Origin: a virus
DNA: 38,203 nucleotides
Virus record (IMG/VR): IMGVR_UViG_3300017968_000022
Coordinates: 1-38,203 of that record
Direction: 5' to 3' (one strand)
Shown in pieces: positions 1 to 38,203 of this stretch. The translations under genes and the position numbers were made by a program. Under the pieces are notes generated by a model, which was given only the letters and a program-made list of their open reading frames with translations, did not search any database and was not told the DNA's origin. Within the stretch, counting starts at the first letter, position 1; each line of letters starts with the position of its first letter.

Positions 1-407
1 TGACTATCGTCATCACCATTTAAAATATCAATAGTTGTATTGAACTTGTAATTAGAACCTGTGTTGCTTGATGTTTGTTCAAAGTGGTTCATCTGTTTCT
101 GTACTTGCTGACCTACAAGACCTGATACTTGGTTTGAAATGTCATCTCTTAGTGTGAGCTGAATTGCTTCCCAAGTGTGCTTGCCTTGAATGTAAGCAAC
201 AGAATTGTATGAATGAATCGGCACTTCTTCGTGTGACACTTTTGGTCTTGTCACTGACATCACGTTTCTTGTTAACTCAATAACTTGTGCGCCAATTGGA
301 CCAAAGTTTGTAAACTCGACTCTAAATCTGTATTTTAATTTAGGTTGTAAAATACCAAAACGAGCGCCATTTACTGGTACACCAAATTTATTTGTGGTAA
401 TTGCCAT
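1..407 (-). CDS. gp19: Tail tube protein, gp19-like (partial, C-terminus off the left edge)
   Basis: Structural subunit of the inner tail tube of a contractile-tail phage. About 135 residues are visible, beginning MAITTNKFGVPVNGARFG, with the basic and aromatic strand KYRFRVEFTNFG followed by VIELTRNVMSVTRPKVSHEE, a pattern I associate with gp19 proteins of marine T4-like phages. The start is fixed by a strong ribosome binding site (AAGGAG) about 9 nt upstream. It lies directly downstream of the sheath gene, as tube and sheath genes usually pair, but a hairpin terminator at 479-511 and a late-type element at 429-434 suggest a separate late transcript. The ORF runs to base 1 without a stop. 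The family assignment rests on sequence feel plus position. Confidence 0.85.
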   Translation of the reverse strand, partial: MAITTNKFGVPVNGARFGILQPKLKYRFRVEFTNFGPIGAQVIELTRNVMSVTRPKVSHEEVPIHSYNSVAYIQGKHTWEAIQLTLRDDISNQVSGLVGQQVQKQMNHFEQTSSNTGSNYKFNTTIDILNGDDDS

Positions 408-428
408 TTTATCTGCTCCTTATAAATT

Positions 429-434
429 TATTTA
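429..434 (-). promoter_or_regulatory. Late promoter element (GTAAATAA) of gp19
   Basis: On the minus strand TAAATA is followed, at the distance of a T4 late start site (about 6 nt), by a short leader that begins just before the AAGGAG site of gp19. This belongs to the class of late elements that keep a ribosome binding site. Confidence 0.45.
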
Positions 435-478
435 CACCTTTGTCAAATATTCTGTTGTATAAAATATTTTTTAAAGGT

Positions 479-511
479 AAAATAAAGGGATAGAAACTAC
501 CCCTTTATTTT
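479..511 (-). terminator. Hairpin terminator between gp18 and gp19
   Basis: An inverted repeat, AAAATAAAGGG..TAG (479-493) with CTA..CCCTTTATTTT (497-511), has one A-C mismatch and a 3-nt loop. It lies 8 nt past the gp18 stop codon on the minus strand. Its AT-rich outer stem supplies T-rich ends in both directions, so it could end the sheath transcript intrinsically. Confidence 0.7.
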
Positions 512-518
512 GATAATA

Positions 519-3473
519 TTAACCAGCTAAGTCCTCACCTGTGTTTTTGATACGTACCGGAATATAGATAAACTCAATTGCTTTTACTGGTTGTATAGCA
601 ATGTCTATATACAATTCGTTTCTATCAATTCTAGCAGGTGTGTTGTTTGAATCATCACAAACAACCAAGAAGTCGTACAGTGCTCTCTGAGACACTAAAC
701 CAGACATAAATCTGTTAAATGTGTCAGTGACCTGTCTTCTTGTTGTTTCGTCATTTGGTTCAAACAAGAACGGTTTTGCTAGTAGATCCAATTGGTATCT
801 TAGATACACAACTAATCTTGATACATTTACTCTGTCCATTGCTGTTGCAGTTGGTGAAAGTGTTTTTTGACCAAATACTACCAAGCCTCTGTTTGGAATA
901 AATGCAATTGGGTTGATTTTGTTTGCGTACAGTGTGTCTCTTTGACCTTCAGACAGTGTTACTGGCTGATATTCTTCTTCAGAGTTAATGAAACCTACTG
1001 AAGTTGAATTGTCAACTAAACCTCTTGTATAACCTGCCGGTGCAAACCATGGAAATGCAACTGAGTCATTGTAAGCCAATGTTCTTAGAGCAATGTGTGA
1101 AGGTGGTACTACCACTTCATTACCGTCTAAGTTAGTTGCAAAGCCTGATGGATAATACACAGCCGCATATGGTGATGCTGTAATCAAACCATCTTCACCG
1201 TTTGAAGCGGCATTGTTGGCATTAGTTGCCCAGTTTTGAACTGACGTTCCATCTGGTGCTAATCTAAAAGGTGTGTCAGCAACAACAAATGCTGTTTGCT
1301 TTCTATCTGTACTTAAACTTACTAGTTCGTCAAGCAGTTCAGGATAACCTGGTGCTGACAGCAAGTTAAAGAATCTAGATTCTGCTCTGATATCATCATT
1401 GTCAACTAGTGCTGATTGCATTGCTGAAACAACAACTCTTCTCTGAGCGGCTCTGCCCATGTAAGGTGAACCATCTTCTTTTAGACCTGATTCTGTTACC
1501 CAAATGTCTCCGTTGTTTGTACCATCAAATGTGTAGTTGGTTACAAACTTTTTCACATTGTAACCTGAAAGTCTTGTGTTAAACAACAAGATGTTTTCTG
1601 GATACACTGCTGGATCTGGAGCGTCTGAATGGAAGTTGCTGTAAGCTGAACCCCAGTCTTGTGCATCTTCATCTGCACCTGCTGGGTTACCTACTGCATC
1701 TGCAAACACAACACCATCTGCTGTGCTTTGATCAGTGTTGTCTAATAAGTTCCATTCTGAGTCACTGTTGTTCCATTTGTAGATTTTTGGATAAACATCT
1801 AATTCATTTGAATCAATCCAAAGATCGCCATCTTCTAGTGCAGTACCATCTGATTGTGCAGTTGGCTCTTCAGATACAATCTGTAGATCTTTAATACCGC
1901 CTGACACAACTGAGTTAGCATCAAACCTGTCTTTTGAGTTTGCGTATGCTAACCATTTCATAGTACCACCATCATTAGTAGCAATATAGATATCAGCATC
2001 TTGACTTGAGCTGTACCAAAGTGTGCCATTTACTGGATCTTTAGTAGGTGCTGTTGCTGATGCTTCATATGAAAGATCGCTCCATAATGATTTGTGATAG
2101 TATGCTGTTGAACCTGTTGATTTGTTATCAGTAAATCCTAAGTCAGAAGTAGTTACACCTGAACCGTCTTGAATGTAAATTTCTTTACCGCCAGTTCTTG
2201 TGATTTTTAAATACTGTCTTGTTGCTGATCTATAATCAATAGATGCTGTGATACCTGCGGCCGCATGTGTCTGGCCGGCACCAAATTCACTGTTAATTGC
2301 TGTAACAATGTTTTCAAGATTTGATGATGAAAGCGTAATTGCCTGACCATTAAGTTTGAAAGTACCTGTTAAACTTGCGGCATGTAGTGATGATGCATCA
2401 CCAGTAGCCACAGTTGAAGTACCAGCTCCTCTGATTTTCAAACTATATTGAATTTCAGGAGTTGTTTCACGTTGTGTTTTTGAATATGATGTAGCTTCAA
2501 TTGTTGCTGATGCTGATACAAAGTTATTGGCAATATAATTTGCATAATCTTCGTCGCCATCATCATCGAACTGTACATAAACATCATTTTGTGTTAATGC
2601 GGCGCCTTCAACTGCTGTTGCGGCATCATCGTTAACATACATATTTGATGTTTTAGTTTCCCATGCACCTGTTGATGAGTTGTAAACTTTAACTACAATA
2701 CTAGCACCTTGACCTGCTGGTGTAGACTTTAACCAGATGTCATTGTCAGCCACTGTTGGTGCTGTACCTGTACCTGGCTGAATGTAAACATTAGCATTTG
2801 ATTTTGCTGTTGACCATGAGTCTGAACCTACTGCGTCCCATGTTGATGATGCTGTTTTTTCATACACAATAACTGGATCAACTGAAGTAACTGCAACAAA
2901 ATCTCCTGTTGCACCATATGTTGCTTTAGGTTTGTTGTTGGTTCCTACGTTACTACTTGCGGCAGAACTTGGTGTGTCTGCTAATACTGTTGGTGTTATT
3001 TTATCCCAAGTGCCTGCTGATGCATTACCTTGAAATAGACCAAAGTCTGTATTTTGTACATCTAACCAATATGTTCCGTTGTTTGGTGTTAGTTGTGGAG
3101 CTGTTGATGAAGCTTCTAGTTGATCTAAATCAACATCTGCTCTTACAACATATGCTCTGTTTGAAATTCCTAAATATGAATAAGTTGATAGCAAACCGTA
3201 TTCATTTCTCTCGTCGCCATGTATCTGTGTACCTGCTACTGATTTAAATGAAGGTTCGCCAAAAGTTGTAACCAGTTCACGTTGTGATGTTACCAAAAAT
3301 GGTTTTCCAGCGTTTGCAGAAGTTGTACCTACTGCTACTGCGTCAGTGCTTGGATCTGTTTTGTCTTGTGCTGTTGCAACAACTACAAGAGGAACAGTGC
3401 CTTGACCGGCTGGAGCATACATTGATTCATCAGTTACGCTAACTGATACACCTGGTGATGTTAGTGTTGGCAT
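519..3473 (-). CDS. gp18: Tail sheath protein, gp18-like, with long insertion
   Basis: Contractile tail sheath subunit. The N-terminus (MPTLTSPGVSVSVTDES, residues 1-125) and the C-terminal third (about 610-984, with NRFMSGLVSQRALYDFLVVC and KAIEFIYIPVRIKNTG near the end) match conserved sheath ends. At 984 residues it is much longer than T4 gp18 (659). The extra length lies at about 126-600. That stretch holds repeated units that start with (G/N)(T/D)(L/I/Y)W and end 20-24 residues later in another W (W136/W156, W247/W271, W486/W507, W552/W574). It also holds a stretch at about 370-450 resembling flagellin hook IN motifs (KLNGQAITL, IVTAINS, GITASID). The start is supported by an AGGGAG site and a perfect late promoter upstream. 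The insertion probably faces outward, by analogy with variable sheath domains. Confidence 0.92.
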   Translation of the reverse strand: MPTLTSPGVSVSVTDESMYAPAGQGTVPLVVVATAQDKTDPSTDAVAVGTTSANAGKPFLVTSQRELVTTFGEPSFKSVAGTQIHGDERNEYGLLSTYSYLGISNRAYVVRADVDLDQLEASSTAPQLTPNNGTYWLDVQNTDFGLFQGNASAGTWDKITPTVLADTPSSAASSNVGTNNKPKATYGATGDFVAVTSVDPVIVYEKTASSTWDAVGSDSWSTAKSNANVYIQPGTGTAPTVADNDIWLKSTPAGQGASIVVKVYNSSTGAWETKTSNMYVNDDAATAVEGAALTQNDVYVQFDDDGDEDYANYIANNFVSASATIEATSYSKTQRETTPEIQYSLKIRGAGTSTVATGDASSLHAASLTGTFKLNGQAITLSSSNLENIVTAINSEFGAGQTHAAAGITASIDYRSATRQYLKITRTGGKEIYIQDGSGVTTSDLGFTDNKSTGSTAYYHKSLWSDLSYEASATAPTKDPVNGTLWYSSSQDADIYIATNDGGTMKWLAYANSKDRFDANSVVSGGIKDLQIVSEEPTAQSDGTALEDGDLWIDSNELDVYPKIYKWNNSDSEWNLLDNTDQSTADGVVFADAVGNPAGADEDAQDWGSAYSNFHSDAPDPAVYPENILLFNTRLSGYNVKKFVTNYTFDGTNNGDIWVTESGLKEDGSPYMGRAAQRRVVVSAMQSALVDNDDIRAESRFFNLLSAPGYPELLDELVSLSTDRKQTAFVVADTPFRLAPDGTSVQNWATNANNAASNGEDGLITASPYAAVYYPSGFATNLDGNEVVVPPSHIALRTLAYNDSVAFPWFAPAGYTRGLVDNSTSVGFINSEEEYQPVTLSEGQRDTLYANKINPIAFIPNRGLVVFGQKTLSPTATAMDRVNVSRLVVYLRYQLDLLAKPFLFEPNDETTRRQVTDTFNRFMSGLVSQRALYDFLVVCDDSNNTPARIDRNELYIDIAIQPVKAIEFIYIPVRIKNTGEDLAG

Positions 3474-3523
3474 GTTTAATCTCCCTGCTTTACATTATAT
3501 AATGTGTTGTATTACTATGCTAG

Positions 3524-3531
3524 TATTTATA
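3524..3531 (-). promoter_or_regulatory. Late promoter TATAAATA of gp18
   Basis: A perfect TATAAATA octamer on the minus strand, the T4 late consensus, 50 nt before the sheath ATG. It gives a leader of about 45 nt that contains the AGGGAG ribosome binding site. Confidence 0.8.
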
Positions 3532-3576
3532 GTTTTTCTGGAAAAACTAGGGCAATCCATTTACCTTTAAAGGTAT

Positions 3577-3582
3577 TAAATA
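3577..3582 (+). promoter_or_regulatory. Late promoter element (TTAAATAC) of the HNH-like gene, near-leaderless
   Basis: TAAATA ends 9 nt before the ATG at 3592 and no ribosome binding site is present. With a T4-type start about 6 nt downstream of the element, the leader would be about 4 nt. Confidence 0.55.
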
Positions 3583-3591
3583 CAATTAACA

Positions 3592-3966
3592 ATGCAAGAT
3601 AAACCTAGAAAAAAAACACATATTAGACCGCTTTGTAACAAGTGTAAAGTACGACCTGTGGCATTTAACTATCGTAGAAAAGGCAAAGTATACTACAGAA
3701 AAAAATGCGATCAGTGTATAAAAGAAGATGCAGGTGTTACTTCTAGAAGAAAACACTCGTGGGAAAAAAGCGGTTATAAAAAAAAGCATATCTGTGAAAA
3801 ATGCGGCTTTAAAGGCAAACACCCAGTTCAAATGGATGTGTATCATGTTGATGGTAATTTAAAAAATGCCGACTGGAGCAACTTGAAAACTATATGTGCT
3901 AATTGTTCTAGAATAAAAAGTGTAGAAGAAGTTGGTTGGACACAGGGTAACTTGTTGCCTGATTAA
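3592..3966 (+). CDS. HNH-like zinc-binding protein, putative endonuclease
   Basis: A 124-residue basic protein with four CxxC pairs (C15/C18, C39/C42, C68/C71, C102/C105). An HNH-like core lies between the last two: MDVYHVDGNLKNADWSNL, residues 81-98, with H85, N89 and the following ICANC. The family usually has a beta-beta-alpha metal nuclease fold with the zinc knuckles holding it together. It stands alone on the plus strand between the sheath and the dNMP kinase, under its own late-type promoter, which is unusual for a homing nuclease and fits a virion or packaging-time role. The classical catalytic HH pair is reduced to a single His, so nuclease activity is uncertain. Confidence 0.7.
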   Translation: MQDKPRKKTHIRPLCNKCKVRPVAFNYRRKGKVYYRKKCDQCIKEDAGVTSRRKHSWEKSGYKKKHICEKCGFKGKHPVQMDVYHVDGNLKNADWSNLKTICANCSRIKSVEEVGWTQGNLLPD

Positions 3967-3967
3967 A

Positions 3968-4591
3968 CTATGTTATTTCTTTGACAATGTCTGCTAATTT
4001 AGTGTTTAAATCATCTAGAGTACTGTCATTAGTAACTGTGTAATCAACCCTGACATTAACCCAATCCCATTCACTTTGATGAATTCCCATATCTGATAAA
4101 GTGTGTTGACTAAATGTGTCACCGTCAGCGGCCAATTTGGCAGTTTCAAACCAGTGCGGTTCTGGACCTCGTTTTACTCTAATTACTTTGCCACCCAGTG
4201 TTTTGATCAAGCCTAATTCATTTTTAAATCTGCAATCACTAATTACTGTAGGCTTTCTACCACGTGACATGTATCTGCTTTCTAAACTATGTAACCAGAT
4301 ATTTTGATTAAAATTGTCTCTAAATATTTCTGTGCCTATTATTTGCAAAGCATATCTGGGAGTAAAATATTTGTTTCCTAGTTTTTTGCTCCACCACTGA
4401 TCAACTGATTCTCTGTATAATCTGCTTTGGTCTGTATCACCTTCAAGCATGTCTCTAGGCCAGCCAAAAATGTCACTCACAGCATCTTTTAACGGAGCCG
4501 CAAATGAATCTTTTTGAAAGTTATGTTGTTCAAAGTATTCTGCTACTGTGTTCTTTCCAGAACCAATAAAACCAACTAGACCTATTATCAT
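3968..4591 (-). CDS. gp1: Deoxynucleoside monophosphate kinase, gp1-like
   Basis: Phosphorylates dNMPs to dNDPs for phage DNA synthesis (role known from T4 gp1). The 207-residue protein has an N-terminal P-loop GFIGSGKNT (residues 7-15), a substrate-side segment PLKDAVSDIFGWPRDMLEG, and VISDCRFKNEL, typical of this kinase family. It ends 1 nt from the convergent HNH-like gene. The start is set by a sigma70-type promoter whose -10 box ends 7 nt before the ATG, with no ribosome binding site, predicting a leaderless early or middle transcript. Its neighbours are late virion genes, so this is an early gene embedded in a late region. Confidence 0.85.
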   Translation of the reverse strand: MIIGLVGFIGSGKNTVAEYFEQHNFQKDSFAAPLKDAVSDIFGWPRDMLEGDTDQSRLYRESVDQWWSKKLGNKYFTPRYALQIIGTEIFRDNFNQNIWLHSLESRYMSRGRKPTVISDCRFKNELGLIKTLGGKVIRVKRGPEPHWFETAKLAADGDTFSQHTLSDMGIHQSEWDWVNVRVDYTVTNDSTLDDLNTKLADIVKEIT

Positions 4592-4598
4592 AAGTGCT

Positions 4599-4627
4599 AT
4601 AATAACTGATTAAAACAAAGATGTCAA
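4599..4627 (-). promoter_or_regulatory. Sigma70-type promoter of the dNMP kinase
   Basis: On the minus strand TTGACA (4627-4622), 17 nt, TATTAT (4604-4599). The ATG follows 7 nt after the -10 box, so the start site should fall at or next to the ATG. Confidence 0.7.
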
Positions 4628-4634
4628 AGATTTT

Positions 4635-5381
4635 TTATCCAATAACCCAAGTTAGTGGATCTTCACCGGTGCCGTATGTGTCAATTTCACGCTCTAGCTT
4701 TTCAATGGCTGTTTGTGCTTCTGCTTTTAAATCTGCACCATTTAAGCTCACACTGCCTTGAGCACCAGGTAAACTGGAGTATTTGGATCTTGCTTCACCT
4801 AGCATCATTTTACATTGTGCAAGTGCATATTCTCTTATCCAAGGTCTACTGTATCTCTGTGTTATAAGTGTATCAACTGGTTTTTCCATGTATACTTGCA
4901 ATAACACATTTTCTTCAGCTCTTGGTCTACGCATTAAAAGTAATTTGTTTTTTTCTGTGACATATTTGAAATTAAGATAACCACCAAACAATCTTCTTAC
5001 TACTTCTTGATATTGAGAAAAAGCGTCCCATGTCAGCAGTCCACCAATTCTACCACCTTGTAAGAAATATAAATTAGTGTATGCCATTTCAAAAGGATCT
5101 AGATCAACTCCACTAGTTGAACCTGCAACAGATCTTCTAAATATTTCTCTGACTTCTATTACTTCTTCTGCCAGTGTATATTCGTTAACATCTGCTTGAA
5201 GTGTTAAAAAAATATATGCTTCTTCTGTGCTGTTTGAACTGCGTTGTCTAAATCTATCTACTGCTAGATCAATTGCTTGTTCATAGTGTTTGGGATCAAG
5301 TTCAACGTCAACCATACCATCACCTAGGATAGTACGTATATCGTCAATAAGTTCTTGTCTTTTAGATTGCTGTTTTGCCAT
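4635..5381 (-). CDS. gp13: Neck protein, gp13-like (head completion)
   Basis: Head-completion protein that with gp14 seals the portal and forms the neck (T4 role). The 248-residue protein opens with a helical MAKQQSKRQELIDDIRTILG and contains the segment QRSSNSTEEAYIFLTLQ, the strand-rich EYTLAEEVIEVREIFRRS, and a C-terminal helix ALAQCKMMLGEARSKYS. This pattern is familiar from gp13 of marine T4-like phages. It is divergent from gp14, its usual downstream partner; in most relatives both genes run the same way. There is no ribosome binding site; a late-type TAAATA ends 8 nt before the ATG. Confidence 0.82.
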   Translation of the reverse strand: MAKQQSKRQELIDDIRTILGDGMVDVELDPKHYEQAIDLAVDRFRQRSSNSTEEAYIFLTLQADVNEYTLAEEVIEVREIFRRSVAGSTSGVDLDPFEMAYTNLYFLQGGRIGGLLTWDAFSQYQEVVRRLFGGYLNFKYVTEKNKLLLMRRPRAEENVLLQVYMEKPVDTLITQRYSRPWIREYALAQCKMMLGEARSKYSSLPGAQGSVSLNGADLKAEAQTAIEKLEREIDTYGTGEDPLTWVIG

Positions 5382-5389
5382 TGTATTAC

Positions 5390-5395
5390 TATTTA
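5390..5395 (-). promoter_or_regulatory. Late promoter element (CTAAATAG) of gp13, near-leaderless
   Basis: TAAATA on the minus strand ends 8 nt before the gp13 ATG (5381). No AGGAG-like sequence lies between them, so a leader of about 3 nt is predicted. Confidence 0.55.
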
Positions 5396-5414
5396 GTTGA
5401 TCAATTTAAATCAA

Positions 5415-5420
5415 TAAATA
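5415..5420 (+). promoter_or_regulatory. Late promoter element (CAATAAATAC) of the gp14-gp15 operon
   Basis: TAAATA on the plus strand sits 17 nt before the gp14 ATG, with GAAGGA (5425-5430) between. It lies back to back with the gp13 element 20 nt away. Confidence 0.6.
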
Positions 5421-5437
5421 CTACGAAGGACAATCTT

Positions 5438-6688
5438 ATGCCAAGACTTAGTTTATGGAAGCCAAACAAAGGAAACGACTACAAATTTGCTGATCGTGTT
5501 ATCAGAGAGCATTTTTTTGCGGGTGGCACTGGTGTGTTTTTACACAAATACATAGGACCTCATACACACACAGACTCAACAAGTTCAGATCAACCTAAAA
5601 ACTCTATTACAAGCACACTTAATGTACAAGATGTGCTGTTTGGTGAAAACAGAGACAGAAAATACGATCCAGATGTTTTTGATTTGCGTGGTGTTTACAA
5701 CGTTGCAGATCAAGATTTTGATTTAACACAATTTGGATTGTTTCAAACTGCTGACACTATCTATATAACATTTCATATTGGCGACATGATGGAAAGACTT
5801 GGTAGAAAAATTATACCAGGTGATGTGTTTGAGTTACCTCATCAAAATGATGAAACTAGACTGGAATCTGCAAGTATTACACTGGCTTCTAAACCTAGTA
5901 AAAAGTTTCGTAAAGGTGAAACAATCACAGGTGCAAACAGCAGTGTTAGTGCTACTGTGGTCAGTTATAATCACGAAGCAAAAACTATTAGAATTACACC
6001 AATCAGTGGCAACTTTGAACAGAACGAAACTATCACTGGAGATGCCAGCGGTGCAACAGCAACAGTAACAAGTTTTACACCAAAAGAAAATTTAACTATC
6101 AATAAATTTTATGTGGTTGAAGATGCCGCAAGAGGATCAGAAGGTTATGATCCAGGATGGTGGCCTCACATATGGAGATGCAAAGCAGTTGCTATGCAAG
6201 ACACACAAGAATTTAGAGATATTCTTGGCACCGGTGAAGAAGCAGACGATCTTAAAAATATTATTTCAACATATCAATCAGAAATTGATATTAATGAAGC
6301 AGTCGTTAACGAAGCAGAAAAAAATGTTCCACGTAAAGGTGTTGAAATGGGTCACTTGTATGTTTCAGAAGCTGACGGACACAAAGTAATTGAAAGATCA
6401 CAAGATGCTACACCTCCGGGCGGTATTGAAATTGCACACACAGGAAGAAGTTTTCCTTCAACACTGCAAGAAGGCGACTATGTTTTGAGAGTAGATTATT
6501 CGCCAAGCAGACTGTTTAGAAAAGAAGGTAACAGATTTATTAAAATCACAGATGATATCAGAGGCTTGTACACTAGAACTTCTAAAGTGTTAGACAGTTT
6601 TATCAACAACACAAATTCATCTTCTGTTACAGGAGATTCTAAAGAACAACAATATTTGAGTAAAATTATTAAACCAAAGGCCGACTAA
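5438..6688 (+). CDS. gp14: Neck protein, gp14-like
   Basis: Head-completion/neck protein acting with gp13. I place the start at 5438 (MPRLSLWKPNKG), 416 residues, because GAAGGA lies 7 nt upstream; the longer frame from 5375 runs through the promoter. The segments DRVIREHFFAGGTGVFLHKYIGPH (residues 19-42; key RVIREHF) and FELPHQNDE are typical of gp14 in this group. Residues 155-212 are an insertion of two copies of a (K/Q)(G/N)ETITG..S..(A)TV repeat, a beta-rich motif frequent in marine phage virion proteins. The stop codon overlaps the next ATG (TAATG), implying translational coupling with gp15. Confidence 0.85.
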   Translation: MPRLSLWKPNKGNDYKFADRVIREHFFAGGTGVFLHKYIGPHTHTDSTSSDQPKNSITSTLNVQDVLFGENRDRKYDPDVFDLRGVYNVADQDFDLTQFGLFQTADTIYITFHIGDMMERLGRKIIPGDVFELPHQNDETRLESASITLASKPSKKFRKGETITGANSSVSATVVSYNHEAKTIRITPISGNFEQNETITGDASGATATVTSFTPKENLTINKFYVVEDAARGSEGYDPGWWPHIWRCKAVAMQDTQEFRDILGTGEEADDLKNIISTYQSEIDINEAVVNEAEKNVPRKGVEMGHLYVSEADGHKVIERSQDATPPGGIEIAHTGRSFPSTLQEGDYVLRVDYSPSRLFRKEGNRFIKITDDIRGLYTRTSKVLDSFINNTNSSSVTGDSKEQQYLSKIIKPKAD

Positions 6689-8052
6689 TGCAATACTGGT
6701 ATGATCAACAAATAAGAAGATATATTTTACAGTTTATAAGACTGTTTGATAATTTCTCTGTTAAAACCGGACAGAAAGACAACACAGACAGTAATTCTTA
6801 TATAAGAGTGCCTGTGAGATATGCAGATATGAGTAGAATGGTTGCACACATATTAAGAAACAGTTCTGAAAATGTTATGAATTCAGCACCTTTTATGAGT
6901 GTATATATTACCAACTTGCAGATTGCTCGAGACAGAATGCAAGATCCTAAACTGATTGAAAAATTACAAGTTTCTGAAAGACAGTACGATAATAGTAACA
7001 GCCAATATACTGCTGAAATTGGCAACTTATACACCGTAGAAAGACACATGCCGGTTCCTTATAATCTTAATATGGCAGTTGATATTTGGTGTTCAAACAC
7101 CGAACAAAAAATGCAATTGCTTGAACAAATTCTTACACTGTATAATCCTTCAATTGAAATACAAGCAAATGACAATCCTTTAGACTGGACTAATATCACC
7201 AACGTTGAATTAATTGATATTGTATGGAGTTCTAGAGCAATGCCGCAGGGTGTTGATACACAATTAGATGTTGCAACTTTGACTTTCAGTTTACCTATTT
7301 GGTTGAGTCCTCCAACCAAAGTCAAAAAACAATCTATTATCAAACAAATTATCACAAGAATTAACAACACAGATTCAATTGATGATTTAGATTACGATCC
7401 AAGATTTATAGATTTCTTTGAGAACTTTCCGGGACAAATATCAACACAAATTGTCACACCAGAAAATGCACAGATTAGTGTTATTGGCACAAACGTCAGT
7501 TTATTAGGTGCCTACGGTGCTAACGACAATGAAAGTTGGAAAGAGTTTTTGACAATATATGGAGAAATACAAGACGGTATTAGCAAGTTAGTATTAAGAC
7601 AAAGTGACGATCCAGAAGACAGTTCAAGCGACATTTTTGGTACTATTGCATTACATCCTACTGATCATAACAAATTGGTTTTTACAATTGACAGCGACAG
7701 TTTGCCAACCAACACTATCAGTGCTGTTGATAAAATTATAGATCCTGAACAATCGTATCCAGGAAACAATTTACCAACAGTAGCAAACGGACAGCGATAT
7801 CTTTTAGTCAATCCAATTCCTAGTGATACCAACAGTTTTGGTGCGGGATTTTCTGCCAATGAAAACGATATTATAGAATTTACCGGTGGTGCATGGACTG
7901 TGGTTTTTGACAGTAGAAACACAAGTACTACAGAATATGTTACCAATTCAAATACTAGTACACAATACAGATGGACCGGTGCTGAGTGGATTGACAGTTA
8001 CCAAGGTCAATACAAAAACGGTTTTTGGAAATTAGAACTTGCAAGTTCTTAA
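6688..8052 (+). CDS. gp15: Proximal tail sheath stabiliser, gp15-like
   Basis: Caps the tail tube and sheath at the head-proximal end (T4 gp15 role). The N-terminal 270 residues follow T4 gp15: MQYWYDQQIRRYILQF (compare YFYNSSFRRYATLM), YIRVPVRYAD (compare KFIRVPITYAS), and VPYNLNMAVDIWCSNTEQK leading to LLEQILTLYNPS (compare VEQILPYFQP). At 454 residues it exceeds T4 gp15 (272); the extra C-terminal part (about 250-454) is a separate, Asp/Ser-rich region ending in two W-containing units (GGAWTVVFDSRN, TGAEWIDSYQG). Translation is coupled to gp14 by TAATG. Confidence 0.8.
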   Translation: MQYWYDQQIRRYILQFIRLFDNFSVKTGQKDNTDSNSYIRVPVRYADMSRMVAHILRNSSENVMNSAPFMSVYITNLQIARDRMQDPKLIEKLQVSERQYDNSNSQYTAEIGNLYTVERHMPVPYNLNMAVDIWCSNTEQKMQLLEQILTLYNPSIEIQANDNPLDWTNITNVELIDIVWSSRAMPQGVDTQLDVATLTFSLPIWLSPPTKVKKQSIIKQIITRINNTDSIDDLDYDPRFIDFFENFPGQISTQIVTPENAQISVIGTNVSLLGAYGANDNESWKEFLTIYGEIQDGISKLVLRQSDDPEDSSSDIFGTIALHPTDHNKLVFTIDSDSLPTNTISAVDKIIDPEQSYPGNNLPTVANGQRYLLVNPIPSDTNSFGAGFSANENDIIEFTGGAWTVVFDSRNTSTTEYVTNSNTSTQYRWTGAEWIDSYQGQYKNGFWKLELASS

Positions 8053-8073
8053 AAAACATCATACAATAGCTGA

Positions 8074-8499
8074 ATGTACAAAGCAGTAGGCACTACATTT
8101 TTATCAAAAAGCACCGGCAGAATGTTGTTAAATCTACGAAGCAACAAAGTCAGTTATCCGCATACCTGGAGTTTTTGGGGTGGCAAGATTGAAAAAAATG
8201 AAGAACCTATTGAAGCACTGAAAAGAGAACTTAAAGAAGAAATGGGGTTTATTCCGCCAATGGAAAAACTTAACCCATTAGACACATACAATTCCAAAGA
8301 CAAAAATTTTACATACTACACATATGTGATAGTTACTCCAGATGAATTTATTCCAACACTCAATAGAGAAAGTTCTGGATATGCTTGGTTTGATATAGGG
8401 CAGTATCCTAAACCTTTACACAATGGTGCTAAAATCACATTAAACAACCAAAAAAATATTAGAAAACTAAAAAAACTATATCAGCAGGCAAACAAGTAA
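8074..8499 (+). CDS. Nudix hydrolase
   Basis: Hydrolyses a nucleoside diphosphate linked to another moiety; the substrate cannot be read from sequence. The 141-residue protein carries a full Nudix box at residues 37-59: G37, E43, then R51-E-L-K-E55-E56-x-G58-F59, matching GX5EX7REUXEEXGU with no missing residue. It follows the gp14-gp15 operon by 21 nt without a clear promoter or ribosome binding site, so it is probably read from the same late transcript. Possible roles include nucleotide pool cleaning or RNA 5'-end processing; T4 NudE is a family precedent. Confidence 0.9.
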   Translation: MYKAVGTTFLSKSTGRMLLNLRSNKVSYPHTWSFWGGKIEKNEEPIEALKRELKEEMGFIPPMEKLNPLDTYNSKDKNFTYYTYVIVTPDEFIPTLNRESSGYAWFDIGQYPKPLHNGAKITLNNQKNIRKLKKLYQQANK

Positions 8500-8502
8500 A
8501 TA
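8497..8502 (+). promoter_or_regulatory. Late promoter element (GTAAATAC) inside the Nudix stop region, near-leaderless
   Basis: TAAATA begins with the TAA stop codon of the Nudix gene (8497-8499) and ends 8 nt before the ATG at 8511. No ribosome binding site is present. Confidence 0.55.
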
Positions 8503-8510
8503 CTTTTAGT

Positions 8511-9176
8511 ATGAACAATGTTTACCATATTACTCAAATTCGAATGATTCGAGATCTTGAAGAGTTTAGCAAAAAACAAATTATCTCTGGTTTTGTTTTA
8601 AAATATCTCAAAGAAAACGGCATTGAAAAAACAAAATTTTATGAATTTTGTTCTGGTATGACAAGAAAACAAACCAGAAGTTTGCATAAAATATTGGTAA
8701 ATGCTTACTACTATCATACCAAAGACAACAACGAAATTGATTTGCAAATAAGATACGATCTTGAAGATGCATATTTTACAATCACAAATAACTTAATAAC
8801 CAAAAGCACAGAATACTGCTTTCCTAGTGTGTTAAACAAGTACAGAAGAGATATAAATCCAGTAAGAGCATTGTATTTTGATATACTTGAATTGGAATTT
8901 GATTTAGAACATCCTGACAACAATCAACAATTTATTATTTCAAAGTTTTATGATCAAATCTTTTTTAAAAAATTAATGCATGATATAGAAACAGATATCA
9001 ACAGTTTAGAAAAAATAGAATACAAATTTAACGATGCTAAAAAATCTTATCCGTTTTTTACACTTCCTCTCAGCTTTTATCATACGCAAGAAATAATTAA
9101 AGACATGAAAAAATGGATAAAAACTTTTAACGATTTTTATAGAAAAATAAATGGTGAAAATTTAATATATGATTAA
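8511..9176 (+). CDS. Conserved-looking hypothetical protein, no recognised domain
   Basis: Unrecognised 221-residue protein, rich in Lys, Asn, Phe, Tyr and Ile and predicted mostly helical. It has no signal peptide, membrane segment or catalytic motif I can name. Visible landmarks are a charged N-terminal helix (QIRMIRDLEEFSKKQIISGF), FCSGMTRKQTRSLHKILVNA (about 46-65), and an acidic middle (YFDILELEFDLEHPDNN). It appears to have its own near-leaderless late promoter, and its stop overlaps by 4 nt the stop of the convergent fibre-like gene, so the junction has no terminator. AT content looks higher than in the structural genes around it. Confidence 0.75.
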   Translation: MNNVYHITQIRMIRDLEEFSKKQIISGFVLKYLKENGIEKTKFYEFCSGMTRKQTRSLHKILVNAYYYHTKDNNEIDLQIRYDLEDAYFTITNNLITKSTEYCFPSVLNKYRRDINPVRALYFDILELEFDLEHPDNNQQFIISKFYDQIFFKKLMHDIETDINSLEKIEYKFNDAKKSYPFFTLPLSFYHTQEIIKDMKKWIKTFNDFYRKINGENLIYD

Positions 9177-11857
9177 ATTACACAGGTAATTAATCTTACT
9201 AGATTTTCTGAATCATCGTCTTCAATTGCTTTACCAATAACAAACACACAGTTTGTTACACCATCAAATGCTTTACCAACGCCGGGAATATCACTTGAAA
9301 CAATTAAATCACCTTTTTTAACCGGACCTACAACATTTACTGGTACTCTACCTCTAAGTGCAACAGCAACAGTAGTACCTGTTTGTGTGCTGTTCATCAA
9401 GTATGCTGGATCTGTTGAAACTACTCCGGCAATTCTATGATCCATTGCTGTGTTAGATTGTGTAACTTCTTTATCACCACCAAACACCATGACTGTACCT
9501 GGTTCATACTCTGCATCACTTTCATATAATTCTGCCAAGTCAGCATACTGTGCCTGTGTTGCTGTTAGTGTTGCAACATTGGCTTGAATATTTGCTAATG
9601 CTATGTTTGAAACAACTGTTGTTGTAGAAGTTACTGCATTAGATGTTAAAAACACAAATTGATCTGAGGATTCTTGCCAGATCATACCAGCATGGTTTTC
9701 AGTTGATCCACGTTCAATTAGTAAGCCTGCATCTAGTGAATTAGTACTTGAGTCACCAGCATTTCTATTTAGATACAACAAAGGATCATCAACTTCTAAC
9801 TGTGTAACATCTACAGTTGTGGTATCACCAAGCACAGTTAGATTTCCTGAGATTGTTAAATCTGTAATTTCGCCACCACTTGCAGTTAAATTACCAGATA
9901 GGTTAGCATTGGTTCCGGTGAAACTACCAACAATATTAACTGTTCCTGTTCCTGTGATTGATTGTGAGTTTAAATCCAAATTTCCGCCAAGTTGTGGTGA
10001 TGTATCATCACGAACACTTAATATTCCAGTATCTGTGTCAATGTCTGTTCCTACTACCCAAGTGTTGCCATTGTATTTTAGTATTGAATTTGCTGTTGCA
10101 CCAGATGTGTCAACATCTGACAATGAATTAATTGATGTGTTTGCTACTGCATTATCAAAGTCTGTTTGACTAAAAGGTGCTTGTGCCTGCCAATCACTGC
10201 CTGTCCATACTAGTGCATCACCAGTAGAAGCAAGAGAACTATTGGCACCAACATTAACATCTGTTAATTCAGCTAAAGTATCAGATGATGTTACAGCGTT
10301 GTCAACATATGTTTTTGTTGCGGCATCTGTACCAAGTGTAGGCGTAGCAAGATTAATAATTTTTTTGTTGTTTAGATCTAAATTTGATGCCGATGCTGAA
10401 ATCTGCGGTGATGTGTCTTGTGAAATTTCAGTTAGAATATTGGCTTGGTCAATAATTTCTGTTAGATGTATACAGTTATGACTGGTATCTGTGCCTGTTG
10501 AATATGTTGGATTTGGTGTTAGTGTTCCATTGGCTGTGTTAGCATCGTAGTATACTGAATATGTGTGAGCAGAAGTATCACCGGGTGCATCAAAAGTGCT
10601 AAAATGAGTTTGATGGAATGTTTCTGTGGTATTTCCTACAACAACATCTTCACTTAATAAAACTTCTGTGTTGGCACCTTTGTCTCTGTACAATCTAATA
10701 TAAAATTCTGTGTCTCCGGAAGAAGTCTGCACAGTGTATCTTACCTGTGTTTGAATTTCTATTTTGTTTGCTGAGCTTTGAGGAGTGATTGACACTGACA
10801 ATCCTGATGCTGATTCATTTTGCAGTGTTGTACCTGATACTGCTGTGGTTGATGTGTTTTGATCTGTTTTAAAATTAGCAACTGCTTGTCCTAAAAATGC
10901 AACATCAACTGTTGAACCTGAGTTTGAATAATTGAATCTCAAATAACCGCCATCATTGGCAGGATTATCTACAATAGCAACGTCTGAAAGTGAATTAATA
11001 GATGTGTTTGCTATCACATTGTCAACCCTTGTGTCTGTGTAATATAAATTAGCAGAGCCTTCTGCTAAATTGTCTGTGGTATGATTTGACAGACTCGAAA
11101 CTGTTCCTGTGAGAGCACCGGTAGTTGAGTCTAACACAACTGTGCCCAAATGTACGATATTACCAAAATGAGTTCCTGTGGTATTGCCAAGGAAAGTGGC
11201 ATCTGTTCCGTTGGTGCCGTTGTTTAAAACAACTGTACCATTATATGAAAGAACTCTGGCTTTAAGAGTAGCATCTGAACCATTTGATGCTGTACCGTTG
11301 TTTAAAATAATAATATTACCATCATCAGCATGAACATTACCAATAAGATCACCAGTAAAATGCCCATTAGCAATATTACCAATTGAACCTGTAATGTCAC
11401 CATTGGCTAAGAATAAATTTCCTTCAATGTAAATATCTGAAGCATGTACGTGTACTGGATCATCGTGTCCTAGATGCACACCATCAATATAGCCACCGTT
11501 GATATCTGCGTTTGCGGCAGTAATTGTGTCTGTGACTTCTAAGTTAGCATAACTGGTGTTTCCGCCAATACTAATATTAGCGTTTCCAAAGTCTACTGTG
11601 ACACCGTCGGATCCTGTAAAGCTCCAAACACCGGCACCATTCGACTGAGTATAAAGTAAACTAGCAACAACCACACCGCTTTCTTCTACTTCAATTCCAC
11701 TGCCAGTTGATGGTATTGATCCTTGACTAGAATTAACTGTAATTACTGGATCAGTTGTGATTAGATTATTACTAGTAATAGTAGTTGACGAGTCATCAAA
11801 TACTACTGTGTTAGCAAAATTAAAAGTTCCTGATGTACGTCTGGTAGTTTTTGCCAT
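9173..11857 (-). CDS. Tail fibre/adhesin-like modular virion protein
   Basis: An 894-residue, Ser/Thr/Asn/Gly-rich beta-structured protein built from fibre-type modules. These include NLAEGSANLYYTDTRVDNVI, two NTSINSLSDV units and a third LAELTDV unit each leading to a (L)xYxGxxW strand, DTSPQLGGNLDLNSQSI, and LGTDAATKTYVDNAV. A well-defined C-terminal domain occupies about 773-894 (YADLAELYESDAEYEPGT, then GVVSTDPAYLMN), seen at the end of many marine phage fibre-like proteins. The start is set by an AGGAGC site. It follows the gp23 terminator and has its own late element, so it is expressed separately from the capsid. It could be a tail fibre or a head decoration fibre; the sequence does not decide. 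Confidence 0.75.
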   Translation of the reverse strand: MAKTTRRTSGTFNFANTVVFDDSSTTITSNNLITTDPVITVNSSQGSIPSTGSGIEVEESGVVVASLLYTQSNGAGVWSFTGSDGVTVDFGNANISIGGNTSYANLEVTDTITAANADINGGYIDGVHLGHDDPVHVHASDIYIEGNLFLANGDITGSIGNIANGHFTGDLIGNVHADDGNIIILNNGTASNGSDATLKARVLSYNGTVVLNNGTNGTDATFLGNTTGTHFGNIVHLGTVVLDSTTGALTGTVSSLSNHTTDNLAEGSANLYYTDTRVDNVIANTSINSLSDVAIVDNPANDGGYLRFNYSNSGSTVDVAFLGQAVANFKTDQNTSTTAVSGTTLQNESASGLSVSITPQSSANKIEIQTQVRYTVQTSSGDTEFYIRLYRDKGANTEVLLSEDVVVGNTTETFHQTHFSTFDAPGDTSAHTYSVYYDANTANGTLTPNPTYSTGTDTSHNCIHLTEIIDQANILTEISQDTSPQISASASNLDLNNKKIINLATPTLGTDAATKTYVDNAVTSSDTLAELTDVNVGANSSLASTGDALVWTGSDWQAQAPFSQTDFDNAVANTSINSLSDVDTSGATANSILKYNGNTWVVGTDIDTDTGILSVRDDTSPQLGGNLDLNSQSITGTGTVNIVGSFTGTNANLSGNLTASGGEITDLTISGNLTVLGDTTTVDVTQLEVDDPLLYLNRNAGDSSTNSLDAGLLIERGSTENHAGMIWQESSDQFVFLTSNAVTSTTTVVSNIALANIQANVATLTATQAQYADLAELYESDAEYEPGTVMVFGGDKEVTQSNTAMDHRIAGVVSTDPAYLMNSTQTGTTVAVALRGRVPVNVVGPVKKGDLIVSSDIPGVGKAFDGVTNCVFVIGKAIEDDDSENLVRLITCVI

Positions 11858-11876
11858 TGTGTTCTGCTCCTACAAT

Positions 11877-11882
11877 TATTTA
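11877..11882 (-). promoter_or_regulatory. Late promoter element (CTAAATAA) of the fibre-like gene
   Basis: TAAATA on the minus strand, 19 nt before the ATG at 11857, with AGGAGC between them. Confidence 0.55.
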
Positions 11883-11922
11883 GCAGAATTATTAGTATCT
11901 AATGTATAACTTTTTAATGATC

Positions 11923-11956
11923 AAAAAAAAACGCCCGACACAGAGCCGGGCGTTTT
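11923..11956 (-). terminator. Intrinsic terminator after gp23
   Basis: A 10-bp perfect stem (arms 11928-11937 and 11947-11956, core CGCCCG/CGGGCG) with a 9-nt loop. On the minus strand it is followed by a run of nine T. It lies 26 nt past the gp23 stop and ends the head operon. Confidence 0.95.
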
Positions 11957-11982
11957 GAATATTACAAAAATACTTAAACGGC

Positions 11983-13155
11983 TTATAAGAAGCTTAGGTT
12001 TGAAGTATTGATGTTGATTTTTGATAGGTAGTCACCTGCATTACCTAATGATGATGCTGTGTTTGAAAGCTCAACGTAACCGTATCTTGTCATAAATGAC
12101 ACTACTGGCTCGAATGTAGCTGGATCAATCACAACGCCTGATGACATTAGTGGAATGTAAGGACAGTAGAATGCTGGTGCATCTACTTCACCTGGGCCTT
12201 TGTAACCAACTAGTACTGGTGTTGCATCTGAGGCATATGAGTTTACATATACTCTCATTGCACCGTTTAAAGTACCTACAAACTTAGTGTTTGTTGGTGC
12301 TTCAAATGTACCTTCAGTTGTTCTTGCAAAAGCTGAAGTTGTTGCAGATTGTAGAATTGTAAGAGCAGTTGGAGACATAACAGCATAGTTACCTGCGCCT
12401 CTTCTTGTTCTTTGTGCAATTCTGTTTGCTTCTCTGTTGATTAGAACAGCAAGTGCGGCATGCTCGTCACCTACGAATGTAGCTGTACCTGATGCGTTAC
12501 CTTGATCGTAATCATCACCTGAAGCTGAAGCTAGAGATAATAGTGAACCGATAATTTCTTGATCGATTTCAGCTGTGATCTCTTGTGCTAAAGCGGCCAT
12601 GATTTCTGCTTCAACATCAAGACCATGCATTGCATTGGCATCTTGAGCTGATTCAAAAGTCCATCTTGCTGATAGCTTTCTTGTTTTAGCTTCAACAGTC
12701 TGCTTTAAGATTTGAATTGATAGTCTGTTACCAGCTACACCTTCTTTTGAAGCTGTTGCATCGGCAGTTGTACCTGATGCTGAATCATCACCTGAGTAAC
12801 CTCTGGCAATTGATGCTGGTGATAATGCCTCGTCACCGGCTGTTACACCGTTGGCTGAGTCGGCATATCTGACTCTTAATGTGTGGATCTGACCTACTGG
12901 ACCTGTCATTGGCTGTACACCAACGATTTCATTCGCGATCACTGTAGGCATAACCCTTCTAATTACTGGAAGGATAACTTTGTTTAGGGCGGCTACGTTA
13001 CCGGCACCTGTTGCACCTGCTGTGGCACTTTCAGCCAAATACTTCTGAGTGTTTTCTAGAACTGCACTCATTGTATCTTTTTTTTGGCCTGCAAGACCTT
13101 CTAGCAGTGCTGATTTAGTATCATTCCAATTTTCAGTTAATGTTTTATCTGACAT
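11983..13155 (-). CDS. gp23: Major capsid protein, gp23-like
   Basis: Major head subunit. The N-terminal delta peptide region (residues 1-42) is helical, followed by KYLAESATAG. The LAE before S43 fits the (L/I)xE site cut by the gp21 protease in T4, predicting maturation after E42. The body holds VILPVIRRVMPTVIANEIVG and GPVGQIHTLRVRYAD (about 63-98), ARWTFESAQDANAMHGLD, and ISVY-like late strands, all typical of gp23. At 390 residues it is shorter than T4 gp23 (521), lacking much of the insertion domain, as in other marine relatives. It is the last gene of the head operon (4 nt after gp22), with a TAAGGAG site, and is followed by a strong terminator. Confidence 0.95.
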   Translation of the reverse strand: MSDKTLTENWNDTKSALLEGLAGQKKDTMSAVLENTQKYLAESATAGATGAGNVAALNKVILPVIRRVMPTVIANEIVGVQPMTGPVGQIHTLRVRYADSANGVTAGDEALSPASIARGYSGDDSASGTTADATASKEGVAGNRLSIQILKQTVEAKTRKLSARWTFESAQDANAMHGLDVEAEIMAALAQEITAEIDQEIIGSLLSLASASGDDYDQGNASGTATFVGDEHAALAVLINREANRIAQRTRRGAGNYAVMSPTALTILQSATTSAFARTTEGTFEAPTNTKFVGTLNGAMRVYVNSYASDATPVLVGYKGPGEVDAPAFYCPYIPLMSSGVVIDPATFEPVVSFMTRYGYVELSNTASSLGNAGDYLSKININTSNLSFL

Positions 13156-13159
13156 AGTA

Positions 13160-14248
13160 TTAACTCCTTAATCCTGCTAGTCTTTTTATATTAACGATAT
13201 CGTTATCGATTGTTGTATTGTTATCAGTATTTACCGATCTGTCACCTGTGTGTTCTGTGATAATATTATCTGCTGATGCAGATTCTACCGTCTCATTTAA
13301 CACAGCTGGAAGATACTTTTCAAACTGCTTTTTTAAGTTTGATGTTTGTACTGATTCCAATAGTTCAACCATTACTTGACGTTTGTCTTTTGAAAGCGGA
13401 GAAACTAAATCTGTTAGAGTTTTTTCTCTAACCATTTTGTCCTCTGCAATCTTAAGTTTGGTTTGTGTTGCTTTAACTTCAGCTTCTTTTTCTTCAATTG
13501 CTTTTTCTAATTTAGAAACAGCTTCTTTAGACTCTGAAATTGTATTCTGCAACTTACGTATTTCTCCACCCTCTGAAAGGTAAGAACTCATGTATTCACC
13601 TGCGAATGCTTCAAACACTTTTCTACCAAAGTTGTTTTCTTTGGCAACTTTGATGTCTTCTTTTAAAGTGCTTAATTCACTCTTCAGTGTTGAATCAACA
13701 TGTTTTTCCACAAGACCTGCGGCTCTTTTGATGAAAGCTGATTTAGTATCTTCGATAAGTTTCTTACCTTCAGCTACTAGTTTGACTTTCTTTTCAACTA
13801 GATCCTTTTTGTCTTGAGCAAATTCTGTTAACTCTTTGGAGAGTTGTCTGACTACAAAGTTTTCCAACTTTGTAAATTGACCTTTAAGTGCTTCTCTGTC
13901 TGCTCTTAGTTCATTTACTTCTTTTACTAGTGTATCAGAAACAAATGTTGACAGCATATTAGAATGTTCACCGACTGCTTTTTTGTAAGCAACTCTTTCT
14001 TCAACAACTTTTGCTTTGTCTTCTGCAAATTCAGAAATTTCTTTCTTTAATGCATCTGACAGCATGTTGTCCATTGCTTCCACAATCTGTGATTTGTCAT
14101 TCTCATATCTCTGTGCAAATTCTTCTCTAAGCTCTGCAGAGATTTCCTCACGGGCTTCAGACAGCTTAGTCTCCCAAGCTTCTTGGACTTGTGTTTTCAG
14201 TTCTTCGCTTAACACATCTGAACCGAAAATTTCTGTTATATCTGCCAT
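13160..14248 (-). CDS. gp22: Prohead core scaffold protein, gp22-like
   Basis: Internal scaffold of the assembling head, degraded by gp21 during maturation (T4 role). The 362-residue protein is almost entirely charged helix and coiled coil, dominated by Glu, Lys and Ala. It shows repeats of the form ISEFAEDKAKVVEE / LTEFAQDKKDLVEK (about residues 72-165). The C-terminus (VNIKRLAGLRS) is basic, as expected for a capsid-binding end. It lies between gp21 and gp23, as in T4, with a TAAGGAG site before the ATG. It is longer than T4 gp22 (269). Confidence 0.88.
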   Translation of the reverse strand: MADITEIFGSDVLSEELKTQVQEAWETKLSEAREEISAELREEFAQRYENDKSQIVEAMDNMLSDALKKEISEFAEDKAKVVEERVAYKKAVGEHSNMLSTFVSDTLVKEVNELRADREALKGQFTKLENFVVRQLSKELTEFAQDKKDLVEKKVKLVAEGKKLIEDTKSAFIKRAAGLVEKHVDSTLKSELSTLKEDIKVAKENNFGRKVFEAFAGEYMSSYLSEGGEIRKLQNTISESKEAVSKLEKAIEEKEAEVKATQTKLKIAEDKMVREKTLTDLVSPLSKDKRQVMVELLESVQTSNLKKQFEKYLPAVLNETVESASADNIITEHTGDRSVNTDNNTTIDNDIVNIKRLAGLRS

Positions 14249-14258
14249 CTGAATCTCC

Positions 14259-14891
14259 TTACTTCTTGTTTAGCTCATGTATTAACTTAGTAATTTCGCT
14301 AGCCAAAAACTTCTGTGCTCTAGCATCATGCAAACTAGCATGTGCCAAGCCGTGTAATTTTTGACCACCGGTCATGTTCCATAAGCCTTCGTATATGGCT
14401 TTGGGATAGGCGTCTGGAGCAGAGGGTTGTGCAACGATGTCCACAGTGATGATTTCAAAGTCTTGAACTTCACCGCTTTCACTTACGTTACCAGAACCTC
14501 TGGAACTAACTCCTAATTTTGCACCACTTTCGAGTAAAGTTGTAACAATCTTACCCATTGGTGTAGGCATTATTTTTAGTTTTCCAATACCATTTGGACC
14601 ATCCATCCAAATTTCTTCAATCATGTGTGAAACTCTATCTAGATTAACTGTTAAGTTTTCTGGATGATCTGCTTCACCTAAAACACTAAAACCACCATCA
14701 AGTCTTTCTTTGATGTTGCTTACTGCTTTAGAAATTTCTGAAACCGGATAAACTCGTTGGTTTTGGTTTTTTACACCACCTTGAATAAACACACCTTTCA
14801 TTTTAAGGTGCTTGTTATCGTCTTTACCTTCGTGTAAAACTTCGATCTTTGCTTGATCGAATGTTAAACTTTCTGTTAATGGACGAATCAT
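14259..14891 (-). CDS. gp21: Prohead maturation protease, gp21-like
   Basis: Serine protease that cleaves scaffold and capsid proteins at (L/I)xE sites. I choose the ATG at 14891 (MIRPLTESLTFDQ), giving 210 residues against 212 in T4. The longer frame from 14954 would overlap the gp67-like gene, and this start leaves a 19-nt gap. Catalytic elements are visible: GEADHPENLTVNLDRVSHMI with H76, and KLGVSSRGSG with the nucleophile S129 or S130, followed by PSAPDAYPKAI. The same order of motifs is found in T4 (GELNHP, GVSSRG, PSAPDAW). It is third from the end of the gp67-gp21-gp22-gp23 operon. Confidence 0.92.
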   Translation of the reverse strand: MIRPLTESLTFDQAKIEVLHEGKDDNKHLKMKGVFIQGGVKNQNQRVYPVSEISKAVSNIKERLDGGFSVLGEADHPENLTVNLDRVSHMIEEIWMDGPNGIGKLKIMPTPMGKIVTTLLESGAKLGVSSRGSGNVSESGEVQDFEIITVDIVAQPSAPDAYPKAIYEGLWNMTGGQKLHGLAHASLHDARAQKFLASEITKLIHELNKK

Positions 14892-14910
14892 TCTAGGTTT
14901 GCCTTTCCTA

Positions 14911-15741
14911 TTACTTGCCTGTAATTGTTGACTTAGCTGATGCGTCTGCACCATCTTTTGAGTCAGCTGTTACTTTTGACATGTTTGGCTCAGTTGTTGA
15001 ACCCATGTCTTGTGGCTTAGGTGCTGAACCGCCTTTTTCTTCACCACCTTGTGCAATGTTACCAGCGTTGCCGCCCATATCATTTTTTGATGCTACTGGT
15101 GATTTAGTTGCGTCTGAACCATCTTTGTGATCAACTTTAACCGGCTTTAGTTCTGCTTCTTCAAGATCCTGTACAGTTTCTTCTGCAGACTCTTCTGCTG
15201 GCATCATTGATTCTTCATCATCTGACATTTCGTCTTCTGATTCTTCATCGCCGGCTTCTTCTTTACCGTTCATGATATCATCAAATTTGGCTTTTAGCTC
15301 TTCTAAGGCATTTTCTAAATCGTCTACTCTGTCTTCAACTTCTTCGTCGCCTTCAGCGTCTTTGTCTTCGTCGCCTTCGTGCTCGTCTTCGTTTGTTTCT
15401 TCGTAGTCAATTTCTTCAGCGTCTTCCTCGGCTTTTTGCTTTAGCTCATCTTTTAATTCAGCTTCTGCATCGCCTTCGGCACCTACTTGTTCTTCAACTG
15501 CTTCTTCTTCAGATTCCTCTGATTCTTCAACAGCATCTTCATCGGTAGTTTCTGCTTCTTCTACAGTGTCTTCTTCTGTAGTTTCTGCTTCTTCAACCGT
15601 GTCTTGTGAATTAACAAGCTCTTCATGAATAGTTCTAGCTTTTTCTACGATCACATCATGCAGTAGTGACTCTGCTTGATCCTGTTCACCGTTTACTAGA
15701 TACTCGAGAACTTGTTCTAATTTCGAACTCATTTCTGACAT
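14911..15741 (-). CDS. gp67: Prohead core protein, expanded gp67-like
   Basis: Head core component by position (between portal side and gp21) and by its N-terminus. The 276-residue protein starts with a short helical segment (LVNGEQDQAESLLHDVIVEK) comparable to the N-terminal helix of T4 gp67 (80 residues), then becomes extremely acidic. Residues 47-75 are a tandem repeat of (D)TVEEAETT(E/D)E. A further Glu/Asp block runs to about 195, and a neutral Gly/Ser/Lys tail ends in KSTITGK. The family is normally cleaved by gp21. A TAAGGAG site precedes the ATG. It opens the head operon. The large acidic expansion is the odd part. Confidence 0.7.
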   Translation of the reverse strand: MSEMSSKLEQVLEYLVNGEQDQAESLLHDVIVEKARTIHEELVNSQDTVEEAETTEEDTVEEAETTDEDAVEESEESEEEAVEEQVGAEGDAEAELKDELKQKAEEDAEEIDYEETNEDEHEGDEDKDAEGDEEVEDRVDDLENALEELKAKFDDIMNGKEEAGDEESEDEMSDDEESMMPAEESAEETVQDLEEAELKPVKVDHKDGSDATKSPVASKNDMGGNAGNIAQGGEEKGGSAPKPQDMGSTTEPNMSKVTADSKDGADASAKSTITGK

Positions 15742-15797
15742 GTCGTTTCTCCTTATAATATTAGTATCGATACTTTTAATATATTAATCGTTGTAGA

Positions 15798-15803
15798 TAT
15801 TTA
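15798..15803 (-). promoter_or_regulatory. Candidate late promoter element (GTAAATAT) of the head operon
   Basis: TAAATA on the minus strand 56 nt before the gp67-like ATG, with a TAAGGAG site in the leader. It is the only such element in the 152-nt gap 15742-15893. The rest of that gap is A/T runs, including an AT-only inverted repeat at 15847-15872. Confidence 0.4.
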
Positions 15804-15893
15804 CTACTTTTTTAAAATATTGGGTGCAAATAGACAGAAAATTCAGGTTTTTTTGAAAAAAATCAAAAAAACTTGTGTTTTTAAAAGATCTTT

Positions 15894-16094
15894 TTACTGT
15901 ACAGGTGGTTGACCGTACATTCTAGCCACAAATTCGCGGTTTTCCTCTTGATCTTGTTTTCTTATTTCTCTGACTCTTCTTAGTTTGTTTAAATGCTTAA
16001 GAGTCAGTCTTGTTTTTCGTGACGTGCTGATATCAGCACGATGATACTTGTCTTGATCAGGCAAATATGCTTCTTTTAGTTCGTTATATCTCAT
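15894..16094 (-). CDS. Small basic protein upstream of the prohead core gene
   Basis: A 66-residue, strongly basic protein (MRYNELKEAYLPDQDKYHR ... RKTRLTLKHLNKLRRVREIRK ... VARMYGQPPVQ). It sits where T4 has small core genes (67/68) between portal and protease, and I have the impression that similar small proteins occur at this place in marine T4-like phages. The function is unknown; a DNA- or scaffold-binding core role is a guess from charge and location. There is no ribosome binding site. The ATG lies 9 nt after the minus-strand half of a palindromic late promoter, so a 4-nt leader is predicted. Confidence 0.72.
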   Translation of the reverse strand: MRYNELKEAYLPDQDKYHRADISTSRKTRLTLKHLNKLRRVREIRKQDQEENREFVARMYGQPPVQ

Positions 16095-16102
16095 ATCAAA
16101 AA

Positions 16103-16117
16103 GTATTTAGTAAATAC
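16103..16117. promoter_or_regulatory. Palindromic bidirectional late promoter
   Basis: GTATTTA-G-TAAATAC is a perfect odd-length palindrome of two TAAATA elements pointing in opposite directions. The plus element ends 8 nt before the ATG at 16125 and the minus element ends 9 nt before the ATG at 16094. Only 30 nt separate the two start codons and neither has a ribosome binding site. Confidence 0.65.
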
Positions 16118-16124
16118 AGTTGTA

Positions 16125-16331
16125 ATGTCTTACGAATACATCACAGTCAAAGAACTTTTTGAGAGTGAACTTTCAGCAGTGAACAATTATATTGTGTTGT
16201 TAGAAAATCAAGATACATTAGATGAAGAACAACAAAAACAACTTGAAAAATTAAAAGTGGTTGCTGAATACCTTATTGACCGATTAGATGAAAAAATTTC
16301 TATAGGAACTGTATCAGATACTATGCACTAG
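16125..16331 (+). CDS. Small acidic hypothetical protein
   Basis: A 68-residue protein (MSYEYITVKELFESELSAVN ... LDEEQQKQLEKLKVVAEYLI) predicted to form two or three helices, one probably coiled-coil. I recognise no family. It is transcribed from the plus half of the palindromic promoter, against its neighbours, and its end overlaps the end of the portal gene by 11 nt. An independent late promoter with good coding character argues for a real small gene. It could be a late regulator or minor structural protein, but nothing in the sequence decides. Confidence 0.65.
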   Translation: MSYEYITVKELFESELSAVNNYIVLLENQDTLDEEQQKQLEKLKVVAEYLIDRLDEKISIGTVSDTMH

Positions 16332-18066
16332 TATCGGTATCGCCTGCATCAGCATCTTGCTGAGCAGTATTTCCTAATGGAGATTCTGTGCCTTCTGTGT
16401 CTTCAGGTGCAGGAACATCACTGCCGCCGCCTAATGCAGAACTTGACATTGGAGCTCCACCAACTGAACCTAATCCTTCAGGATCTTCCATTCCTCCAGG
16501 CATTGTGGTTTTGTTTTCTTCAGCCCATAGTCTTTGATTTTCATAGATTTCATCTTCTGAAAGATTTAAGAAACGCTTCATTGCAAAACGTTTACTGATA
16601 TAAGGTGTTTGGTTGATTTGATTAAAGATGTTTACTTGCTGTGTGTCTAATTCAATCTGTCTATATTTGCCAAAGTTTTGCGGTGCATTAAACTGTAGTT
16701 CAAACATGCCAGAATCAATTTCTATACCTCTGTTTTTTAAGAACATTTTGAATTCTCTGTCAACACTAGGCTGTATAAAATTCTGTATTCTTTGACAGAA
16801 TTTTGTAAATCTAAATTCTTGAATGTATGCAGTACCAACTCTGCCATCTGTGAAAGCAGTCTGTGGATCATTTGGTGAACTTGGCATATACGCACTAGGT
16901 ATTCTAAGACCTTTCATTAATTTGTCATTGAAATATCTTAAATCGTCAATTTCGCCTAGATTAGAACCGCCTGGTAATGTTTCAACTTTTGAACCTCTGC
17001 CTTCAGCCGTCTGTGCAAAGAAATAATCTTCTATCATTGACAACGGATTATATGTGGAATCTGTTATGTTAGCACCACCACCTGTTCTGTTAGGAATTCT
17101 TCTTTGATGAATTTCATTTTTGACTCGTTCAATAAAGCCCATAGCTTTTGATGTTGGCATGTTGCCTACATCTATGTAGAATACTCTACGCTCTGGTGCT
17201 CTTTGCACACGATAGATAATGATTGCATCTTCTAACAGTTCTTTTTGTTTGTAGGTTTTGAAAATAGGTTCTAACAAACTAACTCCAAAAGGCCAGTATC
17301 TATCCATGCCTTCTGTTAAGCTCAAATGTACCACATGAGATGCATCAATTGGATACACAGTGGCATCACGTTGAAATCTTCCGCCACCTAAACCTCCAGT
17401 ACCGCTGTATGGTTGTGATGATCTGTTGCTCATGCCACCTGACATAGGGTGTGCCATTGTGCCAGCATAGCCGCCGCCAGTTGGTGATACAAAATTCTGT
17501 GAATATGAATCTGATGTGATGTTTAGACTTTTTACATTGAGATCTAAATTTTTAATAAAATATGCTTCAGGCTTTTTGCCTTTGCCTTCATTGACCACAA
17601 TACGTTCAACATTGCCTGGATCAACCCAATACCATTTGTATGTTTTAGGATCTCTGACAAATATTTGATCTCCATACTTGATGGTGTTTCTTACCATTTT
17701 GAAACAACGTTTTTGCCATTGATTGATTTTGTTCCATTGCATCAATGCATTTTGTAAAAGTGCAGTTTCTGTGTCTGTTGGTTCTTCTTTGTACTGAATA
17801 TGAAATGGTGAACCTGTTTTTTCATCTGACTGAGAACTAAATTCTGCAATAGTGTCTAGTGCAGAGTTAATTTCTGTATCTAAGTCCATCATATCATATT
17901 GATAATATCTTTCACGTCTGTTTGGTTGGCCAGCATATACTTCTGGTAGCCACGTGTTGTATTTTGAATGCTGAGTACTGCCGGTATAAGATGATGATGT
18001 TGATCCCACCGGTGAGTTTGTACCAGACTCTGTGTTGTATTCTTTAAAGTATTTTCGCCAGCTCAT
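16321..18066 (-). CDS. gp20: Portal vertex protein, gp20-like
   Basis: Forms the dodecameric portal through which DNA enters the head. The 581-residue protein shows gp20 landmarks: YYQYDMMDLDTEINSALD (residues 54-71), MRNT-like KMVRNTIKYGDQIFV, WYWVDPGNVERI, VVHLSLTEGMDRYWPFGVS, YRVQRAPERRVFYIDVGNMP, and KVETLPGGSNLGEIDDL followed by the KLMKGLRIPSAYMP helix. T4 gp20 has 524 residues. An Asp/Ser/Gly-rich C-terminal tail is disordered. There is no ribosome binding site: the ATG is exactly 5 nt after an AATAAATA late element, predicting a leaderless mRNA. Confidence 0.95.
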   Translation of the reverse strand: MSWRKYFKEYNTESGTNSPVGSTSSSYTGSTQHSKYNTWLPEVYAGQPNRRERYYQYDMMDLDTEINSALDTIAEFSSQSDEKTGSPFHIQYKEEPTDTETALLQNALMQWNKINQWQKRCFKMVRNTIKYGDQIFVRDPKTYKWYWVDPGNVERIVVNEGKGKKPEAYFIKNLDLNVKSLNITSDSYSQNFVSPTGGGYAGTMAHPMSGGMSNRSSQPYSGTGGLGGGRFQRDATVYPIDASHVVHLSLTEGMDRYWPFGVSLLEPIFKTYKQKELLEDAIIIYRVQRAPERRVFYIDVGNMPTSKAMGFIERVKNEIHQRRIPNRTGGGANITDSTYNPLSMIEDYFFAQTAEGRGSKVETLPGGSNLGEIDDLRYFNDKLMKGLRIPSAYMPSSPNDPQTAFTDGRVGTAYIQEFRFTKFCQRIQNFIQPSVDREFKMFLKNRGIEIDSGMFELQFNAPQNFGKYRQIELDTQQVNIFNQINQTPYISKRFAMKRFLNLSEDEIYENQRLWAEENKTTMPGGMEDPEGLGSVGGAPMSSSALGGGSDVPAPEDTEGTESPLGNTAQQDADAGDTDTSA

Positions 18067-18071
18067 AATGT

Positions 18072-18077
18072 TATTTA
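18072..18077 (-). promoter_or_regulatory. Late promoter element (AATAAATA) of gp20, leaderless spacing
   Basis: TAAATA on the minus strand is separated from the gp20 ATG (18066) by exactly 5 nt. With a T4-type start 6 nt after the element, transcription would begin at the A of the ATG. Confidence 0.65.
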
Positions 18078-18114
18078 TTGTATGCTTTTATAATTGTTTT
18101 GTCAAGTAATATTA

Positions 18115-21100
18115 TTATGGATGATCTGCACCACTTGCCACTACCCAATTTTCAAAATTCTGTTTTCCTTTTTTGGTTTCACCCAATTGTTCTGCCTGCA
18201 TTCTGGCTATATTATCCAAAATATCAGATGCTTTTTTGGTGTTTTCAGCAATTATTTCTTCTGTGGTTTTTTCTCTTTTGGTGTAATCATCCGGATTGCC
18301 AAACATAGGCATAATTTTGATATTGCTGTCTGGTTTAATTGCGCCATCAGTTTGCTGTGTTCCTGTGCCTGTACCTGTGTCTGCTTGTGTTAGACTACCT
18401 GATGCTGATGACTGATTGAAGTTGTATCCAAATCTTCCCATTTCTTCTGTGAGATACTGTCGCAACTGTTCGTTGGTAGCATCTGCTAGTGACACAATCT
18501 GATTACCATCTGGTCCAGTGAAAATTTTTCTAAAATTAGGATCAGATCTGAGTTTACCTAAATCAACTCCAGAAATATCAGTTAATTGCAATAATAGTTC
18601 TTTTTCTTTTTTCTTAAGTTCATCTAATTGTGCTTGATATATTCCAGGATCAATTTCACTCTGCGATTTTTTCAACACTCGCATATCGCCGGCTACTTTT
18701 TGTAAATTAGAATTTATTTCATCAGCTGATTCAAAATCTTCAGCAGAGTAGCCTAACGGAGTAACCGAAGCTACACCTCGCATTATACCAGCACCAATAC
18801 CACGTTCTAATATATCTCCTAGTCCGTTGAATATTCCTCCAAATGCTCTAGTTAATGCTTCCCAAAATGTCATTCTACCAGAAAACAAATCAGCAAAGTA
18901 ATTTGTGATTCCAGTAAAGGCTTCGTTTATCATTTGAAACCCTGGCCCTTTAAGCCAATCAGCTACACTTTCAACAGCACCTGTAAATTTGTCAACTAAA
19001 AATTGAAAACCGTTTACTGTGTCTTCGTTTAAAAATGCTAACGCTACTTTGGTAAACGCTGTTCTAATTTTTGCTAGAGCTAGTGCCATTTGATTTTGTG
19101 CTCGGCCTAAAGCACCTGCGTCAATCTCGCTCATGGTTTTTACCATTTCAGCAAATGTGTTATCATCAACTGTTTCATTTAAGTTTGCCAGTCTAATCAC
19201 AAACTTGGCCATTGGATCGCCACTGATTTCTAAAGCTCTTAAAAACTGTCTTGAGTTAGCATCAACTGTTCCAATGGTTTCTCTAAAATCATCTAATGCC
19301 CCTACAACATTACCTCCACGTCCGGCTTCGTATGATAAATTCTGTAAACTCTGTAATAGACCTGGAGACACTCTGGCCAAATCTTGACCAAACTGTGTAA
19401 ACTGTAAACCACCTCTACCTATACCTTCAGAAAGTGCTGTTGTTAATTCTTGTCCTAGATCAGGTCCAAATGCGGCCAAGCCGGCAAATGCAGTCTGACT
19501 TGATGCTAATGCACTCTGTCTTAGGTCTGATGGCAACATCTGTAATGCATTTGTAAATGATTCAATAGCACTGGCTTGTAAAACCATCTGTCTAATCACA
19601 TCATTTGATGTATTGGTCAATCTAGTAAATGCCTGTGTGGTTCTTAAAACTCTAACTGTGTTGTCACTAATCTGTTTGTTATTGCCTTCAAGATCAAAAC
19701 CTAAAATTCGCATTGCTTCTGCTGTTTCAACAGTGGCTTGCGACAGTTCTTGGTTACTTAAACCTAAATAGCCTTGTTCTCTTAATAGCCCTTGTGTGTT
19801 TTGAATTGCATCTGTGACAGTTTTTGTTCCATACTCGCCCATTACTGTTGCAAACTCTCCACTTAATTCTATAAACTGATCTAAACTTAAACTGGCGTCT
19901 GCGGCTCTGGCGGCAAATGTGGCAATGCCATCAGCTACGCCGGCATTTGGTCCTGTGGCATCTGCTATTTCGTTAAAGCCTCTTCTAAAGATAGTATTCT
20001 CTAATCGGCCTAATCTCATTAAAAATTTAAATGCGGCTTTGAGTCCTGAAATTAAACCGGCAATGGCCGCTGTTGCTGGATTAAGTAATCTACCAAATTT
20101 TGCAAAGCCACCTATTACACCACCAAGTACTCCTCCTTTGCCACCTAATGTATCCATTAGTTTGCCAATCATTCCTTTGTTGGCTTTGGTATTACTGTCT
20201 AATGCTTGTTTTACTGCTTTTAATTCTTCTTTATTATTATCATTTGATGCTTGTTGAGGTTTAGATTCTTTTTCTGTGATACCAGCAGTTTTTTCGGTTG
20301 CAACAGCAATTCTTTCTAGCATTTGAATTATTTGTGTGTTTTCAAAACCAGATACTGCACCAGTTGGTGTTTGGGGTGTGCCGGATGATTCATCATCTTG
20401 TTTTTGAGTTAGCGGTTGATTAGATGACTGTTGATTAATTGACTGTTGTAATTTAGATGCTAGATCGTCAAATGAACTTCCAATAGCTTCTGCAAAAACC
20501 GAACCAATCTTTTCGGGTGTTTGTGCATTTATATTATTGATTAAACTTTTATTGTCCTGAACCAGTTGATCAATTGCTGACTTGTATGCTTCACTAGTAG
20601 TATCAACTGTGCTTAAAAAACTTTTATTGTCTTGGACTAACTGATCAATTGCTGACTTGTAAGTTTCGCCTGTAGAATCAACTGTGCTTAAAAAACTCTT
20701 GTTGTCTTGAACCAGTTGATCAATTGCTGACTTGTACGCTTCGCCTGTAGAATCAACTGTGTTTAAAAAATTTTTATTATCAGAAATAAGTTGGGATATT
20801 GCTGTTTTTAAAACCGATGAGTCTGATTTGGCTTCACTGACTAGATCTTTATTCTGTGCAACTAAATTCTGTAACTCTTGTTCAATTGCAGTTGTGTCAA
20901 TTTCTACTTTAGTTTCTTTGTTTTTAGTAGCACTTGTTTTTGCTTCATTTTTAAAAAAATTCAATATAGATTCAAGTGTTTTGGCTTGAGTATCAAGTTT
21001 TTTAAATCCGGATTGATTACGAGATGCTAACTGATTAACAGCCTTAATCAATTCCTGAATACTGCGATCATACGCAAATTCTGGTATTGAATAATTTGTT

Positions 21101-21132
21101 CCGTCTATGTTTAAATCTACACGATCTGCCAT
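18115..21132 (-). CDS. Tail tape-measure protein candidate
   Basis: A 1005-residue protein with the build of a tape measure. Residues 1-330 are charged helix with a tandem 25-residue repeat ((S)AIDQLVQDNKSFLSTVDST, copies at 110-134, 135-159, 160-184, 185-208). A hydrophobic Gly/Ala-rich region follows at about 332-378 (GGVLGGVIGGFAKFGRLL, AAIAGLISGLKAAFKFL). A long helical centre contains TEM-type segments such as ARAADASLSLDQF and PGLLQSLQNLSYEAGRGG, then a hydrophobic stretch around 740-790 and a disordered Thr/Gly-rich tail. It may be the counterpart of T4 gp29 (590 residues), which I cannot otherwise find here. The divergent gp26-like gene with a frameshift supports the tape-measure reading. 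The upstream leader has no close ribosome binding site. Confidence 0.65.
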   Translation of the reverse strand: MADRVDLNIDGTNYSIPEFAYDRSIQELIKAVNQLASRNQSGFKKLDTQAKTLESILNFFKNEAKTSATKNKETKVEIDTTAIEQELQNLVAQNKDLVSEAKSDSSVLKTAISQLISDNKNFLNTVDSTGEAYKSAIDQLVQDNKSFLSTVDSTGETYKSAIDQLVQDNKSFLSTVDTTSEAYKSAIDQLVQDNKSLINNINAQTPEKIGSVFAEAIGSSFDDLASKLQQSINQQSSNQPLTQKQDDESSGTPQTPTGAVSGFENTQIIQMLERIAVATEKTAGITEKESKPQQASNDNNKEELKAVKQALDSNTKANKGMIGKLMDTLGGKGGVLGGVIGGFAKFGRLLNPATAAIAGLISGLKAAFKFLMRLGRLENTIFRRGFNEIADATGPNAGVADGIATFAARAADASLSLDQFIELSGEFATVMGEYGTKTVTDAIQNTQGLLREQGYLGLSNQELSQATVETAEAMRILGFDLEGNNKQISDNTVRVLRTTQAFTRLTNTSNDVIRQMVLQASAIESFTNALQMLPSDLRQSALASSQTAFAGLAAFGPDLGQELTTALSEGIGRGGLQFTQFGQDLARVSPGLLQSLQNLSYEAGRGGNVVGALDDFRETIGTVDANSRQFLRALEISGDPMAKFVIRLANLNETVDDNTFAEMVKTMSEIDAGALGRAQNQMALALAKIRTAFTKVALAFLNEDTVNGFQFLVDKFTGAVESVADWLKGPGFQMINEAFTGITNYFADLFSGRMTFWEALTRAFGGIFNGLGDILERGIGAGIMRGVASVTPLGYSAEDFESADEINSNLQKVAGDMRVLKKSQSEIDPGIYQAQLDELKKKEKELLLQLTDISGVDLGKLRSDPNFRKIFTGPDGNQIVSLADATNEQLRQYLTEEMGRFGYNFNQSSASGSLTQADTGTGTGTQQTDGAIKPDSNIKIMPMFGNPDDYTKREKTTEEIIAENTKKASDILDNIARMQAEQLGETKKGKQNFENWVVASGADHP
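20509..20805 (-). repeat. 75-bp in-frame tandem repeat in the tape-measure candidate
   Basis: Four consecutive 75-bp units encode 25 residues each (consensus SAIDQLVQDNKSFLSTVDST plus GEAYK). The two middle units are almost identical; the outer ones have diverged. A more degenerate unit may precede them (residues 80-109). In-frame repeat number would directly change protein length. Confidence 0.85.
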
Positions 21133-21168
21133 GATAAATAATATTAACTACAGTGTTAATTCGCTCCC

Positions 21169-21175
21169 ATAAATA
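21169..21175 (+). promoter_or_regulatory. Candidate late element (ATAAATA) for the gp26-like gene
   Basis: ATAAATA on the plus strand. A start 6 nt downstream falls at about 21181, the same base predicted for the opposing minus-strand promoter at 21187-21194. The leader to the ATG at 21245 would be about 64 nt with AAGGAA at 21229-21234. A second TAAATA lies at 21135-21140. Confidence 0.4.
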
Positions 21176-21186
21176 TCTGCTACAGG

Positions 21187-21194
21187 TATTTATA
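21187..21194 (-). promoter_or_regulatory. Late promoter TATAAATA of the tape-measure candidate
   Basis: A perfect late octamer on the minus strand, 55 nt before the ATG at 21132. The leader has a GGGAGC sequence, but about 35 nt from the ATG. Confidence 0.7.
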
Positions 21195-21244
21195 TGTGTA
21201 ATTAAGCACAATGTTAATATTTGATAAAAAGGAACAATAATAAT

Positions 21245-22081
21245 ATGTCAACAACTACACCGGGTAATCCGCTAAAAAAATATTATCGTACACCCAAACT
21301 GTATATCACATTGCCTTCTGGTGGCAAATTCAACCAAGTAGCCGACGAAGCCATGAACGGTGAACTTCCGGTGTATGCCATGACCAGTAGAGACGAACTC
21401 TTGTTGAGAAATCCAGATGCACTGTTAAACGGTGATGCTATAGTACAAGCAATCCAGAGCTGTGTGCCAGCAATCAAAGATCCAAAACAGTTGCCTGTTT
21501 GTGATATTGACTTGATTCTAATTGCAATCAGACAAGCCACATACGGAGAAATCATGGAAGCCAAATTGAAATCTCCACATTCAGGAAAAACTGACAGCTA
21601 TGATGTAAACCTCAGTGCCATTATTGATAACGTACAATCGTTACCTGATGAAACACATGTTACACTGAATAACAGTTGTACTGTTTATGTAAGACCGTTC
21701 AGTTACACAATTCAAACCAGACTAAATCTTTTGGCATTTGATCAAGCCAAAACAATTCGTGACGTTGGCGAAGTGTCTGAAAAATCAGCACAACAATTCA
21801 AAGCCATGTTTTTAAAACTAGCAAACACAAACATGGATGTGATTGCTGAATCTATTGTGAAAATCACAACACCCGAAGGTGACGAAATCACAGACTTGAA
21901 TATGATCAAAGAATTTTTAGAAAATCTAGAAAGTGTTGACAGCAAAAAAATTGACAAAAGAATCGATGAGCTAAACAAAGCTGTGGTCAACACCAAGCAA
22001 GAATTTGCCTGCACAGAGACTGGTAAAACGTTTGAAGCAGAAGTCAAATTGGATCCTGCTGATTTTTTCGTCAATTCTTAA
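21245..22081 (+). CDS. gp26: Baseplate hub gp26-like protein, 0-frame product (probable tail assembly chaperone)
   Basis: A 278-residue protein starting MSTTTPGNPLKKYYRTPKL, with AAGGAA 10 nt upstream (the TTG-type extension to 21221 is less likely). Landmarks are LYITLPSGGKF, VYAMTSRDELLLRNPDALLN (residues 51-70), SCVPAIKD, and DIDLILIAIRQATYG, then a C-terminal ACTETGKTFEAEVKLDPADFF. This layout matches proteins annotated as baseplate hub gp26 in marine T4-like phages. The last codons contain the slippery heptamer T-TTT-TTC. The gene is divergent from the tape-measure candidate, the usual partner of tail assembly chaperones, so I infer that it is one. Confidence 0.82.
   Translation: MSTTTPGNPLKKYYRTPKLYITLPSGGKFNQVADEAMNGELPVYAMTSRDELLLRNPDALLNGDAIVQAIQSCVPAIKDPKQLPVCDIDLILIAIRQATYGEIMEAKLKSPHSGKTDSYDVNLSAIIDNVQSLPDETHVTLNNSCTVYVRPFSYTIQTRLNLLAFDQAKTIRDVGEVSEKSAQQFKAMFLKLANTNMDVIAESIVKITTPEGDEITDLNMIKEFLENLESVDSKKIDKRIDELNKAVVNTKQEFACTETGKTFEAEVKLDPADFFVNS
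22063..22069 (+). other. Programmed -1 ribosomal frameshift site (T TTT TTC)
   Basis: In the gp26-like frame the codons read GAT TTT TTC, a canonical X-XXY-YYZ heptamer. Frame -1 has a TGA at 22060-22062 and is then open to 22297-22299, so a shift can only occur in the 19-nt window 22063-22081, where the heptamer lies. No convincing downstream pseudoknot was seen. Confidence 0.75.
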
Positions 22082-22299
22082 TCACATCCGAGCCGTCTGA
22101 CATTGTTACCTACTTTGGCGAACTAGCCAGCGAAACCAAAGCTATTCATAGAAGTGTAGCAGAAATTTGTTGGTACATGCGAGGCTCTATCACTTATGAA
22201 GAAGCCTGGAACCTTACCTACGAAGAAAAGAAGGTAATTGAAGAATTCCTCAAAGAAAATATTGAAAAGTTTAAAGGTTCAATGACTCCGGTTGTTTAA
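22063..22299 (+). CDS. C-terminal extension made by -1 frameshift from the gp26-like gene
   Basis: This frame codes for about 76 residues after the shift (RQFLITSEPSDIVTYFGEL ... SVAEICWYMRGSITYEEAWN ... ENIEKFKGSMTPVV). It has no ATG, GTG or TTG near its beginning; the only ATG is half-way along, at the Met of CWYMRG. The protein segment is well formed, with two helices and a conserved-looking CWYMRGSITYEEAW core, so it must be read by another route. A -1 shift at 22063-22069 would fuse it to residue 275 of the gp26-like protein, giving a 351-residue product, like the G/GT pairs of lambda-type tail chaperones. The end overlaps the stop of the convergent methyltransferase gene by 4 nt. Confidence 0.78.
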   Translation, partial: FFRQFLITSEPSDIVTYFGELASETKAIHRSVAEICWYMRGSITYEEAWNLTYEEKKVIEEFLKENIEKFKGSMTPVV

Positions 22300-22997
22300 T
22301 GTTTTAAAAAAACAAATTCACCTTTTGTTACACCATGTGGATTAGTAAAAATGTTTTGTTTCAACATTTTAATATCATCAGATCTGAAATGTTCAAACAT
22401 GGTTGTGGCTTTGTTGTTGTTTGTTTCTAACACACATATTTTAAAATCAATCTCTTTCAAATCCACATTGACTTCTTCACCTTCGATATCTATCAAAATA
22501 ATATCACAAGCAGGTAAGTCTTTGTAGTGTGTGTTTGGCACTTGGCGAGTTGGTTGTGTTTTGTCATCTAACAAGTAACTGAGTTCCATGGCCAACAGTT
22601 TGTCGTTGGGACCGGTATCAACTTGATCACTTTCGATAGACGATACTGCAGAATGTATAAAAGATGTATTTTCTAAACCTAACTGTTGTTTTAAATCATT
22701 AGCAATATTGATACTTGTTTTGTCAATGTCATAGCCGGTCCATGAGTTTATTTTTTGTTTGCCAAGTAATACATCAATAAAACTTAAGAATCCAAAACTG
22801 CAACCTAATTCTATCACATCAATTGGTCGATCGAATTTGATACTGTTGCGACAATCCCACACAATACTCTCGATAGTTCTAGATCTAACTCGTTTTTTCA
22901 GCATGGTATCATGATGATCTTGTACAAAGCCATGGCTGTGGTTTTTTAGTTTTTCAATGAATAATTGATAAAGTTGAGATTCTGTTATTTGTTTCAT
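22296..22997 (-). CDS. FkbM-like SAM-dependent methyltransferase
   Basis: Transfers a methyl group from S-adenosylmethionine; acceptor unknown. The 233-residue protein has motif I VIELGCSFGFLSF (residues 61-73, E63, G65, G69), the acidic ribose-binding loop GYDID (88-92), and CDIILIDIEGEEVNVDL (about residue 160 onward), the D-x-E-G-x-E signature of FkbM-type O-methyltransferases. A C-terminal FLKH ends the fold. The ATG lies 9 nt after an AATAAATA late element with no ribosome binding site. It borders the gene-free region 22998-23581. Its isolation next to an orphan and a nuclease makes this an accessory, replaceable-looking segment. Confidence 0.8.
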   Translation of the reverse strand: MKQITESQLYQLFIEKLKNHSHGFVQDHHDTMLKKRVRSRTIESIVWDCRNSIKFDRPIDVIELGCSFGFLSFIDVLLGKQKINSWTGYDIDKTSINIANDLKQQLGLENTSFIHSAVSSIESDQVDTGPNDKLLAMELSYLLDDKTQPTRQVPNTHYKDLPACDIILIDIEGEEVNVDLKEIDFKICVLETNNNKATTMFEHFRSDDIKMLKQNIFTNPHGVTKGEFVFLKH

Positions 22998-23006
22998 GTT
23001 TAAAAA

Positions 23007-23014
23007 TATTTATT
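23007..23014 (-). promoter_or_regulatory. Late promoter element (AATAAATA) of the methyltransferase gene
   Basis: AATAAATA on the minus strand ends 9 nt before the ATG at 22997. No ribosome binding site is present, so a leader of about 4 nt is predicted. Confidence 0.55.
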
Positions 23015-23484
23015 TCTACGTAGGCATAGAGCTCTGCTCTATGGTACAACGCTCTGCGTTAGTTTCTTTTAGATTTATAATTGTGATTATCGTATTAGAA
23101 AAAATGATTTGTATGTGTTTTTTAACCCTATTACCTGGATTTGGCCATACTTCACCCAGTAACGGGTGAAGGGACCTTGATAAATTATTACCAGAGATCA
23201 GTCATCCAACTTGCGGAACCTATGGAGGCGGTTGGCCGATACCCCCGTCATTCCTACTTCATCCAACGGAACTTGTACATACCCAAAGTTGGCTGTTTAC
23301 ATACAAGCTAACAGTTGCATCTCTTTTTCTAGCAGAGCTGTTATCATTTGTGCCTAAGTTAACACTTGCCTTGCAACACCAGATTCACCACCTACTTGAT
23401 TCGGCGCATTTCTGAGATATAATTATCAGTTTGGTTGCTATGTTTTGCCTGAGTTGTGCCTATGTGAGCCTATAGTTTGCAATT

Positions 23485-23512
23485 ATTACATAAATGTACC
23501 CTGGATTGTCAA
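23485..23512 (-). promoter_or_regulatory. Sigma70-type promoter reading into the gene-free region
   Basis: On the minus strand GGTTGACA (TTGACA 23512-23507), 16 nt, TGTAAT (23490-23485; 5 of 6 matches). The start would be near 23478. No gene begins within 480 nt, which points to a noncoding transcript. The GG before TTGACA is shared with the promoters at 29950-29979 and 36297-36325. Confidence 0.5.
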
Positions 23513-23520
23513 CCTTTTTG

Positions 23521-23549
23521 TTGCATTTTTTTTTAAAACCGTGTATATT
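23521..23549 (+). promoter_or_regulatory. Sigma70-like promoter of the PD-(D/E)XK nuclease gene
   Basis: TTGCAT (23521-23526), 17 nt, TATATT (23544-23549) on the plus strand. The leader carries AAGGAAAAGC directly before the ATG at 23582. It is divergent from the minus-strand promoter 9 nt away. Confidence 0.4.
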
Positions 23550-23581
23550 GTATTATAACATAGCAAAAAGCAAGGAAAAGC

Positions 23582-24085
23582 ATGAGTGGTAGAAAAAGCA
23601 AAAACAAAGGAAAATCGTACGAAAGAGATGTTGCAAACTTTTTGAGTGAGCTGTATCAAGAAAGTTTTACCAGAGTTCCTTACTCGGGAGCATTTGTAGG
23701 CGGACAAAACATTGCCAGAATACAACATCTAAGTGAACAGCAAACTAGAGGATTCAAAGGTGATATAATACCACCTGAAAGTTTTCCTTTGCTTGTGATA
23801 GAAGCAAAAAACTATGGCGAATTTAGATGGAATCAATTGGCATTAGGTGACGACGTAAAACAGCTAAATGAATGGATATCACAAGCATCAGAAAGTTGTG
23901 AACCAAATGACAAATGGTTGTTGTGTGTTAAAATTTCAAGACAAGGTGAATTTGTACTTTGGGATCCTGCACAATGGAAAGATTTAATATATACTAAAAC
24001 ATATCAAACTTATCAATATATTAGTTACAAAGAGTTTTGGGAAAAAAATAAAAATGCAGTCAAGCAACAAAGTAACAATCAATGA
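23582..24085 (+). CDS. PD-(D/E)XK nuclease-like protein
   Basis: A 167-residue protein with the restriction-endonuclease-like core: E14 in KSYERDVANFL, then FKGDIIPPE with D61, then LLVIEAKNYGEF with E74 and K76. This is the D-(n)-ExK catalytic layout of Holliday junction resolvases and related nucleases, and the short length fits an Hjc/RecB-like single domain. A clear AAGGAA site precedes the ATG, and a sigma70-like promoter suggests early or middle expression, matching a DNA-repair or recombination role. Its end overlaps the next gene by 32 nt. The precise substrate (junction, flap or host DNA) cannot be told. Confidence 0.75.
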   Translation: MSGRKSKNKGKSYERDVANFLSELYQESFTRVPYSGAFVGGQNIARIQHLSEQQTRGFKGDIIPPESFPLLVIEAKNYGEFRWNQLALGDDVKQLNEWISQASESCEPNDKWLLCVKISRQGEFVLWDPAQWKDLIYTKTYQTYQYISYKEFWEKNKNAVKQQSNNQ

Positions 24086-25235
24086 TTTTAGTTTAGTTAT
24101 ATTAAGAAATCATAGTCTACTCGAATCAGTACGTGATTATTTTTATCAAATGCTGTTACATGATTTTGACGAAGATAAAATTTTTATAACTAACAAAAAC
24201 AATTTAAGATGGCTACTGGGTCGTAAACTTAAAACAACATATGCAGTTGTTATTGAAGAAGGCATTTTGTTTAATAAAAAAATTGAAGATATAATTACCA
24301 GTTCACTTAATGACATAGAACAATATTCGTTAATCGGTCATTTATTAGATAGAAAAAATCGCTATTATCATTTACACCCGCAACATTTTATTATTAATGC
24401 TAGTCATTGGAAACAAATTGATTGTCCAGATTTTACTAAAAAAGCCAATAATAATTTAATTGACATTGAACGTTCTACAGAAAATTTTCATGATGATTAT
24501 ACACCGTTATGGATTAGAAAAAATTCTAATAAAACAATAAAATGTGAAAATTTAAAATTTGGTGGTTTTGTTATTAGTGAAATGTTAAAAAATAATTTAC
24601 TGATTAGACCTTTTCAAGAAGATGAAAGACATACTAAGCAATTTGTTTATTATAGCGACAATGAGCAAGTTAGAGAGCTATTAAAATATGAAAATCTTTC
24701 TGCTAATTCTTACTATTATCCATTAACAACCGGACATCGCAAACAACAGTTTACTAATTTGTATTCAAATTATGTTTCTGTTGCCAATGGAATAGAAAGT
24801 TTAATACGAATTAAAAATGTCTATCAAAAAATAAAAAAAATTACATTTTACGATATATCAATAACTGCATTAATGTTTACAGAATTACTAATTAAAAACT
24901 ACTTAGAAGATTATAAAAGTTTTGTAATTGAATTTAATAAACTATGTACCAAACAGCCATGGGCATTAATTAATGACATTAACGATTTAGACAGTTATAC
25001 TGATGCAGTTGATGTATTACCAATTTTAAAACATTTAAGAAATAATGATGTTGATATAGAATATAAAATTGGCGATATTACTAGATCTTCGATATTGGAA
25101 AATTTAAAAACAGACACGTTGATTAATTTAACCAATGTGTTTGACTATCAGCATAATCTTATACGAAAAGATGAATGGGATTTTTGGTTAAAAAAAACTA
25201 AATCAATATCTATTAAAACTGAAATCCTAAGATAG
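24054..25235 (+). CDS. Orphan 393-residue protein in very AT-rich DNA
   Basis: No family recognised with certainty. The protein is rich in Asn, Ile, Lys, Tyr and Leu and its codons are strongly biased to AAT, TTA and ATT, more than the neighbouring genes. Segments such as TYAVVIEEGILFN (about 61-73), LLDRKNRYYHLHPQHFIIN (about 97-115) and KKITFYDISITALMFTELL (about 265-283) recall glycosyltransferase- or surface-modification-type phage proteins, but I cannot place a catalytic motif. The start overlaps the nuclease gene by 32 nt and has no ribosome binding site. Base composition and lack of T4 equivalents suggest recent acquisition. Confidence 0.7.
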   Translation: MQSSNKVTINDFSLVILRNHSLLESVRDYFYQMLLHDFDEDKIFITNKNNLRWLLGRKLKTTYAVVIEEGILFNKKIEDIITSSLNDIEQYSLIGHLLDRKNRYYHLHPQHFIINASHWKQIDCPDFTKKANNNLIDIERSTENFHDDYTPLWIRKNSNKTIKCENLKFGGFVISEMLKNNLLIRPFQEDERHTKQFVYYSDNEQVRELLKYENLSANSYYYPLTTGHRKQQFTNLYSNYVSVANGIESLIRIKNVYQKIKKITFYDISITALMFTELLIKNYLEDYKSFVIEFNKLCTKQPWALINDINDLDSYTDAVDVLPILKHLRNNDVDIEYKIGDITRSSILENLKTDTLINLTNVFDYQHNLIRKDEWDFWLKKTKSISIKTEILR

Positions 25236-25589
25236 TTTTAATAGATATATTAACTGATTTATTTCTTGAACAACTTCATCGATGATGTTTTGCACATCAC
25301 CGTAGTTGATTGTTTCTTTGAATTCTTCGTATGCAGTTCGTAAATCAATAGCAGATTCAATAATATCTTCAACGTTGGTATAGTTAACTAGTTCAACTCT
25401 GCCACTGTCAACTTGAATATTTCCCGATCTTCCGGACCATGATTCAACTAGCTGATCAACTAAAAGACTGGTTTTATCATAAAAGCCGCCAAGTGCTTGG
25501 TGCTGAGCATAAGACTTAGTTTGCCAGTGATAGTATTTGGTTTGATTGAGATATTCTAAAGAGTATCTTATAATTTGCTCAATGTTCAT
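25227..25589 (-). CDS. Small ferritin/Dps-like helical protein
   Basis: A 120-residue, all-helical protein. The segment YYHWQTKSYAQHQALGGFYD (residues 19-38, H21, H30) followed by LVDQLVESWSG (43-53, D44 or E49) resembles the metal-site helices of Dps/ferritin-like proteins, where an HW pair and a later D..E pair bind iron. The rest is acidic helix (DIIESAIDLRTAYEEF). Small proteins of this look occur in T4-like phages without known function; storage or protection is inference. An AGGAGC site precedes the ATG, and a late element lies inside the end of the oxygenase gene upstream. Its stop overlaps the end of the convergent orphan by 9 nt. Confidence 0.65.
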   Translation of the reverse strand: MNIEQIIRYSLEYLNQTKYYHWQTKSYAQHQALGGFYDKTSLLVDQLVESWSGRSGNIQVDSGRVELVNYTNVEDIIESAIDLRTAYEEFKETINYGDVQNIIDEVVQEINQLIYLLKLS

Positions 25590-25602
25590 GTTGTTGCTCC
25601 TG

Positions 25603-26262
25603 TTAGTATCTGTATTTATTCCAACTTTTTTCTAGTAATGGTATAAATCTAGTTTTGTCTTTTTTGCCATGTGCTATAATATGCAGTCTTGACTCATTAC
25701 TTCTGTTCCATACAGCATGAGGTTTTCCTACATCTATTAGAAATGCACTTCCGTTTGTAAAAGGAATGTTACCCCAATTTTTATATCTAAACTCGCAACC
25801 AGCTGGATTATAAATTGATATGTTTACAGGACTTAGACAACGTTCATGATTGTCTTGGTGTGGTAAAATATAACCTCCTGGCTCAATCCACATAAATCTT
25901 AATCTTTTATATGTTTTGTAAGGAAACGTATTTTTAAAAAACTCTGTAGTAACAGGACATTGATCAGATATCTTTGTCCATTTGTAGGTTGGTTCTTCTA
26001 AAAATTCTCCATCGTAATACATCCAGTCATTAGTATATTCTGCATCAATTCCGTGTAAGCATATACTTTTCCATGTGCCATTGCCTTCGTGTTCTCGGTG
26101 AACAACACATTGATCTTTAACATTGAGTGCTTCTTGATATATTTCTTTCCATGGAATTTCCAAATCTAGTTTAACATACGGGATATTTGTGTCCTGCTGT
26201 AACCAATCCCATATGTCTTTTCCGTTATAATCAGATGTAAAATGCTGTTTGAGTTGTTCCAT
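25603..26262 (-). CDS. 2-oxoglutarate/Fe(II)-dependent oxygenase, aspartyl/asparaginyl hydroxylase-like
   Basis: Uses 2-oxoglutarate, O2 and Fe(II) to hydroxylate an unknown substrate. The 219-residue protein has the iron facial triad in the C-terminal half: PHQDNHE with H135 and D137, then GKPHAVWNRS with H182. R192 (ESRLHIIAHG) is the likely 2-oxoglutarate anchor. GGYILPHQD and the spacing resemble aspartyl/asparaginyl beta-hydroxylases, so a protein substrate is possible. The ATG is exactly 5 nt after a TAAATA whose TAA is the stop codon of gp46, and no ribosome binding site exists, predicting a leaderless late mRNA distinct from the early gp47-gp46 transcript. Confidence 0.82.
   Translation of the reverse strand: MEQLKQHFTSDYNGKDIWDWLQQDTNIPYVKLDLEIPWKEIYQEALNVKDQCVVHREHEGNGTWKSICLHGIDAEYTNDWMYYDGEFLEEPTYKWTKISDQCPVTTEFFKNTFPYKTYKRLRFMWIEPGGYILPHQDNHERCLSPVNISIYNPAGCEFRYKNWGNIPFTNGSAFLIDVGKPHAVWNRSNESRLHIIAHGKKDKTRFIPLLEKSWNKYRY
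25613..25618 (-). promoter_or_regulatory. Late promoter element inside the oxygenase 3' end
   Basis: AATAAATAC on the minus strand codes for the N-K-Y of the oxygenase C-terminus (NKYRY-stop) and lies 23 nt before the ATG of the ferritin-like gene, whose leader has AGGAGC. Confidence 0.5.
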
Positions 26263-26267
26263 ACATG

Positions 26268-26273
26268 TATTTA
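26268..26273 (-). promoter_or_regulatory. Late promoter element (TTAAATAC) overlapping the gp46 stop codon
   Basis: TAAATA starts with the TAA stop of gp46 and is separated from the oxygenase ATG (26262) by exactly 5 nt, so a leaderless start is predicted. Confidence 0.65.
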
Positions 26274-28052
26274 ATGAACACTAACTACTTCAAAATCTTC
26301 ACCAAAAGAAGTAAATCCATTTTCTTTTCTTACATTCATAATACTGTTAACTCTGCCTGTTAATTCATCTTTGTGTGAAATTAAGAAAATGTTTTTTTGT
26401 CGTTCTCTGGTCATTTGTTTAAGAATGGCCATACTGGATTCAACACCTTGTGTGTCCATACCAGAATCAATAAGTTCATCAATGAATAATAGATTAATAG
26501 GTGTGTTTGTAGATTCATAAATGTCTCTAAATGCCCAGCTTAAGCCAAGAATTAATCGATTTCTCTCACCTCTACTTAAATTGTCAAAGTCTAATTCTCT
26601 ACCTAGTTCTGTGATTTCAACAGACAAGTCAGATTGGAATATCACTTCATGCGGTAATCCCAATTGTTCAAGATAATGATTTAGTCTTGCATTTAGATAT
26701 GCTAAGTTCTGATCAATAATTTTTTTACGTATAAATGAATCTTTAGATGTTAGTAGTCTATATAAAAATTCTTGATGCTCTTTGAGTTTGGTTAAACTGT
26801 TAATGTAATCGTAGTCAATATGTTCAATGTTTTTGGTTTGTAAAGTTTCAATTTGTTCTAAATGCGGATTGCTTTCATTGTTTACACGAGCAAGTTCAGT
26901 TTCTAGTGCGTTTAAATTTTGTTTGTGCTGATATGCCTCATCAAGATTACTGTAGTATGTTATAGGTTTTGCTCCTACATCACCAATCTGTTCAATACGA
27001 CTTTGTGTATGTGTTATATTTTGTTGTAGTGTTTGTAGTTGTTGTGTATGCGAATCTATATTTTGTTGTGTATTAGCAATTATTTTTGTATGAGCGGTAT
27101 CGTCATGTATTTCTTGTTCACACATAGGACATGTTTTTTGTTCTAGTGTGTTAATATGCAAATTCAACTGTTCTATTTGTTTTTCTATAGATGTGCTTTC
27201 TCTTACATCGTAGTCTAACTGTTTTTGTAGGCCAGTAAGTTCTGATTGCTGATCTTTCCAAGCAGACAACTGTTTGTGTAACTCTAGTTCACTTTCAATA
27301 TCAATCTTTTTAAGCTCTTCAATTGAAACATTTAACTCTGTGATATTTTTTTCATGTTGATCTTGCCAGGCCTGGCTTTTGATTTTGAATTTTCGAATAG
27401 TTTCTTCAATTTTTTCATTAGCAGACTTTACTGCTTGTATTCTGCTTTCTTCATCTTTGATATCTTCTTTGGTCTGTCTAATCTGTTCTTTGAGCCGGTC
27501 TGCTTTGTTTGACAACTGAGTAATACCTAGTAGTTCTTCAATAATCTCACGTTGTTCAGTTGGCTTCATGGCCAAAAATGGCTGATTATAAGTGTTTAAT
27601 GCCACAAGGTTTTTAAACAGTGCATGACTCATGCCAAACACTCTTGTGATTTCATCTTGTGTCAGTCTGTTTTCGCCTTGTGCTTCGTCGGTGTCTTTTT
27701 CATTGACCACTTGGTCGTCGACAATAAATTTAAAATAGTTGGGTTTTCTACCACGTTCTACTCGATAGCTATGACCATTAACTTCAAAATCACAGCTTAC
27801 ACTCATACCTTTTTGATTGGTTTTGTTGATCAAGTTATCACGTTTGATATTTGTGATAGCATCGCCATACAAACAAAAACTCAATGCATTGATAATTGTG
27901 GTTTTACCTGTGCCGTTTCTTGATCCTTCACCACCAAGATCTAAATTATTACCCAGTACTAAAGTAAGACCAGGTTGATCCAGTTTTACCACTTGAGTAG
28001 CCTGCCCTACACTCATAAAATTTTTAATAGTTAATGATTTTAATTTGATCAT
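26271..28052 (-). CDS. gp46: Recombination nuclease subunit gp46 (Rad50/SbcC-like)
   Basis: ATPase partner of gp47, acting at DNA ends in recombination-dependent replication and host DNA degradation. The 593-residue protein has Walker A GSRNGTGKTT (residues 43-52), long coiled-coil arms on both sides of a zinc hook CPMC (about 306-309), an ABC signature LSRGERNRL, and Walker B INLLFIDELID near the end. The order and length match T4 gp46 (560). It overlaps the gp47 end by 4 nt (ATGA), the usual coupled arrangement for a stoichiometric complex, and shares its sigma70-type promoter. Confidence 0.97.
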   Translation of the reverse strand: MIKLKSLTIKNFMSVGQATQVVKLDQPGLTLVLGNNLDLGGEGSRNGTGKTTIINALSFCLYGDAITNIKRDNLINKTNQKGMSVSCDFEVNGHSYRVERGRKPNYFKFIVDDQVVNEKDTDEAQGENRLTQDEITRVFGMSHALFKNLVALNTYNQPFLAMKPTEQREIIEELLGITQLSNKADRLKEQIRQTKEDIKDEESRIQAVKSANEKIEETIRKFKIKSQAWQDQHEKNITELNVSIEELKKIDIESELELHKQLSAWKDQQSELTGLQKQLDYDVRESTSIEKQIEQLNLHINTLEQKTCPMCEQEIHDDTAHTKIIANTQQNIDSHTQQLQTLQQNITHTQSRIEQIGDVGAKPITYYSNLDEAYQHKQNLNALETELARVNNESNPHLEQIETLQTKNIEHIDYDYINSLTKLKEHQEFLYRLLTSKDSFIRKKIIDQNLAYLNARLNHYLEQLGLPHEVIFQSDLSVEITELGRELDFDNLSRGERNRLILGLSWAFRDIYESTNTPINLLFIDELIDSGMDTQGVESSMAILKQMTRERQKNIFLISHKDELTGRVNSIMNVRKENGFTSFGEDFEVVSVH

Positions 28053-29053
28053 AGTCTGTTATAAATCTCTATCAGTACTGAATTGTCAAATGTTTCAGAA
28101 TCAATATTTTTGAGTTGATCTAACACAATTTCATCAACACTTTGAAATTTGATTTCTCCAGCAAACTCCATTTCATCTTCTAGTTCTTTGTGCGGAAGCA
28201 AACTGATCTCTCTTAGACTATATGTGTTTTGAAAATTTTCTTTGATAAAGTTTGCTTCTTCATATGTGACATCAATGTCAATTTTGATTCTTACATGTGT
28301 TTCTGGTTCAAGATAATCGTCTGGTGCTTCCAACAGTTTGCTGAGCATAATAGTTCTGTATTTTGGACCATCAGGCCAAATTACAAATTTAGGATCTTGT
28401 GACCATTCTAATAACATACAGCCACGATCGTTGTCCCATGCATCTGCATAGTTGTGAGCAAATGGAGATCCAATGTAACTGACGTTCTTTCTGTGTTGTC
28501 GCTTGTGAAAATGTCCTGTAAAAACTCGTTCTACATTGCTGAAATGTGAGTCATTTAATTCGCCGTGATCGGGCATTTCTACCATGGCATTCATTTTAAA
28601 GTTTGGCAGTTCAAAATGACCAAACATGTATTTGGCTTTGATGTTTTTTATTTTTTTCCATTCGTTGCCAACTAACCATGGAACAAGTGCCACATCATCT
28701 TTGACTGTGATATCATTGATAACTGTCACATTAGGAATTTCTTCAGCAAACACTACAGATGATATTTCACGTTTGTCTCTGTAAAACAAATCATGATTGC
28801 CTACAAGAAAATATGTGTGTTCAAATGCTTCACTGAGTCGTTTAAGGTTAGAAATTGAATAGTTTAGTGTACTGATATTAATTGAGCTTCTGTGATGATG
28901 CCAATCACCCAAAAAGATACAGGTTTCTGCACCAAACTCTTTGGCTTGGTCAATGAACCAGTTTACAAAATTTTCACAATCGTTGTTGTGCTGTCTTGAA
29001 TTGTTTTTTAAACCAAAATGGATGTCTGTGAAACAGGCCGCTTTTTTAAACAT
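28049..29053 (-). CDS. gp47: Recombination nuclease subunit gp47 (Mre11/SbcD-like)
   Basis: Metallophosphoesterase nuclease that works with gp46. The 334-residue protein shows all phosphoesterase motifs in order: FTDIHFG (D-x-H), FLGDWHHHRSS (GDxxH), FLVGNHDLFYRD (GNHD), then GHFELPNF and VFTGHFHKRQ (GHxH). T4 gp47 has 339 residues. It is preceded by a perfect consensus sigma70 promoter and a short leader with only a weak GAG before the ATG. It is the first gene of the gp47-gp46 operon and lies just downstream of gp55. Confidence 0.97.
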   Translation of the reverse strand: MFKKAACFTDIHFGLKNNSRQHNNDCENFVNWFIDQAKEFGAETCIFLGDWHHHRSSINISTLNYSISNLKRLSEAFEHTYFLVGNHDLFYRDKREISSVVFAEEIPNVTVINDITVKDDVALVPWLVGNEWKKIKNIKAKYMFGHFELPNFKMNAMVEMPDHGELNDSHFSNVERVFTGHFHKRQHRKNVSYIGSPFAHNYADAWDNDRGCMLLEWSQDPKFVIWPDGPKYRTIMLSKLLEAPDDYLEPETHVRIKIDIDVTYEEANFIKENFQNTYSLREISLLPHKELEDEMEFAGEIKFQSVDEIVLDQLKNIDSETFDNSVLIEIYNRL

Positions 29054-29076
29054 AAAATTATCTCAAAGTTTTTTAA

Positions 29077-29105
29077 ATTATACTAGATTTTTATGTAAAT
29101 GTCAA
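29077..29105 (-). promoter_or_regulatory. Perfect sigma70 consensus promoter of gp47-gp46
   Basis: On the minus strand TTGACA (29105-29100), 17 nt, TATAAT (29082-29077): full consensus at both boxes and optimal spacing. It begins 4 nt after the gp55 stop codon. Confidence 0.85.
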
Positions 29106-29109
29106 ATGA

Positions 29110-29940
29110 CTATTTGTTCTTGGTATCGATGCTGTCAATGGTTGGACCAAATTCTGATTTTACTTTGAGTTCATGTTCTAGTTGTCTAGTAAATGAAGGA
29201 GTCTGTCCAGCTTCTTGTAGTATATCATCTCTAATACTCTGATGTTTCTTTTCAAGATTCAAAATCCTAGTAAAAGAATTGGTTATGGCCGCAGTATAAT
29301 AAGCAAAAGGATTTTGTGATTTGGATTCATCAAACTGTAATCCTATTTGACTCAACTGTAACAATGCCTGAGATTGCATTTCATCGTTGTAGGTGTATCC
29401 TCTCCAGTTTCCTCTACTGCCATATCTTTCACAGAGCTTGATAAACATTCTTCCCAGTTTGTCTGTAATTCTACCATTTTCTAAACTGAATTGATTGTGT
29501 CCAGCATGATGGCTGATTCCCACAACTCTCCAGTTGTCTGTGTCATCTAATACATAGTGTTTGAATGGAATAAAATTCAATTTGACTTTGGTATCTGCTA
29601 TGGTTTTGGGATTAGATTTTCTATCCGGATCATCTGGAATGTGATCAAATGTGTATGCTCGAATAACCACATCTTGATCTTTGATATCTCTAGTTTTAAT
29701 CTCATGCTCGCCTAGTTTGGCTTTGGTAACACCTAATTCTTCACATTTGAGTTGTGATAGTCTTTCTGCCCTGGCTTGTCTGGCTTCTTTGATTTTGGCT
29801 TTGGTCATTTTTTCAATGCCTTCACGCACAATCAAATCGTAGTCACGATACATTGGGTCTTCATACCAACAAAAGCTGTTTTTACTTTTGTGTATTTCTT
29901 TGAGAATGTCTCTGTTGTTTAAATAATTTACTCTTCGCAT
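29110..29940 (-). CDS. gp55: Late-transcription sigma factor gp55
   Basis: Small sigma-like factor that directs host RNA polymerase to TATAAATA late promoters. I choose the ATG at 29940 (MRRVNYLNNRDILKEIHKSK), 276 residues; the frame from 29979 would run through the promoter. The C-terminal half matches T4 gp55: GYTYNDEMQSQALLQL, FDESKSQNPFAYYTAAITNS and RILNLEKKHQSIRDDIL correspond to the T4 segments around EMIADGIEASI, FDETKYKNPHAYITQA and RIKKERKE. Residues 80-165 are an insertion relative to T4 (185 residues). The promoter is sigma70-type with the -10 box 9 nt from the ATG and no ribosome binding site. The many late elements in the window are its expected targets. Confidence 0.9.
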   Translation of the reverse strand: MRRVNYLNNRDILKEIHKSKNSFCWYEDPMYRDYDLIVREGIEKMTKAKIKEARQARAERLSQLKCEELGVTKAKLGEHEIKTRDIKDQDVVIRAYTFDHIPDDPDRKSNPKTIADTKVKLNFIPFKHYVLDDTDNWRVVGISHHAGHNQFSLENGRITDKLGRMFIKLCERYGSRGNWRGYTYNDEMQSQALLQLSQIGLQFDESKSQNPFAYYTAAITNSFTRILNLEKKHQSIRDDILQEAGQTPSFTRQLEHELKVKSEFGPTIDSIDTKNK

Positions 29941-29949
29941 GTTGTGTTT

Positions 29950-29979
29950 ATTATAAGTGTATTGGGTAACAAAAGTCAA
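29950..29979 (-). promoter_or_regulatory. Sigma70-type promoter of gp55
   Basis: On the minus strand TTGACT (29979-29974), 18 nt, TATAAT (29955-29950). The ATG follows 9 nt later, so the leader would be only 2-3 nt. Confidence 0.75.
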
Positions 29980-30034
29980 CCTTTTATGTTTATCTTTTTT
30001 ATTTTTTTAGATAAAATACAGTTTTAATTTTGTC

Positions 30035-30042
30035 TATAAATA
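30035..30042 (+). promoter_or_regulatory. Late promoter TATAAATA of the baseplate operon, leaderless spacing
   Basis: A perfect late octamer separated by exactly 5 nt from the ATG at 30048. A T4-type start would be the A of that ATG. It is divergent from the gp55 promoter, so the late sigma gene and a late operon lie back to back. Confidence 0.8.
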
Positions 30043-30047
30043 TGTTT

Positions 30048-30848
30048 ATGACAATCTCAAACGACTTTAGAGCTAAATTACAAGCCAAACCCGGTGCAAT
30101 ACGTGAAGTGTATGGCATAAAAAACGATTCAGCTAATTTGCTAGGCCCTATAGCTAGATCAAACGGCATGATCATGCCTTACACACCAGCTATACAAGTA
30201 AACCAAGCAGTGGTTGATTACGCACAATACAATTTGCCACAAACAAATTTTGATTACTTTGCATTTGCTAGAAGAAGTTCTCCTACATTTTCTGTGACAG
30301 CACCATATACAGCACAAGATCAAGAAGAAGCTAGATACATGTTGGCTGTGATTCATTTTTTAAGAACAGTTACCATGAGTTATTATGGCATTCAAAACAA
30401 AGAAAAGCGTGGTATACCGCCCCCGGTTTTACTGTTCAGTGCCTATGGTCCATACATGTATGAAAAAGTGCCAGTACTGGTCAGAAACGTGAGTTTTGGT
30501 CTAGATCAAGAAATTGATTATGTGCCAGCCGGAGCTCCATCCACTAGTGTAGCTACCAATACTCAAGAAGCATATAGAGTCATTAATGGTATTCCATACT
30601 CGTATGAAGAAATACAACAAATGAATGTGGAAGCAACAGAATTTAACGATGGAGAATACGGAACACCTCTTAGTATTCAAAGCACAATTGACAATGCAGT
30701 GGCAAAAAGTTTTGTGCCCACTGTGTTAACAATTTTTATGGATCTAGTGTATGCTCCTATACCAAGCAATGTCAGAGACAACTTTAATCTTGATGATTTT
30801 CGTAAAGGCAAATACCTAGGAGATCCGGGCACTGGAGGATTTATTTAA
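30048..30848 (+). CDS. gp48: Baseplate tail-tube cap protein, gp48-like
   Basis: A 266-residue baseplate protein that caps or initiates the tail tube. I use the ATG at 30048 (MTISNDFRAKLQAKPGAIRE) because it lies at leaderless spacing from a perfect late promoter; the TTG at 30030 and ATG at 30042 fall inside or before the promoter. Segments DYFAFARRSSPTFSVTAPYT and PVLLFSAYGPYMYEKVPVLV followed by SFGLDQEIDYVP look like the tube-fold strands of gp48/gp54. The choice of gp48 over gp54 rests on synteny with gp53 and gp5. Its stop overlaps the next ATG (TAATG). Confidence 0.65.
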   Translation: MTISNDFRAKLQAKPGAIREVYGIKNDSANLLGPIARSNGMIMPYTPAIQVNQAVVDYAQYNLPQTNFDYFAFARRSSPTFSVTAPYTAQDQEEARYMLAVIHFLRTVTMSYYGIQNKEKRGIPPPVLLFSAYGPYMYEKVPVLVRNVSFGLDQEIDYVPAGAPSTSVATNTQEAYRVINGIPYSYEEIQQMNVEATEFNDGEYGTPLSIQSTIDNAVAKSFVPTVLTIFMDLVYAPIPSNVRDNFNLDDFRKGKYLGDPGTGGFI

Positions 30849-31141
30849 TGGCTACTAAAAAAAATTCACCGTATTATAGAACAAGAGTGATAAATGACTA
30901 TCTTGACATCATTGACATGCCTGTTATAAAGTCCAGCAGTAATGATCAATACTATACAGTAGAGAGCAAATATGATCGTAGACCAGATCTATTAGCATAT
31001 GATTTATACGGAGACACAAGATTGTGGTGGGTGTTTGTGAGAAGAAATATGAATAAAATTCAAGACCCAATAAATGATTTTAGAGCTGGTATCACAATTA
31101 GACTGCCAGACAAAACAGCACTAGCAGGCATAGTGAATTAA
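30848..31141 (+). CDS. gp53: Baseplate wedge protein, gp53-like
   Basis: A 97-residue baseplate wedge component. The central pattern YTVESKYDRRPDLLAYDLYG followed by LWWVFVRRNMNKIQDPINDF is the gp53 signature (RPD, YG, WW, DP) with a LysM-like end (GITIRLPDK). T4 gp53 has 196 residues, so this is the short marine form carrying only the conserved core. Translation is coupled to the gp48-like gene by TAATG, and the next gene starts 2 nt after its stop, so the four-gene block is one late operon up to at least the hub gene. Confidence 0.88.
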   Translation: MATKKNSPYYRTRVINDYLDIIDMPVIKSSSNDQYYTVESKYDRRPDLLAYDLYGDTRLWWVFVRRNMNKIQDPINDFRAGITIRLPDKTALAGIVN

Positions 31142-31143
31142 AA

Positions 31144-33600
31144 ATGGCAACAAACGAAACAAGAATTGACACTATCTGGAATAATGTCAACAGCGATTAT
31201 TTTAAAAAAAATATTTTACATGATTATGAATCAGTGACATACGATATCACGTTGGCAATGGCCACTACCAAAGACACTCAGCGATGGTTAAACATTGAAG
31301 CAAATCCAGATGACCCTACTGATATTAACACTCTCAACTCATCAGTTTTTCAAGATGAAACAATAATTTTAGCACAAACAGCCAGCACTATTACGCAAAT
31401 TACCAGTTTGACAATGCAGGCCACAACAGCACCCAATCAAAGAAACAGTATAACATATTCTCATAGATTTTCTATGCAGGCTGTACAACCGTTGGGTTCA
31501 AGTCTGTTAAGAAATATCTATAAATCAGCGGCAATATTAAACATCGAAAATCATTACAGTCATCCTTATTTTTTACAAGTATATCTAAAAGGGCGTAAAG
31601 GTGATGGCAGTTTACCTGAATCTGAAATACCAGGAACACGTAGATGTTACTGTATTCATATTTCTGATATTAAGTATACAATAGATGTTGGGTCAACAAC
31701 ATACAATATAGAAGCAATTCGTGCCGGGCAAATGGCACAAGCTGATGATCATAATTTAGTTGCTAAATTACAAATGGCAGATGTAGGAAGTTTTGAAGAC
31801 TTTACTAAAAAATTTGCACAAGGTTTACAAGATCAAGAAAGACACTATCTTGGACAGAGCAAACTGCTACTAGATCAATATGAAATACAAGTTACTGCTG
31901 ATGTTGAAGAAGAAAAAGAAAAGTTTTTAGAATCAGGTATAATAGATGATGTTAACAAAGAAAATTTCAACAACCAAGATTCTGAATCGGGACTGGTTAA
32001 AGCCGAAATTGAAAAAAATACTAGAATTACAGAAATTTTAGAAAAGTTTATTTCAAGAAACAAATACATTCAAAAAAAAGCACAAGGAACTAGAAATTCT
32101 ATTGCTGAAAAATTATCCGAAGACACTATCAAAAATATTGATATTGACAAATACCTTGCCACTATTTCTACACACGCAGTACCAATTGGTTATGACCCTT
32201 TGCGTAGAGATTATGCTAGAAAGTTTATATACACTATCAATATAGTAAAGTATACCACAGTACCAGCGGCAATTGTTGATGAACATCAACCCAATAAGCA
32301 GTATACCACTGTAAGAGTAAAAAAGTTACTAGACACAGGAAGACTGGTAAAAAGATATGATTATTTCAACACTGGAACCAATATTGATGTTTTAAATTTT
32401 GATATCAATTACAACTTCCAGTATGTTTTTGGCTTAGACACTGTGGTAGGATTGTACAACAAGTACAGTGAACAGTTTAATTCAATAATACCAAGAGAAG
32501 CCAGTTCACAGAAAAAAATTGACGAAATTAATTCCAATAACAAAAGAAATCAAAACACATGGAACAATGCAATCTTAGATGATAAAGTAGATTTCAGTGA
32601 AAATTATGCAATTTTAAAAGCACGTGAGCAGATTTTGAACACTACTAGAGAACGTTTTTTAAATGGCACAGTTGAACCAGACTCAAACACTATACAAGCA
32701 TATAATGAGCTAGTTAAAGATTACAACGAATCTATTAAAGATGTAAACAGCAGTCTTGATGTGTTTCAAGGCGGTCCACCAACTAGACAATTAACTGAAT
32801 TAAATCAAGCAAATACATTAAATGCAAATGATTTTGTTGAACCACCAACCGGTGTCAATCGTCCTGGATATACCAAACTAGGAAAACAAGACAGATTTAT
32901 TACATATGCAGAGACAATTGAAGATCAAAAATATCTTTCTGCCGCAGAAACTAATGGCACAATGTTACCAACTCAATTTTATGAAAGATACTTGTTGCCG
33001 TTAAACGAAGGAATGACTGAAGTTGGTGCACAATCTGATTTTAATACTATTTTACAAAATGCCAAAGTTGGTTCAAATGAAATGGTAAGAGCTCAATTAG
33101 ATATTATAGGTGACCCTTACTGGATGGATCACCCACAAATGAGTGCTGAAAAGTACAGCTCGGAAATTGCTAACTATAGAAATGAAAATGTAATTATGCT
33201 GGTTAGCATAACACCTAGACAACCTGATGTCGACACTGGTCTATTACCTCCAGCTGAAACCAGATCTGACGAATTTTTAACTGCACTGTACAGAGTTGTA
33301 CAAGTACAAACACAGTTTAACAACGGACAATTTCGACAAAAACTTGATTTAGTTAGAGACACCATTACAGATCTTAGCCTAATGGTTGACGGTGATCTAG
33401 AACAATTAGACAGTCAATCAGATGCAGTTGATACTACTAGCGGTAATACCACTGCAAACAGAAATGCTAACAGCAACAGAAAAGAACCAATAAACGGTGA
33501 AAGATATTATGAGACCGAAGATGGCGGCGTTAGATATGAAGGAAGTTATTCTACCGGCGGCATGATGCAGTATATAGATCAAGAAAATGACTATCAATAA
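31144..33600 (+). CDS. Large baseplate hub protein candidate
   Basis: An 818-residue protein with no domain I can name with certainty. It sits between gp53 and the gp5 spike, where the T4 hub protein gp27 would be expected, so a hub role is inferred from position. The N-terminal 230 residues look beta-rich and globular (YDITLAMATTKDTQRWLNI, YFLQVYLKGRKGDGSLPES, YNIEAIRAGQMAQADDHNL). The middle (about 235-340) is charged coiled coil. A second globular part includes YARKFIYTINIVKYTTVPAA and FDINYNFQYVFGLDTVVGLY. The C-terminal part has a strand-rich MLVSITPRQPDVDTGLL and ends in a Gly/Tyr tail. The start follows gp53 by 2 nt. Confidence 0.7.
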   Translation: MATNETRIDTIWNNVNSDYFKKNILHDYESVTYDITLAMATTKDTQRWLNIEANPDDPTDINTLNSSVFQDETIILAQTASTITQITSLTMQATTAPNQRNSITYSHRFSMQAVQPLGSSLLRNIYKSAAILNIENHYSHPYFLQVYLKGRKGDGSLPESEIPGTRRCYCIHISDIKYTIDVGSTTYNIEAIRAGQMAQADDHNLVAKLQMADVGSFEDFTKKFAQGLQDQERHYLGQSKLLLDQYEIQVTADVEEEKEKFLESGIIDDVNKENFNNQDSESGLVKAEIEKNTRITEILEKFISRNKYIQKKAQGTRNSIAEKLSEDTIKNIDIDKYLATISTHAVPIGYDPLRRDYARKFIYTINIVKYTTVPAAIVDEHQPNKQYTTVRVKKLLDTGRLVKRYDYFNTGTNIDVLNFDINYNFQYVFGLDTVVGLYNKYSEQFNSIIPREASSQKKIDEINSNNKRNQNTWNNAILDDKVDFSENYAILKAREQILNTTRERFLNGTVEPDSNTIQAYNELVKDYNESIKDVNSSLDVFQGGPPTRQLTELNQANTLNANDFVEPPTGVNRPGYTKLGKQDRFITYAETIEDQKYLSAAETNGTMLPTQFYERYLLPLNEGMTEVGAQSDFNTILQNAKVGSNEMVRAQLDIIGDPYWMDHPQMSAEKYSSEIANYRNENVIMLVSITPRQPDVDTGLLPPAETRSDEFLTALYRVVQVQTQFNNGQFRQKLDLVRDTITDLSLMVDGDLEQLDSQSDAVDTTSGNTTANRNANSNRKEPINGERYYETEDGGVRYEGSYSTGGMMQYIDQENDYQ

Positions 33601-33612
33601 AATAGCACATAA

Positions 33613-33618
33613 TAAATA
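33613..33618 (+). promoter_or_regulatory. Late promoter element (ATAAATAT) of gp5, near-leaderless
   Basis: TAAATA ends 6 nt before the ATG at 33625, with no ribosome binding site. The gp5 gene may thus have its own transcript besides read-through of the operon. Confidence 0.55.
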
Positions 33619-33624
33619 TTAAAA

Positions 33625-35025
33625 ATGGCAGGAAAAAACATATCATCACCAGATCACTGGCGTAAGTCTACCGGGGAAGGCATTAGCAAATCTGCAGGTT
33701 ATTCTACAGTTCAATTTGCTGAAGTTATGGACAATAAAGATGCGGCCAGAATGGGAAGACTCAAAGTATACATTGTTGGCAGTCAAGGAGTCAAAACTGA
33801 TCCAAACAATTGGAGACAGGTAATATGGACTTCACCATTTGCCGGTGCAACAAATCAACAAGATCTAATCAAAGGTGGAGATCAAGAAAACACATATCTA
33901 GGAACACAACGCAGTTATGGTTTATGGATGACACCACCGGATATTGGCAATATTGTTGTGGTTGCATTTGTTAACGCTAGAGACAACAATGGTGTGTGTT
34001 TAGGTTGTGTGATGCAACCAGGAATAAACCACATGCTTCCGGGTATTCCAAAAGGTAAAACATTTGGAGATGAAGCGCCAATAACTCCATTAGCAGAAGC
34101 AAACAGAGTAAGTGATGAAGCTTTTAATTCACAAGATCTATATGACACTGAAAATCCTGTAAAAGATGGTGTAAGAAGACCCATACACGAACCGCTGTAT
34201 AATGCATTATATCAACAAGGTTTAGAAAACGACAATATAAGAGGTTTGACAGAGTCGAGTGCTAGCAGAGAAATTCCATCAAAAGTTTTTGGTGTGTTAA
34301 CACCAGGCGGTCATCAATTTGTAATGGATGATGCCAATCAAAAATATATTAGACTAAGAACTGTAGGTGGTGCTCAAATATTGCTAGATGATTCACACAG
34401 TTCTGTATATGTGGTCAACAGCAAAGGCACAGGCTGGGTTGAAATCACAGAATCTGGAAAAATTGAAGTTTGGAGCGAAGACAGTATCAGTGTAAGAAGT
34501 GAAAAAGATATTAATTTTAGAGCAGATAGAGATGTTAATATTGAATCAGGAAGAAACGTTAACATAAAAGCCAATCAAACAGATTTAGACACACAACCAG
34601 AATCTACTAGGAACTTAGGCAGTATCAAAGGCAATGTTCATATTGAAGCACCAGGCCATTTCAAAGTCAAAGCAGATTCCGGAATTGATACTAGCACAGA
34701 CGGAACCACTAATATATACTCAGGTATCAATCATAATTTGACTGCACTTGGCGTAAGTAATATCAATGCCGCTGGCGGACATTTTGAAACTGCATCAGTT
34801 ATTCATATGAATGGCCCAGTTGCCGGAGTTGCAACTCCGGTTGATAGTATCACACTACAAATGAACGAAAACGGTGAATTGTATACAAACGTATTAAAAC
34901 CTAGATCTGCAGATACTATACCGTCACCAAGAAATACAGAATCAGGCAAAGAATCTATTGTTTCAAGATTCCCAACCAGAGAGCCATATCCAGAACACGA
35001 ATCACAAGATACAGAAAATCAATAA
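33625..35025 (+). CDS. gp5: Baseplate central spike protein, gp5-like, without lysozyme domain
   Basis: Cell-puncturing spike at the centre of the baseplate. The 466-residue protein has an N-terminal OB-fold part (about 20-130: GRLKVYIVGSQG, WRQVIWTSPFAGATN, LWMTPPDIGNIVVVAFV). A linker rich in Asn, Glu and Ser follows (about 130-225), then KVFGVLTPGGHQFVMDD and a repetitive beta-helix (VEITESGKIEVWSEDSISV, INFRADRDVNIESGRNVNIK) like the gp5C needle. T4 gp5 carries a lysozyme between these parts; no such domain fits here. C-terminal residues 430-466 are polar and disordered. Confidence 0.85.
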   Translation: MAGKNISSPDHWRKSTGEGISKSAGYSTVQFAEVMDNKDAARMGRLKVYIVGSQGVKTDPNNWRQVIWTSPFAGATNQQDLIKGGDQENTYLGTQRSYGLWMTPPDIGNIVVVAFVNARDNNGVCLGCVMQPGINHMLPGIPKGKTFGDEAPITPLAEANRVSDEAFNSQDLYDTENPVKDGVRRPIHEPLYNALYQQGLENDNIRGLTESSASREIPSKVFGVLTPGGHQFVMDDANQKYIRLRTVGGAQILLDDSHSSVYVVNSKGTGWVEITESGKIEVWSEDSISVRSEKDINFRADRDVNIESGRNVNIKANQTDLDTQPESTRNLGSIKGNVHIEAPGHFKVKADSGIDTSTDGTTNIYSGINHNLTALGVSNINAAGGHFETASVIHMNGPVAGVATPVDSITLQMNENGELYTNVLKPRSADTIPSPRNTESGKESIVSRFPTREPYPEHESQDTENQ

Positions 35026-35391
35026 TTAGATTTCAGTAAATCCATCTTTTCTGTTTAAAAATTTATAATCAATCTTTAAAGGATCAAGTTGTTGTAAATG
35101 TTCAAACACAGTATCTGGTTCAAAATCACTACAACTGTAAACATCCAGCTGTGCCACTGCTGGCCATGATTCATCCCAAATGTGCATGGCAATATGACTG
35201 GTTTCAATGATTGCAAACGCAGTCATACCTTTGTTACCATCGACTCTGCAATATTTTGCAACAGGTCCGTACATAACTTTCATGTTGATTTTTTCAATTA
35301 ATTTGGTAATGAATTCCATAGCAACCGGTTCATCAAAAATTGGTTTTTGAATCTCTGCTCTTACTACAAGATGTTTATGCTCTATTGCCAT
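35026..35391 (-). CDS. speD: S-adenosylmethionine decarboxylase (SpeD)-like pyruvoyl enzyme
   Basis: Polyamine-pathway decarboxylase homologue. I choose the ATG at 35391 (MAIEHKHLVVRAEI), 121 residues, because it lies exactly 5 nt after a TTAAATAC late element; the ATG at 35406 lies within the promoter. The core TAFAIIETSHIAMHIWDE (residues 57-74) and QLDVYSCSDF hold the expected pyruvoyl-precursor S65, H70 and C87. The residue before the cleavage serine is T64, not the Glu of classical enzymes (ESH), and the Ser-Cys distance is 22 instead of 20. Relatives in marine phages are known; some SpeD homologues act on ornithine or arginine instead, so the substrate is open. Confidence 0.88.
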   Translation of the reverse strand: MAIEHKHLVVRAEIQKPIFDEPVAMEFITKLIEKINMKVMYGPVAKYCRVDGNKGMTAFAIIETSHIAMHIWDESWPAVAQLDVYSCSDFEPDTVFEHLQQLDPLKIDYKFLNRKDGFTEI

Positions 35392-35396
35392 GGCAG

Positions 35397-35402
35397 TATT
35401 TA
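35397..35402 (-). promoter_or_regulatory. Late promoter element (TTAAATAC) of speD, leaderless spacing
   Basis: TAAATA on the minus strand is separated by exactly 5 nt from the ATG at 35391, with no ribosome binding site. A second TAAATA a few bases upstream (near 35410) lies 3 nt before the ATG at 35406. Confidence 0.6.
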
Positions 35403-35425
35403 ACATTATTATTTAAACAAATCAT

Positions 35426-35453
35426 AAAAAAAGGGCGATTCTCACCGCCCTTT
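35426..35453 (-). terminator. Intrinsic terminator after the small membrane protein gene
   Basis: Stem AAAGGGCG/CGCCCTTT (35430-35437/35446-35453) with an 8-nt loop. On the minus strand it is followed by a run of seven T. It lies 28 nt beyond the stop of the gene at 35482. Confidence 0.92.
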
Positions 35454-35481
35454 AAATTCAAAGATCTTTGAGGTCTTTAGA

Positions 35482-35715
35482 TTATTTAGACTTATAAATG
35501 TGATATAAAATCCAAACAGCTACCAAGCCTAGTAATCCTTGATCACTAAATCCTGATATAATTGCTTGTACATTTCCAATTACAGAAATGTTTGGCCAAA
35601 AAGGAATACCTTGGCCGCTGAATAACACTTCAAGCACAATACCTAGTGCTATCAGTGATACACCAACATCTGCTAGTGCAGATGCCCATGATTTGATTTT
35701 ATTAATGATATCCAT
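35482..35715 (-). CDS. Small two-helix membrane protein, holin candidate
   Basis: A 77-residue protein with two hydrophobic segments, about 18-33 (VSLIALGIVLEVLFSG) and 55-71 (SGFSDQGLLGLVAVWIL), and a basic C-terminus (YHIYKSK). The start at 35715 (MDIINKIKSWASALAD) is set by the strongest ribosome binding site in the window, AGGAGGT; the upstream ATG at 35745 precedes that site and is rejected. Size, topology and strong translation fit a holin, but no endolysin gene is adjacent, so another small membrane role is equally possible. The gene is bracketed by two near-identical terminators and has its own sigma70-like promoter, which makes it an isolated single-gene unit. Confidence 0.72.
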   Translation of the reverse strand: MDIINKIKSWASALADVGVSLIALGIVLEVLFSGQGIPFWPNISVIGNVQAIISGFSDQGLLGLVAVWILYHIYKSK

Positions 35716-35745
35716 AATAAGGACCTCCTTTAAACAATCAAACAC

Positions 35746-35776
35746 ATTTTAGCACATCATATGAGTAATGTGTCAA
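35746..35776 (-). promoter_or_regulatory. Sigma70-like promoter of the small membrane protein gene
   Basis: On the minus strand TTGACA (35776-35771), 19 nt, TAAAAT (35751-35746). The spacing is long, so strength is doubtful. A TAAATA element (CTAAATAAAT, near 35797-35802) lies further upstream and could add late expression. Confidence 0.4.
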
Positions 35777-35842
35777 GTGTTTTATTTGTTAAAATTTATT
35801 TAGAAGTTTAAAGATTTTATTAACAGATGTGTTAAAGGTCAT

Positions 35843-35872
35843 AAAAAAAGGGCGATATTTCTACCGCCCTTT
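35843..35872 (-). terminator. Intrinsic terminator after the 104-residue gene
   Basis: Stem AAAGGGCG/CGCCCTTT (35847-35854/35865-35872) with a 10-nt loop, followed on the minus strand by seven T. The arms are identical to those of the terminator at 35426-35453. Confidence 0.92.
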
Positions 35873-35921
35873 GAGTTTTATTATACTACGTCTTTTTATT
35901 ATTATAAATTAGATAGTATTA

Positions 35922-36236
35922 TTATGCATTAGCATTGATAACAGTTCTGCCTGCATCAGCTAACAGATTGATAACTGAGTTTTTCATCTGTTTTGCAGTT
36001 TCATATGAACCTGTACCAATTACTCTTACATTAAAGTCATAACCTTTGTTGATAAGATCAGTTGTTGGTGTAGATCTTTTCATTGCAAGGTTTTTGAACT
36101 TGATAACACCACCATTGATGTTACCAGAGTTATCAGTTGCATTTTTAGCCTCATCAAGGAAAACGCCAACTTTGTTGTTAACTCTACCTTTTGAGAACTC
36201 TCTAGTATATACTACGTATTGTTTAGTTCTAGCCAT
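35922..36236 (-). CDS. Small basic hypothetical protein
   Basis: A 104-residue protein of unknown function. The start at 36236 (MARTKQYVVYTREFSKGRVN) is chosen because GGAGG lies 10 nt upstream; the frame from 36296 would start near the promoter. It looks like a compact alpha/beta domain with an N-terminal YVVYTREF strand, a Lys-rich loop (IKFKNLAMKRSTP) and a C-terminal helix (SYETAKQMKNSVINLL). The strong ribosome binding site, a sigma70 promoter with near-consensus boxes, and a dedicated terminator suggest high, early, independent expression, as seen for phage DNA-binding or host take-over proteins; that role is a guess. Confidence 0.72.
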   Translation of the reverse strand: MARTKQYVVYTREFSKGRVNNKVGVFLDEAKNATDNSGNINGGVIKFKNLAMKRSTPTTDLINKGYDFNVRVIGTGSYETAKQMKNSVINLLADAGRTVINANA

Positions 36237-36296
36237 TTCTTCGTTACCTCCGATTTGAAATAGTTTGTTGATTATATTTTCTAACATAATATACAC

Positions 36297-36325
36297 ATAA
36301 TATACTAGAACGTGTATATTGTCAA
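36297..36325 (-). promoter_or_regulatory. Sigma70-type promoter of the 104-residue gene
   Basis: On the minus strand TTGACA (36325-36320), 17 nt, TATTAT (36302-36297). The start would be near 36290, giving a 54-nt leader with GGAGG. The promoter overlaps the last codons of the upstream 83-residue gene. Confidence 0.75.
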
Positions 36326-36573
36326 CCGTTATTTTCTTCTTTTTTTACCTGAATACCAGCATTTTTGAAAACCAACTCAGGTGCTTTCATTAATTCTTGT
36401 TTGATTTCTGCGGTGTATAGAGTAATATCATCCATTTCGAACAGGATTTCCACATTTTTACTCAACTTGTCGTTGTAATAGTCAGTTATCACATCCAACA
36501 GTTGAACAGCCTGTTTTTTATCCATGTGCCACCAGTCTTTGCCCTGGACAAAGTTTTTTAATTCGTTACTCAT
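36322..36573 (-). CDS. Small acidic hypothetical protein downstream of the ClpP-like gene
   Basis: An 83-residue protein (MSNELKNFVQGKDWWHMDKK ... VQLLDVITDYYNDKLSKNVE ... LVFKNAGIQVKKEENNG), mostly helical with a DWW motif at residues 13-15. I recognise no family. It begins 4 nt after the ClpP-like stop codon without a ribosome binding site, so it is probably translated from the same message; a TATTAT box 6 nt before its ATG might also give a leaderless transcript of its own. Tight linkage to the protease makes an adaptor, inhibitor or substrate role worth testing, but sequence alone does not show it. Confidence 0.62.
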   Translation of the reverse strand: MSNELKNFVQGKDWWHMDKKQAVQLLDVITDYYNDKLSKNVEILFEMDDITLYTAEIKQELMKAPELVFKNAGIQVKKEENNG

Positions 36574-36577
36574 GTAA

Positions 36578-37138
36578 CTATAATATATGATCTGCTATGC
36601 GAAGAGCAACCAATTGTTTTGCCGTAAAGTATTGATCACTTGGAGAATCCAATTTTTTCTTAACAGTTGACATGTTCCAGCCAGTGGCTTCTTTGAGAAT
36701 TTGAAAACATCTTTCTTCACAGTTGGCATTTTCTTGCATGGCACTTTTCATGTCATGCATTTTGGATTCTAATCGATCTGAATGTTGATGATTCATTATC
36801 CCGGTATTTTTTGCTATGTATCTCATACCCTGTTTGCCTGATGCAAAAATTAAAAATGCCGCACTCATGACAGCACCAACACCAATTGTGGAAATGTTAT
36901 GATAGCTGTGTTTCATCACATCTATAAGTGCAAATGAATGGTAAAGATCGCCGCCGTACGAATTAATATACAGTTTAAGTGTACGTTTTGGCTTTTTTTG
37001 CAGGTTAGCTGACAATATCCATTTGATAGCAACAGAAGTATTTTCCTCGTCAATGTCTCCATATAGATAGTGTATGTCGTTCTCTAACAATGACTTATCT
37101 ATCTGGTCTTCTGACGAAAATTGATCAAATTTTTTCAT
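36578..37138 (-). CDS. clpP: ClpP-like serine protease
   Basis: Self-compartmentalising protease homologue. The 186-residue protein (E. coli ClpP mature, 193) keeps the triad in expected places. S92 lies in GAVMSAAFLIFASG (canonical GQAASMGAFLL), H117 in GIMNHQHSD (canonical VMIHQP) and D168 in SPSDQYFTAKQ (canonical ERDRFLSA). The handle region is present and the C-terminus (LRIADHIL) matches the usual GLVDSIL end. The oxyanion-type INSYGGDLYHSFALID precedes it. No Clp ATPase is in the window, so it may use a host partner or act alone, for instance in head maturation. A perfect late promoter lies 39 nt before the ATG. Confidence 0.9.
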   Translation of the reverse strand: MKKFDQFSSEDQIDKSLLENDIHYLYGDIDEENTSVAIKWILSANLQKKPKRTLKLYINSYGGDLYHSFALIDVMKHSYHNISTIGVGAVMSAAFLIFASGKQGMRYIAKNTGIMNHQHSDRLESKMHDMKSAMQENANCEERCFQILKEATGWNMSTVKKKLDSPSDQYFTAKQLVALRIADHIL

Positions 37139-37176
37139 GTTAAATACTTGCTAATAACTTGTTGCTTTTAATAATA

Positions 37177-37184
37177 TATTTATA
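37177..37184 (-). promoter_or_regulatory. Late promoter TATAAATA of the ClpP-like gene
   Basis: A perfect late octamer on the minus strand. It gives a leader of about 33 nt with no clear ribosome binding site. It is back to back with the gp25 element at 37232-37237. Confidence 0.7.
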
Positions 37185-37231
37185 TATCGATCAAAATGCA
37201 ACCAAATTATGTGCGTATATTATATGTGCAA

Positions 37232-37237
37232 TAAATA
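37232..37237 (+). promoter_or_regulatory. Late promoter element (AATAAATAG) of gp25-gp6
   Basis: TAAATA 18 nt before the gp25 ATG, with AAGG (37243-37246) between them as a short ribosome binding site. Confidence 0.55.
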
Positions 37238-37255
37238 GTATTAAGGTAGTTAAAA

Positions 37256-37681
37256 ATGGCATATTCAGTACTTGACAATAAACAAGCAGGTGTTTCTAAC
37301 AGAACAGAAAATGTAGTGTATTCTGGAACTTATCGAGGATTTAGCACAGTTTCTGGAGTAAAAAACAATCAGCTATATGATCTTGATCTAGTCAAGCAAG
37401 ATCTTATCAATCACTTTTATACTAGAAAAGGTGAAAGAGTTATGAATCCTGAATTTGGCACTATTATTTGGGACATGATCTATGAGCCGCTTGATGAAGC
37501 AAATAAAGAATTAATTCTAGAAGATTGCAGAAAAATTATTGCCAGTGATCCCAGAGTAGAACTAGGATCAATCAGCATACAATCTCTTGATTCTGGTTTA
37601 AGAATCAACATCAACATTAATATTCTACCGTTTAATCAATCATCAACTATGTCATTAAACTTTGAAAGAGAAACACTATAA
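37256..37681 (+). CDS. gp25: Baseplate wedge protein, gp25-like
   Basis: Wedge protein that links the baseplate to the first sheath ring; the most conserved component of contractile injection systems. The 141-residue protein has the family motif FYTRKGERVMNPEFGTIIWD (residues 55-74, with the E-R and NPEFG elements), followed by LILEDCRKIIASDPRVEL and a terminal strand pair (RININININILPF). T4 gp25 has 132 residues. Its stop codon overlaps the gp6 ATG (TAATG), so the two wedge genes are translationally coupled. Confidence 0.93.
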   Translation: MAYSVLDNKQAGVSNRTENVVYSGTYRGFSTVSGVKNNQLYDLDLVKQDLINHFYTRKGERVMNPEFGTIIWDMIYEPLDEANKELILEDCRKIIASDPRVELGSISIQSLDSGLRINININILPFNQSSTMSLNFERETL

Positions 37682-38203
37682 TGAGTCAAATACAAAGACA
37701 AGATAATTTATTTTCAGCAGAAGACTGGAAGGTAGTTTATAGAACATTTAATCAGGCAGACTTTACTGCATATGATTATGACACAATCAGAACTGCCATG
37801 CTAGATTATATTCAGGTCAACTACCCAGAAGATTTCAACGACTATATTCAGTCAAGTGAATTTATTGCCATCATTGACCTGTTGGCATTTTTAGGACAAA
37901 GTTTAGCATTTAGAACTGATTTGAATTCTCGAGAAAACTTTTTTGACACTGCTGAAAGACGAGAAAGCATATTAAGACTAGCAAAATTAATCAACTACCA
38001 GCCCAAAAGAAATGTTCCTGCCAGAGGAATTCTCAAAGTCAACAAAATTAGAACAACTGAACCAATAACAGATTCTGAAGGTACTGCACTAGACAATAAA
38101 AATGTTGTCTGGAATGATCCAAACAATCCCGACTGGTATGATCAATGGTTGTCTGTGATAAACACAGCGTTTAGTTCTACAAATCAATTTGGAGATCCAT
38201 ACA
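37681..38203 (+). CDS. gp6: Baseplate wedge protein, gp6-like (partial, C-terminus off the right edge)
   Basis: N-terminal 174 residues of a gp6-type wedge protein: MSQIQRQDNLFSAEDWKVVY, FTAYDYDTIRTAMLDYIQVN, SSEFIAIIDLLAFLGQSLAF and RRESILRLAKLINYQPKRNV. This is the conserved gp6/J-like start (an FTA..D..T.R..M.DYI pattern followed by a helix and the R(R)ESI.RLAK..NY segment). It is coupled to gp25 by TAATG, the order seen in marine relatives. The frame is open to the last base. Confidence 0.92.
   Translation, partial: MSQIQRQDNLFSAEDWKVVYRTFNQADFTAYDYDTIRTAMLDYIQVNYPEDFNDYIQSSEFIAIIDLLAFLGQSLAFRTDLNSRENFFDTAERRESILRLAKLINYQPKRNVPARGILKVNKIRTTEPITDSEGTALDNKNVVWNDPNNPDWYDQWLSVINTAFSSTNQFGDPY

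Follow-up and report, generated by a model that had tools for sequence, protein, structure and literature searches.

A putative programmed -1 frameshift in the gp26-like gene of marine T4-like phages and its relation to T4 genes 26 and 51

How is a reading frame expressed that has no start codon at its beginning and directly follows a complete gene? The question is raised by the gp26-like locus of a 38,203-base IMG/VR viral contig from an uncultured marine, jumbo-like clade of T4-like phages (this whole stretch is called the window), in which the T4-like virion genes for portal, prohead protease, major head protein, sheath, gp53 and gp25 are also present. The gp26-like gene (21245-22081, plus strand) starts at an ATG with AAGGA upstream and encodes a short form of 278 amino acids, the putative equivalent of TAC-N, which stops at the TAA in positions 22079-22081 (plus strand). 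In profile searches the short form matched PF12322 (E 3.1e-18, 66.7 bits against a cut-off of 24.5) and phrog_150 (E 6.3e-22), and it is homologous to the gp26 and gp51 families of T4. The extension (22063-22299, plus strand; 78 codons, stop at 22297-22299), which would correspond to TAC-NC when joined to the short form, lies in the -1 frame, where no ATG, GTG or TTG gives an ORF of at least 60 amino acids and the first Met is residue 39. A TGA (22060-22062, plus strand) closes the -1 frame upstream, so the extension can be entered only within the overlap of the two frames, which measures 19 nt with the TAA included. Within this overlap, 9 nt 5' of the short-form stop, lies the slippery heptamer T TTT TTC (22063-22069, plus strand) in X XXY YYZ phase, with TTT TTC as the frame-0 codons. 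Reading through it in the -1 frame gives a long form of 351 amino acids, in which 76 residues (R-Q-F-L-I...) are added after Phe275 and the junction reads F-F-R-Q. The start-less frame, the 19-nt overlap, the in-phase heptamer, the 351-residue fusion and the junction after residue 275 had all been described in the first-pass annotation, and all were confirmed. As regards cysteines, CPxC and CxxC pairs with the look of a zinc ribbon occur in relatives around residues 111 and 256, and are mostly missing from the window protein (KSPHSGK, CTETGK).

Of the 31 ORFs in the window, the gp26-like one alone has both an in-phase heptamer within the overlap and a long -1 extension other than the next gene; this rarity, together with the recurrence of the arrangement in 182 of 183 relatives, rules out a chance occurrence. 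Homopolymers are prone to error, and in one relative (the cyanophage-like contig L097) the gene is continuous in frame at the site, as would be expected if sequencing or assembly had split a single gene; however, an independent, near-identical contig (L002) agrees with the window here, differing over 6,834 bases by 7 substitutions and by no gap, and the shift is common to the 182 relatives, finished isolate genomes included. An error is thus refuted for the window, and as a general explanation it can practically be dismissed.

The set of 183 relatives was made up of marine IMG/VR contigs, cyanophages, KVP40, Aeh1, and RaK2-like and other jumbo phages, and a canonical heptamer was found in phase at the homologous site in all except one (TTTTTTC in 168, TTTTTTT in 7 and AAATTTT in 7). 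The alignment of relatives that the first-pass annotation had called for therefore came out in its favour, the heptamer and the short overlap, and with them the -1 protein, being conserved far past close relatives. Among window-type IMG/VR loci, 74 of 81 had a T-type heptamer, and the other seven (L145, L171, L180, L181, L189, L190 and L206) had instead another canonical heptamer, A AAT TTT, likewise in phase but placed one codon further upstream; one slippery site seems to have been exchanged for another without loss of function. The cyanophage-type set, consisting of IMG/VR loci found with P-SSM2 gp26 together with P-SSM2, S-PM2, HTVC008M, KVP40, phiM12 and phiW-14, had an in-phase heptamer and a -1 extension in 85 of 86 cases. 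The closest isolated relatives are the 'baseplate hub' genes of RaK2-, PA5oct- and Atu_ph07-type jumbo phages. A tblastn search with the 351-residue fusion found 65 phage records, almost all jumbo-type or related (25 of them with one place covering at least 80% of the query), while the extension alone hit 15 records of jumbo phages, the best with an E of 6e-12. In the annotated relatives the in-phase T TTT TTC was present in 16 of 16 (as T TTT TTT in XacN1 and CM1), with the -1 frame running 58 to 75 amino acids beyond the short-form stop.

The sole exception among the 183 was L097 (positions 2465-3364 of a 236-kb contig), in which two bases are lost at the heptamer and the short and long parts are fused in frame. 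No second copy of the gene was found in this contig; the fusion may be an error of sequencing, or else the phage makes the long form only. Outside this set, an intact frame without the heptamer, the observation that the first-pass annotation had named as a refutation, was encountered in one clade, the Ackermannviridae. In Salmonella phage Vi01 (L239) and 18 further contigs (L322-L339), a clear homologue of the extension (...DLLSYFVMCDELKxxGYSIFEI...) occupies the -1 frame, and the sequence at the site, ATT TTC ATY TAA, does not vary and includes no canonical heptamer. These phages seem to enter the -1 frame by another route, which may be a slip of a single tRNA on T TTC or a mechanism that depends on the stop codon. 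The Bacillus phage SP-15 has a gp26-like short gene and no -1 extension.

Selection was evident both on the site and on the extension. The first Phe codon was TTT in 111 of 111 dereplicated T-type sequences, compared with 71% of the Phe codons elsewhere in the same genes (probabilities for this invariance ignore shared ancestry and are indicative only). The codon that runs into the T TTT TTY heptamer was AAT, AGT, GAT, TCT, GCT, CAT, GGT, CGT or TAT, so that its final T is invariant while the amino acid varies. For the extension, pN/pS in the -1 frame was 0.24 for the window type and 0.16 for the cyanophage type, and it exceeded 1 in both other frames; judged by these ratios, the extension evolves as a protein, with purifying selection in the -1 frame only. 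Stimulators of -1 frameshifting, such as an upstream Shine-Dalgarno-like element or a downstream structure, are common but not universal. In cyanophages (L051-L130), 73 of 79 loci had a Shine-Dalgarno-like GGAGG or GAGG 10 nt 5' of the heptamer, and the downstream hairpin was strong in two of the four loci folded (z -3.5 to -5). The element, with the hairpin in some loci, resembles a frameshift cassette of the dnaX type. Neither a Shine-Dalgarno-like element 10 nt upstream nor a stable hairpin was found in the window or its nearest relatives, the downstream fold of the window having z values of 0.4 to 0.7.

A different origin of the second product would be a separate small gene, translated from its own start or, at the stop of the short form, by termination-reinitiation. 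Most cyanophage loci have an ATG in the -1 frame a few bases past the short-form stop, a short downstream ORF is annotated in some records (Atu_ph07, Munch, GAP32 and Phosso), and Sullivan et al. 2010 (PMC3037559) took the cyanophage part as a gp51 of about 20% of full length. This ATG is, however, absent from some cyanophages and from HTVC008M, and in the window and nearly all window-type relatives the -1 frame has neither an ATG nor a GTG close to its start; reinitiation has no need of an invariant in-phase heptamer 5' of the stop; and in T4, RB49, 44RR and RB43 the extension is part of a long protein. A separate gene is accordingly very unlikely. For the window itself, a small gene with its own start was rejected, as no suitable start codon lies near the beginning of the -1 frame.

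The compared sequences establish the site, its conservation, the selection on the extension, and the homology to T4 gp26 (short form) and gp51 (long form), and it is highly probable that a programmed -1 frameshift yields a short and a long form of a tail assembly chaperone. Most ribosomes would terminate at 22079-22081 and release the 278-residue short form, while a fraction would shift back by one base at T TTT TTC, the tRNAs on TTT and TTC re-pairing with TTT and TTT, and would go on to produce the 351-residue long form, whose C-terminal extension is helical. We infer the slippage, its efficiency and the binding partners of each form. If lambda G/GT and P2 E/E+E' are taken as models, the short form may coat the tape measure protein, the rarer long form may use its extension to bring in tail tube subunits or partners in the hub, and neither form would stay in the virion.

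A candidate tape measure gene is found next to the gp26-like gene. Its product (18115-21132, minus strand; 1005 amino acids), the divergent neighbour, was picked out by its length, internal repeats, hydrophobic stretches and position, and from position and make-up it is presumed to be the tape measure protein. Beyond it lies the portal gene (gp20; 16321-18066, minus strand; PF07230, E 2.2e-106), and the order of portal, large structural gene and divergent gp26-like gene is common to RaK2, 121Q, GAP32 and others. Of the loci tested, all 65 of the window type and 14 of the 15 from jumbo phages have a long divergent ORF upstream. The candidate gene is divergent in the window, likewise in RaK2-type phages, and downstream in cyanophages, where the start of the next large gene falls 7 to 10 nt inside the end of the long form for the majority of the listed loci; hydrophobic, glycine-rich stretches suggest that this gene, too, may encode the tape measure protein. 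Family searches gave no tape-measure match for either the 1005-residue neighbour or the next large gene of the cyanophages. Two further features of the window concern its virion genes: the candidate tape measure gene contains tandem repeats of about 150 bp (20543-20778, minus strand) with a repeated AIDQLVQDNKSFLSTVDSTGE-like peptide, and a ClpP-like protease (36578-37138, minus strand; PF00574, E 2.9e-29) is encoded among the virion genes in addition to a separate prohead protease (14259-14954).

Whether the products act as chaperones or are built into the baseplate hub is a question of its own, as the family is named baseplate hub in databases, and genetic work cited in a review of the T4 tail (PMC3004832) favours gp26 in the hub. 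In the same review, however, both gp26 and gp51 are classed as hub assembly chaperones, and gp51 is said not to be part of the finished particle; short and long pairs made by a -1 frameshift are the hallmark of tail assembly chaperones (PMC5009743). The comparison of predicted folds with known chaperones, proposed in the first-pass annotation for the long form, gave a divided result. The model of the window short form (pLDDT 88.7, pTM 0.84) had no significant match in a Foldseek search of the PDB, and its alignment with the HK97 chaperone 2ob9 (Z 6.2, rmsd 5.6, 102 of 107 residues) was tied with those of unrelated chains. In the model of the long form from the natural fusion L097 (pLDDT 85.2, pTM 0.77) the extension is folded as helices, and here the best PDB match was 2ob9, the HK97 tail assembly chaperone (Z 7.7, rmsd 3.6, 84 of 107 residues), with 3fgx next (Z 7.6) and the following match at 4.1. 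The best BFVD matches of the short form were baseplate and T4-like hub assembly proteins. Apart from PF12322, the families listed in a Pfam search of the window protein and 44 relatives included no chaperone family, and were mostly weak zinc-ribbon matches. The conserved shift, the selection in the -1 frame, the membership in the T4 gp26/gp51 family and the best fold match of L097 support the earlier proposal that the gp26-like protein is a chaperone. The gene thus likely encodes a tail assembly chaperone and not a baseplate hub subunit, and a genuine frameshift gene with structural hub subunits as its products is improbable.

The relation to T4 itself follows from its genes 26 and 51. The two T4 products both match PF12322 and phrog_150 and are, by sequence, paralogues. 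The C-termini of gp26 (T4 ...GLKEFFELL, RB49 ...GLSSFLKIL, RB43 ...GLEAFLKVVG) all end just past the position of the slip site, while gp51 runs on into a homologue of the extension; gp26 (short) and gp51 (long) would thus be equivalents of the two frameshift products. The tail of gp51 matched the cyanophage -1 extension with E 9e-7 (T4) and 6.5e-11 (RB49), the best shuffled decoy reaching 0.17. The window-type extension is more weakly connected to the cyanophage type (1.6e-6 for HTVC008M and 0.001 for KVP40), and T4 gp51 was reached from it only through these. T4 differs in having two divergent genes and a gp26 end, GAG TTC TTT GAG, that is without the heptamer. In the two-gene phages T4, RB49, 44RR and RB43 the extension sits in frame inside the long protein, gp51, and these phages appear to divide between two genes what others would make by frameshifting; KVP40 and Aeh1, of the same family as T4, have a single gene with T TTT TTC. 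On the simplest reading, both products are needed and lineages differ in their route to them, frameshifting appearing to be the rule and the two genes of T4 the exception. It is about an even bet that the T TTT TTC frameshift is ancestral and prevailing in the whole T4-like supergroup, cyanophages and RaK2-type jumbo phages alike, with genes 26 and 51 of T4, which we infer to be the derived state, arising by duplication, and with the Ackermannviridae having replaced the two-tRNA slip by a different shift, perhaps one involving a single tRNA, at the invariant ATT TTC ATY TAA.

If so read, the annotation of a core gene is corrected in very many marine and jumbo phages, whose records lack the long product, list it apart as a hypothetical protein, or label it a truncated gp51. 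The same reading offers an explanation for the cyanophage gp51 of about 20% of the expected length, which would correspond to the -1 extension, and for the gp51 reported missing in Aeh1 (both from Sullivan et al. 2010, PMC3037559). A 2016 review (PMC5009743) describes G-T frameshifting as widely conserved in long-tailed phages 'except T4'; the sequences nevertheless provide a rationale for regarding genes 26 and 51 of T4 as coding for a single chaperone in a short and a long version. The IMG/VR set, moreover, constitutes a natural comparison of slippery sites, stimulators, in-frame fusion and the two-gene solution.

The general idea is already published for T4-like phages. Papers that cite Vladimirov, Gautam and Davidson 2022 (Virology 566:9-15) credit that study with finding which genes of T4-like phages encode the chaperones and with poly-T slippery sites in part of them; PMC12846349 cites the work for such sites in T4-like TAC-N genes, and PMC10885494, another citing paper, describes some T4-like phages as having a short gene and a fused long gene in place of frameshifting. 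Those chaperones, with their short and long (fused) forms, would belong to the same family as that of the window. Since both the chaperone and the slippery sites of T4-like phages were published in 2022, the window gene is an added example and not a new idea, although a clear member. Outside the T4-like phages, P2 E/E+E' likewise relies on a -1 shift at a U-rich heptamer, T TTT TTG, and is annotated with the frameshift. In P2 the chaperone gene is directly 5' of the tape measure gene, and gene T begins inside the end of E', as the next large gene of cyanophages begins inside the end of the long form. P2 gpE differs in its length of 91 amino acids; it showed no similarity to the family by sequence or profile comparison, and a scan of IMG/VR for gpE gave only near-identical sequences. 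Lambda G/GT and HK97 gp13 resemble the window in that two products overlap close to the gene for the tape measure, for which the window has a candidate, and HK97 also provides the 2ob9 fold match of the L097 model. The pattern of the lambda G/GT type, a short and a long product with a common N-terminal part, is present in the window at the level of sequence. The lambda slippery sequence is G GGA AAG, unlike the T TTT TTC of the window, and the window protein is longer than those of lambda and HK97, with an inserted part that is beta or zinc-ribbon-like. In the public records of Callisto (L003), Atu_ph07 (L005) and RaK2 (L012), the extension is missed or begun at an internal codon (Atu_ph07, 4942-5064), and the long form is absent. 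The nearest counterparts, the RaK2-, PA5oct- and Atu_ph07-type jumbo phages, have the same heptamer and -1 extension, and the RaK2 type has the same synteny as well; their genes are annotated as one hub gene accompanied by a hypothetical protein or by nothing.
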